Source of the DNA: Sedimenticola thiotaurini
Lineage (GTDB): Bacteria; Pseudomonadota; Gammaproteobacteria; Chromatiales; Chromatiaceae
NCBI RefSeq assembly: GCF_001007875.1
Contig: NZ_CP011412.1
Coordinates: forward strand, 2,976,001 to 3,040,000
Length of the DNA stretch: 64,000 nucleotides
Reading direction: 5' to 3'
Of this stretch, positions 1-64,000 are shown piece after piece. The notes beneath the pieces are model-generated. The model made no database searches. It was not told the origin of the DNA and was given only the letters and a program-made list of their open reading frames with translations. The position numbers were made by a program, and so were the translations under genes. Each line of letters begins with the position of its first letter. Position 1 is the first letter of the stretch.

Positions 1-633
1 CCCGTGGACCGGATGGTGCCAGCGCATCAGCGCCTCGGCACCGATCAATCGACCTGTGTCGGATCTGATCTTGGGCTGGTAGTCGAGGCTCAGCTGGTGC
101 CTGGCGATGGCGTTTGCCAGATCCCCCTCAATGTCCCAGTCCGTGACAATCCCTTCCAGGTCGTCGTGATTGTATAGCTGGTAGGGGGTTCGGGTGATTT
201 TGGACGCGATGCTGGCAATATCGGCATAGCGCAAAAGCTGTTCAGATTCGCGGGTCTGGTCCGGTGTCAGCGAGACGCCAATTGAAAAGGGAATTTTACG
301 CACTGTCTCGCCGATTTCGACGGGTGTCTCCAGAATCCGGGCCAACTTGTTGGCGGCAAGCTTGGCATGTCCCTGATTAACCAACCCGGCAATCAGCACA
401 ACCAGCTCGAATCTCCCTGATCTCAGCAGGTTGTCGTCCGGCCGCAGCGACCGTTTCATCTGTTTTGCCAGATCGGCAATGATCTGCTCAACAGCCCGGG
501 CGCCAAAAATGCTGCTGATGCGCTTCAGTCCATGCAGCCGGATCAGGATCAATGCCCCCTGTCGGGGCGCGGAGTCGATCAGCACGTCCAGGCGACCGAG
601 CAGTTGCAACGGATTTAATATTGACTGTTTCAC
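1..633 (-). CDS. Degenerate GGDEF / EAL domain protein (3' truncated by window edge)
   Basis: The gene runs off the left edge; about 211 residues are visible. The GTG start at 633 lies 11 bases after the stop of the HD-GYP gene, so the two are probably cotranscribed. Residues 1-150 look like a diguanylate cyclase fold, but the signature GGDEF is replaced by SGRFE, so cyclase activity is unlikely. Near the edge the protein enters an EAL phosphodiesterase domain (GAEALMRWHHPVHG, the usual EAL-start motif region). The likely role is c-di-GMP breakdown or sensing; the EAL catalytic residues lie mostly outside the window and cannot be judged. Confidence 0.82.
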   Translation of the reverse strand, partial: MKQSILNPLQLLGRLDVLIDSAPRQGALILIRLHGLKRISSIFGARAVEQIIADLAKQMKRSLRPDDNLLRSGRFELVVLIAGLVNQGHAKLAANKLARILETPVEIGETVRKIPFSIGVSLTPDQTRESEQLLRYADIASIASKITRTPYQLYNHDDLEGIVTDWDIEGDLANAIARHQLSLDYQPKIRSDTGRLIGAEALMRWHHPVHG

Positions 634-644
634 AAGACTCAGAA

Positions 645-1895
645 TCAGAAATAGTAGAGACGGGGGTCCAGCTTATAGGCGCCCGGTGGCAGGCCCCGGG
701 TGATGCTGAGGGTGTGCGGATCCTGATCATCCAGTCCGTTGCGCAGATCGATCTCGTAAAACTCCTCCAGCAGCTGCTTTTTGCTGTCGAGCAGGATCAT
801 CACCTGGGGGTGCAGGCGAAGGTGCTCATTCTGACAGATCACGACACCAACAGTGCCATTGCTGAGCTCCACCAGGCTGCCAACCGGATAGATACCCACC
901 ACCTGAATAAACTGTTCCACCAGCTCGGACTGAAAATCGATTCCGCGCCATTGATAGAGGAGGTCAATGGCTGTATAGGCGGGTATGGGTTGGCAGTACG
1001 GACGTTGCGATGTGATCGCATCATAAGCATCCACCATGCCGGCAATACGCCCGAACAGGGGGATCTGGTCGCCGGACAGGCCGGCCGGGTAGCCGCCGCC
1101 GTTGTAGCGCTCATGGTGGGTCTGGATCATGGCCCGTATCTGATTGTCGATGCCCCTGGTCTGTCCGAGTATATCCAGGCTGAAATTCACGTGCTGTTTT
1201 ACCCGTTCGAACTCATCTCTGGTCAGGCGGCGTGTATTATTCAGTAGTTTCCCGGGCAGTTTTGCCTTGCCGATATCGAACAGAAAACAACCCGTGGCCA
1301 GTGCGTTAAGTTGGGCCATCGGCAGACCCAGGTGCCGACCAAAGGCGACCGCCAACACGGCGCAGCTGAGTGCATGGTGATAATCGTACTTATCCATGCT
1401 TTTCAGATGTGTCAGCCAGATGTAGGCATCCGGGTTGCGTACAACACTCCGGACCATGGGCTCGATGGCGCTTTTCAGTTCCGGCAGGTTGACTCCCCTG
1501 TTGTTGCGCGCATCGTGCTGTAGCGTCAGGTAGACCGACTCCATGGCCTGGCAGTGTGTTTTTGCCCGGCGCATCTCCTCTTTTCTGGAAGTAGCCTTGG
1601 GATAGGGGGTGGGACGCCGGCGGCGGGTCAATGCATAGATCTGCGCCGAATTGGATGCAGGATCGACCGGTTCGCTCTGGCTGAGGATATGCTTTGGTAT
1701 TGAGGCAATCCGGCTCCTTCTGACATCGACGTAGACAGAGTTGCAGAACTCACCCAGTTCGTCACGGTCCCGGGTCGATTTGACGGGAAACCCCTGGACG
1801 GGAAAGGGGCTCTCCAGCCAGGGGCGGTCCAGACTGGAGACAAACATGCCTGGCTGAAGGTCATTTACGCGGACTTTTAGGACCAGTGAGGTCAT
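645..1895 (-). CDS. DUF3391 + HD-GYP domain protein
   Basis: This 416-residue protein has an N-terminal DUF3391 (DLQPGMFVSSLDRPW, residues 12-60) and a C-terminal HD-GYP domain (about 150-350) of the c-di-GMP phosphodiesterase family. Visible motifs are H173-H174, H235, HHERYNGGGYP (260-270) and the D289 region. The His of the HD pair is Phe: the motif reads FLFDIGK (F206-D207) rather than LHDIGK, so metal binding may differ from the canonical site. The ATG at 1895 is the first good start. It is followed after 11 bases by the degenerate GGDEF/EAL gene, giving a two-gene c-di-GMP unit. Confidence 0.9.
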   Translation of the reverse strand: MTSLVLKVRVNDLQPGMFVSSLDRPWLESPFPVQGFPVKSTRDRDELGEFCNSVYVDVRRSRIASIPKHILSQSEPVDPASNSAQIYALTRRRRPTPYPKATSRKEEMRRAKTHCQAMESVYLTLQHDARNNRGVNLPELKSAIEPMVRSVVRNPDAYIWLTHLKSMDKYDYHHALSCAVLAVAFGRHLGLPMAQLNALATGCFLFDIGKAKLPGKLLNNTRRLTRDEFERVKQHVNFSLDILGQTRGIDNQIRAMIQTHHERYNGGGYPAGLSGDQIPLFGRIAGMVDAYDAITSQRPYCQPIPAYTAIDLLYQWRGIDFQSELVEQFIQVVGIYPVGSLVELSNGTVGVVICQNEHLRLHPQVMILLDSKKQLLEEFYEIDLRNGLDDQDPHTLSITRGLPPGAYKLDPRLYYF

Positions 1896-2080
1896 CGTCT
1901 GTTTGGGCGTCCTGGTGCTGGGTTGCTAGTGAATTCCGGTGGCACTTGATCCAGGAGCTGTTGCTGTGGGGTGCTGTGTCTCCGCTCGGGTTGCCCTATT
2001 CTAGCGCAGAAATAAATTCTGGTCACCACTTAGAGTGGAGCCAGGCGAGGTGCTGTTATGGTGCGGGTTGTGGCGCCCGG

Positions 2081-2992
2081 TCAGCTCCAGAGATCGGTGC
2101 TCAGGTAACGCTCCCCGGTGTCCGGCAGCATGGCCAGCAGCACTTTGCCGCGAAATGCCTCTTCCCGTGCCGCTTTCAGCATCCCGGCCACCGCTGCGCC
2201 GGAGGAGATGCCGGCAAAAATACCCGCTTGGCGGGCCAGGTTCCGGGTGGTCTGGTAGGCTTCCTCGGTGGTGATCGGGTAGATCCGGTTATAGATTTTG
2301 GTGTTCAGGATATCCGGAATAAAGCCGGGGGCAGTGCCCATGATCTTATGTTTGCGGGCGATGCCCTGGGAGAGAATGGGGGAATCGGCCGGTTCGGTGG
2401 CAATAATCTCAATGTCCGGGTTGTGCTGGCGCATGTACTTGCCGATACCGGAGATGGTGCCACCGGTTCCCGTGGTGCAGACAATGGCATCCAGCTGATT
2501 ACCAAAGTCGGCCCAGATCTCATCGGCGGTGCCTCGGTGGGCTTCGGGATTGTCCGCGTTGAAATGTTGGCCGACAAAGAACCAGCCGTTTTTCGCCGCC
2601 AGTCTCCGGGCCTCCTCGATGGCCCCCTTGGTGCCCTGCTCCGCCGGTGTCAGCACCAGTTTACCGCCGAACGCGCGCAGAATGGTCTTGCGCTCTTCGC
2701 TCATGTCTTCGGCCATCACGAACACCGAGGGGTAACCCTTCTGGGCTGCAATCATGGCCAGGCCGATGCCGGTATTGCCTGAGGTGGGTTCGATAATGGT
2801 GTCGCCGGGCTTCAGGTCGCCGCGCCGTTCGGCACACTCGATCATGTTCAGGGCCGGTCGATCCTTGACTGAGCCAGCGGGGTTGAAGCTCTCCAGCTTG
2901 ACCCAGAGTTCAGCCGCCAGGGTGTCGGTGAAGCTGTTCAGGCGAACAACGGGGGTATTTCCTATAGTTTGCAGAATATTGTCGTATTTCAT
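2081..2992 (-). CDS. cysK: Cysteine synthase (O-acetylserine sulfhydrylase)
   Basis: The 303-residue PLP enzyme makes cysteine from O-acetylserine and sulfide. The PLP lysine is K43 in NPAGSVKDRPA, the phosphate cup is TSGNTG (70-75), and GTGGT (175-179) is the second PLP-binding loop. Length fits the CysK/CysM family (300-325). Sequence features do not cleanly separate CysK from CysM (the short C-terminus is CysM-like), so the symbol is provisional. It stands alone: the c-di-GMP genes lie 185 bases downstream and the HDOD gene diverges upstream. I see no strong ribosome site before the ATG. Confidence 0.9.
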   Translation of the reverse strand: MKYDNILQTIGNTPVVRLNSFTDTLAAELWVKLESFNPAGSVKDRPALNMIECAERRGDLKPGDTIIEPTSGNTGIGLAMIAAQKGYPSVFVMAEDMSEERKTILRAFGGKLVLTPAEQGTKGAIEEARRLAAKNGWFFVGQHFNADNPEAHRGTADEIWADFGNQLDAIVCTTGTGGTISGIGKYMRQHNPDIEIIATEPADSPILSQGIARKHKIMGTAPGFIPDILNTKIYNRIYPITTEEAYQTTRNLARQAGIFAGISSGAAVAGMLKAAREEAFRGKVLLAMLPDTGERYLSTDLWS

Positions 2993-3212
2993 CGGGATGG
3001 CCGGCTGTTAACGAGCCAGGGATAATAGCCTATTTCCCGGGTATCTGTCCGGGGATCAGTCCATGGGAAAATAGCGGGTTTTCTGTGGAGCGGTAGTGGT
3101 GGGGTGCTATATTGCTACGAAAGTATAAAAGTGCGACCGCCTGCACAAAGGATTTGTCGCAGTTGGCCGATAACCCAGGTTGGAATTCCGGAAACCAGAG
3201 CAGGAGATAATC

Positions 3213-4097
3213 ATGTCAATGAGTAGCGGCGCACTACCCCATGCGCTCCACACCGCTGATCAATTGGTTCAGGACTCCCTGACCCTGATCTCCCTGCCGG
3301 CCGCCTATACCCGTCTGCGGGAGGTGATGTCCGCAGAGGATAGCAGCATGAAGGATGTGGCGGATGTGGTGTCGCTGGACCCGGCACTGGCCGCCCGGTT
3401 GTTACGCATTGCCAACAGCGCCTACTACGGTCTGCCTTCGCAGGTGGAGACCATCAGCCGCGCGGTGAATATTCTCGGTACCAGCCAGATCCACGACCTG
3501 GCCCTGGCCACCAGCGTGGCCCAGGCGTTTGACGGGGTGCCCAACGAGTTGATGGACATGAGTACCTTCTGGTATCGCAGCGTGATGTGTGGGTTTCTGG
3601 CCCGTGAGCTGGCCAAGGCCAGCGGCATGCGGGAGACCGAGAGCCTGTTTGTACGGGGGTTGCTGCTGGATATCGGCCATCTGATCCTGTTCAACCGTTT
3701 TCCCGAGGCGTGCCGGCAGGCACTGGCCGGATCCGGTGATGATCTGTTGGATTATTATCGCCTGGAGCGTGAACTGATCGGCTGCGACGCCAATCAGCTG
3801 GGGGCCCGGTTGATGGAAGCCTGGAAACTGCCGCAGAGTTTTGTCACTTCATTTGAATTGCTTCAACACCCGGAAGAGGGACAGTCGCTGGCCCGGCAGG
3901 TGGCTGTTCTGCACCTGGCCGCCTGGATCACCCACGGGCTGAATACCGATCTGCTGATGGAGGAGATCTTCGGGAAAATTGCTCCGGCTGCCTGGGATCT
4001 GGTGGGTCTCTCCCGGCCCCAGGTGGTGCAGGTGACCGATACGGTGTCGGGTGAGATGATCGAGGCGATGTACCGGATCTTTGCGGTCAGCGAGTAG
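3213..4097 (+). CDS. HDOD domain protein
   Basis: This 294-residue protein is almost entirely an HDOD domain, a catalytically inactive HD relative found in bacterial signalling. Typical stretches are SLPAAYTRLREVM, DPALAARLLRIANSAYYG and ISRAVNILG. The ATG at 3213 is chosen because AGGAG (3202-3206) sits six bases upstream; an in-frame TTG at 3180 has no such site. A short intrinsic terminator follows the stop. Partners cannot be read from the sequence, but it is one of three likely c-di-GMP/signalling proteins in the first 4 kb. Confidence 0.9.
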   Translation: MSMSSGALPHALHTADQLVQDSLTLISLPAAYTRLREVMSAEDSSMKDVADVVSLDPALAARLLRIANSAYYGLPSQVETISRAVNILGTSQIHDLALATSVAQAFDGVPNELMDMSTFWYRSVMCGFLARELAKASGMRETESLFVRGLLLDIGHLILFNRFPEACRQALAGSGDDLLDYYRLERELIGCDANQLGARLMEAWKLPQSFVTSFELLQHPEEGQSLARQVAVLHLAAWITHGLNTDLLMEEIFGKIAPAAWDLVGLSRPQVVQVTDTVSGEMIEAMYRIFAVSE

Positions 4098-4108
4098 ATC
4101 GGCAATCC

Positions 4109-4133
4109 ACTCCGCCACGGCGGGCGGAGTTTT
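4109..4133 (+). terminator. Intrinsic terminator after HDOD gene
   Basis: An 8-bp perfect stem (ACTCCGCC / GGCGGAGT) with a six-base loop is followed by TTTT. It lies 11 bases past the HDOD stop and faces the 3' end of trpD. Confidence 0.7.
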
Positions 4134-4171
4134 CCCAACCAGCTGTCGGGGTGTGGGAACCCTGCCAGGCG

Positions 4172-5194
4172 TCAGTCGAAGCTCTGGCTCAGTATCACCA
4201 GCCGGTCGAGCCGGTTTCTCGCCTCGCCGCTGGCGATCGCCTGGGCCGCCTTCTCCATGCCCGCCTGCAGGGTGTCGGCGACCCCGGCAGTGTAGATGGC
4301 GGCGCCGGCATTCAGCTGCACGATATCCCGGGCCGGGCCGGGCTGGTTGTCCAGCACTTTGCGGATGATATCCAGGCTGGCAGCGGCATCAGTCGCGTGT
4401 AGCTGATCAACGGGGGCTCTTTTAAGGCCGAAGTCCTCCGGCTGAATACTGTAACGGCGCACCTGCCCCTCTTTCAGTTCCGCCACCTCGGTACGATCGC
4501 CGATGCTGATCTCATCCAGGCCGTCCCGGGAGTGGACCACCATCACGTGCCTGCTGCCCAGTTTTTGCAGCACCTGGGCGATCGGCTCCAACAGCTCTTC
4601 ACTGAATACACCCAGCAGCTGGTTCGGAACCCCGGCCGGATTGGTCAGCGGGCCCAACACGTTAAAAATGGTCCGGGTGCCCATCTCCCGACGGGGGCCG
4701 ATGGCGTGCTTCATGGCGCTGTGGTGGCCCGGGGCGAACATGAAACCGACCCCCACCTGGCGTACGCACTGCTCCACCTGCTGTGGTGTCAGGTCGAGCC
4801 GGATACCGGCCGCCTCCACGGCATCGGCCGCGCCGGACTTGCTGGAGACCGAGCGGTTACCGTGCTTGGCCACGTTACAGCCGGCTGCCGCGGCGACAAA
4901 CATGGAGGCGGTGGAGATGTTGAAGGTGCCGGAGCAGTCGCCCCCGGTGCCGACGATATCCACGGTGTGGGGCAGGTCGGCGATACTGACTCCGCTGGCC
5001 AGTTCCCGCATCACTGCGGCGGCTGCGGCAATCTCACCTACCGACTCGCCTTTCATGCGCAGTCCGATCAGGAACCCGCCGATCTGCGCCGGGGTGGCGC
5101 CACCGGTCATGATGGTGCGCATGACGCTGGACATCTCTTCGGTGGAGAGGTCTTTGTGGGCCAGTACCTGATTGATCGCCTGTGGCATCTCCAT
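4172..5194 (-). CDS. trpD: Anthranilate phosphoribosyltransferase
   Basis: The 340-residue enzyme transfers phosphoribose from PRPP to anthranilate, the second step of tryptophan synthesis. The PRPP-binding loop GTGGDCSGTFNIST and the KHGNRSVSSKSG segment are diagnostic. The start at 5194 (MEMPQAIN) has GAGGGG upstream and gives the normal family length; the open frame extends further but only as non-homologous sequence. It follows trpG by 29 bases. trpC, which often comes next, is absent: the next gene is the convergent HDOD gene. Confidence 0.95.
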   Translation of the reverse strand: MEMPQAINQVLAHKDLSTEEMSSVMRTIMTGGATPAQIGGFLIGLRMKGESVGEIAAAAAVMRELASGVSIADLPHTVDIVGTGGDCSGTFNISTASMFVAAAAGCNVAKHGNRSVSSKSGAADAVEAAGIRLDLTPQQVEQCVRQVGVGFMFAPGHHSAMKHAIGPRREMGTRTIFNVLGPLTNPAGVPNQLLGVFSEELLEPIAQVLQKLGSRHVMVVHSRDGLDEISIGDRTEVAELKEGQVRRYSIQPEDFGLKRAPVDQLHATDAAASLDIIRKVLDNQPGPARDIVQLNAGAAIYTAGVADTLQAGMEKAAQAIASGEARNRLDRLVILSQSFD

Positions 5195-5223
5195 AGCGTT
5201 TCCCCTCTGTATGAATTTTGCTC

Positions 5224-5805
5224 TTACTTGTTGTCCAGAAAATTGCGCAGCAGATCGTGGCCGTGTTCGGACAGGATCGATTCCGGGTGATACTGCACAC
5301 CCTGCACGTTCAGCTCCCGATGCCGGATACCCATGATCTCGTCGACCCCGCCGGCCGCATCCTGGGTCCAGGCGGTGATCTCCAGGCAGTCCGGCAGGCT
5401 CTCCCGGTCGATCACCAGCGAGTGGTAACGGGTGGCAGTGTAGGGGTTGGTGAGATCCTTGAAGATGCCCACATTGGCGTGGTAGATGAGCGAGGTCTTG
5501 CCGTGCATCACCTCGTTGGCGTGGACAATCCGCCCGCCGAATGCCTGGCCGATCGACTGGTGTCCCAGGCAAACGCCGAGAATCGGGATCTGCCCGGCGA
5601 AGCGCTGAATGGCGGCTACCGAAATACCCGCCTCGGTGGGGGTGCAGGGACCGGGGGAGATCACCAGATGATCCGGCTGCAGGGCATCGATCTGGTCCAG
5701 GGTGATGTCGTCGTTGCGGCGTACCTGCACGTCCGCCCCCAACTCGCCGAAATACTGGACCAGGTTGTAGGTGAAGGAGTCGTAGTTGTCGATCATCAGT
5801 AACAC
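5224..5805 (-). CDS. trpG: Anthranilate synthase component II (glutamine amidotransferase)
   Basis: This class I glutamine amidotransferase (193 residues) supplies ammonia to TrpE. The nucleophile is the Cys in GVCLGHQ; the catalytic His/Glu pair is in VQYHPES. It starts with [13 protein letters not shown], typical for TrpG/PabA. A GTG at 5805 is taken as start because GGGGAGG lies seven bases upstream, inside the end of trpE; only two bases separate it from the trpE stop, which indicates translational coupling. It may also serve PabB, as in many proteobacteria. Confidence 0.93.
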
Positions 5806-5807
5806 GG

Positions 5808-7301
5808 CTATGCCTCCCCGCAACGGTTGTTTTCCAGGCCCGCTTCGGCCAGCGCCACGGCGCGGAACACCGCCCGTCCCTTGTTCATGGTCTCATCCCA
5901 CTCCTGCTGTGGCTGGGAGTCCGCCACGATCCCGGCACCCGCCTGGATATGCAGCTGCTTACCCTTGATGACGGCGGTGCGGATGGCGATGGCGGTATCC
6001 ATGTTGCCGTTCCAGGAGAGGTAGCCGACGGCGCCGGAATAGATGCCCCGCTTGACCGGCTCCAGTTCGTCGATAATCTCCATGGCGCGGATTTTCGGCG
6101 CACCGCTGACGGTGCCGGCCGGGAAGGTGGCACGCAGGACATCGATGGCGTTCATGCCCTGTTTCAGTTTGCCGCTCACATTGGAGACGATGTGCATGAC
6201 ATGGGAGTAGCGCTCCACGATCATCTTGTCAGTCAGCCGGACGCTGCCGGTTTTGGCCACCCGGCCGGCGTCATTGCGGCCCAGGTCGATCAGCATCAGG
6301 TGCTCCGCCAGCTCCTTGGGATCGGCCAGCAGCTCCTGCTCCAGGGCCTGGTCCTCGGCGTCGGTGCGGCCCCGGGGCCGGGTGCCGGCAATCGGGCGTA
6401 CCGTTACTTCGCCATCCTCCAGCCGGGTCAGGATCTCCGGTGAGGAGCCGACGATATGGAAATCGCCCAGGTTATAGAAGTACATGTAGGGGCTCGGGTT
6501 GAGTCCGCGCAGGGCCCGGTAGAGATCCAGCGGTTCGGCGTGATAGGGGATCGACAGGCGCTGGGAGATCACCGTCTGCATGCAGTCGCCGTCCAGGATA
6601 TAGGCCTTGATCCGTTCCACCGCCTGTTTGAAGCCCTGCTCGGTAAAGCCGGAGATGAAGTCAGCCTCGTTGATCTGGTGACGTTGGCGCAATGGCTGCT
6701 CCGGCAGGCACTCGCGCATCCGCTCCACCACCGAGCGCAGTCGCTGGCGGCCGGATTCGAAAGTGCCGCCACTGGTCGGGTCCACATGCACAATGACGTA
6801 GAGTCGGCCACGCAGGTTGTCGAACACCACCACTTCGTCCGATAGCAGTAACAGAATATCCGGGGTGCCGATGTTGTCCGGGTTGGGGCAGTGGGCCAGT
6901 TTGGGTTCGATATAACGGATGGTGTCATAGCCGAAATAGCCCACCAGGCCACCGGTGAAACGGGGCAGGTCGGGATGGCTGGCCACCCGGTAACGTTGCT
7001 GGAACGATTCGATAAAGGTGAGAGGGTCGTCCACCTCGTGGGACTCCACCACTTCACCATCGGTCTCGATGGTGATGGTGTGCCCGGTGACCCGCAACAG
7101 GGTGCGGCAGGGAAGTCCGATAATGGAGTAACGGCCCCATTTCTCGCCACCCTGCACCGACTCCAACAGGTAGGAGTTGGGGGCATCGGCCAGTTTCAGG
7201 TAGACGCTTAAGGGGGTGTCCAGGTCGGCCAGTACCTCGCACATCAGTGGGATACGGTTGTGGCCCTGGTTGGCCAGCTGTTCAAACTGTTCGGGTGTCA
7301 T
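5808..7301 (-). CDS. trpE: Anthranilate synthase component I
   Basis: The 497-residue chorismate-using enzyme makes anthranilate. The chorismate-binding half carries [35 protein letters not shown] and the C-terminal [10 protein letters not shown]. The N-terminal segment [18 protein letters not shown] contains the LLES-type motif linked to tryptophan feedback inhibition in TrpE and absent from PabB. ATG 7301 is chosen with GGAG six bases upstream; a GTG four codons earlier is less likely. The leader peptide trpL lies 51 bases upstream, so expression is probably attenuated. Confidence 0.96.
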
Positions 7302-7352
7302 GTGCCTCTCCACACAAGCAAAACTAAAAGACAGAAATAGGGGTGCGCTGCA

Positions 7353-7400
7353 TTACCAACGCCATCGTGTTCCTGTCTTGTCTGTTTCGTGGTGGAGCAT
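7353..7400 (-). CDS. trpL: trp operon leader peptide
   Basis: A 15-codon ORF reads MLHHETDKTGTRWRW then TAA. Two Trp codons (TGG) stand next to the stop, separated only by Arg, in the 207-base gap between gph and trpE. This is the classic layout of an attenuation leader: ribosomes stall at TGG when charged tRNA-Trp is scarce. A stop codon in frame upstream leaves this ATG as the only start; its ribosome site is weak. Downstream, a seven-base segment inside the ORF (AAGACAG) can pair with CTGTCTT just before a T-rich stretch (TTTTAGTTTTG), a possible terminator stem. The exact alternative stems need folding. Confidence 0.75.
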   Translation of the reverse strand: MLHHETDKTGTRWRW

Positions 7401-7434
7401 GCGGAAGGATTTGTTGTTGTCTCAATTCGTGGGC

Positions 7435-7458
7435 TTACGATAATCGATTATGACGTAA
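7435..7458. promoter_or_regulatory. Palindrome in the presumed trp promoter region
   Basis: The core ATAATCGATTAT is a perfect 12-bp palindrome flanked by TTACG and CGTAA arms. It lies 35 bases before trpL, where a promoter would be expected. It lacks the CTAG core of the TrpR operator, so the ligand is unknown; chance is possible. Confidence 0.35.
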
Positions 7459-7471
7459 CTATCCAGTGCGA

Positions 7472-7506
7472 ATGCAGCGGGAGTAGGTTGGCCGCTCCCG
7501 CTGCAT
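7472..7506 (-). terminator. 12-bp hairpin between gph and trpL
   Basis: A perfect 12-bp stem (ATGCAGCGGGAG / CTCCCGCTGCAT) with an 11-base loop begins two bases past the gph stop. It has no T-run on the minus strand, so it is either an RNA-stabilising 3' end or a weak terminator separating rpe-gph from trp. Confidence 0.55.
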
Positions 7507-7508
7507 CC

Positions 7509-8189
7509 CTATTCGAACAGATCGCCGAGCTGTTCCAGCGAATCGATCACCCTATCCGGCTGGGAGAGCTGGATGTCAACGCCATGATTGTAACCGTAGG
7601 GTACGCAGGCGATGGCGAAGCCGGCCGCCCGGGCCGCTTTTACGTCGTTGGATGAGTCGCCGACCATCAGGCTCTCCGTCGGGCCGACCCCCAACTGTTC
7701 GGCGCTGTGCAGCAGCGGCAACGGATCCGGCTTTTTGCGGGGCAGGGTGTCGCCGCTGGTGATCAGGCTGAAATAGTCGTAGATGCCCAAGGCCTGCAGC
7801 AGTGGCCGGGTGAACTGGTCCGCCTTGTTGGTGACGCAAGCCAGGGTGTAACCGGCGCTCTTCAATCGTTCCAGGGCCGGCTTTACGCCCGGATAGAGCC
7901 GGGAGCGCTTGCCGTTGTGGCGGCTGTAGAGGTCCATGAACAGGGGCAGTGCCAGGGCATATTCGCTGTCGTCCGGTTCCCCCTCCAACTGGCCGACCAA
8001 GGCGCGCTTGACCAGCCGCTCCACGCCGTTGCCGACCCACTCCCGCACCCGGGTTTCACCCCAGACGGGACGGTCGAGCTGCCCCATCATGCCGTCGATG
8101 CAGTAGGCCAGGTCCGGTACGCTGTCCACCAGGGTGCCGTCCAGGTCGAACAGAATCAGCCGGGGTCTTTTCAGCAGCCCGGAGCTCAT
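7509..8189 (-). CDS. gph: Phosphoglycolate phosphatase (HAD family)
   Basis: The 226-residue HAD hydrolase removes phosphate from 2-phosphoglycolate, a by-product of DNA repair and of Rubisco oxygenation. Motif I is [10 protein letters not shown], motif II is CVTNKAD, the motif III Lys is in PRKKPDP, and motif IV is MVGDSSNDV. The cap domain lies between motifs I and II, as in Gph. Its ATG overlaps the rpe stop by four bases (ATGA), a conserved rpe-gph pairing. Confidence 0.93.
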
Positions 8190-8872
8190 GCCTTGGCCAG
8201 CTCTTCGCGCATCTGCCCGATGATGGTGTCATAGTGATGGGGATCGGACGCCTGGGCATTGCCGAAGATGCCGGAGCCGGCGACGAAGGTATCGGCACCG
8301 GCAGCGGCGATCTCACGAATGTTGTCCGCCTTGACGCCGCCATCGATCTCCAGGCGGATGTCCCGGCCGGATGCATCGATCAATTGCCGGCAGGCACGCA
8401 ATTTGTCCAGCGCGGCAGGGATGAAACTCTGACCACCAAAACCCGGGTTGACCGACATGATCAGGATCATGTCGATCTTGTCCATCACATAGTCCAGGTG
8501 GCTGAGTGGTGTGGCCGGGTTGAAAACCAGTCCCGACTTACAGCCGTGATCCCGGATCAGTTGCAGTGAGCGGTCCACGTGTTCGCTCGCTTCCGGGTGG
8601 AAGGTGATGTAAGTGGCGCCGGCCTTGGCGAAGTCGGGAATGATACGATCCACCGGTTTGACCATCATGTGCACATCGATATCCGCCGTGACACCGTGTT
8701 TACGCAGCGCTTCACATACCAACGGGCCGATCGTAAGGTTGGGTACATAATGATTATCCATGACATCGAAGTGCACAATATCGGCGCCGGCAGCCAGTAC
8801 ATTGTCAACTTCCTCTCCCAGTCTGGCGAAATCAGCGGAGAGGATGGAGGGCGCTATTTTGTAATCGGTCAT
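8186..8872 (-). CDS. rpe: Ribulose-phosphate 3-epimerase
   Basis: The 228-residue TIM-barrel enzyme interconverts ribulose 5-phosphate and xylulose 5-phosphate in the pentose phosphate and Calvin cycles. Visible motifs are [44 protein letters not shown] and EIDGGV, which carry the metal and substrate residues. The start at 8872 (MTDYKIAPS) has GGGAG upstream; the frame extends upstream without homology. First gene of the rpe-gph pair. Confidence 0.96.
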
Positions 8873-9073
8873 GGACAATCTCCCGTGTGGCCTGATGGCC
8901 TGTCGAATTATGAATGGAGGCACTCTACCGCAAGCGTCGCGAGATTTCACCAGAAAAATTTGTAAGATATTGATTGAGAAGCAATATTTATAGTGTCTAT
9001 AAAATTATCTTAAGAACTTTTTTGTGATCGGTCCGGGGGCGTGCCGGTCGTTTTACTACCTGACGGAGGTACT

Positions 9074-9895
9074 ATGCAGATCAAGTGTTTACTGCCCATT
9101 CTGCTCCTGCTGGCCTGTCCGCTCTGGGCGTCAGATCTGGCGCGGGAGGGACGCATCGCCGCAGAGATTCGTGATGGACTGGTGGTGGGGGAACCTGTGA
9201 TGTTGCAGGCAGACGGCAATGATTTCTTCACCCTTTATACCCAGGAACAGTCCACTTACAGCCACGGCGCGGTGATTCTCCTGCATGGTCGGGGAGCCCA
9301 TCCTGACTGGGCCGATGTGATCCATCCGTTACGTGTCGGACTGCCCGGCTATGGCTGGAAGACGCTCTCCATCCAGTTGCCCATCGCCGCCGCCGACGCT
9401 TCCGGTTGGGTCTATACCGAGCTGATTCCCGAGGCGTTTCCGCGCATCACCGCCGCAGTGGAATACCTGAAACAGCAGGACGTGACCAATATCGTGCTGG
9501 TCGGCCACAGCCTGGGTGCACGCATGGGTGTCGAATATCTGGCCCAGACGGTGCCTGAGGAGGTGAAGGCATACGTGGCGATCGGGCTCTCTGCCAGAAA
9601 AGAGGGGCCGGGAGACAGCACCCTTGCTGCCCTGGGAAAACTGCAACTGCCTTTGCTGGATATCTACGGTAGTCAGGATCTGGATGCGGTGCTGCAGAGT
9701 GGCCCGGAGCGGGCCAGAGCGGCCCGGTTAGCAGAGAATCCGGGCTACAGACAACGCCAGATTGCCGGGGCGGACCATTTTTTTACCGGTCTGGATGATA
9801 CCTTGCTGGCTGAAGTGCGTGCCTGGTTAGGGCGGATAGCGGCTGATGTGCAGGTGCAGCAAAATAATCTTGACGTTAACGTAAACACAAACTAG
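9074..9895 (+). CDS. DUF3530-type secreted alpha/beta hydrolase
   Basis: The 273-residue protein begins with a signal peptide (MQIKCLLPILLLLACPLWAS, cleavage near residue 20). The rest is an alpha/beta-hydrolase fold: oxyanion strand ILLHGRGAHPDW, nucleophile elbow GHSLGA, and a late GADHFF that supplies the His. This pattern fits the DUF3530 family; substrate unknown. ATG 9074 is preceded by GGAGG. No operon partner is visible; it stands alone between rpe (divergent) and aapJ. Confidence 0.8.
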   Translation: MQIKCLLPILLLLACPLWASDLAREGRIAAEIRDGLVVGEPVMLQADGNDFFTLYTQEQSTYSHGAVILLHGRGAHPDWADVIHPLRVGLPGYGWKTLSIQLPIAAADASGWVYTELIPEAFPRITAAVEYLKQQDVTNIVLVGHSLGARMGVEYLAQTVPEEVKAYVAIGLSARKEGPGDSTLAALGKLQLPLLDIYGSQDLDAVLQSGPERARAARLAENPGYRQRQIAGADHFFTGLDDTLLAEVRAWLGRIAADVQVQQNNLDVNVNTN

Positions 9896-10205
9896 GGTTT
9901 ATTTCAGTTGTAACCGGAACGCTTCAATGGGATACGGCTGGCGCAGGGACGCGCTGGAAATTGAATCGGGCACTTGGGAACTGCTGGTCTGGATTCCTGG
10001 TGTCCAGAGCGGGCGTTGATACTTTGGGCTAAGCTCTCCGCAACGATTGTTGCGTGTTCAACGTCTGTTGTCGGCTGAATTTGCGAATAAGCTTGCAGAT
10101 CTCACGCCAGCGGGCTAGAGTTTATTTGACTTTGCCATGCCATAGATCAGTACTTTAACGTTTTTGGATAAACGTCTGATCATATTTGGCGTGGAGGGTG
10201 GTGCG
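9896..10205. other. Intergenic region before aap operon
   Basis: No convincing gene. A 30-codon frame at 9927 has no ribosome site. A weak -35-like TTGACT occurs at about 10127, but no good -10 lies at normal spacing. The region presumably carries the aap promoter, which I cannot place. Confidence 0.4.
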
Positions 10206-10319
10206 ATGTCACCGTCGCCGGAGGGATTGGCGCGGGACTGGGCAGAAAAGCTGCACGTGCCGGAACACATCATTACCGATGTCAACAATATCTCTCACAA
10301 GGAGAAAACCGTACCATGA
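10206..10319 (+). CDS. Candidate small ORF upstream of aapJ (37 codons)
   Basis: An ATG at 10206 with GGAGG eight bases upstream opens a 37-codon frame (begins MSPSPEGLARDWAEKL, ends EKTVP). Its TGA overlaps the aapJ ATG as ATGA. The overlap and the ribosome site suggest a translated leader coupled to aapJ. I recognise no domain; it could also be chance, as the aapJ ribosome site lies inside it. Confidence 0.4.
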   Translation: MSPSPEGLARDWAEKLHVPEHIITDVNNISHKEKTVP

Positions 10320-11335
10320 AGAAAATTCATGCAATCGCTTCTGCAGTCACCCTGACTGCGGTTATGTCAACCAACGCCTTTGCCGGCGCAACCCTTGATT
10401 CGGTGAAGAAGAAAGGATTTGTACAGTGTGGAGTGAGTACCGGTCTGCCTGGTTTCTCCAGCGCTGATGAGAAAGGTAACTGGTTTGGCCTGGATGTGGA
10501 TGTCTGTCGCGCTGTCGCAGCTGCCGTGTTCGGCGATGCCGACAAGGTTAAATACACACCACTGACCGCCAAGGAACGTTTCACTGCGTTGCAGTCTGGC
10601 GAGATCGACATGCTGTCCCGTAACACCACCTGGACATTGACCCGTGATTCATCACTGGGACTTAACTTTGCCGGTGTCAATTACTATGATGGCCAGGGCT
10701 TCATGGTTAACAAGAACCTGGGTGTGAAGAGCGCCCTGGAACTGGATGGCGCTTCGTTCTGTATCCAGGCGGGCACCACCACTGAGTTGAATCTGGCTGA
10801 CTATTTCCGCGCCAACAACATGAAGTACACCCCGGTGACCTTTGATTCGTCGGATGAAACCGTCAAGGCGTTTGACTCCGGTCGTTGTGACGCGCTCACC
10901 TCGGATCAGTCCCAGCTTTATGCACTGCGTATCAAACTGGGTAATCCAGACGGTGCCATTGTACTGCCCGAAGTGATCTCCAAGGAGCCACTGGGTCCGG
11001 TTACCGCACAGGGTGATGATGAATGGTACAAAATCGTTCGCTGGTCACTGTTTGCTATGATTAATGCTGAAGAGCTGGGTGTAAGCTCCGGCAACGTGGA
11101 CAAGATGATGTCCAGTGATGATCCGAATGTCCGGCGTCTGTTGGGACTCGAAGGTATCAAGGGTAGTGGCCTGGGTCTCGCCGATGACTGGGCTGTGAAC
11201 ATCATCAAGCAGGTGGGTAACTACGGAGAAGCTTTCGAGCGTAACGTAGGCCAGGGTAGTCCGCTTAAGATTGCTCGTGGACAGAACGCGCTCTGGAACA
11301 AGGGTGGTCTGCAGTACGCTCCACCTATCCGCTAG
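10316..11335 (+). CDS. aapJ: General L-amino-acid ABC transporter, periplasmic binding protein
   Basis: The 339-residue solute-binding protein of the Aap-type polar amino-acid transporter has a signal peptide (residues 1-23, ending NAFA) and a family-3 binding fold. The N-lobe starts TLDSVKKKGFVQCGVSTGLPGFS; GLDVDVCRAVAAAVFG and ALTSDQSQLYALR are typical for AapJ/BztA. AAGGAG lies upstream of the ATG. First full gene of aapJQMP; a strong hairpin after it probably keeps the binding protein more abundant than the membrane parts. Confidence 0.95.
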   Translation: MKKIHAIASAVTLTAVMSTNAFAGATLDSVKKKGFVQCGVSTGLPGFSSADEKGNWFGLDVDVCRAVAAAVFGDADKVKYTPLTAKERFTALQSGEIDMLSRNTTWTLTRDSSLGLNFAGVNYYDGQGFMVNKNLGVKSALELDGASFCIQAGTTTELNLADYFRANNMKYTPVTFDSSDETVKAFDSGRCDALTSDQSQLYALRIKLGNPDGAIVLPEVISKEPLGPVTAQGDDEWYKIVRWSLFAMINAEELGVSSGNVDKMMSSDDPNVRRLLGLEGIKGSGLGLADDWAVNIIKQVGNYGEAFERNVGQGSPLKIARGQNALWNKGGLQYAPPIR

Positions 11336-11413
11336 TCAGTGTGCCCGGCGAGGACGGGTTTGAGCGGACCAGATTACTGGATGACGCTGAATCCGCCTCC
11401 CGGGCGCTGTGGA

Positions 11414-11445
11414 AGCTACAGGGCATCGCTCTCCGCCCTGTAGCT
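11414..11445 (+). repeat. Intercistronic hairpin aapJ/aapQ
   Basis: A perfect 11-bp stem (AGCTACAGGGC / GCCCTGTAGCT) with a 10-base loop lies between aapJ and aapQ. It has no T-run, so it more likely protects the aapJ mRNA 3' end or dampens readthrough than terminates fully. Confidence 0.65.
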
Positions 11446-11476
11446 AACTTGCCTTAACTGCCCGAAAGGTATTTAT

Positions 11477-12667
11477 ATGGCGGATGAACATCGGAAAGTG
11501 CCGGAGCTAGCCAAGCCGGCGCTCTGGAGACGGCCAGCAGTCCGGTCGCTGTTTTTTCAGATTCTGCTGGTCGCAGGTATCGGCTTCTTCGGCTACACCA
11601 TCTTCCAGAACACCCTCCATAACATGGAGCAGCGCGGTATCAGCACCGGTTTCGGCTTCCTGGATAATGAAGCCGGCTTCGGTATCCTGATGACCCTCAT
11701 CCCCTTCGACGAGACCTATACCTACGGCCGCACCTTCCTGGTCGGCTTGCTCAATACCCTGCTGGTCGCGTCGCTGGGCATCTTCTTTGCCACCATCATC
11801 GGTTTCATCATGGGTGTTGCGCGCCTGTCGCGTAACTGGATCATTTCTCGCCTTGCCACCATCTATATAGAGGTGTTTCGAAATATCCCCCTGCTGTTGC
11901 AGATCATGTTCTGGTATTTCGCCGTACTGCGTCCCCTCCCCGGTCCCCGGCAAAGCCTGATTCTGAACGACACCTTCTATCTCAGCAATCGCGGTCTCTA
12001 TATGCCCAGTCCCGTATTCGGCGAGGGGTTCTGGATGGTGATGGTCGGGCTGGCGGTGGCGATTGTGGCCAGTATCCTGGTGATCCGCTGGGCACGTAAA
12101 CGGCAGGAGGCGACGGGGGAGCAGTTCCACTCTATCTATGCATCGATCGGGCTGGTGATCGGCTTGCCCATGCTGATTTTCTTACTGGCAGGCAGTCCGC
12201 TGAGCTGGGACTTCCCGGTATTGCAGCGTTTTAACATGGCCGGCGGTATGGTGATTATTCCCGAGCTGGCGGCGCTTCTGGTGGCATTGAGTATCTACAC
12301 GGGTGCCTTTATCGCTGAGGCGGTACGTTCCGGTATCCTGGCGGTCAGTCATGGACAGACCGAGGCGGCCCATGCCCTCGGTCTACGCCCCGCTTCCACA
12401 CTGCGTCTGGTGATCATCCCCCAGGCGTTACGGGTGATTATTCCGCAGCTCACCAGTCAGTATCTGAATCTGACCAAGAACTCATCCCTGGCCACCGCAA
12501 TCGGTTATCCCGATCTGGTGGCGGTCTTTGCCGGTACCACCCTGAACCAGACCGGGCAGGCGGTGGAGGTGATCGCCATGACCATGGCAGTTTACCTGGC
12601 GATCAGTCTGACCATTTCCCTGTTCATGAACTGGTACAACAAACGTATCCAACTGGTGGAGAGGTAA
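11477..12667 (+). CDS. aapQ: General L-amino-acid ABC transporter permease
   Basis: This 396-residue inner-membrane permease has a His/Glu/Gln/Arg/opine-type transmembrane fold. Long hydrophobic helices include residues about 17-37, 90-115 and 185-205. The ABC-contact loop EAAHALGLRPASTLRLVIIPQALR (the EAA motif; only its core is cited) is near the C-terminus. The extra central loop and length are typical of AapQ/BztB rather than of short HisM/GlnP permeases. It ends three bases before aapM. Confidence 0.94.
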   Translation: MADEHRKVPELAKPALWRRPAVRSLFFQILLVAGIGFFGYTIFQNTLHNMEQRGISTGFGFLDNEAGFGILMTLIPFDETYTYGRTFLVGLLNTLLVASLGIFFATIIGFIMGVARLSRNWIISRLATIYIEVFRNIPLLLQIMFWYFAVLRPLPGPRQSLILNDTFYLSNRGLYMPSPVFGEGFWMVMVGLAVAIVASILVIRWARKRQEATGEQFHSIYASIGLVIGLPMLIFLLAGSPLSWDFPVLQRFNMAGGMVIIPELAALLVALSIYTGAFIAEAVRSGILAVSHGQTEAAHALGLRPASTLRLVIIPQALRVIIPQLTSQYLNLTKNSSLATAIGYPDLVAVFAGTTLNQTGQAVEVIAMTMAVYLAISLTISLFMNWYNKRIQLVER

Positions 12668-12670
12668 TCC

Positions 12671-13771
12671 ATGAGCGTGCATACCCCCCATCCCGATCTG
12701 CCGCCACCTACCCTGAGTGTCGGCGTGCTTGGCTGGTTGAGGAGCAATCTGTTCTCTTCGCCACTGCATACCCTGCTGAGCCTGTTTGCCATCTATCTGA
12801 TCTATCTGACGGTACCGCCGATCATCAACTGGGTTTTCGTCGACTCCACCTGGGTGGGCGATACCCGGGAGGCCTGTAGCGCAACCACCGGTGCCTGCTG
12901 GGTGTTTGTGAAGGTGCGCATGAATCAGTTCATGTACGGCTTTTTCCCCGAATCGGAGTACTGGCGAATCAATCTCGCTTTTGGTCTGTTGATCCTGCTG
13001 GCCATACCGCTGTTCATCAAGAAATTTAACCACAAGGGTAAGCTGGCACTCTTTATTCTGTTGGTCTATCCGTTCGTTATTTTCGTGCTCTTTTCCGGCG
13101 GCTACTTTGGTCTGGTGCCGGTTGAGACCAGCAAATGGGGCGGCCTCAGCCTGACCCTGATTCTGGCCGGTGTTGGTATCGCCGCGTCGCTGCCACTGGG
13201 TATCGTGCTGGCGTTGGGCCGGCGTTCCAAGATGCCCATTGTCAAATCCGTCTCGGTGGTATTTATCGAGTTCTGGCGTGGTGTACCGCTGATCACGGTG
13301 CTGTTCATGTCCTCGGTGATGCTGCCCCTGTTCCTACCCGAAGGTACCAATTTCGATAAGTTGCTACGGGCCATGATCGGTATTGCCCTGTTCCAGTCGG
13401 CCTATATGGCCGAAGTGGTCAGGGGCGGTCTGGCGGCGATACCGAAAGGCCAGTATGAAGCGGGCGAGGCGTTGGGCCTCAGTTACTGGCAGAGCATGGG
13501 GCTGATTATCCTGCCCCAGGCGTTGAAGCTGGTTATACCGGGCATCGTGAACACCTTCATCGCCCTGTTCAAGGATACCACCCTGGTGTTGATCATCGGG
13601 CTGTTCGATCTGTTGGCGATTATCCAGCAGGCGTTCGCCGATCCGGACTGGCTTGGATTCTCCATCGAGGGTTACGTTTTCGCCGCCAGTATCTTCTGGA
13701 TTTTCTGCTTCGGTATGTCGCGTTACAGCATGGCGCTGGAAAAGAAACTGCATACCGGCCATGCCCGATAA
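12671..13771 (+). CDS. aapM: General L-amino-acid ABC transporter permease
   Basis: The second 366-residue permease forms a heterodimer with AapQ. It has an N-terminal helix pair with a large insert, then the core fold with the EAA-type loop GEALGLSYWQSMGLIILPQ. FIEFWRGVPLITVLFM is typical of the polar amino-acid permease family. Start ATG 12671 is three bases after the aapQ stop, with GAGG upstream, consistent with tight coupling. Confidence 0.94.
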   Translation: MSVHTPHPDLPPPTLSVGVLGWLRSNLFSSPLHTLLSLFAIYLIYLTVPPIINWVFVDSTWVGDTREACSATTGACWVFVKVRMNQFMYGFFPESEYWRINLAFGLLILLAIPLFIKKFNHKGKLALFILLVYPFVIFVLFSGGYFGLVPVETSKWGGLSLTLILAGVGIAASLPLGIVLALGRRSKMPIVKSVSVVFIEFWRGVPLITVLFMSSVMLPLFLPEGTNFDKLLRAMIGIALFQSAYMAEVVRGGLAAIPKGQYEAGEALGLSYWQSMGLIILPQALKLVIPGIVNTFIALFKDTTLVLIIGLFDLLAIIQQAFADPDWLGFSIEGYVFAASIFWIFCFGMSRYSMALEKKLHTGHAR

Positions 13772-13804
13772 CCACAATGAATAGCCATAAGTTGGAGACA
13801 CGTT

Positions 13805-14584
13805 ATGTCTGAGACCGACAAAGCAACCCGCCCCGCAGCGGATTCCGCCGACCTTACGATCGAGATGCGAGGTGTGCACAAGTGGTATGGCCAGTTCCAT
13901 GTCCTGAAAGATATTAATCTGTCGGTAACCCGGGGTGAGCGGATTGTGATCTGCGGCCCGTCAGGATCCGGTAAATCCACCATGATCCGCTGTATCAACC
14001 GGCTGGAGGAGCACCAGCAGGGGCAGATTATCGTCGATGGCACCGAGCTTACCGATGATGTGAAACATATCGATCAGGTGCGTAAGGAGGTAGGCATGGT
14101 GTTCCAGCACTTCAACCTGTTCCCGCACCTGACCGTTCTGGAGAACTGCTGCCTGGCGCCTATCTGGGTGCGCAAGATGCCACGCAAGGAGGCGGAGGCC
14201 GTGGCCATGCAGTACCTGGAGAAGGTGAAGATCCCGGAGCAGGCGAAGAAATACCCCGGTCAACTCTCCGGTGGTCAGCAGCAACGTGTGGCGATTGCCC
14301 GCAGCCTCTGCATGAATCCACAAATTATGCTGTTTGATGAGCCTACTTCAGCGCTGGACCCGGAGATGATCAAAGAGGTACTGGATACCATGATCGAACT
14401 GGCGGAAAGTGGCATGACCATGCTCTGTGTGACCCATGAGATGGGGTTCGCCAAAACGGTGGCGAATCGGGTGATCTTTATGGATGCCGGCGAGATCATC
14501 GAAGAGAATGAACCTCACGAGTTCTTCAACAATCCCCAGTCAGACCGCACTAAACTGTTTCTCAGTCAGATCCTGCAGCACTGA
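13805..14584 (+). CDS. aapP: General L-amino-acid ABC transporter ATPase
   Basis: The 259-residue ATPase drives the AapJQMP importer. Walker A is GPSGSGKST, the Q-loop is [15 protein letters not shown], the signature is [15 protein letters not shown], Walker B is [12 protein letters not shown] and the switch His is in CVTHEMGF. Length fits the GlnQ/AapP family. It is the last gene of the operon and is followed by a strong terminator. Confidence 0.96.
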
Positions 14585-14617
14585 GACCTTTCACTGCAGT
14601 TTTATATTGCCCATAAA

Positions 14618-14648
14618 AAAACAGGCCCGACAATGTCGGGCCTGTTTT
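14618..14648. terminator. Bidirectional intrinsic terminator (aapP / peroxidase)
   Basis: A 14-bp stem, AAAACAGGCCCGAC / GTCGGGCCTGTTTT with a three-base loop, carries A/T runs on both sides, so it can end both the aap operon and the convergent peroxidase gene. Confidence 0.9.
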
Positions 14649-14662
14649 GTGTGTGGCCGCTA

Positions 14663-15661
14663 TTAATCGAAAGGTTGTGGCCGTGGTGTGCTATCCGTGG
14701 AAGGCGGCAGTATCGGCATCAGGAATGAAGGCTGATCACCGGTCAGGGTCTTCAGGAAGGCGACGATTTTAGCGTTTTCTTCGTCGGTAAACTTCTTGCC
14801 CAGCTGCAGGCGGCCCATTATATCCACAGCCTCAGTCAGGGTTTCCGCCTCACCATCGTGGAAGTACGGATAGGTCATCTCCACGTTACGCAGGGTCGGC
14901 ACCTTGAACATGAACCGATCTGCATCCTTGCCGGTGACGGCGGCCAAACCCTCGGCCGGGCTGGTTGCCTTGTACGGCTCTACAACACCCATTTTCTGGA
15001 ATGAGCTGCCACCCACGGCGGGGCCGTTGTGACAGGCGACACAACCGCTCGTCTTGAACAGCTGGTATCCCTCCAGTTCAGTGGCGGTGATGGCATCTTT
15101 ATCGCCAAGCAGCCATTGGTCAAACCGGGAGTTGGGCGTGATCAGGGTCTTCTCGAACTCAGCAATTGCTTCCGTTACCCGGTCAATGTTGATTTCCGAA
15201 TCACCGAATACCTGTTTGAATTCAACGACGTACTGCGGAATGGATTTGATTACATCGATGGCCAGGGTGTGGGTGGATGCCATCTCGCCGGGGTTGGCGA
15301 TCGGGCCACCGGCCTGCTCTTTCAGGTCGGCCGCGCGGCCGTCCCAGAACTGGGCCAAGTTCATGCTTGAATTAAGTACAGTGGGTGCGTTGATTGGACC
15401 CTGTTGCCAGTTATGGCCAATTGAAGTTTTAAGATTATCCGTGCCGCCCATGCTCAGGTTGTGACAGGAGTTACAGGAGATGAATCCAGATTTAGAGAGG
15501 CGTGGATCAAAATAGAGTTTTTTTCCGAGTTCTACTTGTGCGAGGTTTATCTCTTTTACCGGTGCAATGGGTGAGATCGGCTCATTGGCCATGGCTACAC
15601 CGGCAACAGCGGTCATCGTAGCAATACTGCAGCTGATTACACGTTGTTTAACTTTGTTCAC
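14663..15661 (-). CDS. Di-haem cytochrome c peroxidase
   Basis: The 332-residue periplasmic enzyme reduces hydrogen peroxide with electrons from c-type cytochromes. It has a signal peptide (to about residue 25) and two haem c sites, CNSCH near residue 63 and CVACH near 208. The segment MGGTDNLKTSIGH and the late FKVPTLRNVEMTYPYFHDG match the CcpA/MauG family. Start is GTG 15661 with GGAGG eight bases upstream. An FNR-type promoter precedes it, consistent with low-oxygen expression seen for CcpA in other bacteria. Confidence 0.94.
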   Translation of the reverse strand: MNKVKQRVISCSIATMTAVAGVAMANEPISPIAPVKEINLAQVELGKKLYFDPRLSKSGFISCNSCHNLSMGGTDNLKTSIGHNWQQGPINAPTVLNSSMNLAQFWDGRAADLKEQAGGPIANPGEMASTHTLAIDVIKSIPQYVVEFKQVFGDSEINIDRVTEAIAEFEKTLITPNSRFDQWLLGDKDAITATELEGYQLFKTSGCVACHNGPAVGGSSFQKMGVVEPYKATSPAEGLAAVTGKDADRFMFKVPTLRNVEMTYPYFHDGEAETLTEAVDIMGRLQLGKKFTDEENAKIVAFLKTLTGDQPSFLMPILPPSTDSTPRPQPFD

Positions 15662-15712
15662 TTTAGGATCCTCCGGAACAAAAAAGTTGGACGCTTTCTT
15701 AGAAGCGTTCTA

Positions 15713-15754
15713 ATAATAAACACGTTAAAAAAAAGGTTAATTGCTCCAGATCAA
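15713..15754 (-). promoter_or_regulatory. FNR/Anr class II promoter for the peroxidase
   Basis: On the minus strand TTGATCTGGAGCAA (15754-15741) matches the FNR box TTGAT-N4-ATCAA in nine of ten positions. A -10 hexamer TATTAT (15718-15713) lies so that a start at 15706 puts the box centre at exactly -41.5, the class II position. A six-base inverted repeat (ACGCTT / AAGCGT, 15691-15708) overlaps the expected start. Confidence 0.75.
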
Positions 15755-15838
15755 TAGTTGCTGGTTTTCAGGTTGTTATTCAGAAATCCGTGCAGCGGTT
15801 CACCCATGGGAATAAACCGGGGTAGGGAGGGGCGGGCG

Positions 15839-16732
15839 CTATCCGATTTCTGCCAGCAGCTGATCGATAAGAGTCACGGCCTGTTGGCGATAGCTGCCGC
15901 CAAACAGGTTGAGATGGTTAAGTACATGGTACAGGTTGTAAAGCTGTTTACGCACCGGATAACCGGCAGGCAGCGGCCAGGCCTCACAGTAGGCTGCATA
16001 AAAGTCCGCTGGGAAGCCGCCAAACAGTTCGCTCATTGCCAAGTCGGTTTCCCGGTCGCCATAGTAGACCGCCGGATCGAAGATGACCGGTTGTCCCGTC
16101 CGCTCATAAGCGAAATTGCCCCCCCATAGGTCGCCATGCAGCAGTGAGGGTGGCGGGGCGTGGTCAAGCAGGGCGGGCACCGCCTCAAGCAGGCGCTGGC
16201 CGCGCGCCTGCAAGGGGCCATTCTCTCCCCGGGTTGCTGCCAGATTGAGTTGATGACCAAGGCGTTGCTGTTGCCAGAACTCAATCCAGGAGTCGCTTGG
16301 CGTATTGGGCTGTTGAGTATTACCGAGAGTATTGTCCCGCCGCCAGCCGAAGCGCTGTGCCCTGTGCTGGTGAAGTGCCGCCAGCTGCCGCCCGGCGTGA
16401 GCCGGATCACCCCGGCCGTTCAGATCAAGATACTCCAGTACCAGGTAGGCGTGGCGTCCGGTAACCCCGTACCCGAGACAGCGGGGAACCCGGATTGCCT
16501 CAGCAGCGGATAGTGCGTCGAGACCGTCCGCTTCGTCCTCAAACTGGGAGAGGCGGTCGACACGGTTCAGCTTCACGAAGTATCGTTGGTCGTCAAATGA
16601 GATGCTGTACGCCTGGTTGATGCAGCCTCCAGCCACCGGTTGGCAGCGTATCTCCACTTCTTTCTCGGTGGTGGCGGGATCAATGGTCTGGAGCATTGCG
16701 CGCCAGTCCCTGTTCGTGGGTGCGCTGTTCAA
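15839..16732 (-). CDS. Fructosamine kinase family protein
   Basis: The 297-residue kinase of the fructosamine-3-kinase family phosphorylates ketoamines on glycated amines or proteins. The kinase-like fold shows FVKLN (ATP Lys), the catalytic LLHGDLWGGN and the metal-binding IFDPAVYYGDRETDLAM, close to E. coli YniA. The start is uncertain: TTG 16732 overlaps the HNH stop (TTGA) and keeps a Trp that aligns with YniA; ATG 16696 would give 285 residues. Probably coupled to the upstream HNH gene. Confidence 0.85.
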   Translation of the reverse strand: MNSAPTNRDWRAMLQTIDPATTEKEVEIRCQPVAGGCINQAYSISFDDQRYFVKLNRVDRLSQFEDEADGLDALSAAEAIRVPRCLGYGVTGRHAYLVLEYLDLNGRGDPAHAGRQLAALHQHRAQRFGWRRDNTLGNTQQPNTPSDSWIEFWQQQRLGHQLNLAATRGENGPLQARGQRLLEAVPALLDHAPPPSLLHGDLWGGNFAYERTGQPVIFDPAVYYGDRETDLAMSELFGGFPADFYAAYCEAWPLPAGYPVRKQLYNLYHVLNHLNLFGGSYRQQAVTLIDQLLAEIG

Positions 16733-17325
16733 CCGTTTTGCAGCCGTTGGTGCAGTGGGCTGCTGCGGGGGAAGTGGGCCCGCAGAAACTCCATCTGGTC
16801 CGCCAGGACATTGTGTCCCTGAAGATAAATATACTCGGCATGGGTAGGAGTGAAGGGAATTGCCAGCAGTTGCATGCCGGCCTCTTCCGGTGTGCGTCCC
16901 GCCTTGTGATTGTTGCAGCGGACACAGGCGGTTACCACGTTATTCCATTCGTCGGGGCCACCCAAGCTCAGCGGCCGAACATGATCCCGGGAGAGCTGCT
17001 TTCTGGGAAAACGCTGACCACAGTAGAGGCAGATATGGCCGTCGCGCTGGAACAGGGTATGGTTGTTGAGTGGTGGAGAATAGCCGTCGCGCATCTTCTC
17101 CAGCGCCCGGCTGTTACCGTGGGTGGCGATAATTGAATTGACGTCGACATGACTCTGTCGGTGGGTTCGGGCATTGATACCGCCGTGTACGCGGTAGAGC
17201 ACCCGCCCACAGGTGTAGGCGATCTGATCAAGGAAGTGCAGTCGGACCGCATCCCGGTAATCGACCCACTCAAGCGGCATGCCGGCCAGATCAGTTCTTA
17301 GGATTAGTTGCTGAAGCCCTGCCAT
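16729..17325 (-). CDS. HNH endonuclease family protein
   Basis: The 198-residue protein has a C-terminal HNH nuclease domain: CLYCGQRF and CVRCNNHK form a four-Cys zinc site, and DHVRPLSLGGPDEWNN holds the catalytic His. The N-terminal half is unrelated to known restriction domains and resembles the chromosomal HNH family common in proteobacteria and cyanobacteria. There is no methyltransferase nearby, so a restriction role is not supported. It overlaps the fructosamine kinase start. Confidence 0.85.
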   Translation of the reverse strand: MAGLQQLILRTDLAGMPLEWVDYRDAVRLHFLDQIAYTCGRVLYRVHGGINARTHRQSHVDVNSIIATHGNSRALEKMRDGYSPPLNNHTLFQRDGHICLYCGQRFPRKQLSRDHVRPLSLGGPDEWNNVVTACVRCNNHKAGRTPEEAGMQLLAIPFTPTHAEYIYLQGHNVLADQMEFLRAHFPRSSPLHQRLQNG

Positions 17326-17533
17326 GTTGGAAATCCTGATTACTGCTTATTTAGTTAGCATAGTTTGAAATTGACCGCAAATCGTGCCCCGAGCGCATTT
17401 TTTTGCGGATGTTCGGTGCGGCCAGGGAATTCAGGCTCAGGTGACCGGATTGGGCCGCTGGGTCATCCAGCCAGCACAGAATATCTATGAAAAGTGGTTG
17501 ACAAAGTGGAAAAACTGCAACCCTCGCTTGTTG

Positions 17534-17542
17534 TTATGCACA
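17534..17542 (+). promoter_or_regulatory. DnaA box TTATGCACA
   Basis: A match to the DnaA box consensus TTATNCACA, about 190 bases from the inverted pair further on. Confidence 0.5.
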
Positions 17543-17724
17543 GCTGCGGTGCAGCAAGAAGAGTTTTAATCAGTTTTCTGTCTGCACCTGATTCAAGGAA
17601 TGCTTAAATAAGCTAACTAATTGATTTAAAAGAAGAACAGTGATTTGTTCATTTTTTTGTCAAATTAACAAAAATGCAATGAACTACAGCCTTTGCGGCC
17701 GGTTCCAACGGTTTTTCAACAGAG

Positions 17725-17747
17725 TTATCCACAGCTTCTGTGGATAA
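17725..17747. promoter_or_regulatory. Inverted pair of perfect DnaA boxes
   Basis: TTATCCACA (17725-17733) and TGTGGATAA (17739-17747) are both exact high-affinity DnaA boxes and together form a 10-bp inverted repeat with a three-base centre. They lie 216 bases before priA. Confidence 0.65.
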
Positions 17748-17962
17748 ATCCAATTGTTTATTGAGGAATAGGGAGTTAGGGGTTTTTGTGTAGATTTCGC
17801 TTCATTCTCAAGCGGTATCTGACCCCCCTTGCTGGTTGGCCCGGTTGAAGTGAGCCTGTGCTCAACCTGATGGACGGCAGCGCTCTTTCCGTCCGGTTAC
17901 TCCTGTTCAATGAGGGGCTCTCCATTAGTGTTAAATTACCGGGAGTCAGGTAGCATTCCGCC

Positions 17963-20164
17963 ATGCCAGAACAACTGATCCTCCGGGTCGCCGTACCGGC
18001 CCCGCTTCACCACTGCTTTGACTATCTGCCACCGGATGATGTGGCGGCTGACCGGCTGATCCCGGGGGTGCGTGTGCGGGTGCCATTTGGGCGTGGTGAA
18101 CGCTGTGGTGTGCTGCTGGAACTGGTCTCGCCGGGGGAAGGTGACGGGCGCCGCCTGAAGGCGGCCGGCGCTATCCTGGACCCGCAGCCCCTGTTTTCCG
18201 CCGACGATCTGGCACTGTTGCGCTGGGCGGCAGGCTATTACCACCACCCGATCGGGGAGGTGATTGCCAACGCTTTGCCGGTGCGGTTACGCAAAGGGGA
18301 GGCGCCGGTTCCTATTCGGCAGCGGATCTGGTCATTGACACCGCTCGGCAAACAACAGGAGCGGAGCGCACTCAGGCGCGCCCCGAAACAGGCGGAACTA
18401 CTGGATTTGCTGCGGGAGTCGGGGGGCAGCCTGGAACAGACTCAGCTTCTGCAGATCTGCGGGAGCTGCCGGCCGGCTTTGAAAGCGCTGGCCGATAAAG
18501 ATTGGATCAGTGTGGATGAACGATTGCCGGAGGCCCCTGGGGCGGCCCCCCCTCCCGCCCCATCGCGCCTCAATGGGGATCAGCAAAGCGCGGTGGATGG
18601 AGTCGATCTGGAACGCTTTGACGCCTGTCTGCTGGATGGGGTGACCGGTAGCGGCAAGACCGAGGTCTACCTGGAATTGGTGGGACGGGTACTGGCAAAG
18701 GGACGCCAGGCCCTGGTACTGGTGCCGGAGATCGGCCTGACCCCGCAGCTGATCCGTCGCTTTGAGCGACGCCTTGGGCAGGGGCTGGCGGTGCTCCATT
18801 CCGGTTTGGCAGCCGGTGAACGGGAGCGCGCCTGGCACTTGGCCCGGCTGGGTCACGCCGCGGTGGTGCTGGGTACCCGCTCGGCTCTGCTGACTCCGCT
18901 GCCCCGGCTCGGTCTGATTGTGGTGGATGAGGAGCATGATCTGTCATTCAAGCAGCAGGATGGATTTCGTTATTCGGCTCGGGATCTGGCGGTGATCCGG
19001 GCCCAGCGCACCGGCTGTCCGGTGATCCTGGGCAGTGCCACCCCGTCACTGGAGTCACTGCAGAATGCCCGTGCCGGGCGCTATACCCATCTGCGCCTGA
19101 CGCAACGGGCCGGCGAGGCCAAGCCGGCGCGCATGGATCTGCTGGATATCCGCTCAGTGCGCATGGAGGCGGGACTCTCGCCGGTGCTGCTGCAGAAGTT
19201 GCGGGAGACTCTGGATGCCGGCAATCAGGCATTGCTGTTTATCAACCGGCGCGGATTCGCACCGATTGTCACTTGCCACGCCTGTGGCTGGGTGGCCCAG
19301 TGTCGCCGTTGTGATGCCCGCATGACCCTGCACGCCGCCAGCCGACTGCTGTGGTGTCACCACTGTGGGTCACAGCGGCGGCAGGATGATAAATGCCCCG
19401 AGTGTGGTGACACCGATCTGCGCAGCCTGGGACAGGGGACGGAACGGGTTGAGCAGGTGTTGGCCAGTTGTTTTCCCGATGTGGGCATCGCCCGTATCGA
19501 CCGGGACAGTACCCGCCGCAAGGGGAGTCTGGATCAACTGCTGAACGGTATCCGTACAGGTAAGTACTCACTCCTGTTGGGCACGCAGATGCTGGCCAAG
19601 GGGCACCACTTTCCGGATGTGACCCTGGTGGGTATCCTGGATGTGGATCAGGGCCTGTTCGGGGCCGACTTCCGTGCCGCGGAGCGCATGGCCCAGTTGA
19701 TCATTCAGGTGGCTGGTCGGGCCGGGCGGGCGGAAAAACCGGGCCGGGTGCTGATCCAGACCCGCCATCCCGACCATCCGATGATGCAGTTGCTGGTGCA
19801 TCGGGGCTATGCCGCTTTTGCCGACGAGATGCTGGCGGAGCGTCAGGCGGCTGCTTTTCCACCGTTCAGTTACCAGGCCCTGCTGCGGGCTGAGGCGCCC
19901 CGGGAGCAGGCACCCCGGGAGTTTCTGGACGAGGCCCGGGAGCTGGCGGAAAACCTTTCCGGGGGGCGGGTCGAGCTGTGGGGGCCGGTACCGGCTCCAA
20001 TGGAGCGGCGGGCCGGACGCTACCGTGCCCACCTGCTGCTACAGGCGGATCAGCGTACCGATCTGCAACGGTTGTTATCCGCCTGGGTACATCGCCTGGC
20101 GGTGCTCAAGTCGGCCCGGCGGGTGCGCTGGTCTATCGACGTGGATCCCCAGGAGATGTTCTGA
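17963..20164 (+). CDS. priA: Primosomal replication restart helicase PriA
   Basis: The 733-residue DNA helicase reloads the replisome at stalled forks. The 3'-DNA-binding domain is N-terminal (ILRVAVPAPLHHCFDYLPP). Helicase motifs follow: Walker A GVTGSGKTE near residue 226, Walker B VVDEEHD near 321, and GSATPSLES. A zinc region from about 437 has CHACGW, CRRCDA, CHHCGS and CPECGD. The C-terminal half carries QVAGRAGRAEKPG. Length matches E. coli PriA (732). The gene follows a DnaA-box-rich gap. Confidence 0.97.
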   Translation: MPEQLILRVAVPAPLHHCFDYLPPDDVAADRLIPGVRVRVPFGRGERCGVLLELVSPGEGDGRRLKAAGAILDPQPLFSADDLALLRWAAGYYHHPIGEVIANALPVRLRKGEAPVPIRQRIWSLTPLGKQQERSALRRAPKQAELLDLLRESGGSLEQTQLLQICGSCRPALKALADKDWISVDERLPEAPGAAPPPAPSRLNGDQQSAVDGVDLERFDACLLDGVTGSGKTEVYLELVGRVLAKGRQALVLVPEIGLTPQLIRRFERRLGQGLAVLHSGLAAGERERAWHLARLGHAAVVLGTRSALLTPLPRLGLIVVDEEHDLSFKQQDGFRYSARDLAVIRAQRTGCPVILGSATPSLESLQNARAGRYTHLRLTQRAGEAKPARMDLLDIRSVRMEAGLSPVLLQKLRETLDAGNQALLFINRRGFAPIVTCHACGWVAQCRRCDARMTLHAASRLLWCHHCGSQRRQDDKCPECGDTDLRSLGQGTERVEQVLASCFPDVGIARIDRDSTRRKGSLDQLLNGIRTGKYSLLLGTQMLAKGHHFPDVTLVGILDVDQGLFGADFRAAERMAQLIIQVAGRAGRAEKPGRVLIQTRHPDHPMMQLLVHRGYAAFADEMLAERQAAAFPPFSYQALLRAEAPREQAPREFLDEARELAENLSGGRVELWGPVPAPMERRAGRYRAHLLLQADQRTDLQRLLSAWVHRLAVLKSARRVRWSIDVDPQEMF

Positions 20165-20176
20165 CCAGGTACCCAA

Positions 20177-20195
20177 GGCCGTCTTCCGGACGGCC
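20177..20195 (+). terminator. Short hairpin after priA
   Basis: A 7-bp stem (GGCCGTC / GACGGCC) with a five-base loop lies 12 bases past priA. Without a T-run it is only a weak terminator candidate. Confidence 0.35.
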
Positions 20196-20260
20196 GGCAG
20201 TTACCCTGTCACCGGCTTTGTTGTATCCTTACCCGTTTCCGTTTTTCCCCTAGGTAGAAG

Positions 20261-22021
20261 ATGAAGAACCAGATTCAGCAGTTGGTATCCCAGGCCCTGA
20301 ACAAGATCGCCGAGGATGGCAGGCTTGGTGATGCGCCGATTCCCCAACCGATCATAGAGCGTACCCGGGATTCGCGGCATGGCGACTTCGCCTGTAACGT
20401 GGCGCTGATGCTGGCCAAGGCTGCGCGCTGCAAACCACGGGATCTGGCCGAACAGCTGATCGCCGCCCTGCCCCCGTCGCCGGTGGTGGCCAAAGTGGAG
20501 ATTGCCGGTCCCGGCTTTATCAACTTCACCCTGGCACCGGATGCTTACCGTGCCGTGATCAGCGAGGTGCTGAACCAGGGGCATGATTACGGCCGCAGCA
20601 ACCTGGGTCAGGGTAAGCGGGTACAGGTGGAGTTCGTCTCCGCCAATCCCACCGGTCCGCTGCATGTGGGCCATGGTCGGGGCGCCGCCTATGGCGCTGT
20701 GGTGGCCGACCTGCTGGAAGCCGTCGGCTATGACGTGCACCGGGAGTACTACGTCAACGACGCCGGCCGACAGATGGATATCCTGGCGGCCAGTGTCTGG
20801 CTGCGCTACCTGGAGCTGTGCGATGAAACCATCGCCTTCCCCAGCAACGGTTACCGGGGCGACTATGTCTGGGATATTGCCGCCACCCTGCACCGGGAGC
20901 ACGGCGACAGCTATCGGTTTGCCGCCAGAGAAGTGTTTGACGGTGTTGCGGCGGATGAGCCGGCCGGGGGTGACAAGGAGAAGCACATCGACGATGTGAT
21001 CGAGCGGGCCAAGCAGCTGCTGGGGGATAACCGTTATCGCTACGTGTTCGAGCTGGCCCTCAATACCATTCTGGATGATATCCGGGACGACCTGGGCCTG
21101 TTTGGTGTCACTTACCAGGAGTGGTTCTCCGAGCGCAGTCTGACCGAGTCGGGGGCCGTGAACAAAACCCTGCAGCGCCTGCAGGACTCCGGCTACGTCT
21201 ATGAGAAGGGCGGCGCGCTCTGGTTCAAGTCCACCGAATTTGGCGACGAAAAGGACCGGGTGGTGGTGCGGGACAACGGCCAGACCACCTACTTCGCCTC
21301 CGATATCGCTTACCACATGGATAAGCTCGAGCGCGGCTTCGAGCGGGTGATCGATGTGTGGGGCGCCGATCATCACGGTTATGTGCCGCGGGTCAAGGCG
21401 GCCATGCAGGCGGTGGGGGATGATCCTTCACGGCTTGATGTCCTGCTGGTGCAGTTTGCCATCCTCTATCGCGGTGGCGAGCGGGTGCAGATGTCCACCC
21501 GTTCCGGCTCTTTTGTGACCCTGCGGGAGCTGCGCAAGGAGGTGGGTTCCGATGCAGCGCGCTTCTTCTACGTGATGCGCAAGTGCGAGCAGCATATGGA
21601 TTTTGACCTGGATCTGGCCAAGTCCCAGTCCAGCGATAACCCGGTCTACTACGTACAGTACGCCCACGCACGGGTCTGTAGTGTGCTGCGCCAGGCGGCA
21701 GAGAAGGGGATACCGGTGGAGATCACTCCGGGCCAGCAGAATCTGGAGCGCTTGACTGAGGCGCATGAGCAGACGCTGCTCAAGACCCTGTCCCGCTACC
21801 CCGAGGTGGTGGAGAATTCCGCTCTGAACGAGGAGCCGCATCAGCTGACCCACTATGTCCGGGATCTGGCCAACGACTTCCACACATACTATAACGCCCA
21901 CCAGTTCCTGGTGGAGGATGAAGCATTGCGGGATGCCCGGATCAAGCTGATTCTTGCGGTGCGCCAGGTATTGCGCAACGGACTCAATCTGCTGGGGGTC
22001 TCCGCGCCGGAGAAGATGTAA
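20261..22021 (+). CDS. argS: Arginyl-tRNA synthetase
   Basis: The 586-residue class I synthetase charges tRNA-Arg. The N-terminal additive domain is followed by the HIGH-type motif [11 protein letters not shown] near residue 135, and the later [13 protein letters not shown] stands for the degenerate KMSKS. The DALR-type anticodon domain fills the last 120 residues. Its stop TAA overlaps the ATG of the SPOR gene (TAATG), a pairing also common in related genomes. Confidence 0.97.
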
Positions 22022-22659
22022 TGCCGCGGGATTATAAGAGTCGGGCGACACCGGCGAGAAAGAGCAAGAAAAAACCGCAAAGCGGATGGAAGTGGTTTGC
22101 AGCTGGTCTGCTGGTAGGGCTGTTCGTAACCTTGCTGGTCTGGCTCGCACTGACCCCTGAGGGACCCCAGCGGCCGACACCGGCGGTGGTTGAACGCTCC
22201 TACACCCCACCCCGGGAAGAGGCGGCCAGGCCGGAGCCGGAACCGGTCGAGAAGAAGACGGCGGCTGCGCCCAAGCCCCGTTTCGACTTCTACACCATTC
22301 TGCCCGAGATGGAAGTGGTGGTGCCGGATCCGGAGCCGGAGCCGGACAAGCAAGCGGCCGCCACGCCGGCGACTGACGGGGCTGCGCCGGTGGTCAGTGC
22401 CACTGCCCGCACCCCGGCTCCGTCTGCATACTACATGTTGCAGATGGGGTCGTTCCGGAAGTTTGCCGACGCGGACAAGTTGAAGGCGAGTCTGGCCCTG
22501 GTGGGTATTGAGGCGGAGATTCAGAAATTCACCCTGGATGGGGGCGAGGTGTTCCATCGGGTCCGCAGTGGTCCCTATACCAGCAACCAGGTCAATACCC
22601 TGCGCACGCGGCTGGCCCAGAACAACATCAACAGCCTGGTCATCAAGCTGAAGAAGTAA
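22021..22659 (+). CDS. SPOR domain membrane protein (FtsN-like)
   Basis: The 212-residue protein has a basic cytoplasmic start (RKSKKKPQ), one membrane helix (about residues 24-44), a Pro/Glu-rich periplasmic linker and a C-terminal SPOR domain (about 135-212: YYMLQMGSFRKFADADKL, FHRVRSGPYTS). SPOR domains bind denuded peptidoglycan at the division septum. The bitopic layout is that of FtsN, but the family is broad, so no symbol is given. Coupled to argS. Confidence 0.9.
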   Translation: MPRDYKSRATPARKSKKKPQSGWKWFAAGLLVGLFVTLLVWLALTPEGPQRPTPAVVERSYTPPREEAARPEPEPVEKKTAAAPKPRFDFYTILPEMEVVVPDPEPEPDKQAAATPATDGAAPVVSATARTPAPSAYYMLQMGSFRKFADADKLKASLALVGIEAEIQKFTLDGGEVFHRVRSGPYTSNQVNTLRTRLAQNNINSLVIKLKK

Positions 22660-22730
22660 CCGGCCAGCTCCCGATAGTGGGCAGGTCGGTCGGGTTAACC
22701 GCGGTAGCCCGTGGATCAGATAATCAGTCA

Positions 22731-22773
22731 GTGGGGTGGGCACGCTTTGTGTGCCCATGCGGATAGTGCTCCG
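22731..22773. repeat. REP-like repeat, copy A (half element)
   Basis: This half copy reads GTGGGGTGGGCACG then TTTGTGTGCCCATGCGGATA, in the convergent gap between the SPOR gene and feoC. It matches one arm of copies B and D. Confidence 0.6.
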
Positions 22774-22792
22774 GGCCGATCATAGGCCGACA

Positions 22793-23026
22793 TCAGCCGT
22801 CAGATTTCTCCTCGCTCCACTCGTAAAACTCCATGCTGTCGGGCCGACACTTTCCACAGCTGGAACCGCAGGCCGGGTTTATCAACTGGCGCCGTACCCG
22901 ACCCTTGCGTATCCAGGTCTCCAGCATGCCGCGGGTGGCATCCGGCGTTGCCCCCAGATGCAGTGCGATATCGGACAGGCAGACCGGCCCCCGGTGTTGC
23001 AGATAACGTTTAATCGAAGCAAGCAT
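22793..23026 (-). CDS. feoC: FeoC-type winged-helix protein
   Basis: The 77-residue protein has an N-terminal winged helix (MLASIKRYLQHRG, ALHLGATPDATRGMLETW) and a Cys-rich wing (ACGSSCGKC), which in FeoC can hold an Fe-S cluster. Its ATG overlaps the feoB stop by one base (TGATG). It is the last gene of feoABC and probably controls FeoB stability or expression. Confidence 0.88.
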   Translation of the reverse strand: MLASIKRYLQHRGPVCLSDIALHLGATPDATRGMLETWIRKGRVRRQLINPACGSSCGKCRPDSMEFYEWSEEKSDG

Positions 23027-25338
23027 CAGGCGGCTGCCTTGCCGTCGGTCATTGATGGCGCCTGGGGGTCCCGGTTCCCCCAGATACGCAGGGCCACGAT
23101 AACGCCGGCGATGAACAGGCTCAGGCCAATGATCCAGGCGGCGGAGCTGGCGCTGTGCCGGCTGAAGGTGGCGGCCTGGTAGAAGATGGTGGAGCAGGTG
23201 TAGGCGACGCCGGTGGTCCAGGCGGCCACAAACAGGGCCCAGGCGCCACCGGCTTCCCGCACGATGGCTCCGATGGTTGCGGCACAGGGGAAATAGAGCA
23301 GGATGAACAGCAGGTAGGCGAAGGCGCCGGCCTGGCCGTCAAAACGGGCCGCCATGGCACCGAAGATACCGCTGTTGACCTCCTGTGCGGCCGCTGCATC
23401 CTCGGCGCTGTCGATATCCCCCAGGTTCAGCCCGAGTGGATCCAGGACCAGGTCACGAACGGCGCCGAGGTTGTCCGGGATAGTGGCGGCCGCTTCGCCG
23501 AGACGGCTCAACAGGTGGAACGGCACCTCCTCCGGTGCTGTTCCTGCATCCTGCTGCGCCAGTTGGGTATAGATGGAGTCCAGCGTACCCACCACCGCCT
23601 CTTTGGCCAGCACCCCGGTAAAGATGCCCACGGTGGCGGGCCAGTTATCCTGCTCGATTCCCAGCGGGGCAAACAGGGGGGTGATCGACTTGCTCACCGC
23701 GCTGAGCACGGAATGATTGCTGTCCTGGTTGCCGAATTGACCGTCAGTGCTGATGGAGTTGAGCAGGTTCAGGGCCAGCACCATCACCACGATCACCTTG
23801 CCGGCATCGCGGATGAACAACTTGACCCGGTCCCAGGTACGCAGGGTAACGCCCTTCAGGGTGGGCAGATGGTAGGGTGGTAACTCCATCATGAAGCCGC
23901 TGCTCTCGCCGCTAAGCAAAGTACGGCGCATGATGACCCCGGTCAGTACGGCGATCAGGATGCCGATCAGATAGAGCAGGAATACCAGGTTCTGGCCGTT
24001 GCTGGGGAAGAAGGCGGCGGCGAACAGGGCGTATACCGGTAACCGGGCGCCACAGGACATGAAGGGGTTCATCAGGATGGTCAGCTTGCGCTCCCGCTGG
24101 TTCTCCAGGGTGCGTGTCGCCATGACTGCGGGTACGTTGCAACCGAAGCCGACGATCAGTGGCACAAAGGCCTTGCCCGGCAGGCCGATGGCACGCATGG
24201 CCCGGTCCATCACAAAGGCGGCCCGGGCCATGTAACCGGTGTCTTCCAGTACCGACAGGAACAGGTAGAGGCAGGCGATGATGGGAATGAAGGTGGAGAC
24301 CACCTGGATACCGCCACCAAAGCCATCGGCAATAAACAGCCGTGCCCAGGCGGGCAGCCCCAGGTTGCTCAACCAGTGGTTCATCCCCTCCACCATCACC
24401 GCGCCGACGGCCATATCGAAAAAGTCGATGAAGGCGCCACCGATGTTGATGGTGAACATGAACATCAGGTACATCAGCAGCATGAAGATCGGGATGCCGG
24501 CGATCTTGTTCAGCACCACCCGATCGATACGGTCAGACAGGCTGCGGCCGATCTGTCCCCGTTCCCGGATCACCCGCTGGGCCAGGATATGGGCATGGCC
24601 GTAGCGGGCGTCGGCGATATGGATGTCCGCATCTTCGCCGGCCCGATCACGGATATGTTCCTGCCACTGCTCCACCAGTGGGCGAATCTGTTCTCCCGCC
24701 AGGCTGAAGGCGTGGCTGTCACTCTCCAACAGCTTTAGCGCCAGCCAGCGTCGGTTGGCCGGCGAGGCAATATCAGCCAGGTGTGTAGTGATTTCGGTGA
24801 TGGCCTGTTCCACAGACTCTTCATGGGTGACCTGAAATGACCCTGCGGCTTGGTCTGTCAGGTTGCTGATGGCCTGCTTGAGTCTATCCATGCCCTCACC
24901 CGTTACCGCCACGACGGGTACTACGGGGCAGCCCAGTTCCTGGCTGAGTCGTTCGATATCAACCTCGATGCCGCGCTTGCGTGCCACGTCCATCATGTTC
25001 AGGGCCACCACCATGGGTATGCCCATCTCCCGCAGCTGCACGCTGAAATAGAGATTGCGTTCCAGGTTGGAGGCGTCCAGTACGTTGATAATCAGTGCGG
25101 CTTCACGGGACAGCAGGTAGTCCCGGGTGACCTGTTCATCAATGGAGGAGGCATCCAGGGAGTAGATGCCCGGAAGGTCAATGATGGCCACATCCTGGTC
25201 GTCCAGCCGGAAGCGCCCCTCCTTGCGATCCACCGTGACACCGGGCCAGTTCCCGGTCTTCTGCCGGATACCGGTAAAGGCGTTGAACAGGGCCGATTTA
25301 CCGCAGTTGGGATTACCTCCCAGGGCGATGGTGATCAC
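23026..25338 (-). CDS. feoB: Ferrous iron transporter FeoB
   Basis: The 770-residue inner-membrane protein imports Fe(II). The N-terminal G domain has G1 GNPNCGKS (8-15), G3 DLPG and G4 NMMD. The membrane part carries two Gate domains, with PVYALFAAAFF-type and GCNVPAVMATR segments. The start is a GTG at 25338 with GGAGGAG just upstream; the open frame extends further but homology begins at ITIALGGN. Middle gene of the operon, 41 bases after feoA. Confidence 0.95.
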   Translation of the reverse strand: MITIALGGNPNCGKSALFNAFTGIRQKTGNWPGVTVDRKEGRFRLDDQDVAIIDLPGIYSLDASSIDEQVTRDYLLSREAALIINVLDASNLERNLYFSVQLREMGIPMVVALNMMDVARKRGIEVDIERLSQELGCPVVPVVAVTGEGMDRLKQAISNLTDQAAGSFQVTHEESVEQAITEITTHLADIASPANRRWLALKLLESDSHAFSLAGEQIRPLVEQWQEHIRDRAGEDADIHIADARYGHAHILAQRVIRERGQIGRSLSDRIDRVVLNKIAGIPIFMLLMYLMFMFTINIGGAFIDFFDMAVGAVMVEGMNHWLSNLGLPAWARLFIADGFGGGIQVVSTFIPIIACLYLFLSVLEDTGYMARAAFVMDRAMRAIGLPGKAFVPLIVGFGCNVPAVMATRTLENQRERKLTILMNPFMSCGARLPVYALFAAAFFPSNGQNLVFLLYLIGILIAVLTGVIMRRTLLSGESSGFMMELPPYHLPTLKGVTLRTWDRVKLFIRDAGKVIVVMVLALNLLNSISTDGQFGNQDSNHSVLSAVSKSITPLFAPLGIEQDNWPATVGIFTGVLAKEAVVGTLDSIYTQLAQQDAGTAPEEVPFHLLSRLGEAAATIPDNLGAVRDLVLDPLGLNLGDIDSAEDAAAAQEVNSGIFGAMAARFDGQAGAFAYLLFILLYFPCAATIGAIVREAGGAWALFVAAWTTGVAYTCSTIFYQAATFSRHSASSAAWIIGLSLFIAGVIVALRIWGNRDPQAPSMTDGKAAA

Positions 25339-25379
25339 GATCTCCTCCGGTGGCCGGGAAGTCCAGCCCAGGGCTGGGG

Positions 25380-25637
25380 TTATGAGTCGAGTGGTTGCAT
25401 CAACAGCTTTTCCGCGATAGTGCCGCCCAGAGCAACCCGGCAACCCGCGCTGGCGACTACCACGCCACGACGGCGTTGCTGTACGACCAGGATCTCTGAG
25501 CCGACCCGCAGACCGAGAGCGAGCAGACGTCGGGTCAGCAGCTTGCCCCCCTGAATCTGGGCGATACGCGCCCGTGTCCCGGCCGGTATATGGTCCAGGG
25601 TGTCACGGTTGTCCAACGGTACGGCGGTATCCACCAC
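25380..25637 (-). CDS. feoA: Ferrous iron transport protein FeoA
   Basis: The 85-residue SH3-like protein assists FeoB. Typical features are IPAGTRARIAQIQGGKLLTRRLLALGL and a terminal beta segment VALGGTIAEKLLMQP. The likely start is a GTG at 25637 (a second GTG follows directly). A Fur-type box and a TATAAT element lie immediately upstream, so it is the first gene of a Fur-controlled operon. Confidence 0.9.
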   Translation of the reverse strand: MVDTAVPLDNRDTLDHIPAGTRARIAQIQGGKLLTRRLLALGLRVGSEILVVQQRRRGVVVASAGCRVALGGTIAEKLLMQPLDS

Positions 25638-25648
25638 GGCAACATCTC

Positions 25649-25687
25649 AATAAGAATGATTAACGTTTAATCTATCACCGAATTATA
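25649..25687 (-). promoter_or_regulatory. feoABC promoter with Fur box
   Basis: On the minus strand a perfect -10 TATAAT (25687-25682) is followed, 8 bases past the expected start, by AACGTTAATCATTCTTATT (25667-25649), which matches the Fur-box form AATGATAATCATTCTCATT in 16 of 19 positions. The -35 is poor. Confidence 0.65.
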
Positions 25688-25834
25688 TTAGGAACAACTG
25701 ATCGAGAGGAAAAACTTTAAAAAAAGCAGGGTTGTGATCAGTGGTTGCTGGGAGCGCCATTCCCGGCCAGTTCCGCTTCGGCCCGACGACCGTGTCAGAC
25801 CGAAGCGGGAGAGCGTAGCCGGCTGTTCCAGCGG

Positions 25835-26554
25835 TCAGTTGTGCTGGGACGGTTTCTGCAGTAGATCGACCCGGGAGGGCTTGAGAAAGTGGGCGCCGTT
25901 CTCCCCCATGTGACGGTTAAAGGCCTCCCTGATCTGCTGGTACAGGGTGTCATCGATCTGGTGATCGGTGTGGGTGACCTGCAGCATGCGTTCATCGAAA
26001 TGGTCGAAATCCCGGTAGCTGCCCGGGGCGTTGAAGAAGATCTGCTGCTGCAGCGCAAGCTCCCCCTTGGCCACGCTCCGCTGTAGCGCCGCGAACGCCT
26101 CTTCCCGCACCACTTTTTCGTCATTGAACAGGCGCATGATGTCGTTGAAGTCGCCGGCATAGACCGGTTCCGAGATATAGGCCAGACCGCCGGGTTTCAA
26201 TACCCGGGCAACCTCCGACAGGGCCTGATCCATCAATGATACCGGTACGTGGTGCAGGGATTTCAGCATGATCACCACGTCCACGCTGTTGTCTTCCTGT
26301 TTGATATCCTCCGCGCCGCCGGCCAGAAAGGTGACGTTGGGCAGGTCATCGATCAGCAGATTCTTCTCATGCTGTATGATGTCCACTTCCGTGGCAATGA
26401 TCTGACATGGGCCGAACTGTTCGGCCAGTTGGCGGGTCATCCAGGCCCGTCCACAACCGAGTTCGAGGATTAATTTATCCTTAACCGGGAGATATTGCTG
26501 AATAATCTCAAGCTCTGTGGCAGTCTGATATTTTTCCGGGGCGTTGATCTGCAT
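25835..26554 (-). CDS. Class I SAM-dependent methyltransferase
   Basis: The 239-residue protein has the Rossmann methyltransferase motif I LILELGCGRAWMTRQL, an acidic motif II (ATEVD), SVDVVIMLKSLHHVP (motif IV) and VLKPGGLAYISEP (post-motif). These define a methyltransf_11-type enzyme; the substrate is not evident. ATG 26554 has AGGA upstream; sequence before it lacks coding character. It diverges from the ClC gene 105 bases away. Confidence 0.85.
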   Translation of the reverse strand: MQINAPEKYQTATELEIIQQYLPVKDKLILELGCGRAWMTRQLAEQFGPCQIIATEVDIIQHEKNLLIDDLPNVTFLAGGAEDIKQEDNSVDVVIMLKSLHHVPVSLMDQALSEVARVLKPGGLAYISEPVYAGDFNDIMRLFNDEKVVREEAFAALQRSVAKGELALQQQIFFNAPGSYRDFDHFDERMLQVTHTDHQIDDTLYQQIREAFNRHMGENGAHFLKPSRVDLLQKPSQHN

Positions 26555-26658
26555 GCTGCTGTTCCTGTTATGGGTTATCAAGCGGGATTCGGTTTCACGA
26601 ATACCGGAATGCCGCGCAAGTTTGGTGCCTATGTTGATGGCGGATAATCTATAACACA

Positions 26659-28419
26659 ATGAAAAAATTCAACCTGAAGCAACGGTTCCGGGGCTGGTAT
26701 GGGAATCGGCTGGAACGGTTGCAGCTACATTTGTCACGGCATGATGCCCTGTTGCAACTCTCCCTTCTGGGTCTTCTGACCGGTCTGCTGGCCGGTAGCG
26801 TGATCGTACTTTTCCGCATTGTGGTGGAGCAGACCCAGGCCAGTTTCCTGCTGGACAGCATGCCGGAAAACTACGAAGCACTCTCCCCCTGGGCCCGTTT
26901 CCTGCTGCCGATCGGCGGGGCGCTTGTGATAGCGCTCATATTCCGTCGCTACGGGCAGGGTAACACTGTACTGGGCGTCACCTATGTCATGGAGCGCATG
27001 GCTTACCATCAGGGTTACCTCACCCTGCGGGCCTTTATCCTCCAGTTCGTCGGGGCCGCCGTGGCCATTATCAGCGGTCATTCGGTGGGCCGTGAGGGAC
27101 CCCATATACTGCTGGGTGCGGCATCAGGCAGCCTGTTGGGACAGCGCCTCTCTCTGCCCAACAACAGTATTCGCACCCTGCTGGGTTGCGGTACCGCGGC
27201 GGGCATCGCCGCCTCCTTCAATACGCCGCTGGCCGGGGTGATCTTTGCCCTTGAGGTGGTGATGATGGAGTACTCGCTGGTCAGTTTTATCCCGGTCATT
27301 CTGTCTGCGGTTACGGCCACCGTGATATCCATCGCCGTGTTCGGCAATGCGCCGGCGTTTCAGATTCCGTCCATGACGCTGCCCTCCCTGGCGGAGATCC
27401 CGGTGGTGCTGCTGCTGGGCCTCCTGGTGGGCGGGCTGGCATCCCTGTTCATCCATCTGATGCAACTGACCATGGGACGGGTGGCCGCGGTGCCGTTCTG
27501 GCTCCGGGTGCTGATAGCCGGCTTGCTGATGGGAGTGATCGGGCTGCTGGTGCCCCAGGCGATGGGGATCGGTTACGACACCGTTAACAGCGCGCTGCTG
27601 GGAGAGCTCGGGATAAGCCTGCTGTTGATGATCCTGGTGGCCAAGGTGCTGGCCACCGTAGCCTCCCTTGGGCTGGGTATTCCGGGAGGCAATATCGGGC
27701 CGCTGCTGTTCCTGGGTGGTTGCCTGGGCAGCCTGACTGGCCAGATTGCCACCCATGTGTTCCATCACGATACGCTGGACGTGGGCTTCTACGCGCTGCT
27801 CGGCCTGGGCGCCATGATGGGGGCCACCCTGCAGGCACCGCTGGCGGCGCTTACCGCCATGATGGAACTGACTCACGCACCCCAGACCATCATGCCTGGC
27901 ATGCTGGTGATCGTGGTGGCAGGATTGACGGTCAGGGAGTTTTTCCACAAAGAGTCACTGTTCCTTACCCTGATGCGTGCGATTGGCAAAGATTATGACT
28001 CCAACCCGGTCATGCTGGCGCTGCGCCGTGCCGGTGTTGCCAGTGTCATGCGGCGGCGTTTTGCCCGGGTCGATCGCCTGATCAGCCACGACAAGGCGGA
28101 AGCCCTGTTACAGGATGAACCGGAGTGGTTGCTGATCCAGGGTGATGAACAGCCGGTCAGCCTGATGCCGGCCCTGGATCTGTTGCGCTACCTGAAAAGC
28201 GACGCGGGCGGGGCACTCAACGAGTTGGATCTGCTGGAGATTCCGGGGCGGCGTATCGATGTGGCGCCGATCTATCTCCAGGCCACTTTGCAGGAGGCGC
28301 TGGAAAAACTGAATGGTGGTGCCGAGGCGCTCTATGTGGAGAGGATGACTGCACCGGGCATTCGGCGCATCTACGGTGTGCTGACCCGGGAACAGCTGGA
28401 GTCCGCCTACAAACTGTGA
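26659..28419 (+). CDS. ClC-family chloride channel/antiporter
   Basis: The 586-residue protein has a ClC membrane core (about 30-430) and a C-terminal cytoplasmic region that looks like a paired CBS-type domain. The gating motif GREGP (144-148, E146) is intact, and GIPGGNIGPLLFLGG matches the second anion-binding loop. The first loop, GSGIP in E. coli ClcA, reads GQGNTVLG here. Whether it is a channel or H+/Cl- exchanger cannot be told from this. Confidence 0.9.
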   Translation: MKKFNLKQRFRGWYGNRLERLQLHLSRHDALLQLSLLGLLTGLLAGSVIVLFRIVVEQTQASFLLDSMPENYEALSPWARFLLPIGGALVIALIFRRYGQGNTVLGVTYVMERMAYHQGYLTLRAFILQFVGAAVAIISGHSVGREGPHILLGAASGSLLGQRLSLPNNSIRTLLGCGTAAGIAASFNTPLAGVIFALEVVMMEYSLVSFIPVILSAVTATVISIAVFGNAPAFQIPSMTLPSLAEIPVVLLLGLLVGGLASLFIHLMQLTMGRVAAVPFWLRVLIAGLLMGVIGLLVPQAMGIGYDTVNSALLGELGISLLLMILVAKVLATVASLGLGIPGGNIGPLLFLGGCLGSLTGQIATHVFHHDTLDVGFYALLGLGAMMGATLQAPLAALTAMMELTHAPQTIMPGMLVIVVAGLTVREFFHKESLFLTLMRAIGKDYDSNPVMLALRRAGVASVMRRRFARVDRLISHDKAEALLQDEPEWLLIQGDEQPVSLMPALDLLRYLKSDAGGALNELDLLEIPGRRIDVAPIYLQATLQEALEKLNGGAEALYVERMTAPGIRRIYGVLTREQLESAYKL

Positions 28420-28576
28420 GCAGGGTGGCAGTACAGGACGTTTGATATGGCTCAATGGATCGGGCTTTTAAGCCTGCCTGGCATGCAGTGGCGTACGCCG
28501 GCGCGTAATATGATAGGGAGAACTGGAGTTGCTTACGCATCCGGAAAAGTCAGCGTGATAAAAGGAGCAGGTGTTT

Positions 28577-29536
28577 ATGGCGGCAGAGAAACAGCAGGAG
28601 AGAGCGGCAATGGAGCAGGCGGTTGAGCAGCAGGTGCCGGAGAACGGACAGGAGTCGGCCAGGGAGGAAGAGCAGCGGCTGAAGAAGCTTCAGCAGGAGA
28701 ATCAAAAGCTGCGTGCCGCCATGGAGGCGCTAAAGACAAAAAGTGGCAAGGCAATCCGTCGCTTCGAGCGGGAGGAACAGCTCAAACCCTATCAGGCCGA
28801 GCTGATCAGGATGCAGCAGTACCTGGAATCCACCGGCACCCGGATGATTATCCTGTTTGAAGGGCGGGATGCCGCCGGCAAGGGCGGTACCATTCGCCGG
28901 GTGACCCGCTACATGAATGAGAAGCACTACCGGGTGGTGGCGTTGGGCAAGCCGACCGAGCAGGAGAAGACCCAGTGGTTTTTCCAGAAATATGTGCAGC
29001 AGTTCCCCCGTGGTGGTGAGGTGGTACTGTTTGACCGCAGCTGGTACAACCGGGCCATGGTGGAGCCGGTATTCGGCTTCTGCAGCGATGAGGAGTATCG
29101 CAACTTCATGCTTGGGGTGAGCGGTTTTGAGAAGGATCTGGTGCGCCAGGGGACGATACTGATCAAGCTCTATTTCAGCGTGACCAAGGATGAACAGGCG
29201 AAACGCTTCGACCGGCGTAAGAATGATCCGCTGCGTCAGTGGAAACTGAGCGAAGTGGACGTGCAGGCCCAGGAGCGCTGGGACGATTTTACCAATGTGA
29301 AGTACGAAATGCTGCGCAAGACCAACACCACCCATGCGCCCTGGACCATTATCCGCTCCAATGACAAACACCAGGCCCGACTCAACGCCATCAAGATGAT
29401 TCTCAACTCGGTACCCTATGAACGGCTCGATCCGAAGCTGGATTTCGTGCCGGATCCGAAAGTGGTGGTGTCCGGCGCCCGGGAGCTGGAGATTATGGAG
29501 GCGCAACTGTTGAAGAAGGGTAAGTTCACCCATTGA
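28577..29536 (+). CDS. Polyphosphate kinase 2 family protein
   Basis: The 319-residue PPK2 enzyme uses polyphosphate to phosphorylate nucleotides. The first 60 residues form a charged coiled coil. The kinase core has Walker A EGRDAAGKGGT, the lid-type KHYRVVALGKPTEQE and Walker B LFDRSWYNRAMVEPVFGF. Single-domain length fits class I PPK2 (NDP-specific), though substrate class is inference. ATG 28577 has GGAG nine bases upstream. Its stop overlaps the start of the next gene (TTGA). Confidence 0.92.
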   Translation: MAAEKQQERAAMEQAVEQQVPENGQESAREEEQRLKKLQQENQKLRAAMEALKTKSGKAIRRFEREEQLKPYQAELIRMQQYLESTGTRMIILFEGRDAAGKGGTIRRVTRYMNEKHYRVVALGKPTEQEKTQWFFQKYVQQFPRGGEVVLFDRSWYNRAMVEPVFGFCSDEEYRNFMLGVSGFEKDLVRQGTILIKLYFSVTKDEQAKRFDRRKNDPLRQWKLSEVDVQAQERWDDFTNVKYEMLRKTNTTHAPWTIIRSNDKHQARLNAIKMILNSVPYERLDPKLDFVPDPKVVVSGARELEIMEAQLLKKGKFTH

Positions 29537-30204
29537 CCGGGATAGGGCTCAGCACCGGTCAGGTAGTGGTGGTGTGCGGCGTCTGGCTGCTGTATGGCGC
29601 TCTGCATTCGTTGACGGCGTCACTCTGGCTGAAGCGTCTGGTGGTTGGGCGCTGGCCGGCCTGCATGCCGATCTATCGGTTGGCCTTCAACCTGTTATCG
29701 GTTGTCACCCTGATCCCGCCGCTGTTGCTGATTTACTTTTGGCACGGTGATTACCTCTGGCAATGGACGGGTGCTGGCTGGTGGATTGCCAACACGCTGG
29801 CGTTGTTGGCGGTGGCCGGGTTCGTGCTGTCGTTACGTTATTACGACGGCAGCGAGTTCGCCGGGCTGCGCCAGTGGCGCGAACGGGCGGTGCGGGTGGA
29901 GGATCAGGAGCATTTCCATATCTCTCCGCTGCACCGTTTTGTGCGTCACCCCTGGTATACGCTCGGGCTGGTGATCCTCTGGACCCGGGATATGGACGGC
30001 GTCATGCTCCTCTCCAGTCTGATGATGACCGGTTACCTGATCCTGGGGCTGCGTCTAGAGGAGCGCAAGCTGCTGGCATATCATGGTGAGCTCTACCGGC
30101 GTTACCGGCAGCGGGTGCCGGCCCTGATTCCCCTGCCCTGGCGTTATCTAAGCGTTGCCCAGGCACGCCAACTGATGGGGCTGACGGTCGATAAAAGGTG
30201 TTGA
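29533..30204 (+). CDS. Isoprenylcysteine methyltransferase-like membrane protein
   Basis: The 223-residue protein has about five hydrophobic helices and a C-terminal HRFVRHPWYTLGLVI / LRLEERKLLAYHGELYRRY pattern, the SAM-binding signature of ICMT/PEMT-type and NnrU-related membrane enzymes. The substrate is unknown. The TTG start at 29533 overlaps the ppk2 stop, so translation is probably coupled; I see no better start without losing the first helix. Confidence 0.72.
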   Translation: MTGIGLSTGQVVVVCGVWLLYGALHSLTASLWLKRLVVGRWPACMPIYRLAFNLLSVVTLIPPLLLIYFWHGDYLWQWTGAGWWIANTLALLAVAGFVLSLRYYDGSEFAGLRQWRERAVRVEDQEHFHISPLHRFVRHPWYTLGLVILWTRDMDGVMLLSSLMMTGYLILGLRLEERKLLAYHGELYRRYRQRVPALIPLPWRYLSVAQARQLMGLTVDKRC

Positions 30205-30205
30205 T

Positions 30206-30245
30206 ACCCCTTAAGGATCGGCCAAACCGGTCGACCCTTAAGGGT
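30206..30245. repeat. Inverted repeat after the membrane methyltransferase gene
   Basis: ACCCCTTAAGG and CCCTTAAGGGT flank an inner partly paired segment. It follows the gene stop directly and may act as a 3' RNA structure. No T-run. Confidence 0.4.
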
Positions 30246-30337
30246 AGAGTCATTTGGCGATTGTGGCAGGCCCGGTGGAACAATATCAGCGGGCGGCAGC
30301 AGCGCCGGGGGATCAACAATAACTCGAGGGGTGAGCA

Positions 30338-30667
30338 ATGCGAGACTACGCAGAGAAGAGGGATTTTTATCGCATGGCGGTGGACTGTACGGCACGTTAC
30401 CGGGTAAAGGGGGAGCAGGCGGTCCAGCAAGCTATGGTCCGGGACCTCAGCGCCAGTGGCCTGCAGTTGCGTACCGATCAGGAGCTTACAGCCGGCGCCG
30501 TGCTGAATGTGGAGATCCGGCCCGCCAAGGAGATCACCCCCCCCCTGCATGCGGTGGCCAAGGTGATCCGCTGCACCCCATCGGAGGAGGCCGGAGGCGG
30601 ATTCTCCATCGCCTGTGCAATCGAACAGATGCTGCCGGTGGATCAGGTGGGGGCCGACTTCCCCTGA
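30338..30667 (+). CDS. PilZ domain protein
   Basis: The 109-residue protein is a single PilZ domain. The c-di-GMP-binding RxxxR motif is RDFYR (8-12), and the second motif DLSASGLQL carries the D/NxSxxG pattern, so c-di-GMP binding is expected. GAGGGG stands upstream of the ATG. It stands alone, converging on the 2-hydroxyacid dehydrogenase, and could be one output of the c-di-GMP genes at the left end. Confidence 0.9.
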   Translation: MRDYAEKRDFYRMAVDCTARYRVKGEQAVQQAMVRDLSASGLQLRTDQELTAGAVLNVEIRPAKEITPPLHAVAKVIRCTPSEEAGGGFSIACAIEQMLPVDQVGADFP

Positions 30668-30677
30668 TCGTTCCCGT

Positions 30678-31646
30678 TTAGTTGGTCTCGACCCGGTTCG
30701 CGGTACCGCCCGCCAGATAGTCCCGGATGTTGGCTGCCACACCATCCAGCAGACGCTGGCGGGCCTCCCGGCTGGCCCATGCGTTGTGGGGAGTTACGAT
30801 CAGGTTGGGGATGTCGTCCTGCAGTAGCGGATTGTCGTCAGAGGGCGGCTCCTGGGTCAGCACATCGACGCCCGCACCCCCTAGTGCGCCGGAGCGCAGG
30901 GCGTCGGCCAGCGCCTGTTCGTCCACGATGCCGCCCCGTGCAGTGTTGATCAGCAGGGCATCCGGTCGCATCAGGGCCAGCTCGGCGGCACCGATCAGGT
31001 TCTGCGTCGCCGGCGTCAGCGGACAGTGCAGGGTCAGTACATCCACCCGGGGCAGCAGCTCCTCCAGTGGCAGGCGTCCCGGCTGGGGTGCGCCACCCGG
31101 ACGCTGGGACAGCAGAATCTGCATATCGAACGCCTCGGCAATGCGTGCCACCCCCCGGCCCAGGGTGCCGTAGCCGACGATACCCAGTGTCTTGCCGGCG
31201 ATCTCCCGGATCGGGTAATCCATCAGGCAGAACATATCACTGCGCTGCCAGTCGCCGCGTCGCACCGCTGCCTGGTACGTCAGCAGCCGGGTGGTCAGGG
31301 CGAGTATCAGGCAGAAGGTGTGTTGGGCCACGGTGGCGGTGCCGTAGCCGGTCACATTGGTCACCCCGATACCCAGCTCGGCGGCGGTTTTCAGATCCAC
31401 GTTGTTGGTGCCGGTGGCGGCCACGCAGATCAGTTTCAGTTCGGGGGATTGACGCAGAATCTCCCGATCCAGTATCACCTTGTTGCTGACCACCAGGCTG
31501 GCCCGGCTGATCCGGTCCAGTACCTGTTCTCTGCTGGTGTTGGTATGGAATTCCCAGTCAAACGGGGTAGCGGCAAGATCGTTGAGATCCAGGTCCCCCT
31601 TATCCAGGGTGGCGGTATCGAGAAAAACGGCTTTTGGTTGTGGCAT
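30678..31646 (-). CDS. D-2-hydroxyacid dehydrogenase (glycerate dehydrogenase-like)
   Basis: The 322-residue NAD-dependent enzyme reduces 2-oxo acids; closest in pattern to hydroxypyruvate reductase/glycerate dehydrogenase. The NAD fold has GIVGYGTLGRGV; the active-site Arg is in NTARGGIVDE, the Glu in LTQEPPSD and the His in VTPHNAWAS. ATG 31646 has GGAGG upstream. Together with gph and the GlcF-like gene it would fit glycolate/glycerate salvage, but they are not linked. Confidence 0.9.
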   Translation of the reverse strand: MPQPKAVFLDTATLDKGDLDLNDLAATPFDWEFHTNTSREQVLDRISRASLVVSNKVILDREILRQSPELKLICVAATGTNNVDLKTAAELGIGVTNVTGYGTATVAQHTFCLILALTTRLLTYQAAVRRGDWQRSDMFCLMDYPIREIAGKTLGIVGYGTLGRGVARIAEAFDMQILLSQRPGGAPQPGRLPLEELLPRVDVLTLHCPLTPATQNLIGAAELALMRPDALLINTARGGIVDEQALADALRSGALGGAGVDVLTQEPPSDDNPLLQDDIPNLIVTPHNAWASREARQRLLDGVAANIRDYLAGGTANRVETN

Positions 31647-31883
31647 GTGATCTTTCCTCCGGATTGTGCTCCATATTAGCAGTGTGAACGTGCTTTGCAG
31701 AATCATCGGGTTCTTTCCTTATCCCTGCAGTGACAGGGGTTGTGCCGGATCGGGTTTGTATAGACGACCTACTGTTTTAGTCCGGATTGGGCTAACATAT
31801 CCGGCTCACCTGTACAGAAGGCGCTGTGCGTACCCTAACTGCTGAAACCGCGAGTAACTCTTCCCTCAGAGTTGATAGATTCC

Positions 31884-34800
31884 ATGGCTGACCCCGCAAC
31901 TGAACCCCAGCGTATCCGCGAGATACCCTACAACTACACGTCGTTTTCGGACCGGGAGATCGTTATCCGTTTCCTGGGCGAGGAGATGTGGCAAGTGATC
32001 GAGCGGCTGCGCGGCAGTCGTCGCACCGGCCGTTCCGCCCGTATGCTTTACGAAGTACTGGGGGATATGTGGGTGGTGGCGCGTAACCCCTACCTGCAGG
32101 ACGATCTGCTGATGGATACCGCCCGGCGCGGGGCCCTGATCGACGCCCTGAAGCATCGGCTGGATCAGTTTGAAGCCCGCACCAATGGCAATCAGGATGC
32201 GATCCGCCTGCTGGCCGCTGCCCGGACAGCGGTGGAGACTTTCTCCGCCTGTTTTCAGCGCAACAAGGATCTGCGCCGCCAGGTGACCCGGGCGCTGGCC
32301 AGGATCACCCGCCGTGACAATGTGGATTTTGGCGGTCTGGCCCGGGTCTCCCACGCTACCGATGCGACCGACTGGCGTGTCGAGGTGCCCTTCGTGGTGA
32401 TCTGCCCGGACCGGGAAGAGGAGGTGGCGGCCATTGTGCAGGCCTGTATCGAATGCGGCCTGACCATTATTCCACGGGGCGGCGGCACCGGTTATACCGG
32501 CTCCGCCGTGCCACTCGACCCCTACTGCGCGGTGATCAACACGGAGAAGCTGGAGCAGCTTGGCGAGGTCGAGTACCGCGAACTGCCCGGAGTCGAAGGC
32601 AAAGTGCCGACCGTCGCCGTGGGTGCCGGGGTGGTGACCAAGCGGGTCTCTGATCTGGCGGAGGCCCATGGCCTGGCCTTTGCGGTGGACCCCACCTCCC
32701 AGAACGCCTCCACCATCGGCGGCAATATCGCCATGAATGCCGGTGGCAAGAAGGCGGTGCTGTGGGGCACCACCCTGGATAACCTGGCCTCCTGGCGCAT
32801 GGTGATGCCCGACTCCCACTGGCTGGAGGTGGAGCGGCTGGATCACAACCTGGGCAAGATCCACGAGCAGGAGCGGGTCCGGTTTCGCATCACCCGCTAT
32901 GGGGCGGACAGCAACCGCCCGATCGGCGAGCCGGAGATCCTGGAGATGCCCGGCGCCAGTTTCCGCAAGGCGGGATTGGGTAAGGATGTCACCGACAAGT
33001 TCCTGTCCGGCTTGCCGGGGGTGCAGAAAGAGGGCTGTGACGGCCTGATCACATCGGCCCGCTTCATTCTGCACCGCATGCCGGACCATGTGCGTACGGT
33101 CTGCATGGAGTTTTTCGGCAGTGACCTGTCCCGGGCCGTGCCGGCTATTATCGAGATCCGCGACCGTATCGCGGCCACCGACGGGGTCGAGATGGTGGGT
33201 CTGGAGCACCTGGACGAACGCTATATCCGGGCGGTCAAGTACAGCACCAAGGCGCCCCGCCGGGAACGTCCCAAGATGGTGCTGATCACCGATCTGGTAT
33301 CGGATGACGAGGATGCGGTGGCCCGGGCGGCTTCGGAAGTGGTGCGCCTGGTAAATGCCCGGGAGGGTGAAGGCTTTATCGCGGTCAGTCCCGAGGCGCG
33401 GCGCCGTTTCTGGCTGGACCGCAGCCGTACCGCGGCCATCTCCGCCCACACCAACGCCTTCAAGGTGAATGAGGACGTGGTGATCCCCCTGGAGCGACTG
33501 GCCGAGTACAGCCGTGGCATTGAACAGATCAATATCGAACAGTCGATCAGCAACAAACTGCAGATCATGCAGGCGGTGCTGGAATATCTGCACGGTCCCA
33601 TGCCGGAGCTGCGTCTGCCGGCCGAGTATGAGGAGTCTGAAGAGAGTCGCGTCATTCTGCAGGCCAAGCGGGACGCCGCCTGTGAAGTGGTGTCGGAATC
33701 CATGCAGCGCTGGCGGCAGATTCAGGATAACCTGGATGCGCCGGCAGAGGGGTTTCGCCACCTGCTGGGGGACAAGGCGCTGGCCAAAATGGAGCCCGGC
33801 GATAGCCTGCTGGACATGATGCTGCGGCGCGACCTGGTGCAGAACTATCGCAAGGAGGTGGCGGCACGGCTGAACGAGATCTTTGATGGCCAGGATATGC
33901 TGGCGGTGCAGGAGCGTCTCAACAGCATCCATGCGGAGATTCGCGATGCGCGTCTGTTTGTCGCCCTGCATATGCACGCGGGGGACGGCAACGTGCACAC
34001 CAACATCCCGGTGCACTCGCACAATTACGAGATGCTGCGGGAGTCGGAGCGCATCGTGGAACGGGTCATGGCACTGGCCCAGTCCCTGGACGGGGTGATC
34101 TCCGGCGAGCACGGTATCGGCCTGACCAAGATCCAGTTCCTGGAGGAGTCGAAACTGCGCGACTTTGTCGCCTACAAGAAGCGGGTTGATCCGGATCGCC
34201 ACTTCAACCGGGGCAAGTTGATGCCCGGCTCCAACCTGGACACTGCCTACACGCCGTCCCTGCGCCTGGTACAGCAGGAGGCGATTATCCTGGAGGCGAG
34301 CGAGCTGGGTGAGCTGAACGACGACATCAAGCACTGCCTGCGCTGCGGCAAGTGCAAACCGGTCTGCATGACCCACGTACCCCGTGCCAACCTGCTCTAT
34401 TCGCCCCGTAACAAGATCCTCGGCACCGGCCTGATTATCGAGGCGTTCCTCTACGAGGAGCAGACCCGGCGCGGCATCTCGCTACGCCATTTTGAAGAGA
34501 TGAATGACGTGGCGGATCACTGCACCATCTGCCACAAGTGCCTCAACCCCTGCCCGGTCAATATCGACTTTGGCGACGTGACCGTGCGCATGCGCAAGAT
34601 CCTCACGGTGCAGGGCAAAAAACGGCGTAATGTGGGCACCTGGGCCGCCATGTCGTTTCTCAATACCACCGATCCGCGCACCATACGCACGCTGCGCAAG
34701 GGTATGCTGGAGTGGGGTTTCAAAGGACTGGCGCTGGGACATGCGGCGTTCAAGTGGGCCGGCCTGCTGGGACGGGGTCGCCAGATACCGGCCGCCACCA

Positions 34801-35747
34801 CCGGTCGGTTGGAACCCCGATCTCTGGCGGTGGAGATGATGCGTCGGCCGATCCGGGTGGAACTGCCCAAGAAGACCACCCGCGCCATGCTGGGGATCGA
34901 GGAGTCCAACATGATCCCCATTATCCGCGACCCGGCCCGGGTGACGGATGATTCGGATGCCATTTTCTATTTCCCCGGCTGCGGTTCGGAGCGGCTGTTC
35001 AGTGATGTGGGGCTGGCTACCATCGCCATGCTGTACGAACTGGGCAACGAGGTGGTGCTGCCACCCGGTTATCTCTGCTGTGGTTATCCCCAGACCGCGG
35101 CGGGTCAGCACGCCAAGGGGCTGGAGATCACCACCGGCAACCGGGTGCTGTTCCACCGGGTCGCCAACACCCTCAACTACATGGACATCAAGACGGTCAT
35201 CGTCTCCTGTGGCACCTGCATCGATCAGCTGATGAAGTATGAGTTTGAAAACATCTTTCCCGGCTGCCGACTGCTGGATATCCACGAGTACCTGATGGAG
35301 AAGGGGGTGGTACTGGGAGACGGCAATGGCACCGAGTACCTGTACCACGACCCCTGCCACAGCCCGATGAAACAGTACAATCCCACCGAGGTGGCTTCCA
35401 AACTGATGGACAAGCCGGTCCTGCTGTCGGATCGCTGTTGTGGCGAGGCGGGCACCCTGGGCACCTCCCGGCCGGATATCGCCAGCCAGCTGCGCTATCG
35501 CAAGGTGGAGGAGCTGGAGCAGGGTATCAGGGAGCTGAGCGGCGGCGAGCGGGCGGTCAATGGCAACGTGAAGATGCTCACCTCCTGTCCCGCCTGTACC
35601 CAGGGGTTGAACCGCTACAAGGATGAGACCGGTCTCGAGGTCTCCTACATCGTGGAGGAGCTGGTGCGGGACCGGCTGGGGCCGAACTGGCAGCAGGAGT
35701 TCGTGCAGCGAGTCGTGCAGGGTGGCATCGAACGGGTGCTGCTCTGA
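31884..35747 (+). CDS. DUF3683 / FAD-linked oxidase / Fe-S / CCG fusion oxidoreductase
   Basis: This 1287-residue cytoplasmic protein combines four parts: DUF3683 (1-150), a PCMH-type FAD domain (about 165-400, [16 protein letters not shown]), an FAD-oxidase C domain with [12 protein letters not shown] and GEHGIGLTK, and a tail with two 4Fe-4S motifs ([11 protein letters not shown] near 818, [12 protein letters not shown] near 879) and two CCG motifs (CCGYP near 1065, CCGEAG near 1184). The layout resembles D-lactate/glycolate dehydrogenases (Dld-II, GlcD fused to GlcF); substrate unknown. ATG 31884 is used; the in-frame TTG at 31872 is an alternative. Confidence 0.88.
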
Positions 35748-35771
35748 GAGACGGACTGTCCACCGCACTTG

Positions 35772-35847
35772 GTAGGGTGGGCAGGTGTTTTGTGCCCACG
35801 TGGATGCGGATGACAGCGTGGGCACCCAGAACGTACCCACCCTACGG
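35772..35847. repeat. REP-like repeat, copy B (full element)
   Basis: Outer arms GTAGGGTGGG / CCCACCCTAC and inner arms GTGCCCACG / CGTGGGCAC make a 76-base nested inverted repeat with GGATGCGGATGACAG in the middle. It lies between two plus-strand genes. Confidence 0.75.
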
Positions 35848-35919
35848 CTGCCCGGTTTAAGTTCCAGGATGCAGAAAGGGGCGGCCCGCGGGCTGTCTGC
35901 ATAGAGCAGAGATGATGAT

Positions 35920-37935
35920 ATGGCAAAACTGAAACAGACCCGGACCGGGAAGCGTAAGGCCCTGCCGCCCCAACTGACGTCAGGGCTTGGCCAGGCACAA
36001 CAGTTGATCCAGGCCGGGCAGGGCGCACAGGCACGCCTGTTACTGGAGCGGTTAGTGGTTCAGTTCCCTTCCAGTGGTGACGCCCATTACCTGCTCGGCG
36101 TGGTCTATGGTCAGGGCGGGGAGCGGGAGAAGGGTGTGCAGGTGTTGCGCCGGGCGTTGGAGCTGGATCGGCGCAACCCGGTATTCCTGCTTACGCTGGG
36201 TAATCTGCTCAACTCACTGCGCAGCTTTGACGAGGCTCGTGAGGTCTTCCGAAAGGCGATACGTCTACAGCCGAATTTTCCCCAGGCACATAACGGGCTG
36301 GGTATGACCTTCAGTGCCCAGAAACGCCATCAGGAGGCGCTGGCGTGTTATCGCAAGGCGATGGGCCAGGCCCCTGACTTTGTCGATGCCCGGGGCAACT
36401 ACGCAGCGGCTTGTATTGAGATCGGAGAGAATGATGAAGCGGTACAGATCCTGGAGCCGGTCTGCCGCCAGCATCCCGATTATCTGTCCGGCTGGAAGAA
36501 CCTGGGTGTCGCCTATGTCAATTGTAATCGGATGGATGAAGGGATTGATGCCTTCCAGCAGGCCTTGCGGTTGGCCCCGCAAAACCTGGACCTGCTGCAA
36601 AACCTGGCTGTGGTGGCGTTGGCTCATCAGAGAAATGAGCTGGCAAAACAGACCCTGGATACCCTGCTCAGCCTGGATGGGGAAAATCCCGATGTGCGGA
36701 TTCTGCTTGGTGACTACTGTGTGCAGAGAAATGACCTGGAAGAGGCTGTAGGGCACTATCAGGCAGCCGCTGGGGCCGGTTATGAGCAGACCTTGGCGCT
36801 GCTGAAGATCGGTTCAGCCCAGTCCCGCCTGGGCCGCTTTGATGATGCCACCCGGAGTTACCGTCAGGCCCTGGAACTCGACCCGGGACTTTCCCAGGCC
36901 CTGCTCGCCATGGTGCGTATCAATCGTCGAGAGACACCAACGGAGGTCATTGAGCGTCTGGAGGCGATGATTGATTCTGATGGCCTTTCCGATGAGCTGC
37001 AACTCGCACTCTATTTCGCCCTTGGAAAAGTGTGCGATGATGCCGGTCTGTACGATCGCGCTTTCGGACACTATGCCCGGGGTAACCGGCTTAAGGGCTG
37101 CCGCTATGAATCCGATCTCCAGGAGCAGAAGACCCAGGCACTCATGGACGCCTTCACCCCTGCCCTGTTTGAAACGGTCGCCGATATCGCCAGTGATAGC
37201 GAACGCCCCCTCTTCGTACTCGGAATGCCCCGTTCAGGAACTACCCTTACTGAGCAGATTCTGGCCAGCCATCCAGCGGTCCACGGCGGAGGGGAGCAGC
37301 TCTATTTCGGTACTCTGGAGGGGCGGCTGAAGGAAGCGTGTGGCGGGGAGCGACCCTATCCAGCTGCGATTGCGGAGCATCTTTCAGTTCTGTTTCCAGC
37401 GGAGATAGCGCGTTACCTGGCCTATCTCGACAGTCTGGACAGGGATGCTCTGCGGATAGTGGATAAGATGCCATCCAACTTTCTCTCCCTGGGACTGATC
37501 GGGCTGCTGTTTCCCAGGGCGAAGATCGTACATTGCATGCGTAATCCGATTGACACCTGCCTCTCCATCTACTTCCAGAACTTCAAGGGAGAGCATCTCT
37601 ATGCCTACGACCAGCAGGCCCTGGGACACTATTATCGCCAGTATCTTCGCCTGATGGCCCATTGGCGCCGGGTGTTACCCAATCCGATCCTGGATCTGCG
37701 GTATGAGGAGATGGTCGCTGACCAGGAGGGCACCACTCGCGGGCTGATCGAGTTTGCCGGGCTGGAATGGGATGATCGTTGTCTGGCGTTCCAGAACACC
37801 GAGCGGGCAATCCAGACCGCCAGTATCTGGCAGGCGCGCCAGCCGATCTACACCACATCGGTGGCCCGTTGGCGGCACTATGAAGCACATCTTCAGCCGC
37901 TGATCCAGGCTCTGGGGGATGTCGTAGAAGTGTGA
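35920..37935 (+). CDS. TPR repeat sulfotransferase
   Basis: The 671-residue protein has about ten tetratricopeptide repeats (residues 20-370, e.g. AHYLLGVVYGQGGEREKGVQ, AHNGLGMTFSAQKRHQEA) followed by a sulfotransferase domain. The PAPS 5'-phosphosulfate loop is LGMPRSGTTLTEQIL near residue 430, and CMRNPIDTCLSIY holds the 3'-phosphate Arg/Ser region. It presumably sulfates a peptide or glycan held by the repeats; acceptor unknown. ATG 35920; no signal peptide. Confidence 0.9.
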   Translation: MAKLKQTRTGKRKALPPQLTSGLGQAQQLIQAGQGAQARLLLERLVVQFPSSGDAHYLLGVVYGQGGEREKGVQVLRRALELDRRNPVFLLTLGNLLNSLRSFDEAREVFRKAIRLQPNFPQAHNGLGMTFSAQKRHQEALACYRKAMGQAPDFVDARGNYAAACIEIGENDEAVQILEPVCRQHPDYLSGWKNLGVAYVNCNRMDEGIDAFQQALRLAPQNLDLLQNLAVVALAHQRNELAKQTLDTLLSLDGENPDVRILLGDYCVQRNDLEEAVGHYQAAAGAGYEQTLALLKIGSAQSRLGRFDDATRSYRQALELDPGLSQALLAMVRINRRETPTEVIERLEAMIDSDGLSDELQLALYFALGKVCDDAGLYDRAFGHYARGNRLKGCRYESDLQEQKTQALMDAFTPALFETVADIASDSERPLFVLGMPRSGTTLTEQILASHPAVHGGGEQLYFGTLEGRLKEACGGERPYPAAIAEHLSVLFPAEIARYLAYLDSLDRDALRIVDKMPSNFLSLGLIGLLFPRAKIVHCMRNPIDTCLSIYFQNFKGEHLYAYDQQALGHYYRQYLRLMAHWRRVLPNPILDLRYEEMVADQEGTTRGLIEFAGLEWDDRCLAFQNTERAIQTASIWQARQPIYTTSVARWRHYEAHLQPLIQALGDVVEV

Positions 37936-38012
37936 GGTCGCGACCGGTTTTTTTGCCCGCCGTGGCTGACTAGTTGTCCCGGTGTGGCGACAGCTCCCGG
38001 AGTTTCGTCGTC

Positions 38013-38066
38013 TGTGCCCACGCGGCGTCTGCAACTGTGTGGGCACAAAAAGCGTGCCACCCTATG
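38013..38066. repeat. REP-like repeat, copy C
   Basis: TGTGCCCACGCGG and GTGGGCACAAAAAGCGTGCC plus ACCCTATGG match the 3' two thirds of copies B and D. It lies in a convergent gap. Confidence 0.65.
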
Positions 38067-38119
38067 GTTTCTACGGCAGTGAAGTCGTGAGTGGGCATTT
38101 GTCGGTCTGGCGTGATGGG

Positions 38120-38779
38120 TTAATTGTCCCGCTGCCGGGACAGCTGCCGGAGTCTCTCCCGGGCTTCGTCCGGTACATCTGCCCTCTCTTCCAGCAGGCG
38201 CTTACCGGTCTCGATCAGTGCGGTGAGTTGCTCCTGGTCGAACAGTGAGCAGGCCGCCTGCAATTCATCCGCCGAAGCGGAGAGCAGGCTTGGCAATAGT
38301 TCGTGCTCTTCAATGACTGATTCCGGGTCCAGCAGATCGGCCACCAGCGGATAGGCCAGCAGGGCGTAGTGGGCGGTGCGGGCGGCCTCCTCGTCGGCCA
38401 GTTCCTGCAGTGCGACCGCATCGTTGCCTGCGCCGCGCCTGACCGCCTGCATCACCACTGCCACCAGCTTTTCCACTCCCTGCTGGATTTCCCGCTGATT
38501 GTCCACCATGCGGGCGGCCTGTTCGTAGGTCTGGTCCAGCCGCTCTTTGATGGAGAGGATCTGGGTGCTCTCGGCGTTGTCCGGCAGGCGGGTTGCCTCA
38601 TGCACCAGGGCACGAAATGCGCTGATAAACTCCACCAGCTCTTCGTGGTCCAGTCGCTGCGCCTCCTCCAGTTGGGCGGGCGTGATCTGGCGTTGCTCCG
38701 CCGGAAAGAGTGGATTGTCCTGTTTGCGCAGCAGGTGGCGCTCCCGTTTTCCGGGAAATGTGCTGAATCGAAGTGGCAT
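38120..38779 (-). CDS. Conserved alpha-helical protein of unknown function
   Basis: I do not recognise this 219-residue protein. It is rich in Glu, Gln, Arg and Leu, predicted to be all-helical, with no signal peptide, Cys pair or membrane segment. A central AVALQELADEEAARTAHYA segment and a Leu-heptad-like C-terminus suggest a coiled bundle. It starts six bases after the AI-2E permease stop, so it is the last gene of a three-gene unit and may work with that membrane protein. Confidence 0.7.
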   Translation of the reverse strand: MPLRFSTFPGKRERHLLRKQDNPLFPAEQRQITPAQLEEAQRLDHEELVEFISAFRALVHEATRLPDNAESTQILSIKERLDQTYEQAARMVDNQREIQQGVEKLVAVVMQAVRRGAGNDAVALQELADEEAARTAHYALLAYPLVADLLDPESVIEEHELLPSLLSASADELQAACSLFDQEQLTALIETGKRLLEERADVPDEARERLRQLSRQRDN

Positions 38780-38785
38780 GGATTA

Positions 38786-39889
38786 CTACTCGTCGCTCTC
38801 GTGTTTATGGGGTAGCCGCCAGCGTAGCAGACTGCCGGGTTTGTTTTGCTCCGGTTCATCATCAACTTCCGGGCCGAGCAGGATGGCCAGCCAGCGGGTA
38901 CTGTCGTTACTGTCCAGGGCGATCTTGATGGTCATGGTCAGGGGGACCGACAGGAACATTCCCACCGTGCCCAGCACCCAGCCCCAGAACACCAGGGAGA
39001 GAAACACCACCAGGCTGGAGAGACCCAGGCCCTTGCCCATGAAGCGCGGCTCGATCACATTGCCCACCAGGTTGTTGGCCAGCAGATAGCCCAGTGCCGC
39101 CCAGGCGGTGCCGCCCGGTCCCAGCTGTACCAGTGCCAGCAGCAGGGCCGGAATGGCGGCGATGATGGAGCCGATGTTGGGTACGAAATTGAGAAAGAAG
39201 GCGATCACACCCCACAGCACCGGGTAATCCACCCCTACCACCAGCAGCCAGAGATAGATGATAGCGCCGGTCAGCAGGCTGGTGCCGGTCTTGATCACCA
39301 TGTAGCGCTTGATGTTGTCGATAAACTGGTCGAAGTGGGGAAACGATTGCTCCGGGTTGGCCAGGATGCGGCGCAGTTTGGCCGGGAAGCTGGAGGCCTC
39401 CAACAGGATAAACACCACCGTCAGCAGAATCAGGAAGGTGTTGGTGAGGAGTCCGCCCAGGCTGCTCAGTCCCTGGGCCGCCATGGACATCGCCTTGGCC
39501 GGGTCGAGCAGCTTGGAAAAGATCTGTTCCGGTACCGGCACGCCCATACCGGAGAGCCACTGCAGGCCCTCGCCGGTGAGGGTCTTGAGCTTGGCCTGGT
39601 AGGTGGGCAGCTGGGAGGAGAAATCGTCCACCGCGTTGCCCACCAGCACCCCCAGCAGCAACCCGATAGAGGCGATGGCCAGGATCACCAGTATGATGGC
39701 GATCACCGAGGGCACCCGGTAGGCGCGCAGGAAGAACAGAGCCGGGGCGGAGATGATGGCGATGAAGCCGGAGAGCAGAAACGGCACCAGCACACCCTGG
39801 GCTTCGCGCATGCCGGCCACCACGATGACAAAAGCCGCCGTGGTCAGCAGGAAGCGTCCTCCGTCAGCTGATCGGCTCGCCTCGGTCAT
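38786..39889 (-). CDS. AI-2E family transporter (PerM-type)
   Basis: This 367-residue inner-membrane protein belongs to the AI-2E/PerM family. It has paired N-terminal helices, a long amphipathic middle (about 100-190), and a C-terminal bundle with VIAFFLNFVPNIGSIIAAIPALL and the family motif region VGNVIEPRFMGKGLGL. Members export varied small molecules or Na+; the family name does not prove AI-2 transport. ATG 39889 overlaps the lipoprotein stop (TGATG). Confidence 0.9.
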   Translation of the reverse strand: MTEASRSADGGRFLLTTAAFVIVVAGMREAQGVLVPFLLSGFIAIISAPALFFLRAYRVPSVIAIILVILAIASIGLLLGVLVGNAVDDFSSQLPTYQAKLKTLTGEGLQWLSGMGVPVPEQIFSKLLDPAKAMSMAAQGLSSLGGLLTNTFLILLTVVFILLEASSFPAKLRRILANPEQSFPHFDQFIDNIKRYMVIKTGTSLLTGAIIYLWLLVVGVDYPVLWGVIAFFLNFVPNIGSIIAAIPALLLALVQLGPGGTAWAALGYLLANNLVGNVIEPRFMGKGLGLSSLVVFLSLVFWGWVLGTVGMFLSVPLTMTIKIALDSNDSTRWLAILLGPEVDDEPEQNKPGSLLRWRLPHKHESDE

Positions 39890-40305
39890 CAACGGTACTC
39901 GGGAATCGGGTTGATGCGGAACCAGGTTTTGGCCTCCGGATCGTACTCCCACAGTTGTCGGTCATGCAGGGTTTTTTCCACCTGCCGATCATCAAAGATG
40001 TAGCCAATCACTGCAGTCTGGGTCGCCTGGTTCTCCGCCACCAGGTCAGGCGGCCGGATCACCTTGTATTCAGTGACACTCACATTGCTCAGGTTTTGGG
40101 GCAGCGGGGTTTTGGCGGCAATATCCTTGCGCAGGAAGTTGTAGGCCTGTCCCGGATAACCCCAACGCAGGGTCGATTGATAGGCTTTCAGCCGGTTCTG
40201 TAGCGACTCCTCTTTTTTGTCCTGCATCAGGTTCATGGTTTTGCAACCGCTGAGCAGAATGAGGGTTGCCACTAGGGCGGCGACTCTCAGGACGGTTCGG
40301 GTCAT
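39889..40305 (-). CDS. Predicted lipoprotein of unknown function
   Basis: The 138-residue protein has a lipoprotein signal: a basic start, a hydrophobic stretch and the lipobox LLSGC with Cys21. The mature part carries no domain I can name; it reads as a mixed alpha/beta fold (SVTEYKVIRPPDLVAENQAT, AVIGYIFDDRQVEKTLHDR). First gene of the lipoprotein / AI-2E permease / helical protein unit; it may be a periplasmic partner of the permease. Confidence 0.78.
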   Translation of the reverse strand: MTRTVLRVAALVATLILLSGCKTMNLMQDKKEESLQNRLKAYQSTLRWGYPGQAYNFLRKDIAAKTPLPQNLSNVSVTEYKVIRPPDLVAENQATQTAVIGYIFDDRQVEKTLHDRQLWEYDPEAKTWFRINPIPEYR

Positions 40306-40492
40306 AATTCGCTCCTTGTCTGAAGCCGGCAGTGTAACCCGGATCAGTAAAAAATTGTACGCAGTGGGTCTTGGAAAACAGCTTTGCCCGTCGGTTTGCT
40401 GTAACCGTCCAAATTGGCCGGTGAGTGGCGTGGCAAAGACAAACGGCGGGTAAAGAGGGTATTATGCACGGCTTGCCAGGGAGTTAAATTCG

Positions 40493-41692
40493 ATGTCAGA
40501 AACGGTGGAACAGGAGCCTCTGGTCGAGGTTCAGGTAGGTAGCAGTCAGATCACGTTGCTGGGGACTGCCCACGTTTCCCGGGCCAGTGCCGATAAGGTT
40601 CGGGAGTTGTTGGAAAGCGGTGACTACGATGCGGTGGCGGTGGAACTCTGCCCCAGCCGCTATCAGGCCATACTGGATCCGGACGCCCTCTCCCGTATGG
40701 ATCTGTTCAAAGTGATTCGGGAGGGCAAGGTGAGCATGGTGGCGGCCAATCTGGCCCTGGGCGCCTATCAGCAGCGGCTCGCCGAGCAGTTTGAAATCGA
40801 ACCTGGCGCGGAACAGCTGGCCGCCATCCACCATGCCCAGGAACATCACAAGCCGGTACTGCTGATCGACCGGGAAATCGGTGTCACCCTGAAGCGGGTG
40901 CTGCACAACGTACCCTGGTGGAAACGCTTTGGCCTGTTTGCCGGCCTGCTGGGTAGCCTGGTGTCCCGCGACGAAGTGAGCGAAGCGGATATTGAGGGAT
41001 TGAAGGAGGGCGATGTGCTGGAGCACACCTTCGCCGAGTTCGCTGAGGATCGCAAAGATCTGTTTACCCCGTTGATTGATGAGCGGGATCGCTACATGGC
41101 GGCACGCCTGATCCAGGAGGTACAGGTGGGGTCGCCGGAACGGGTGCTGGCGGTGGTGGGTGCCGGACACCTGAAGGGTATTCGCCAGTATCTGGCAGCG
41201 GGCATGGATCGACCGGCCCGGGAGATCGAAAAGCTGGATCATCTGCCCACCCCCAGCCGCTGGCCGAAGCTGATCCCCTGGTTGATCGTGGCCCTGGTGG
41301 TGACCGGGTTCGTGATCGGTTTTCTGCGCAGTCCGGCGTTGGGCTGGCAACTGGTGGCTGACTGGGTGTTGATCAATGGAGCACTGTCGGCCCTGGGGGC
41401 GCTGCTTGCGGCTGCCCATCCACTGACGATTGTGACCGCCTTTGTGGCGGCGCCGATCACCTCGCTCAATCCCACGGTCGGGGCCGGCATGGTGACCGCT
41501 GCGGTGGAGATTTTCCTGCGCAAGCCGGAGGTGGGGGATTTCTCCCGCCTCAAGCACGATACCACCCGGATACGGGGTTGGTGGCGTAACCGGGTTTCCC
41601 GCACCCTGCTGGTATTCCTGTTCAGTACCCTGGGCTCGGCGGCCGGTACCTACCTGGCCGGTTTCCGGATCTTTGATCGTCTGACCGGGTGA
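40493..41692 (+). CDS. TraB/PrgY family membrane protein
   Basis: The 399-residue protein has a TraB/PrgY/GumN-type domain (residues 10-250) with GTAHVSRAS, VAVELCPSRY and VVGAGHLKGI, and a C-terminal membrane region of about four helices (260-390). The motifs resemble the Tiki/EreA-like metal-dependent hydrolase fold, which suggests a proteolytic or signal-inhibiting role as in PrgY, but activity is inference. ATG 40493 lies near AGGGAG. It converges on the RND pump. Confidence 0.85.
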   Translation: MSETVEQEPLVEVQVGSSQITLLGTAHVSRASADKVRELLESGDYDAVAVELCPSRYQAILDPDALSRMDLFKVIREGKVSMVAANLALGAYQQRLAEQFEIEPGAEQLAAIHHAQEHHKPVLLIDREIGVTLKRVLHNVPWWKRFGLFAGLLGSLVSRDEVSEADIEGLKEGDVLEHTFAEFAEDRKDLFTPLIDERDRYMAARLIQEVQVGSPERVLAVVGAGHLKGIRQYLAAGMDRPAREIEKLDHLPTPSRWPKLIPWLIVALVVTGFVIGFLRSPALGWQLVADWVLINGALSALGALLAAAHPLTIVTAFVAAPITSLNPTVGAGMVTAAVEIFLRKPEVGDFSRLKHDTTRIRGWWRNRVSRTLLVFLFSTLGSAAGTYLAGFRIFDRLTG

Positions 41693-41740
41693 TGAATGGC
41701 ACTGTGACCGTTTGGCCAGGGGGGGCTTTTTACAGGTTTG

Positions 41741-41815
41741 TTGGGTGGGCGCGTCATCTCTGCCCCCGTTGTCATCTGAATCCGCGTGGGCACACAAAGC
41801 GTGCTCACCCTGCGG
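41741..41815. repeat. REP-like repeat, copy D
   Basis: TTGGGTGGGCGCG and GCGTGCTCACCCTGCGG are the outer arms; GATTCAGATGACA (on the minus strand) is the shared middle. It sits in the convergent gap between the TraB gene and the RND pump. Confidence 0.65.
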
Positions 41816-41883
41816 CATTTCCATAACACCGCCGGGGCGCGCTGCGTACCCCGGCGGGCCGGTTCTGGCTACCCGATCCGGCA

Positions 41884-44800
41884 TCACTCCGGCGTCGAGA
41901 TGATCCTGTCGATGCGCTTCTCCATCGCCGCATAATAGACCACCGGTATCACCACCAGGGTGAGCAGGGTGGAGACAAACAGGCCGAAGATCAGGGAGAC
42001 CGCCAGACCGCTGAAGATCGGATCATCCAGGATGAAGAAGGCGCCGGCCATCGCCGCCAGTGCGGTCAGGATGATCGGCTTGGCCCGCACCACCGCCGAC
42101 AGCACCACCGCCTCGGCCAGTGGCATACCCTTGCGCACCTCCTGGTTGACGAAATCCACCAGCAGAATGGAGTTGCGCACGATGATACCGGCCAGGGCTA
42201 TCATGCCGATCATGGAGGTGGCGGTGAACTGCCGGTCCAATACCGCATGGCCCGGCAGGATGCCGATCAGGGTCAGCGGGATTGGAGCCATGATCACCAA
42301 TGGCACCAGGTAGGAGCGGAACTGTGCCACCACCAGCAGATAGATCAGCAGCAGGCCGACCGAGTAGGCGATGCCCATGTCGCGGAATGTCTCGTAAGTG
42401 ATCTGCCACTCGCCGTCCCACTTCAGGCTGTACTCGTAGGGGTCGTCCGGCTGGCTCAGGAACCACTGTGCCAGGCCGTCGGACTGGTTTAGCTGCTCGG
42501 AAATGGCGAACAGGCCATACAACGGGCTGTCTGTTTCACCCGCCACGTCGGCGGTCACGTAGACAACCGGGAGCAGATCCTTGTGGTAGATGGAGTGGGC
42601 GCGCTGGCTCGGTAGCGGCGTGACAATCTCCGACAGGGGGATCTGCCTGCCGTCCGCCCCCGGCAGTCGCAAGGTCAGCAGCTGGATCGGATCGGTTTTG
42701 TCTCCGGGGCTGTATTCAACCCGGATCGGCACCGCGTACTTGAGATTTTCCCCATGCAGGTAACTGACATCCTCACCGGTCAGCAGCATGCCCAGGGTGC
42801 GGGTGATCTCCGACTGGGCGATGCCGAGCCGGGCCGCCTTGGCCCGATCCACCTGCAGGATGATCTTTTCCGACGGGAACTCCACCGAGTCATCCACGTC
42901 CACGATATCCGCCGTATCGGCAAACAGCTCCCGCAACGCCTTGGCCTGCTGAATCTGCCCCTTGTAGTCGATACCGTAGACTTCCGCCACCAGCGGGGAG
43001 AGAACCGGCGGGCCGGGAGGCAGTTCGACGATCTTGGCGTTGCCATCAAACTGCCGGGCGATCTCCTGCAGCGGGGCGCGTACTGCCAGGGCCACGTCGT
43101 GGCTCTGGCGATCCCGCAACTTCTTGTCCACCAGATTTACCTGGATATCCCCCAGGTGTGCCCCTTCACGCAGGTAGTACTGGCGCACCAGGCCGTTGAA
43201 ACTGATGGGGGCGGAGGTGCCGGCATAGACCTGGTAATTGGCGACTTCCGGCACCGTGCTCAGGTAGCGTCCCATGTTGTCCAGCACCTGGGCGGTGCGC
43301 TCCAGACTGCTGCCCTCAGGCATGTCCAGCATCACCTGGAACTCGGATTTATTATCGAACGGCAGCATCTTCAGCACCACCGATTGGGTGGCTACCAGGG
43401 CAAACGAGCCGGCAATCAGGATCAGTACCGAGAGCAACAGCAGCCAGCGCATGGCCCGGCCCCGTCTGCCGATCAGAAACGGCGGCATGATCCGTTGAAA
43501 GACCCGCTGGGCGAGTGGACTGATCGCGCTGTCGTGCGACCCTTCATCGCCCTGTTCGTTTGCCATGTGGCCGAGGGCCTTGCGGGTCAGCCAGGGGGTA
43601 AATACAAAGGCCACCACCAGTGATATCAGCATACCCATGCTGGCGTTGATGGGGATTGGACTCATGTAGGGGCCCATCAGTCCGGTCACAAAGGCCATCG
43701 GCAACAGTGCCGCGATCACGGTAAAGGTCGCCAGGATGGTGGGGCCGCCCACTTCGTCCACGGCCGCCGGAATCGCCTGCAGCAGGCTGCGGCCACCCAT
43801 GGTCAGGTGGCGATGGATGTTCTCCACCACCACAATGGCATCATCCACCAGGATACCGATGGAGAAAATCAGCGCAAACAGTGAGACCCGGTTGAGGGTG
43901 AAGCCCCAGGCCCAGGAGGCGAACAGGGTGATGGCCAGGGTGACCACGACTGCGGAACCGACGATGAATGCTTCACGCCAGCCCAGGGCAAACATCACCA
44001 GCAGTACCACCGATGCGGTGGCGAAGATGAGCTTGCTGATCAGCAGTTTGGCCTTGGTGTCGGCGGTCTCACCGTAGTTACGGGTAACGGTGGCCTGCAC
44101 GTCACTGGGGATGAATGTGCCCTTCAGCTGGTTAAAACGCTGGATCACCGCATCGCTGATATCCACTGCATTGGTGCCTGGCTTTTTGGCCACCGCAATG
44201 GTAACTGCCGGGGTGGTGCCACCGGATATCTGCTGATCCGCTGCGGTGCCGGGACCGGTGCCTGTCCAGACATATTGATCCGGCTGATCCGGTCCCTGGC
44301 GGATCTCCGCCACGTCGCGCAGAAATACCGGTCTGCCGGCGTGGGTGGTAACCACCAGGTTGCCGATCTCTTCGTTGTTGGTGAGGAAGCTGCCGGCCTG
44401 TACCAGCACCTCCCGGTTATCCCGGGTGATGTTCAGGTCATCCCGGACACTGTTGCCGGCCTGCAGGCTCTGGCGTAGCTGGTTGAGGTTGATCTGGTAG
44501 CCGGCCAGTGCCTCCGGGTTGAGGCGCACGCTGACTATCCGGGTGGGGGCGCCGATGGTGTAGATATCCCGGGTGCCGGTTACCCGTTTCAGCTCCGATT
44601 CAATGGCGTGTGCCACCTGGCCCAGCTCATAGGCGCCGGTGGTGGGGTTGTCGGAGCGCAGCGTCAGGGTGACAATCGGCACATCGTCAATGCCCATTGG
44701 CTTGATGATCGGTTGCCCTACCCCCAGATTTTCCGGCAGCCAGTCCTGGTTGGAGAATATCTTGTTATAGAGCCGCACGATGGCATCGGTGCGTTCGACG

Positions 44801-45111
44801 CCCACCTTGTACTGGACCGTAATAATCGCCATGCCCGGTCGGGAGATGGAGTAGACGTGCTTGATCTCCTCGATTTCAGACAGCACCTGTTCTGCCGGTG
44901 TGGCGACCAGGTTTTCCGTTTCGATGGCGCTGGCGCCGGGGAACGGAATAAAGATGTCGGCAAAGGTGACATTGATCTGGGGCTCTTCCTCGCGCGGTGT
45001 CACCAGGATGGCGAACACACCCAGCAACAGACCCACCAGGGCCAGCAGCGGGGTGATTTCGGTGGAGAGAAAACGTTCGGCGATACGGCCCGAAATACCC
45101 AGCTTACTCAT
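41884..45111 (-). CDS. RND-family efflux transporter, inner-membrane pump
   Basis: The 1075-residue pump has the RND plan: helix 1, a periplasmic loop, helices 2-6, a second loop and helices 8-12. TM4 carries the proton-relay acidic pair in SIGILVDDAIVVVENIH. The N-terminus (TPREEEPQINVTFADI) resembles a hydrophobe/amphiphile-type RND subgroup rather than CzcA. The ATG overlaps the adaptor stop by eight bases. No outer-membrane factor gene is nearby, so it must borrow one. Substrate unknown. Confidence 0.92.
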   Translation of the reverse strand: MSKLGISGRIAERFLSTEITPLLALVGLLLGVFAILVTPREEEPQINVTFADIFIPFPGASAIETENLVATPAEQVLSEIEEIKHVYSISRPGMAIITVQYKVGVERTDAIVRLYNKIFSNQDWLPENLGVGQPIIKPMGIDDVPIVTLTLRSDNPTTGAYELGQVAHAIESELKRVTGTRDIYTIGAPTRIVSVRLNPEALAGYQINLNQLRQSLQAGNSVRDDLNITRDNREVLVQAGSFLTNNEEIGNLVVTTHAGRPVFLRDVAEIRQGPDQPDQYVWTGTGPGTAADQQISGGTTPAVTIAVAKKPGTNAVDISDAVIQRFNQLKGTFIPSDVQATVTRNYGETADTKAKLLISKLIFATASVVLLVMFALGWREAFIVGSAVVVTLAITLFASWAWGFTLNRVSLFALIFSIGILVDDAIVVVENIHRHLTMGGRSLLQAIPAAVDEVGGPTILATFTVIAALLPMAFVTGLMGPYMSPIPINASMGMLISLVVAFVFTPWLTRKALGHMANEQGDEGSHDSAISPLAQRVFQRIMPPFLIGRRGRAMRWLLLLSVLILIAGSFALVATQSVVLKMLPFDNKSEFQVMLDMPEGSSLERTAQVLDNMGRYLSTVPEVANYQVYAGTSAPISFNGLVRQYYLREGAHLGDIQVNLVDKKLRDRQSHDVALAVRAPLQEIARQFDGNAKIVELPPGPPVLSPLVAEVYGIDYKGQIQQAKALRELFADTADIVDVDDSVEFPSEKIILQVDRAKAARLGIAQSEITRTLGMLLTGEDVSYLHGENLKYAVPIRVEYSPGDKTDPIQLLTLRLPGADGRQIPLSEIVTPLPSQRAHSIYHKDLLPVVYVTADVAGETDSPLYGLFAISEQLNQSDGLAQWFLSQPDDPYEYSLKWDGEWQITYETFRDMGIAYSVGLLLIYLLVVAQFRSYLVPLVIMAPIPLTLIGILPGHAVLDRQFTATSMIGMIALAGIIVRNSILLVDFVNQEVRKGMPLAEAVVLSAVVRAKPIILTALAAMAGAFFILDDPIFSGLAVSLIFGLFVSTLLTLVVIPVVYYAAMEKRIDRIISTPE

Positions 45112-46150
45112 TGCCGGAACCCTTCAACTGGAGTTTCAGCAGGCTGCCGGCCCTGATCGGATCGAGGGCTACCCGCTCGCCCTCTTCCAGCCCCGAGAGG
45201 ACTGCGATGCGGTCATCGCCCCGTTTTTGGCCGGTCTGGATATGGCGCAGGGTGATCCGCTGTTCGGCATCCACCACATAGACGGCTGTCACTTCACTGC
45301 GATAGACCACCGCGGCGGTGGGGATCAGCAACTCCTCCATCTGGCCGATCTGGAAGCGGGTTTTCACCAGCATGCCCGGGAACAGTCCCGGTATTTGATC
45401 CGGCAGTTTCAGGCGCACCTTGAAAGTGGCGCTGGCGGCATCGGCAAACGGAAAAATGGTTGCCTTGGTGGCTTCTACACTGCGCCCATCTGGCAAGATG
45501 ATGCGAACGTCGGGCTGCTGCCGGATGGCTGGAATCAGGCTCTGGGGTACATCAACCGAGACTCGCAGTTGATCCACCGAGATGCCGCTGATCAGCTGCT
45601 GGCCTGGTGAGGCGGTCTCGCCGATCTCGATCATGCGCTCGGTGACGATGCCGGCATAGGGCGCCCGGATGCGGGTGTATTCCAGCTGCTCCCGCGCCTG
45701 GTTGAGGGCGGCCACAGCGGCTTGTTGCCGTGCTTTCGACGCCTTCAGGTTGGCGGTTGCCTTATCCATGGCGGATTGGGCCACCAGCTTACGCTGGAAG
45801 ATCTCACGGGTGCGTTCGTAGTCGCGGCTGGCCTCCTGCAGCACCGCATCGGCCGCTTTCAAATCGGCTTCGGCCTGCTCCAGTCGGGCGCGCTGCTCGG
45901 TATCTTTGAGCCGGATGATGGTCTCGCCCTGTTCGACGAAATCGTCCACATCCACCAGAATCTCCACCACCTGTCCACTGGTCTGGGCCGACACGGTGGA
46001 CTGGTTGATCGCTTCCACCACGCCATCCAGCCGGTATTCACGGGGCATGGTGACCCGTTGAGCCGTGTCGGTTGCCAGCTTGTCGGCAGCAAAGGTGGAG
46101 CTGACCGGAAAGGCAAGAAAGAGTAACAGGGAGAACGTTAGGGATCGCAT
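45104..46150 (-). CDS. RND efflux periplasmic adaptor (membrane fusion protein)
   Basis: The 348-residue adaptor joins the RND pump to an outer-membrane channel. It has a signal peptide (MRSLTFSLLLFLAFPVSSTFA), a lipoyl half (VVEILVDVDDFVEQGETIIRL), a helical hairpin (about 90-150), the second lipoyl half (YTRIRAPYAGIVTERMIEIG) and beta-barrel domains. ATG 46150 has AAGGA upstream; an ATG ten codons earlier is possible but spoils the signal peptide. First gene of the pump operon. Confidence 0.92.
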   Translation of the reverse strand: MRSLTFSLLLFLAFPVSSTFAADKLATDTAQRVTMPREYRLDGVVEAINQSTVSAQTSGQVVEILVDVDDFVEQGETIIRLKDTEQRARLEQAEADLKAADAVLQEASRDYERTREIFQRKLVAQSAMDKATANLKASKARQQAAVAALNQAREQLEYTRIRAPYAGIVTERMIEIGETASPGQQLISGISVDQLRVSVDVPQSLIPAIRQQPDVRIILPDGRSVEATKATIFPFADAASATFKVRLKLPDQIPGLFPGMLVKTRFQIGQMEELLIPTAAVVYRSEVTAVYVVDAEQRITLRHIQTGQKRGDDRIAVLSGLEEGERVALDPIRAGSLLKLQLKGSGNE

Positions 46151-46263
46151 CGGGGGTCCTTCATTGCGCCAGCGTTTCATAAATCTGAATTGCTGCGTCT
46201 ACGAGAATGGTTTCATTTTCAGATGGTTGCGGTTTATCGGGCTGCTCCCAACCGCGTCTATCT

Positions 46264-46288
46264 TACCGCGGCTGGCCGGTCCGCGGTA
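46264..46288. promoter_or_regulatory. Palindrome between adaptor and SPFH genes
   Basis: TACCGCGG and CCGCGGTA form a perfect 8-bp inverted repeat with a nine-base centre, 114 bases upstream of the RND adaptor. It could be an operator; no regulator gene is adjacent. Confidence 0.3.
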
Positions 46289-46420
46289 GGGATGGAGCGG
46301 TCACATCTCCCTGTTTTTTTCCGGGGAAATAGTTTCCAATTATGGGTTATGCAGTGACCATATGCGCCGCAATGGCGGCAGGGTATACTCGGGCGGATCT
46401 TAAGTCATGGAGAAATATCA

Positions 46421-47344
46421 ATGGAACTCTTTTCCGTAGCGGTGCTGGTATTGGCGGTGGTGATCGTGGCCCTGGGGGTCAAACGGGTGCCCCAGGGCAT
46501 GGAGTATACGGTGGAACGCTTTGGCCGCTATACCAAGACGCTACGTCCCGGACTGAACCTGATCATTCCGTTGGTGGACAGTGTCGGGGCCAAGCTGAAC
46601 ATGATGGAACAGGTGCTGGATGTGCCTTCCCAGGAGGTGATCACCAAAGACAACGCCATGGTGACTGTGGATGGCGTGGTCTTTTTCCAGGTCCTGGATG
46701 CGGCCAAGGCCGCCTACGAGGTGAGTCAGCTGACCCACGCGATCCTGAATCTGACCATGACCAACGTCCGGACCGTGATGGGCTCGATGGATCTGGATGA
46801 GCTGCTCTCCATGCGTGACCAGATCAACGCCAAGCTGCTGGCGGTGGTGGATGATGCCACTACCCCCTGGGGTATCAAAGTGACCCGTATCGAGATCAAG
46901 GATATCTCGCCGCCCCGGGATCTGGTGGATGCCATGGCGCGCCAGATGAAGGCGGAACGGGAGAAGCGTGCCCAGATCCTGGAGGCCGAGGGTATGCGGC
47001 AGGCCGAGATTCTCAAGGCGGAAGGCGAGAAGCAGGCTGCCATTCTGGAGGCGGAAGGTGAGCGGGAAGCCGCCTTCAGGGAGGCGGAAGCGCGAGAGCG
47101 CCTGGCCGAGGCTGAGGCCAAGGCAACCATGATGGTATCCCAGGCTATCGCCAAGGGTGATGTGAACGCGATCAACTACTTTGTCGCCCAGAAGTATACC
47201 GAGGCGCTGAAGGATATCGCCTCTGCACCCAACCAGAAGTTGATCATGATGCCGCTGGAGGCTTCCAGCCTGATCGGTTCGGTTGGGGGAATCGCCGAGC
47301 TGGCCCGGGAGGCGGTCGGAAAATCGAATCGGGGTGAACCGTGA
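46421..47344 (+). CDS. SPFH/stomatin-family membrane protein
   Basis: The 307-residue protein has one N-terminal membrane helix (1-20), an SPFH/band-7 domain (VPQGMEYTVERFGRY, LDVPSQEVITKDNAMVTVDG) and a long Ala/Glu-rich coiled coil (about 180-245). This is the QmcA/stomatin type, which forms membrane microdomain scaffolds. GGAG lies upstream of the ATG. It overlaps the NfeD gene by one base (TGATG), a conserved pairing. Confidence 0.93.
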   Translation: MELFSVAVLVLAVVIVALGVKRVPQGMEYTVERFGRYTKTLRPGLNLIIPLVDSVGAKLNMMEQVLDVPSQEVITKDNAMVTVDGVVFFQVLDAAKAAYEVSQLTHAILNLTMTNVRTVMGSMDLDELLSMRDQINAKLLAVVDDATTPWGIKVTRIEIKDISPPRDLVDAMARQMKAEREKRAQILEAEGMRQAEILKAEGEKQAAILEAEGEREAAFREAEARERLAEAEAKATMMVSQAIAKGDVNAINYFVAQKYTEALKDIASAPNQKLIMMPLEASSLIGSVGGIAELAREAVGKSNRGEP

Positions 47345-47796
47345 TGGAGCTGTTTGATGCCGCCACCTATTGGCACTGGTGGGTGCTGGGGGTGATCCTG
47401 GTGGTATTGGAGGTGTTCTCGCCCGGCGCCTTCTTCCTCTGGATGGCCATCTCGGCAGGTATCGTCGGCCTGGCCACCCTGCTGGTACCGGGACTGGGCT
47501 GGGAGATCCAGGTACTGTTTTTTGCCCTGTTCAGTGTCAGCAGTATCGTGGCCTGGCGGCTCTACCTGCTGAAACACCCCACCCCCAGTGATCAACCGCG
47601 GCTGAACCGCCGTGGCGAACAGTATATCGACCGGGTATTCACTCTGGATCAACCGGTGGTGAACGGACGCGGCAAGATCAAAGTGGATGATACTATCTGG
47701 AAAATTGAGGGTGCCGACTGCCCGAGCGGAACCCGGATAAAAGTGGTCGGTGTGGATGGCGTAGTGTTGCAAGTGGAGAAATTGCGGGAGACTTAG
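47344..47796 (+). CDS. NfeD-like membrane protein
   Basis: The 150-residue protein has two to three membrane helices (about 10-75) and a C-terminal OB-fold NfeD domain (LNRRGEQYIDRVFTLDQPVVNGRGKIKVDDTIW, cited in part). It lacks the ClpP-type protease half, so it is the short NfeD type that partners with SPFH proteins. Translation is coupled to the upstream gene. Confidence 0.9.
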   Translation: MELFDAATYWHWWVLGVILVVLEVFSPGAFFLWMAISAGIVGLATLLVPGLGWEIQVLFFALFSVSSIVAWRLYLLKHPTPSDQPRLNRRGEQYIDRVFTLDQPVVNGRGKIKVDDTIWKIEGADCPSGTRIKVVGVDGVVLQVEKLRET

Positions 47797-47864
47797 TGGA
47801 ATGACCGGGAAATGATGTGCTAGCCTTGGGCTGATTTTTCCCGGTCCTGACAATAACCAGAACA

Positions 47865-48800
47865 ATGACTACTCCGAACTATCGACTCGTTTTCAGCGGT
47901 AAACTACGCAAGGGATTCAAGCACGCAGAGGTGCAGGAAGCCTTGGCGCAGCTGCTCAAGATATCGCCGGAGCAGGCGGGACATTTGATACAGGGAGACC
48001 GCTTCAGAATCAAAAAAGCGCTGGAAAAGTCCAAGGCCGAGCACCTGCTGGAGAAAGTCAGGGCGCGTGGTGCAGAGTGTTCCATCGAGCCGATCGGTCC
48101 CCCGGTGCGCGCCGCCACGCCCAGTCCCGAAAAATCCCCGCCAGAGAGTGCTGCCGCGACGACGGATGAACCGCTGTCGCTGGACCTGCCAGAGCCGGTT
48201 ATGGATCCGGAGGCGACCCGTCCACTGACCGCGGTTCAGCCCCAGGGAGTCAAGAAGATCGTGCTGGAGGAGGGGGAGCGTGCGGCTTACCGTCCGGATG
48301 ACGATTCGGCAAATGTGGGGGTCTTCCTGGAGCGGAGTACGGCTGTAAAGCGTGATGACCCGGAGCAGGAGGAGGCGCAACGGAAAAAACGCCTGCTCTG
48401 GATTGGCGCGGGCATAGTGGCACTGTTGATCGTGGGTCTGGTGCTGGTTCTGCCTATGCTGACAGCAGAGCCGGAGGAGCCTGCCCTGGCCACAACCCCC
48501 GTCAAACCGGTGGATCCCCAACTGGCGCAGACCAATCGTCGCCTCGGACAACTCAATCGATCCATCAAGGTGTGGATGATCCAGTACGGTTCGGGATTCA
48601 ATCCGGCCCAGGTGACGCTGGATCGGTTGCAGCAGGATCTGGGTATCGGTGAGCAGGATATGCTGGACGGCTGGGGAACGGCGCTCCGTTTTGAGCCGGG
48701 CGAAGAGAGTTACCAGGTCTCCTCCGCAGGTCCTGACAAGGTTTTCGGCAGCAAGGATGACCTGGTGCGGAAGACGTCAGTTAAAGATGGCCTGCGTTAA
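47865..48800 (+). CDS. Membrane protein with type II pseudopilin-like C-terminus
   Basis: The 311-residue protein has three parts. Residues 1-75 (YRLVFSGKLRKGFKHAEV, LEKVRARGAECSIEP) match a small domain found at the start of several proteobacterial membrane proteins. A Pro/Glu linker leads to one membrane helix (about 176-200). The last 60 residues (DGWGTALRFEPG, YQVSSAGPDKVFGSKDDL) look like the C-terminal, calcium-binding region of GspG pseudopilins, but the pilin N-terminus is missing. Function unknown. Confidence 0.75.
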   Translation: MTTPNYRLVFSGKLRKGFKHAEVQEALAQLLKISPEQAGHLIQGDRFRIKKALEKSKAEHLLEKVRARGAECSIEPIGPPVRAATPSPEKSPPESAAATTDEPLSLDLPEPVMDPEATRPLTAVQPQGVKKIVLEEGERAAYRPDDDSANVGVFLERSTAVKRDDPEQEEAQRKKRLLWIGAGIVALLIVGLVLVLPMLTAEPEEPALATTPVKPVDPQLAQTNRRLGQLNRSIKVWMIQYGSGFNPAQVTLDRLQQDLGIGEQDMLDGWGTALRFEPGEESYQVSSAGPDKVFGSKDDLVRKTSVKDGLR

Positions 48801-48912
48801 ACCGATACTGGGGTTGGCTGGACAAAAGATCTGCGTGCCCGTAAGTCAGGTACAGGGCGCAATTGGCACAAACGGGGAAGTGTAGCTGTTACAAGGTTGG
48901 TCAGGTCACCAA

Positions 48913-49566
48913 TCAGCGGGTGCCAAATACCACGATAGTCTTACCTTTTACATAAACCAGGCCCTGCTCTTCCAGATTCTTCAGTACCCGCCCGGCCATC
49001 TCCCGGGAACAACCGACAATGCGACCGATCTCCTGGCGGGTGATGCGAATCTGCATGCCGTCAGGGTGGGTCATGGCATCCGGTTGTTTACACAGCTCCA
49101 GCAAGGTACCGGCGACCCGGCCGGTGACGTCGAGAAACGCCAGGTGTCCCACTTTCCGGCTGGTGTGGATCAGGCGCTGGGTCAGCTGACCGCCGATGGC
49201 GTAGAGAATATCCTTGGCATGTTCCTTCAGCTCACCTTCGAGTAACTGCTCCAGGCGCACATAGCTGATCTCTGCCAGCATGCAGTCTGTGCGGGTGCGA
49301 ACCAGGGAGCTGCGATTGGGTTGGGAGATGAACAGGCCCATTTCACCAATAAAATCTCCCTTGTTGAGGTAGGTGAGGATGATCTCCTTGCCCTCTTCAT
49401 CCTCGATCAGGATGGTGACCGATCCATCGACGATGTAGTAGAGAATATCAGCCCGATCGCCCGGATGGATGATATCCGTTTTGGCAGGATAGCGGCGTCT
49501 GTGACAGAACGACAGAAAGGGCTTTAGAAAAGCAGGTTCCTGTTCTGGTGGCTTGATAATACTCAT
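48913..49566 (-). CDS. crp: cAMP receptor protein (Crp/Vfr)
   Basis: The 217-residue regulator has a cyclic-nucleotide domain ([27 protein letters not shown]) with the Glu and Arg-Ser pair that bind cAMP, a long C-helix and an HTH ([25 protein letters not shown]). [15 protein letters not shown] and [13 protein letters not shown] are almost identical to E. coli CRP, more so than to FNR-type proteins, and no Fe-S Cys set is present. It diverges from an OsmC gene, the same neighbour as in E. coli (yhfA). Confidence 0.94.
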
Positions 49567-49682
49567 GTTCGACCTTCTGGCTAAGGACTGGGAATGAAAC
49601 GTTCCACTGGGATTCTATGTGAGCTCCTCCTGATTGTCGAACTATGCTAGTCTCCAGGGCTTTATAAAGTTGCGAGTATGTG

Positions 49683-50099
49683 ATGAAAGCACGGGTAAAA
49701 TGGGTCGAGCAGACCCTCATGGTGGGTGAATCTGGCAGTGGCCATGCGGTGGTGATGGATGGCCCGCCCGATTTCGGTGGACGCAACCTGGGTGTGCGGC
49801 CGATGGAGATGTTGCTGCTGGGGCTGGGCGGCTGTACTCAGTTCGATGTGGTGCATATTCTGCGCAAGGGGCGCCATCAGGTGACGCTCTGTGAAGTGGA
49901 ACTGGAGGCGGAGCGCGCTGACACCGATCCGAAGGTGTTCACCCGTATCCATGTCCACTTCCGGCTGGCCGGACCTGGCCTGACTGAAAAGGCGGTCGAG
50001 CGGGCGGTGCGGTTGAGTGCGGAGAAATATTGCTCGGCGTCGATCATGCTGGGTCAGGTGGTGGAGATCAGCCACGATTTTGAGCTGGTGGCTGAATAG
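49683..50099 (+). CDS. OsmC family protein (YhfA-like)
   Basis: The 138-residue protein has the OsmC/Ohr fold with the two redox Cys in LLLGLGGCTQFDVV and EKYCSASIML, so a thiol-peroxidase activity is plausible. Its place next to crp and its size match YhfA of E. coli. ATG 49683 is preferred over the GTG directly before it; no clear ribosome site. Confidence 0.9.
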   Translation: MKARVKWVEQTLMVGESGSGHAVVMDGPPDFGGRNLGVRPMEMLLLGLGGCTQFDVVHILRKGRHQVTLCEVELEAERADTDPKVFTRIHVHFRLAGPGLTEKAVERAVRLSAEKYCSASIMLGQVVEISHDFELVAE

Positions 50100-50117
50100 C
50101 CCAGAAGCAGTGCCCGC

Positions 50118-51248
50118 CTAAGACAAGCGGTTCTTGAACTCCTGGTAACCGAAGGTGCGGATCATGCGCAGTTGGTCGTCGGTAGTCCAGATAGCCAGTG
50201 AAGGCAGGTTGACACCGTTGAAGGTGGTGTTTTTGACGAAGGTGTAGTGGATCATATCTTCCAGTACGATTTTGTCGCCCACCTGCAGCGGTTGTCGAAA
50301 GGCGTAGTCCCCGATCACATCTCCGGCCAGACAGGTGTTGCCCCCCAGTCGATAGGTGTAGGGCGTACTGCCCGCTTCGCCGGCGCCGCGTACATTGGGG
50401 CGGTAGGGCATCTCCAGCACGTCCGGCATATGGGCTGCGGCCGAGGTGTCCAGAATGGCTATATCCATGTTGTTGTGCACGATATCCAGCACTGAAGCCA
50501 CCAGCGGGCCGGTCTGCCAGCCGACCGCGCCACCCGGTTCCAGGTACACTTCGACGCCGTAGCGTTGGCGGAAATCACGCACCAGGCGGATCAACAGTTC
50601 CACGTCATAACCCTGACGGGTCATCAGGTGTCCACCGCCAAAGTTGATCCACTTCATCTGCGGTATCCATTCGCCAAAGCGCTGTTCAAAGGCGGCCAGG
50701 GTCCGCTCCAGACTCTCTGCGCCGCATTCGCACAGGGCATGAAAATGCAGCCCCTCGATCCCCTCCAGTGCCTCCGGGTGGAACTCCTCGGGGGTGACTC
50801 CGAGCCGGGATGTGCTGCCGCAGGGGTTGTACATATCCACCGCCACTTCGGCCACCTGGGGGTTGACCCGGATGGCGCAGGAGACACCGGCCGCCAATGC
50901 CTGTGGGCCAAAGCGGCGCCACTGACTGAACGAGTTGAAGGTGACGTGGTGGGCCAGTTTGAGGATCTCCGGGAACTCCGCCTCGCTGTAGGCGGGCGCG
51001 TAGACATGCACCTCCCTGCCAAACTCTTCGGCGGCCAGCCGGGCCTCATTCAGGGAACTGGCGGTACAGCCGTGCAACACTTCCCGGATGATCGGGAAGG
51101 TGCTCCACATGGCGTAGCCTTTCAGCGCCAGGATAATCTTGCCGCCGGACTCCCGCTGCACCCGGTCCATCAGGGCCAGGTTGGCGCGCAGTTTCTCCTC
51201 CTCAAGCACGTAGCAGGGGGTGGGGATTCGGGCGATGTCGAGGGTCAT
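50118..51248 (-). CDS. nspC: Carboxynorspermidine/carboxyspermidine decarboxylase
   Basis: The 376-residue PLP enzyme (alanine-racemase fold) decarboxylates carboxy(nor)spermidine. Visible: IPTPCYVLEEEKLRANLAL, the PLP Lys in IILALKGYAMWS, HALCECGAESL, INFGGGH and LEPGGAVGW. It ends the second step of the carboxyspermidine route and is next to the dehydrogenase. ATG 51248 is chosen; the frame runs on into the neighbour without homology. Confidence 0.92.
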   Translation of the reverse strand: MTLDIARIPTPCYVLEEEKLRANLALMDRVQRESGGKIILALKGYAMWSTFPIIREVLHGCTASSLNEARLAAEEFGREVHVYAPAYSEAEFPEILKLAHHVTFNSFSQWRRFGPQALAAGVSCAIRVNPQVAEVAVDMYNPCGSTSRLGVTPEEFHPEALEGIEGLHFHALCECGAESLERTLAAFEQRFGEWIPQMKWINFGGGHLMTRQGYDVELLIRLVRDFRQRYGVEVYLEPGGAVGWQTGPLVASVLDIVHNNMDIAILDTSAAAHMPDVLEMPYRPNVRGAGEAGSTPYTYRLGGNTCLAGDVIGDYAFRQPLQVGDKIVLEDMIHYTFVKNTTFNGVNLPSLAIWTTDDQLRMIRTFGYQEFKNRLS

Positions 51249-51264
51249 GGCGGTTTCCGGCTCC

Positions 51265-52479
51265 TTACTCGGGCAGGGCGTCGATATCGATGTCGGTGGC
51301 CACGTCGGTCCAGGGCAGACCGTGCTGGTTGAGTGCCGCCATGAAGGGGTCGGGATCGAACTCCTCCATGTTCCAGACACCGGGTTTCATCCACTTGCCA
51401 GTCAGCATCATCATGGCGCCGATCATAGCCGGTACGCCGGTGGTATAGGAGACGCCCTGGGCGTTGGTCTCCCGGTAGCAGGTCTGGTGGTCACAGATGT
51501 TGTAGACATAACGGGAGACCGGCTGACCGTTCTTGCTGCCCTTGACGATACAACCGATATTGGTTTTGCCGACGGTGCGCGGGCCGAGTGTGGCCGGATC
51601 CGGTAACAGTGCCTTGAGGAATTGGATCGGCACGATCTCGCGGCCCTCAAACATGATCGGCTCGATGGAGTCCAGGCCGATATTGCGGAACACCTCCAGG
51701 TGTTTCAAATAAGCATCGCCAAAGGTCATCCAGAAGCGCATGCGCTTGACCCCTTTCAGGTTCTTGGAGAGTGATTCCATCTCTTCGTGATAGAGCAGGT
51801 ACATCTTTTTCGGGCCGACCTGCTCGAAATCGAAGGTGTGATGGATCTCCATGGGCTTGGTCTCGACCCATCTGCCGTTTTCATAATAGCGGCCGTTGGC
51901 GGTCACCTCGCGGATGTTGATCTCGGGGTTGAAGTTGGTGGCGAAGGCGTAGCCATGGTCGCCGCCGTTGCAGTCCAGGATATCCACCGTGTCGATCTGG
52001 TCGAAGTGATGTTTCTGCATGTGGGCGCAGAACACATTGGTGACACCGGGATCAAAGCCGGAGCCAAGCAGTGCCATCAGCCCGGCCTGCTCGAAGCGAT
52101 CCCGGTAGGCCCACTGCCACTTATACTCAAATTTGGCCTCGTCCAGCGGCTCGTAGTTGGCGGTGTCCAGGTAGTGTACGCCGGTCTCCAGGCAGGCATC
52201 CATGATGGTCAGATCCTGGTAGGGTAGCGCCACGTTGATCACCATGGCCGGCTTGATCTGTTTGATCAGCGCCACCAGTTCGGGAACCTTGTCCGCGTCC
52301 ACCTGAGCGGTCTGGATGGTTCTGCCGGTCTTTTCCGCCACCTCGGTGGCAATCTGGTCACACTTGGAGCGGGTGCGGCTGGCCAGGTGGATGCCGCTGA
52401 ACACCTCCGGCACCTGGGCGCACTTGTGCGCGACTACCCGGCCCACGCCGCCGGCTCCGATAATCAGTACAGTACTCAT
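51265..52479 (-). CDS. Carboxynorspermidine/carboxyspermidine dehydrogenase (Lys1-like)
   Basis: The 404-residue saccharopine-dehydrogenase-like enzyme condenses aspartate semialdehyde with a diamine to carboxy(nor)spermidine. The NAD(P) motif is VLIIGAGGVGRVVAHK at the N-terminus; DTANYEP and GFDPGVTNVFCAH are family hallmarks. It is followed by nspC after 16 bases, so the two make a full pathway for (nor)spermidine that bypasses SpeE and decarboxylated SAM. ATG 52479. Confidence 0.92.
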   Translation of the reverse strand: MSTVLIIGAGGVGRVVAHKCAQVPEVFSGIHLASRTRSKCDQIATEVAEKTGRTIQTAQVDADKVPELVALIKQIKPAMVINVALPYQDLTIMDACLETGVHYLDTANYEPLDEAKFEYKWQWAYRDRFEQAGLMALLGSGFDPGVTNVFCAHMQKHHFDQIDTVDILDCNGGDHGYAFATNFNPEINIREVTANGRYYENGRWVETKPMEIHHTFDFEQVGPKKMYLLYHEEMESLSKNLKGVKRMRFWMTFGDAYLKHLEVFRNIGLDSIEPIMFEGREIVPIQFLKALLPDPATLGPRTVGKTNIGCIVKGSKNGQPVSRYVYNICDHQTCYRETNAQGVSYTTGVPAMIGAMMMLTGKWMKPGVWNMEEFDPDPFMAALNQHGLPWTDVATDIDIDALPE

Positions 52480-52514
52480 GGTCTTAGTATTCCTTAAAGG
52501 ATTAGTAAGGGTAT

Positions 52515-52528
52515 ACCCTGCGCAGGGT
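52515..52528. promoter_or_regulatory. 14-bp palindrome upstream of the carboxyspermidine genes
   Basis: ACCCTGCGCAGGGT is a perfect palindrome 36 bases before the start. It could be an operator or RNA hairpin. No regulator gene adjoins. Confidence 0.3.
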
Positions 52529-52700
52529 GGTCTTCTCTCCCCTCGCGTGTGCCGGAACGGCATTTCAGAGCGAACCTGCAGCCTCCGTAGAACCGGGTCG
52601 GGTGCTTGGTTTTCGGGTGCTGAAAGAGGGTCGCAATCATAACAGTAGAAGAGGGTGCAGTCATTACGTCCGCGTGTCTGGCGTGGGGTTTCAGCGGGTG

Positions 52701-53885
52701 CTACGGATGGTTATTCAGACTCTGATTGATCAGTTCAACCGGGTGTACGGTACGAATCGTTTGGGGGGACTGGCGCACTTCCCTGGCCAACTGCAGGGCA
52801 CAACCGCTGTTGCTGGTGGCCAGGAACTGCAACTGCTGCAATGCTACCTGCCGGATCGCCCGGGAGCCCAGTGCATCGGACATGGCCGGTTGTTCCAGCA
52901 GGTAACTGCCAGCCGCTCCGCAACAATCGATCTGGTCCAGGCAAACCAGCCGGAGATCGGGAATTCGCCGTAACAGCTGTTCCGGCTCATTGGTCAGTTC
53001 CAATGGATATTTAAGGGTACAGGGTGAGTGCAGCCCAACAGTGCAATCCATAGCGTTGAGTTGGCACTCCGTCGGCCAGTGGCAACGGTTCAGGAATTGG
53101 CTGATCTCATAGAGCGGGGCGGCAAACGGATGGCGGGTCAACTGGGCGCCACAGCCACTGGCCAGGTAGATAATCGCGTCCAGTCCCTGGTTGTCAAAGG
53201 CCCGTTGATTGACGTTGCTCATGCGTTCGGCGCTGGTCGGGTCGCCTCCGTGCTGATGCATGGCTCCGCAACACCCCTGGTTTTCAGGGACCACCACCTC
53301 ATATCCCAATCGGGTCAGGACGGCGATAGCCGCATCCAGTGCGGGTCGATCACTGATGCGTCCCGCGCAACCGGTAAAGAGGCCGACACGTCCCTGTTTA
53401 GGGGAGCTGGTCGGGTAGCGTGGGCGCCAACTGCCCAATCTGGCCCGGTTCGGCAGCAGATCGTCCAGGCGACGCATCTTTTTGCCGATCAGCGGGCGCA
53501 ACAGCTGACGCAGACCGGTGTGGGTGTAGAGCCATAAACCGATTCGGCTCCATCCCTGGTAGGGCAGTCGGGTAATCAGGGAGTGGATGATCCGCTGTCT
53601 GCGGGTCTGGGATCGGGTTGCCCGGTAACCATCAATCAGGCGGCTGTAGTCGACGCCGGAGGGGCAGGCGGACTGGCAGGCAAGACAGCCGAGGCAGCGA
53701 TCCAGATGCCGGTGGGCCCGTTGACTGTCCAGTGCGCCACTGGCTATTCCCTGTATCAGGGATATGCGTCCCCGGGGCGAGTCACCTTCATCCTGGGTCA
53801 GTTTGTAGGTGGGACAGTGGGGCAGACAGATCCCGCATTTGACGCAGCGGTCAGCCTCTTTCAGTAGGGCGTCGTTGTGATTCAC
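52701..53885 (-). CDS. GlcF-like Fe-S oxidoreductase
   Basis: This protein of about 394 residues has two 4Fe-4S ferredoxin motifs (CVKCGICLPHCPTY, CLGCLACQSACPSG) and two CCG domains (GCCGAMHQHGG, DCCGAAGSYLL). The pattern is that of the glycolate-oxidase iron-sulfur subunit GlcF. No glcD or glcE lies nearby. The start is unclear: GTG 53885 is used; TTG codons at 53909 and 53915 would add up to ten residues, and none has a clear ribosome site. Confidence 0.85.
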   Translation of the reverse strand: MNHNDALLKEADRCVKCGICLPHCPTYKLTQDEGDSPRGRISLIQGIASGALDSQRAHRHLDRCLGCLACQSACPSGVDYSRLIDGYRATRSQTRRQRIIHSLITRLPYQGWSRIGLWLYTHTGLRQLLRPLIGKKMRRLDDLLPNRARLGSWRPRYPTSSPKQGRVGLFTGCAGRISDRPALDAAIAVLTRLGYEVVVPENQGCCGAMHQHGGDPTSAERMSNVNQRAFDNQGLDAIIYLASGCGAQLTRHPFAAPLYEISQFLNRCHWPTECQLNAMDCTVGLHSPCTLKYPLELTNEPEQLLRRIPDLRLVCLDQIDCCGAAGSYLLEQPAMSDALGSRAIRQVALQQLQFLATSNSGCALQLAREVRQSPQTIRTVHPVELINQSLNNHP

Positions 53886-54057
53886 GGTGTCTGACGTGGT
53901 CTGTTTCAAGATCAAAGCCGGTTTGTCGGGGTGGCCCTTGGGATTGGTCGGGTGAGGTCCTTCGGTTGCTGAGTGTCGTGGCAGGGCGGGATGATGTCAA
54001 TTCATAAAGCAGATGACGATAGGGGTTGACAGAAAAATCACTATATTAGAAAATTAT
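53886..54057. other. Intergenic region glcF-like / sRNA candidate
   Basis: No gene. It contains a perfect TTGACA (54026-54031) whose expected -10 position reads GAAAAT, so the promoter for the transcript that follows is only half convincing. Confidence 0.4.
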
Positions 54058-54154
54058 GAAACTTTAAATGCAGATGCATTTTTAAGTACTCCATCCTCCT
54101 TTGGTGGTTTATATTATTAAAAGGCGTAGCTTCCCCTGCTACGCCTCTTTTTTT
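54058..54154 (+). ncRNA. Candidate small RNA with anti-Shine-Dalgarno loop
   Basis: No plus-strand gene lies upstream, yet a strong intrinsic terminator ends here (9-bp stem AGGCGTAGC / GCTACGCCT, then TTTTTTT, 54122-54154). Before it stand two further hairpins: AAATGC-AGAT-GCATTT (54066-54081) and CCATC-CTCCTTT-GGTGG (54091-54107). The second exposes CUCCUUU, complementary to ribosome sites, a feature of regulatory sRNAs such as the CCUCCUCCC-motif RNAs of alphaproteobacteria. TTGACA at 54026 may be the -35. The 5' end is a guess. Confidence 0.55.
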
Positions 54155-54175
54155 GAATAAATAGTTCACCGGGCC

Positions 54176-54204
54176 TTGCCAGCGCGCGCGGGGTCCGGTA
54201 ATAT
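54176..54204 (+). promoter_or_regulatory. rplM promoter
   Basis: TTGCCA (54176-54181), a 17-base spacer and TAATAT (54199-54204) form a good sigma-70 promoter. Transcription would start near 54211, 45 bases before rplM. Confidence 0.65.
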
Positions 54205-54255
54205 TCGCGCTCTTTTTTGAAGCGCTAGTATTGTTACTCCGCTGGAGCAAGTCAG

Positions 54256-54684
54256 ATGACGACCGTAAGTGCAAAACCCGCAGAAGTGCGCCGCGACTGG
54301 TTCGTGGTCGACGCCACAGACAAGACCCTGGGCCGTCTCTCAACAGAGATTGCGCGCCGTTTGCGCGGAAAGCATAAACCTGAATATACCCCGCACGTGG
54401 ATACCGGTGACTACATTGTGGTAGTCAATGCGGAAAAGATCCGCGTGACCGGTAATAAGATGAAAGACAAGATGTATCAACATCACACCGGATATATCGG
54501 CAACCTGAAATCCATCAGTCTGGAAAAGCTGCTGGAAAAGGCGCCGGAGCGTGTGATCGAGACCGCAGTCAAGGGCATGTTGCCCAAGAATCCACTGGGT
54601 CGTGCGATGTTCAAGAAGCTTAAGGTCTTTGCCGGCCCCGAGCATGCGCATCAGGCACAGCAGCCCCAGGCACTGGATATCTGA
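54256..54684 (+). CDS. rplM: Ribosomal protein L13
   Basis: The 142-residue large-subunit protein shows [19 protein letters not shown], the [18 protein letters not shown] region and [15 protein letters not shown], all standard for L13. Length equals E. coli L13 (142). First gene of the conserved rplM-rpsI pair; 23 bases separate it from rpsI. Confidence 0.98.
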
Positions 54685-54707
54685 AATCCCTATAACGGAA
54701 CAGAAAA

Positions 54708-55100
54708 ATGGCTCAAACCCAGAATTATGCAACCGGACGTCGTAAAAGCTCTGCTGCTCGCGTCTTCCTGAGTGCCGGCAGCGGCAACATCGTGGTCAAT
54801 GGTCGTCCCCTGGACGAGTACTTTGGCCGTGAAACTGCCCGTATGGTTGTCCGCCAGCCACTGGAAGTGGCTGACCTGTTGAAGAACGTGGACATCAAAG
54901 TGACCGTCAAGGGTGGCGGTACCACCGGACAGGCGGGTGCTATCCGTCACGGCATCGCCCGTGCGCTGTCTGATTACGATGAGGCGCTGCACAGCCCGAT
55001 GCGCCGCGCCGGCTTCCTGACCCGCGATGCCCGCGAGGTGGAGCGTAAGAAAGTTGGTCTGCACAAAGCGCGCAAGCGTCCGCAGTACTCCAAGCGTTAA
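54708..55100 (+). CDS. rpsI: Ribosomal protein S9
   Basis: The 130-residue small-subunit protein begins [15 protein letters not shown] and ends [17 protein letters not shown], the C-terminal tail that reaches the P-site tRNA. Length equals E. coli S9. GGAACAG precedes the ATG. Confidence 0.98.
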
Positions 55101-55137
55101 GCTGTACCTGGTGCTGCCGCTGGTGGCGCCGGACATT

Positions 55138-55211
55138 TGGGGATTCGTCTAACGGCAGGACTACGGACTCTGACTCCGTCAGTGGAGGTTCGAATCCTCC
55201 ATCCCCAGCCA
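55138..55211 (+). tRNA. tRNA-Gln (CTG anticodon)
   Basis: A 74-base cloverleaf: acceptor TGGGGAT / ATCCCCA with G discriminator and encoded CCA; anticodon stem ACGGA / TCCGT with loop CTCTGAC, anticodon CTG, which reads CAG; T-arm GGAGG-TTCGAAT-CCTCC. The sequence resembles E. coli glnV. It lies 37 bases after rpsI and is followed by a terminator. Confidence 0.95.
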
Positions 55212-55214
55212 TAT

Positions 55215-55307
55215 TGAAACTACCCGCTCCGGCGGGTTTTTTCATGGGCAGTGAAAAAGGTGCTGTATGGAGGGTGAGAAGCTCCACCGAGGTTCGGCGC
55301 GCAGCGC
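55215..55307 (+). repeat. 93-base direct repeat, copy 1
   Basis: It includes the tRNA terminator and the segment GGGCAGTGAAAAAGGTGCTG. It differs from copy 2 at four positions. Confidence 0.85.
55222..55242 (+). terminator. Intrinsic terminator after tRNA-Gln
   Basis: CCCGC / GCGGG stem with a short loop and six Ts, eleven bases past the tRNA. Confidence 0.85.
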
Positions 55308-55536
55308 CACGAGGAGCATAGCGACGAGCCCGGAGGGTGAGGCCGCAGGCCGAATAATCCTCCATCCCCAGACTGGGGCTCTCCGGTCGACCCGTGGACT
55401 GTTGTCCGCTGGCTGAAATATCCCGACTCTGTGTTAAAGATCTTGCCAATAGCTTTGCTATTGCCTTCAATCTTCGCCTTGATTCGGAATATTTCATCCC
55501 ACCGGTCAATGCGCCCAGAGTCAACCGAAGAACCCC

Positions 55537-55629
55537 TGAAACAACCCGCTCTGGCGGGTTTTTTCATGGGCAGTGAAAAAGGTGCTGTATGGAGGGTGAG
55601 AAGCTTCACCGAGGTTCGGCGTGCAGCGC
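55537..55629 (+). repeat. 93-base direct repeat, copy 2
   Basis: Second copy, 322 bases after the first, about 96% identical, including the terminator (55544-55566) although no gene precedes it. Confidence 0.85.
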
Positions 55630-55779
55630 TGTTCCCAAAGGGTGAATAATCCCCCATCCCCGATAAACCGCCCGGGTTTGACGAATCAACTAAATACTCA
55701 AATGGCTGAAATATCTTCTCAGCTTGCCGGGTCTTTTTTAGTGAATCCAATTAACGGTATTAACACTTCAGGAGATCCA

Positions 55780-56151
55780 ATGATGAAAAAATTAACCGCC
55801 ACCACCCTGCTTGTGCTGGGAACTTTTCTGGCATCCGGCGCTACTTTGGCCAGCGGTATCGAAGATCTGAGTCAGGATCTGCTTTATGGCAAAGCGCCCG
55901 CGTCTGCAGTGGATTTTTCCCGACTGCCGGCAACCGCCGCTGGCAAGGCTTTCACCAGCCCCATCAGATCCGGTGGTGTTGAAGAGTTGAAGAGTGATCT
56001 TCTCTATGGGGGTGCATCTTTGTCCCAGGTGGACTTCACCCGAATGCCAGCGACAGCTGCGGGTAGAGAGGCCGCTAGCGCGTCTGCTTCCGCGGGTATT
56101 GATGATCAGCAGCATGATCTGCTCTATCGGGGGGCTGGTCGGATACGCTAA
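55780..56151 (+). CDS. Small secreted protein with DLLYG repeats
   Basis: I do not recognise this 123-residue protein. A signal peptide (KKLTATTLLVLGTFLASGATLAS) precedes two full repeats of about 44 residues and a partial third: GIEDLSQDLLYGKAP..DFSRLPATAAGK, GVEELKSDLLYGGAS..DFTRMPATAAGR and GIDDQQHDLLYRGAG. GGAG lies five bases before ATG 55780 and eight before ATG 55783. A strong terminator follows, so it is a separate transcript. Periplasmic or secreted; function unknown. Confidence 0.8.
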   Translation: MMKKLTATTLLVLGTFLASGATLASGIEDLSQDLLYGKAPASAVDFSRLPATAAGKAFTSPIRSGGVEELKSDLLYGGASLSQVDFTRMPATAAGREAASASASAGIDDQQHDLLYRGAGRIR

Positions 56152-56177
56152 GGCCGCGAATTTCTGATACCTATTTC

Positions 56178-56206
56178 CCGGATGATCTTGGTCATCCGGT
56201 TTTTTT
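56178..56206 (+). terminator. Intrinsic terminator after DLLYG protein gene
   Basis: An 8-bp stem (CCGGATGA / TCATCCGG), six-base loop and seven Ts, 27 bases past the stop. Confidence 0.92.
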
Positions 56207-56506
56207 GTGTCGACAAAAAATGGTGTTCAACCTGATTGGGTGCAATATTCGGCTGGTTTCTCCGGGTGGGCGTGGTTTGAGCAGTACAAAAAAGCGACAT
56301 TCAACAGACAGTCAGCCATTTTTGATCGATCCGGTAGATTCTTCAGATGAAATATGGGCTGTTTGATACTGAAAGTAGATTGTACTGATATTTCCCTAAA
56401 GTACTGTCATTCGGTATTTTTGTCTGCTTAGGAATTAAATAGCGCCTCTAATGTCGTTGTATTTTTACAACAAAACAGGAAACTGTGGTTTTTTTAAAAA
56501 AACAGG
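56207..56506. other. AT-rich gap before the porin
   Basis: No gene seen. A GTTGTA-TTTT-TACAAC hairpin lies near 56460, and ACAG-GAAA-CTGT follows near 56475 with seven Ts after it; these could form a short terminated RNA but the stems are weak. Confidence 0.35.
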
Positions 56507-56535
56507 TTGCAAACCGTTCAGGGGAGTACTAGTAT
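56507..56535 (+). promoter_or_regulatory. Porin promoter candidate
   Basis: TTGCAA (56507-56512), 17 bases, TAGTAT (56530-56535). Transcription would start near 56542, giving a 48-base leader. Confidence 0.5.
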
Positions 56536-56589
56536 CTTCCCCGCACAGCAATTTTCGTATTTTCAATTTCAATTAGCGGGAATCTACTA

Positions 56590-57579
56590 ATGAAAAAACT
56601 TCTTACTATCGCCATCGCCGCTGCTATCGTAGCGCCCATGGCTGCCAGCGCCGAGACCACTCTGTATGGACGTGCTGACGTTGCCGTAGTCAATAACGAC
56701 AGCGACGCCGCCAATGGTGACGTTTGGGACGTGATCACCAACACCAGCCGTATCGGCGTAAAGGGTGGTGAGGATCTGGGTAATGGCATGAAGGCCATCT
56801 TCCAGTTCGAGTGGGCAGTCAACACCTCTGAAGGTGGTGGTCTGACCGGTCCGGCTAACGCTATCGACGGTCGTCTGGGCTTTGTCGGCCTGACCGGTGG
56901 CTTCGGTACCGTGGCTGTTGGTCGCCAGTGGACCCCTTACTACGGTTCTGTGGATAAGACCGATATCTTCAACGTCAACCCTGGTCAGGCTACCATGGGT
57001 GGTCTGGATGCTAGCTCCAACGCTCACTACCTGGGTCTGAGCCGTACCGGCAATGCAGTGGCTTATGTCTCTCCTGACTTCAATGGCTTCAGCGCCAAGG
57101 CAGCCATGATTATGGATGACGGTCGTACTGCTGTTGCTGTCGACCCGAGCGACGGTATCGATGCCTTCAACGTTAGCTTGGACTACAACAACGGTCCGTT
57201 GAGCGTCGGTTTCTCCTACCTGGACGTTGACAACGGTCTTGCTATGGCCGACCGTTGGGGTCTGGCCGGTAGCTACAACTTCGGCAACTTCAAGATCATT
57301 GCTCAGTACGAAGATCTGGATGATCTGCCCAATACCCCTAACACCGGTGCCGACTCCTATGCTATCGCTGGACAGGCCTTCTTCGGTAACAACACCCTGT
57401 ACGCCGTATACGGCGAAAGGGATCTGGATGCCATCAACACCGATCTGTCTAACTGGGGTATCGGTATCCAGCACAACTTCAGCAAGGCTACCCGCATCTA
57501 TGCTGATTACATTCAGCAGGAAACCGCTGCTAACACCGATGCAAGCACCTTTGGTGTGGGCCTGCGTCACGACTTCTAA
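56590..57579 (+). CDS. Gram-negative trimeric porin
   Basis: The 329-residue outer-membrane protein has a signal peptide (1-21, ending ASA), then TTLYGRADVAVV, the porin_4 start. The rest is alternating beta strands (GFVGLTGGFGTVAVGRQWTP) and ends with an aromatic residue (GLRHDF), the BAM recognition signal. Preferred codons and a strong terminator suggest high expression. Substrate range unknown. Confidence 0.93.
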   Translation: MKKLLTIAIAAAIVAPMAASAETTLYGRADVAVVNNDSDAANGDVWDVITNTSRIGVKGGEDLGNGMKAIFQFEWAVNTSEGGGLTGPANAIDGRLGFVGLTGGFGTVAVGRQWTPYYGSVDKTDIFNVNPGQATMGGLDASSNAHYLGLSRTGNAVAYVSPDFNGFSAKAAMIMDDGRTAVAVDPSDGIDAFNVSLDYNNGPLSVGFSYLDVDNGLAMADRWGLAGSYNFGNFKIIAQYEDLDDLPNTPNTGADSYAIAGQAFFGNNTLYAVYGERDLDAINTDLSNWGIGIQHNFSKATRIYADYIQQETAANTDASTFGVGLRHDF

Positions 57580-57613
57580 TCTGATCTCGATCAGTTAGAA
57601 AGCAGTAATAAAG

Positions 57614-57640
57614 AACGGGACCTTCGGGTCCCGTTTTTTT
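57614..57640 (+). terminator. Intrinsic terminator after porin
   Basis: A 9-bp stem (AACGGGACC / GGTCCCGTT) with a TTCG tetraloop and a T-run. Confidence 0.95.
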
Positions 57641-57783
57641 GTGGGCGTAAAAACAACTGTTAAGGGATTTGATTGCTGAATCGCTCCAGTGGATGTGGGG
57701 TGGTTTTTCTTCGAGTCGTATCCTGATTGCTGGCCGTGGGAGGTGTTTGAGTGGCGACTAGGCTTTCTTGGCGGCTATGGATT

Positions 57784-57851
57784 GTAGCTGAAGCAGCTCC
57801 TACGGAGTGTTTTGGCGAGGAATGTTTAGTAGGAGCCGCATCAGTCGACGG
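57784..57851. repeat. Second REP-type inverted repeat
   Basis: GTAGCTGAAGCAGCTCCTACG and, 25 bases on, GTAGGAGCCGCATCAGTCGAC are inverted partners of the GTAGGAGC-type REP found in many gammaproteobacteria. It sits in the convergent porin/rpiA gap. Confidence 0.55.
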
Positions 57852-57871
57852 ATACCATCCGTCTGAGGTGT

Positions 57872-58525
57872 CTACTCGATCACCTTGACCCCTTCCGGGG
57901 ATCCTAGGATCAGCAGATCGGCCGGTCGCAGGGCGAAGATGCCGGTAGTTACCACGCCGGCGATGTTGTTGATCTCCTGCTCCATTTTGACCGGATCCAT
58001 AATGCGCAGGTTGTGCACGTCCAGGATGATATTGCCGTTGTCGGTGATAAAGCCGTCCCGCCACACCGGGGTACCGCCCAGTTTCACCAACTGTCGGGCA
58101 ACGTGGCTGCGGGCCATGGGGATCACCTCCACCGGTAGGGGGAACTCGCCCAGCACATCCACCAGTTTGCTCTCGTCGGCGATACAGATGAACCTTTTAC
58201 TGGCGCCGGCGACGATCTTTTCCCGGGTCAGTGCGCCACCCCCACCCTTGATCAGGTGCAGATGTCGGGTCGATTCATCGGCGCCATCGATGTAGAGTTC
58301 CAGTTCGCCGGTAGCGTTCAGGTCAAGTACCGGGATGCCGTGTCCTTTCAGGCGTTCAGTGGATGCCTCTGAACTGGATACTGCGCCGTCTATGGTCTGT
58401 TTTATCTCCGCCAGTAGATCGATAAAGTGGTTAACCGTGGAGCCGGTTCCAACCCCAATGATGCCGCCCTTGACCTGTTTGACAGCCTCTGCCGCCGCCA
58501 TCCGTTTCAGTTCGTCTTGGTTCAT
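57872..58525 (-). CDS. rpiA: Ribose-5-phosphate isomerase A
   Basis: The 217-residue enzyme interconverts ribose and ribulose 5-phosphates. [16 protein letters not shown] is the phosphate loop, ELYIDGADE holds the catalytic Asp pair, and [14 protein letters not shown] the Lys. Length matches E. coli RpiA (219). It stands alone, divergent from ilvA. Confidence 0.96.
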
Positions 58526-58732
58526 TACCGCTCCTCAATTCCACGTAGCCGACTGGTAATTACTATGGCCGGGTGTTTTATCACAAAATTCGTTCTTTGT
58601 ACCATGATGCTGTCCTTTATCGCAGAAGGATTTCTGTGCTTGGGTATAAGCAAGTTTGATATATTGATGGAGCTATCCGCTGTAAGGTTGATTGCTTAGC
58701 TCCATTACCGTCGGGAAAACACAGGACAGAGT

Positions 58733-60289
58733 ATGCCCCAGAGTTACATCGAGCGAATCCTTCGGGCACAGATATATGACATTGTTCGGGAGACACCCCT
58801 GGATCAGGCGGTTGGATTGTCTGAGCGGTTGAATAATGTGGTGCTCCTGAAGCGGGAGGATCTGCAGCCGGTTTTTTCATTTAAGCTGCGCGGCGCTTAT
58901 AACCGGATACGGGGTCTTTCGGAGAGGGAAAAAGCCGGGGGTGTGATTGCTGCATCGGCCGGAAATCATGCCCAGGGTGTTGCGCTCTCGGCAAAGCACC
59001 TGGGTATCAAGGCGCTGATCGTAATGCCAAAAACCACGCCACTGATTAAAATCCAGGCGGTTAAAGCGCATGGGGCGAAAACGGTTTTATGGGGTGATTC
59101 CTATGACGAAGCCTGTGAGCATGCCCTGCAACTGGCTGCGCAGAAGGGTATGACCTTTGTCCATCCCTTCGATGATCCGGAGGTGATTGCCGGCCAGGGA
59201 ACTATCGCCATGGAACTGTTGCGACAGCACGCTGGTCCACCTCACGCCATCTTTGTGCCGGTCGGTGGTGGCGGCCTGATCAGTGGCATTGCCGCCTACG
59301 TGAAATATGTCTATCCCCAGGTGAAAGTGATCGGTGTGGAGCCGGAGGATGCTCCTACTCTATACACCGCGTTGCAGAAGAAGCGTCGGGTGACCCTTCA
59401 GCAGGTGGGTATTTTTGCCGACGGTGTGGCGGTTAAGCAGATTGGCAAAGAGACTTTTCGGTTGGCGAGGGCGCTGGTGGATGAGGTGCTGCTGGTGTCT
59501 ACTGATGAAATCTGCGCGGCCATAAAGGACCTGTTCGATGATACACGGACAGTGGCTGAGCCGGCCGGGGCGTTGGCGGTTGCCGGGTTAAAGAAGTATG
59601 TGGCCCGGGAAAACCTGGAAGAGCAAAGCCTGATAGCTATTGAGAGTGGCGCCAATATCAATTTTGATCGTCTGCGCCACGTCGCGGAGCGGGCTGAACT
59701 GGGCGAGCAGTGGGAGGTCCTGCTGGCGGTGGAGATACCGGAACAGCCGGGCAGTTTCCTTCGGTTTTGCCGTGCTATCGGCAAGCGTAGTGTTACCGAG
59801 TTTAATTACCGTTATGCCAATTCGGCACAGGCCCATGTATTTGTAGGTATTGAATTGGCGGGTGGTGGCGCGGAACGGGAGCAAGTGCTGCAACAACTCA
59901 CTGAGAAGGGTTACCGGGTGGTGGATCTCACCGACAACGAGACCGCTAAGCTGCATATCCGTTACATGGTTGGCGGCCATTCACCGGGCGTCAATAGTGA
60001 ATCCCTGTTTCGCTTCGAGTTCCCGGAGCGTCCCGGTGCGTTGCTCAATTTTTTGACCGGCATGGGGCAGCGTTGGAATATCTCTCTTTTCCACTACCGC
60101 AATCACGGGGCGGCTTATGGGCGGGTTTTGATGGGGGTGCAGATTGCCCATGGTGACAAGCGTGATTTTCAGGCATTTCTGAAAGAACTCGGTTATCCCT
60201 GGGCCGAGGAGACAGATAACCCGGCCTATCGGCTGTTCGCCTGCGGGGGTGAATGTTCGGATGCGGTGGAGAAGGCCTATCACGGTTGA
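58733..60289 (+). CDS. ilvA: Threonine ammonia-lyase, biosynthetic
   Basis: The 518-residue PLP enzyme deaminates threonine to 2-oxobutyrate for isoleucine. The PLP Lys is in FSFKLRGAYN, the SAGNHAQG motif binds substrate, and the phosphate loop is GGGGLISG. Two C-terminal regulatory domains (about 330-420 and 425-505) mark the long, isoleucine-inhibited type, as in E. coli IlvA (514). AGGA lies before ATG 58733. Confidence 0.96.
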   Translation: MPQSYIERILRAQIYDIVRETPLDQAVGLSERLNNVVLLKREDLQPVFSFKLRGAYNRIRGLSEREKAGGVIAASAGNHAQGVALSAKHLGIKALIVMPKTTPLIKIQAVKAHGAKTVLWGDSYDEACEHALQLAAQKGMTFVHPFDDPEVIAGQGTIAMELLRQHAGPPHAIFVPVGGGGLISGIAAYVKYVYPQVKVIGVEPEDAPTLYTALQKKRRVTLQQVGIFADGVAVKQIGKETFRLARALVDEVLLVSTDEICAAIKDLFDDTRTVAEPAGALAVAGLKKYVARENLEEQSLIAIESGANINFDRLRHVAERAELGEQWEVLLAVEIPEQPGSFLRFCRAIGKRSVTEFNYRYANSAQAHVFVGIELAGGGAEREQVLQQLTEKGYRVVDLTDNETAKLHIRYMVGGHSPGVNSESLFRFEFPERPGALLNFLTGMGQRWNISLFHYRNHGAAYGRVLMGVQIAHGDKRDFQAFLKELGYPWAEETDNPAYRLFACGGECSDAVEKAYHG

Positions 60290-60387
60290 GACGGCAGCAG
60301 TCAGCGACGCGGTCGGATAGTCCGGTGGTCTGTTCCGGTTCAGCCCTGCCGGTTTAAGTTAAGTAACCGGATACCCGCTCCCCGGAT

Positions 60388-60419
60388 AAAAAAGACCCTG
60401 CTTCAGGGCCTTTTTTATT
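60388..60419. terminator. Bidirectional terminator ilvA / histone-like gene
   Basis: CCCTG-CTT-CAGGG core flanked by six As and six Ts. It lies about 100 bases past ilvA and 11 bases past the minus-strand gene. Confidence 0.85.
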
Positions 60420-60429
60420 GGATAACGAT

Positions 60430-60876
60430 TTAACGCTTTGTGGTGGCCTTTTTACGGGGCCGGACCTTTCTGGGACGAAGGGCCGCCTTCTTCTTGGTAA
60501 CTTTCTTTTTGGCGGTGGCTTTTTTCTTAGAGGCGCTCTTTTTAGCAATCTTCTGTTTTGGAGCCGCTTTTTTCTTGGTAACTTTCTTTTTAGCGGCCGT
60601 TTTTTTCTTCGATACCTTTTTCTTCACCACCTTCTTTTTTGCGGCGGCTTTCTTCTTCGCTACTTTTTTCTTTACGACTTTCTTTTTGGCCGCGCTCTTC
60701 TTCTTGGTTACTTTTTTCTTGGCAACCTTCTTTTTAGCGACGGCTTTCTTCTTTGTCACTGCTTTCTTTTTGCTGATGCTCTTTTTGGGGGTAACAGCCT
60801 TTTTGCTGGTGGTTTTTTTTGCAGCTGCGCTCTTCTTTTTTGCAGCCTTCTTTTTGCTGGCTTTTTTGACGGCCAT
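60430..60876 (-). CDS. Lysine-rich histone H1-like protein
   Basis: The 148-residue protein is about half lysine, with most of the rest Ala and Val, built of short KKKxxAKKKV units such as AKKKVTKKKSAAKKKVV. The tail turns Arg-rich (RPRKVRPRKKAT). This resembles eukaryotic H1 tails and bacterial AlgP/HctB-type proteins, so non-specific DNA binding is expected. GGAG stands upstream of ATG 60876. Repeat number probably varies between strains. Confidence 0.88.
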   Translation of the reverse strand: MAVKKASKKKAAKKKSAAAKKTTSKKAVTPKKSISKKKAVTKKKAVAKKKVAKKKVTKKKSAAKKKVVKKKVAKKKAAAKKKVVKKKVSKKKTAAKKKVTKKKAAPKQKIAKKSASKKKATAKKKVTKKKAALRPRKVRPRKKATTKR

Positions 60877-61069
60877 TACGCTCCCTCCGCGATCAGAATG
60901 CAAAAGTCTGTTTTGAGTATAATAAAGTATTCAGAAAAAGCTAGTAAATCACGGATATTTTGGAGTTTTTTGGGCTGTTCAGTAGGGGTGTTCATTGATA
61001 AAGGATGGTGGGTAAACGCTGCTGCTGTTTGTTGCAGTGCGGTTTTTTAGAAGCGGTTTATCTATAGCT

Positions 61070-61657
61070 TCAAAACGCCTGGTAGCCCTGCTCGGTAATA
61101 ATACCGTGCAACGGGACATCCCAAGTCTGTCGCTTGAGTTTTTTTACCCGTTGAAAATCGTGTGCATAACCTATTAAGGTGGGGCGTACCCACCCTTTGT
61201 GCCTACGCTGATAAGCCAGTGTTCGATCATAATAACCGCCACCCATACCCATACGGGTGCCGTCATTGCTGAATGCCACCAACGGCATGATGATCAGATC
61301 CAGACTCCAGGGTGGCACCGGTTTTCTGTGTCGGGTGTCCGGTTCGGCAATGCCGAACCGATTGGGGTGCAGGGAATCGCCGGGGCGGAACTCTGCAAAC
61401 CAGAGGGCATTATATGAACCGGGTCGGAGCACCGGCAGGTAGAGTTGTTTGTTGAGTTTTAGCAACCGCTCGGCCAGCGGCTGAGGATTCAGTTCGCCGT
61501 CGGACGCCAGGTAGAGTGCGATCCGCCGGGAGCGAACCAGATGAATGTTTCTGACGAAATATCTGGCTGCCGATCGGCTGTGCCTGCGCTGCTCCCGGCT
61601 GGAGAGAGTGCGGCGTCTGGCGCGGATAGTTCGGCGAATCTGTTTGAGGTTCTGCAT
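61070..61657 (-). CDS. 5-formyltetrahydrofolate cyclo-ligase
   Basis: The 195-residue enzyme turns 5-formyl-THF into methenyl-THF with ATP. Motifs are KQIRRTIRARRRTLS (ATP Arg/Lys), FAEFRPGDSLHPNRFGIAEP and the MPLVAFSNDGTRMGMGGGYYDRTL phosphate loop (cited in part). ATG 61657 is used; an in-frame TTG at 61705 lies inside the 6S RNA. It is the normal gene downstream of 6S RNA (ygfA in E. coli). Confidence 0.92.
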   Translation of the reverse strand: MQNLKQIRRTIRARRRTLSSREQRRHSRSAARYFVRNIHLVRSRRIALYLASDGELNPQPLAERLLKLNKQLYLPVLRPGSYNALWFAEFRPGDSLHPNRFGIAEPDTRHRKPVPPWSLDLIIMPLVAFSNDGTRMGMGGGYYDRTLAYQRRHKGWVRPTLIGYAHDFQRVKKLKRQTWDVPLHGIITEQGYQAF

Positions 61658-61680
61658 ACACTGTGCGGGAATGAAATAAG

Positions 61681-61865
61681 GTACCCCCCACCTGTGCCGT
61701 AGCAAATCATCGTTCTTGAACCAGTAGGTTCAAGTGGGGACGACAAGGAGGCTTAAGGCTTTCCGCTCGGGGGCGGACATGCACAATGGCACTCCTATTA
61801 AGTCCCCGGGGTAATGAATAGGCTCAAGAAAATACCCGATTCGCTTACAAACACTGCAGGGGATA
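61681..61865 (-). ncRNA. ssrS: 6S RNA
   Basis: The zapA-ygfA gap on the minus strand contains 6S hallmarks: TTGAGCC near the 5' side, AAGCCTTAAGCC after the bulge, and the 3' arm CACTTGAACC-TACT-GGTTCAAG, close to the matching part of E. coli 6S. The ends TATCCCC and GGGGGTA can close the terminal stem. It binds sigma-70 RNA polymerase in stationary phase. The ends are approximate. Confidence 0.85.
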
Positions 61866-61894
61866 CCTGTGTAAACAGGCTAACCCGATTGGGT

Positions 61895-62209
61895 TTAAAG
61901 ATCCAGCTGATTTTCTTTACTAAGAACGGCGTCGATTTTTTGCTGCATATTGCGCAGGCGCTCGTTAACCCCGGTGTTGATCTCCTCTTTTGCCTGCTGC
62001 CTTTCCAGCAGTTCATGGGCCAAATTGAGCGATGCCATGACTGCGATCCGGTCGGTTCCCAATACTTTGCCACTGGAGCGAATTTCGCGCATTTTCTGAT
62101 CCACCAGGCGTGCAGCGGATCTGAGGCTCTCCTCCTCGCTTGGCTGGCAGGCGACTCGATACTCCTTGTCCAGTATGCGCACAATAACGGGGATGCTGTT
62201 TTCGGTCAC
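61895..62209 (-). CDS. zapA: Cell division protein ZapA
   Basis: The 104-residue protein binds and bundles FtsZ. The N-terminal domain has VRILDKEYRVACQPSEEESL and AARLVDQKMREI; the C-terminal coiled coil runs from about residue 65. Length fits ZapA (about 100-109). Start is a GTG at 62209. 6S RNA lies directly downstream, as in E. coli and Pseudomonas. Confidence 0.93.
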   Translation of the reverse strand: MTENSIPVIVRILDKEYRVACQPSEEESLRSAARLVDQKMREIRSSGKVLGTDRIAVMASLNLAHELLERQQAKEEINTGVNERLRNMQQKIDAVLSKENQLDL

Positions 62210-62276
62210 GATTTGTACCCAGTGTTTACAGGTTTTGTAGTTTCGGATAGGAAGTGCGGCGCTGCCTGAATCCCGG

Positions 62277-62507
62277 TCAACCGGTTTCGATGGCCCGCAA
62301 TCGGGAGATCATGGCCTCGACCCGGCTTCTGGCCAGTTCGGTCTTCTCGATCAGTTCTGCCCTCTCCGACATCAACTCCTGCTGCTTACCGCGCAGACTG
62401 CTGTTCTCCTGGCGCAGTCGCTCGACAGTCTGGATCAGTTGATCCACCTGGGATTCAAGCCGCTTCAGGTCCAGTTCTGTGGTGGAGTTGGGGTCGTTCG
62501 CGTTCAT
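62277..62507 (-). CDS. TIGR02449-type coiled-coil protein
   Basis: The 76-residue protein is one coiled coil (LKRLESQVDQLIQTVERLRQ, AELIEKTELARSRVEAMIS) of the small family that sits between ygfB and zapA in Pseudomonas and relatives. A ZapB-like role in division has been suggested by position only. Start is uncertain: ATG 62507, or ATG 62531, which adds eight residues. Confidence 0.82.
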   Translation of the reverse strand: MNANDPNSTTELDLKRLESQVDQLIQTVERLRQENSSLRGKQQELMSERAELIEKTELARSRVEAMISRLRAIETG

Positions 62508-62656
62508 AGGGTCCAATATAGAGTGAGCCATCGTGTCGGTCAACGTTATCCACTGGCATGATACAATGATTAACAGGATATGGAATGAGATATTCCGTGG
62601 CGGGTGACGTTGTTCTGATATTTCGATGTGTCAAGATTCCGTGAGGCAGGTTTCCG

Positions 62657-63211
62657 ATGACTGAAAGCAGTTTAGATTATGAGCGTGTCGAGCGGCAGAT
62701 GGCGTCGGCCGATATTGAGAGCAGTGGTGCGGAGGTGCATGGCATTTTATGCGGACTGATCTGCAGTGGTCGGGAGGATGCCCGGGCACGTTGGTTTAGT
62801 GAGTTGTTTAATGAGGAGCAGTCGACCGACCTGCTGGTGCGTGAGTGTGCCACGTCACTCGGTGTACTGCATGATGAAACGGTTGCTGCAGTGCAGGGTC
62901 CCGGCTTGGGTTTCACTCCATTTCTGCCGGATGATGAGAAGCCGCTCAAGTTGCGTGCCCAGGCGGTGGCGGACTGGTGTCAGGGCTTTCTCTATGGTGT
63001 CGGTGTGGCAGGTTTGACGGCGGGTCATCAGTTTTCCAGCGAGACTCAGGAAGCGTTGACTTCTCTGAGCGAGATCACCCGCATGGACCTGGATCAGTTG
63101 GAGAGTGGTGAAGAAGATGAAGAGGCGTTGATGGAAGTGACAGAATTTATCTGGGTGGCCGCAATGCTGGTCCACGGGGAGATGGTAGCTGATGAGACTG
63201 AACGTTCATGA
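62657..63211 (+). CDS. ygfB: UPF0149 family protein YgfB
   Basis: The 184-residue all-helical protein belongs to UPF0149/YgfB: SSGAEVHGILCGLICSG, WCQGFLYGVG and a Glu-rich C-terminal part are typical. In Pseudomonas aeruginosa the homologue represses an amidase gene by blocking AlpA; whether this holds here is unknown. Its TGA overlaps the pepP start (ATGA). Confidence 0.93.
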   Translation: MTESSLDYERVERQMASADIESSGAEVHGILCGLICSGREDARARWFSELFNEEQSTDLLVRECATSLGVLHDETVAAVQGPGLGFTPFLPDDEKPLKLRAQAVADWCQGFLYGVGVAGLTAGHQFSSETQEALTSLSEITRMDLDQLESGEEDEEALMEVTEFIWVAAMLVHGEMVADETERS

Positions 63212-64000
63212 CCCGCGCTGAGTTTAAACGGCGGCGCAGCCAGTTAATGCGCATGATGGGACCGGGGAGTATCGCCATACTGCCCGCCGCCCCGGTGGCA
63301 ATCCGTAATCGGGATGCCGATTACCCCTATCGACCGGACAGTGATTTCTACTATCTGACCGGCTTCCCGGAGCCGGAAGCGGTGGCTGTACTGATTCCCG
63401 GACGCAAGCAGGCCGAGTACGTTCTGTTTTGCCGGGAACGGGATCTGGAGAAGGAGACCTGGAACGGCCGTCGGGCCGGGCAGGAGGGTGCCTGTGAACT
63501 CTATGGCGCCGATGACTCCTTCCCCATCGGAGATCTGAACGACATCCTGCCACGGATGATCGAACAGAGTGAGCGGGTCTTCTACGCCATGGGTTGCAAC
63601 CATGAGCTGGACAAGCAGATGTCGGAGTGGATCAGTGCCATCCGGCGCCAGGGACGTGCCGGCGTGCCCGGCCCGATCGAGTTTGTGGCGCTGGACCACT
63701 ATCTGCACGATATGCGCCTCTATAAGAGCCGTTCCGAGATCAAGACCATGCGTACAGCGGCCAAGATTTCGGCCAAGGCACACAAACGCGCCATGCAGTA
63801 TTGCCGACCCGGGCTGATGGAGTGGCAGGTGGAGGCGGAACTGGTGCACGAGTGTGCCCGGCATGGTGGTCGCTTTCAGGCCTACACGCCCATCGTGGGC
63901 GGTGGTGCCAACGGTTGTATTCTGCACTACGTGGAGAACTCCGCCGAGTTGAAATCGGGTGACCTGCTGCTGATCGATGCCGGTTGCGAGTACGACTATT
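63208..64000 (+). CDS. pepP: Xaa-Pro aminopeptidase (3' truncated by window edge)
   Basis: The first 264 residues of the metallopeptidase are visible. The N-terminal domain reads MMGPGSIAILPAAP and YPYRPDSDFYYLTGFPEPEAV, typical of PepP. The pitta-bread domain starts near residue 170; HYVENSAELKSGDLLLIDAGCEYDY ends at the edge with the first metal Asp in LIDAG. Coupled to ygfB by ATGA, as in E. coli. Confidence 0.95.
   Translation, partial: MTRAEFKRRRSQLMRMMGPGSIAILPAAPVAIRNRDADYPYRPDSDFYYLTGFPEPEAVAVLIPGRKQAEYVLFCRERDLEKETWNGRRAGQEGACELYGADDSFPIGDLNDILPRMIEQSERVFYAMGCNHELDKQMSEWISAIRRQGRAGVPGPIEFVALDHYLHDMRLYKSRSEIKTMRTAAKISAKAHKRAMQYCRPGLMEWQVEAELVHECARHGGRFQAYTPIVGGGANGCILHYVENSAELKSGDLLLIDAGCEYDY

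Follow-up and report, generated by a model that had tools for sequence, protein, structure and literature searches.

A Candidate Small RNA Gene Upstream of rplM

The window (the whole stretch of Sedimenticola thiotaurini DNA that was analyzed, 64,000 nucleotides) contains, between a divergently oriented open reading frame for a GlcF-like iron-sulfur protein and the ribosomal protein gene rplM, a short segment with a predicted promoter, three hairpins and a terminal run of T residues. The initial annotation had described an orphan rho-independent terminator here, and this description holds: no plus-strand gene precedes the terminator, and its flanks are the GlcF-like ORF on the minus strand and rplM on the plus strand. 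The three hairpins that it described, with CUCCUUU in the loop of the middle one, were each located, as was the upstream TTGACA, which has a -10 element of its own at 17-nt spacing. The middle hairpin of the segment reads CCAUC-CUCCUUU-GGUGG. The features of the locus are as follows.

52701..53915 (-), GlcF-like iron-sulfur protein ORF, divergent upstream neighbor (NF008434, 209.9 bits, below the cut-off of 333)
54026..54054 (+), predicted promoter: TTGACA at 54026-54031, 17-nt spacer, weak -10 element GAAAAT at 54049-54054, TATTA ahead of the -10
54061..54154 (+), predicted sRNA transcript of about 94 nt, its start placed by promoter distance and its end by the T-run
54061..54087 (+), SL1, variable 5' hairpin (fold; SL1 z-scores of relatives)
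54088..54092 (+), short CU-rich ACUCC where SL1 meets SL2 (in many relatives, ACUCCUCC)
54091..54107 (+), SL2 hairpin CCAUCCUCCUUUGGUGG, near-invariant, loop CUCCUUU at 54096-54102 (fold, alignment)
54095..54105 (+), predicted pairing seed CCUCCUUUGGU, complement of ACCAAAGGAGG at the fccA start (complementarity)
54122..54154 (+), SL3, intrinsic terminator: stem of 9 bp at 54122-54146, loop UUCCCCU, T-run at 54148-54154 (two-sided pair changes)
54256..54684 (+), rplM, ribosomal protein L13, conserved downstream neighbor (TIGR01066, 216.7 bits; gene order)

Of 144 copies of the element, 117 have a TTGAC-like box in range and 27 do not. Aligned on this box, the 117 copies read TTGACA, a 17-nt spacer and GAAAAT, with TATTA ahead of the -10 element, in which G holds position 1 in 59%, A position 2 in 80% and T position 6 in 83% of copies; the predicted start is a purine in 70%. 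This promoter logo is partly selected, because the choice of box rewarded a TTAGAA-like word downstream of it; both the box and the TTAGAA-like word are also visible in the unselected alignment rows of relatives found by DNA search. The poor -10 element had been counted as a doubt about the gene. The element is indeed weak in the window (GAAAAT), but the same weak -10 recurs across relatives and therefore looks like a trait of the family, which largely answers the doubt. Four copies with no TTGACA box in range (L033, L129, L159, and L176) have a conserved upstream block, GGCAGTATCGNAGTAG, instead, and three of them (L033, L129, and L176) have a polyphosphate-kinase-like ORF downstream; L033 is a copy in the S. 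thiotaurini genome itself (C1:634201-634271).

Distribution of the RNA

A DNA search at E ≤ 0.01 found a match in 31 of 55 genomes, that of S. thiotaurini included. Many of these matches span little beyond the middle hairpin, in which almost every letter is the same, and multiple matches occur in several genomes. A covariance model built from the linker, SL2 and the terminator (R1) has matches at E ≤ 0.001 in 31 of 35 genomes, namely that of S. thiotaurini, 33 of its family and one other, and in 24 of the 25 good genomes within this set. Of 369 genomes from the class, 176 have an R1 match at a permissive E ≤ 0.01 per genome; weak matches are included in this count, and a few must be due to chance. 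All letters of the core are unchanged in 39 of the 74 class copies that were fetched; 80 copies from named genomes were found through the exact motif. Carriers among the matches listed are Sedimenticola, Thiocapsa, Chromatium, Halochromatium, Thioalkalivibrio, Candidatus Thiodiazotropha, and Thiothrix, together with Beggiatoa, Thiomargarita, Leucothrix, and a Gallionellaceae bacterium.

The S. thiotaurini genome has three strong R1 copies at unrelated sites, which score 76.4, 68.8, and 58.8 bits. Two further matches in this genome (L035 and L036, 25-27 bits) lack the core and look like terminators only, and we rejected them as copies.

Relationship to Known Anti-Shine-Dalgarno RNAs

Rfam at its cut-offs recognizes no family at the window segment. 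A direct assignment of the window copy was rejected, its 23 matches at E ≤ 10 being weak (the strongest reaches 22.4 bits where the cut-off is 79), and RF02278 (Betaproteobacteria toxic small RNA) is absent from these matches even at that threshold. Across 229 genomes of the class, the RF02278 gathering score of 50 was reached in two, with a next best score of 48.7; both of these members have coq7 nearby, within about 0.7 kb, and some copies of the RNA described here have it within 2.5 kb. The best NmsRb score (RF02877) was 35.1 bits against a gathering score of 52, in the relative L088, and this family is not listed for the window; relatives score weakly with the Rfam models of NmsRb, ncS16, and ncS54. 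Because the Rfam thresholds are not reached, we regard the window RNA as kin to, and not a formal member of, RF02278 or RF02877.

In layout, the segment resembles both families. It has the two hairpins of RF02278, the first with a CU-rich loop following a CU-rich linker and the second serving as terminator, and it has the order reported for NmsR of Neisseria, namely SL1, an anti-Shine-Dalgarno linker (short in the window), SL2 with an anti-Shine-Dalgarno loop, and SL3 as terminator (PMC5362039). The features general to trans-acting sRNAs are also seen in the sequence: a promoter, a terminator, an intergenic position, copies at unrelated loci, and complementarity to translation starts.

The RF02278 RNAs of Burkholderia cenocepacia (ncS03, ncS05, ncS27, and ncS62) share with the RNA described here a CU-rich linker, a CU-rich loop directed against ribosome-binding sites, a terminator, and several copies per genome. 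Most copies here keep the 5' hairpin SL1, whereas three of the four Burkholderia RNAs are reported to consist almost only of two hairpins (PMC5688073). S17 of Bordetella pertussis likewise has a conserved CU-rich 5' end and a first loop that match ribosome-binding sites, and it is reported to lie beside coq7; unlike the RNA described here, its abundant form is reported to be processed from a longer RNA, its conservation is reported for Betaproteobacteria, and its reported targets comprise transporters as well as regulators, a sigma-54 activator among them (PMC11722255). NmsRA/NmsRB of Neisseria (NgncR_162/163) have three stem-loops, an anti-Shine-Dalgarno stretch between SL1 and SL2, and sibling copies, as here, and the consensus of the NmsRb model (RF02877) shows CUCCUUU in the SL2 loop, although the stem letters differ. 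The Neisseria RNAs are in tandem, in contrast to the single copy in the window, and their targets belong to the TCA cycle and amino-acid metabolism. Most of the targets tested, though not all, are reported to be released from repression when the SL2 loop or the linker is altered (PMC5362039, PMC9973317). Among alpha-proteobacterial RNAs, ar14 and SorY have CU-rich exposed stretches in their model consensus, as here, and SorX belongs to the same anti-Shine-Dalgarno group; model matches to these RNAs are weak (ar14, 19.7 bits versus 58.8 for the window). As a separate observation, the RNA is repeated in tandem in some genomes (L068, L069, L070, L071, and L072), with two or three copies spaced over a few hundred nucleotides, an arrangement comparable to the tandem siblings of Neisseria.

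Given that papers on the double-hairpin/NmsR group report that the CU-rich linker and loop cover ribosome-binding sites (PMC5362039, PMC9973317, PMC5688073), we infer the same mechanism here and consider it highly probable that the RNA would act as an anti-Shine-Dalgarno repressor. The proposal that this is a new sRNA stands for the locus and the lineage but not for the kind, a similar mode of action having been reported for RF02278, S17, and NmsR; what is new here is the class-wide spread, the gene order with rplM and tgt-queA, and the recurrent predicted target fccAB.

Predicted Target of the RNA

The word CCAAAGGAGG, a perfect 10-nt complement of the sRNA, stands at the start of fccA in 17 genomes of nine genera. 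The gene itself was matched at 16 of these sites, and at the remaining one (G007) the contig stops after ten fccA-like codons. fccA and the adjacent gene fccB, which carries FCSD domains, match the two chains of 1fcd (cytochrome and flavin) at 8.8e-56 and 6.3e-179. In the S. thiotaurini genome, the pattern CCAAAGGAGG-N2-9-ATG occurs once only, at fccA, and the control has no site. The predicted duplex at fccA, CCUCCUUUGG(U)/(A)CCAAAGGAGG, comprises 10-11 perfect base pairs with an energy of -25.6 kcal/mol, which is below the value at each of the 52 gene starts that were predicted mechanically in the window (mean -12.9, sd 3.7).

The fccA survey took the nearby in-frame start with the longest complement, and long matches are favored for that reason; in close fccA copies with the site, the chosen start is the aligned start. 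The nine rows of the fccA alignment were chosen for having the site, which fixes the core by construction and leaves only the flanks informative; these drift, while spacing and core stay. A comparison with other AAGGAGG starts is circular, many loci having been fetched by the same motif, and was not used. Of the ten genera whose fccA is at least 60% identical, three (G016, G018, and G032) lack the extended site, as do most of the more distant fccAB copies. Presence of the sRNA and presence of the site do not track each other: G010, G018, and G032 have the sRNA only, G016 has neither, and G012 (69% complete) has the fccA site and no model match. Conservation of the fccA start is partly explained by a strong AAGGAGG ribosome site, but the CCA before it is not so explained. 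CCA ahead of AAGGAGG falls outside the pairing with the 16S tail, and the fccA site consequently fits sRNA pairing better than ribosome binding. Weighing these sequence comparisons, we lean toward fccAB as a specific target of the RNA.

The complementarity of the loop to the Shine-Dalgarno core would also suit a general decoy, which would compete with 16S rRNA for many mRNAs, have no specific targets, and slow growth globally. Toxicity of RF02278 RNAs cloned in E. coli and slowed growth upon overexpression of ncS27, as reported in two studies (PMC4603805, PMC5688073), are in line with such a decoy, whereas overexpression of S17 is described as affecting growth of E. coli only modestly, on entering stationary phase (PMC11722255). 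A decoy does not account for an invariant block that reaches beyond the loop. The distribution of complements points the same way: CCAAAGGAGG-N2-9-ATG has 57 sites in 55 genomes versus 28 for the reversed-pattern control, and this excess is mainly fccA (17 sites) and the sRNA itself (6 sites on the complementary strand of its copies), the 34 sites left being close to the control. We consider the general decoy unlikely and prefer a repressor with fccAB as its predicted specific target.

Other complements of the RNA were sought in the S. thiotaurini genome. A 15-mer complement search returned the three sRNA copies and seven sites with two mismatches (reversed control, 1), one of which, L263, looks like a gene start. 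The pattern AAAGGAGG-N3-9-ATG has nine sites versus three in the control, four of which look like genuine starts, those of fccA and of genes for a hydrogenase cytochrome b, FeoC, and an HbpS-like protein. The hydrogenase cytochrome b gene was rejected as a conserved target given that its site decays within the genus, where fccA keeps its own. The genes for the HbpS-like protein and FeoC, which begin with AAAGGAGG ahead of the start codon (L267 and L268; G000 C1:1407072 and C1:1549784), may be additional targets, with roles in the metabolism of haem or iron. In the open-licence part of PubMed Central, we found no report of this shared core or of its link to sulfide oxidation; the core letters occur there in no RNA context and, as DNA, in an unrelated mouse paper.

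Gene Neighborhoods

Half of the 154 copies, 77 in all, are followed immediately by rplM in the same orientation (45 of the 74 fetched class copies and 32 of the 80 named-genome copies), at a distance of 89 to 895 nt. Among the copies with no rplM downstream, the record ends early in 1 of the class set and 10 of the named-genome set. The initial annotation had named rplM synteny as a check, in that relatives keeping this synteny but lacking the element would count against the gene. The element does precede rplM at the frequencies given, which cover genomes with a match only, and in genomes with no match (193 of 369 in the class set and 4 of 35 in the family set) the RNA may well have been lost beside a kept rplM. 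tgt, queA, or both adjoin 27 of the 154 copies, and the S. thiotaurini copy L034 sits between the two. coq7 is found within 2.5 kb upstream of 21 of the 154 copies, 18 of which are also followed by rplM; the neighbors of the window copy are the GlcF-like ORF, in place of coq7, and rplM. These neighbor names rest on Pfam/NCBIfam matches (TGT, Queuosine_synth, COQ7, and PP_kinase_N) of one to three representatives each.

The frequency of rplM downstream would be expected if the segment were the 5' leader of rplM-rpsI, with a transcript from TTGACA that ends at SL3 or reads into rplM as in a cis attenuator. Against this, the distance to rplM varies over the range given above, and the core and terminator also occur together away from rplM, at tgt/queA and elsewhere, including in the S. 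thiotaurini genome; given these copies, the RNA is not tied to rplM, though the rplM site is widely kept. A promoter-like site (9/12 matches) follows the terminator at 54176-54204, and the characterized kin are reported as stand-alone sRNAs (PMC5362039, PMC9973317, PMC5688073, PMC11722255). A leader is thus quite improbable, and an independent RNA gene remains our preferred reading of the segment.

Folding, Covariation, and Strand

A 131-nt stretch of the plus strand folds at -30.7 kcal/mol (z -3.98), and 0 of 200 dinucleotide shuffles fold as well. Single-sequence folds disagree on the chosen pairs. In an alignment of 30 sequences, two-sided changes affect six of the nine terminator pairs, with a covariation score that none of 500 shuffles attains; two-sided cells number 42 versus a shuffled mean of 13.6, all within the terminator stem, and further pair types show no excess (10 versus 11.3 in shuffles). 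In a wider set of 78 distinct rows, the alignment of which was fitted to the model, such changes affect 12 of 14 pairs, including three SL2 pairs, and two-sided cells, these SL2 pairs among them, number 119 versus 21.0 in shuffles. Compensatory changes, which had been suggested as a check on all three stems, are thus present in the terminator stem; SL2 barely varies and its loop is nearly fixed, and the three changing SL2 pairs appear only in the model-fitted set. Because SL2 barely varies, its stem has little covariation support; it is nearly letter-perfect in many genera, and this near-invariance argues for a role of the SL2 letters themselves.

The letters of SL1 differ freely among copies, and the hairpin is kept. 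Among 82 unique SL1 regions, taken from copies that have a good promoter box and an SL1 of 15-75 nt, the median z is -4.1, and z is below -1 in 93%. The SL1 of the window is among the weaker ones (z -1.86, for a region cut a few bases short of the stem). The terminator loop is C-rich in many copies (e.g., UUCCCCU), and several SL1 loops have runs of C (L001-L031); further pairing sites in these loops are possible.

The minus strand folds slightly better than the plus strand (z -4.46), and folding alone consequently leaves the strand unfixed; we assign the plus strand because the promoter and T-run there recur in relatives. A minus-strand gene or leader, in which the terminator would be bidirectional and a short frame preceded by the Shine-Dalgarno-like AAAGGAGG would form part of the leader of the GlcF-like gene, could draw on that fold and on AAAGGAGGATG inside a 100-aa open frame (54041-54343), but we reject it as highly improbable on promoter, T-run, and gene order, given that in 120 of 154 copies the search used detected no divergent glcF relative and the element is kept there (some of these records end too early to tell) and that the opposite frame comprises 3 aa in L331, the one relative examined.

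Proposed Role and Wider Context

We are nearly certain, from the sequence comparisons above, that the segment represents a conserved sRNA gene. The reading that we prefer, with a probability of about 0.75, is that of an independent, trans-acting anti-Shine-Dalgarno sRNA gene for which fccAB, the flavocytochrome c sulfide dehydrogenase genes, would be the most likely specific target. What computation shows directly is the anatomy of the gene, its conservation and order among neighbors, the paired changes in the terminator, the two paralogs with the same core elsewhere in the genome, and the complementarity to fccA. From them we infer that the RNA would be transcribed from its own sigma-70-type promoter to its own terminator. 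The exposed C/U-rich stretches at the SL1/SL2 join and in the SL2 loop would pair in the cell with Shine-Dalgarno regions and repress translation by blocking ribosome binding; the claim that the layout is that of an sRNA blocking translation starts is accordingly upheld as the best reading, as a prediction. The physiological sense may be a restraint of lithotrophic or central energy metabolism. More tentatively, the sRNA may have kept the locus coq7 - sRNA - rplM across the beta- and gamma-proteobacteria, and in the sulfur-oxidizing gamma branch it may serve as a post-transcriptional brake on sulfide oxidation through an extended and conserved duplex at the fccA start.

Trans-acting sRNAs are usually thought to be narrow in range. 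Here, one sRNA core can be traced together with its gene order through many families of one class, which suggests that the separately catalogued RF02278, S17, and NmsR belong together. The genes rplM, tgt-queA, and coq7 offer positional handles for such RNAs, and the predicted fccAB target leads directly to the hypothesis that an RNA controls the oxidation of sulfide in bacteria resembling Sedimenticola.

Other RNAs are recognizable elsewhere in the window. An RtT RNA (RF00391, 52.3 bits) lies at 55253-55374 on the plus strand, just after a tRNA gene, and is followed further on by a second, sub-threshold RtT match (L001 3056-3147). A 6S RNA (RF00013, 83.9 bits) lies at 61681-61865 on the minus strand.
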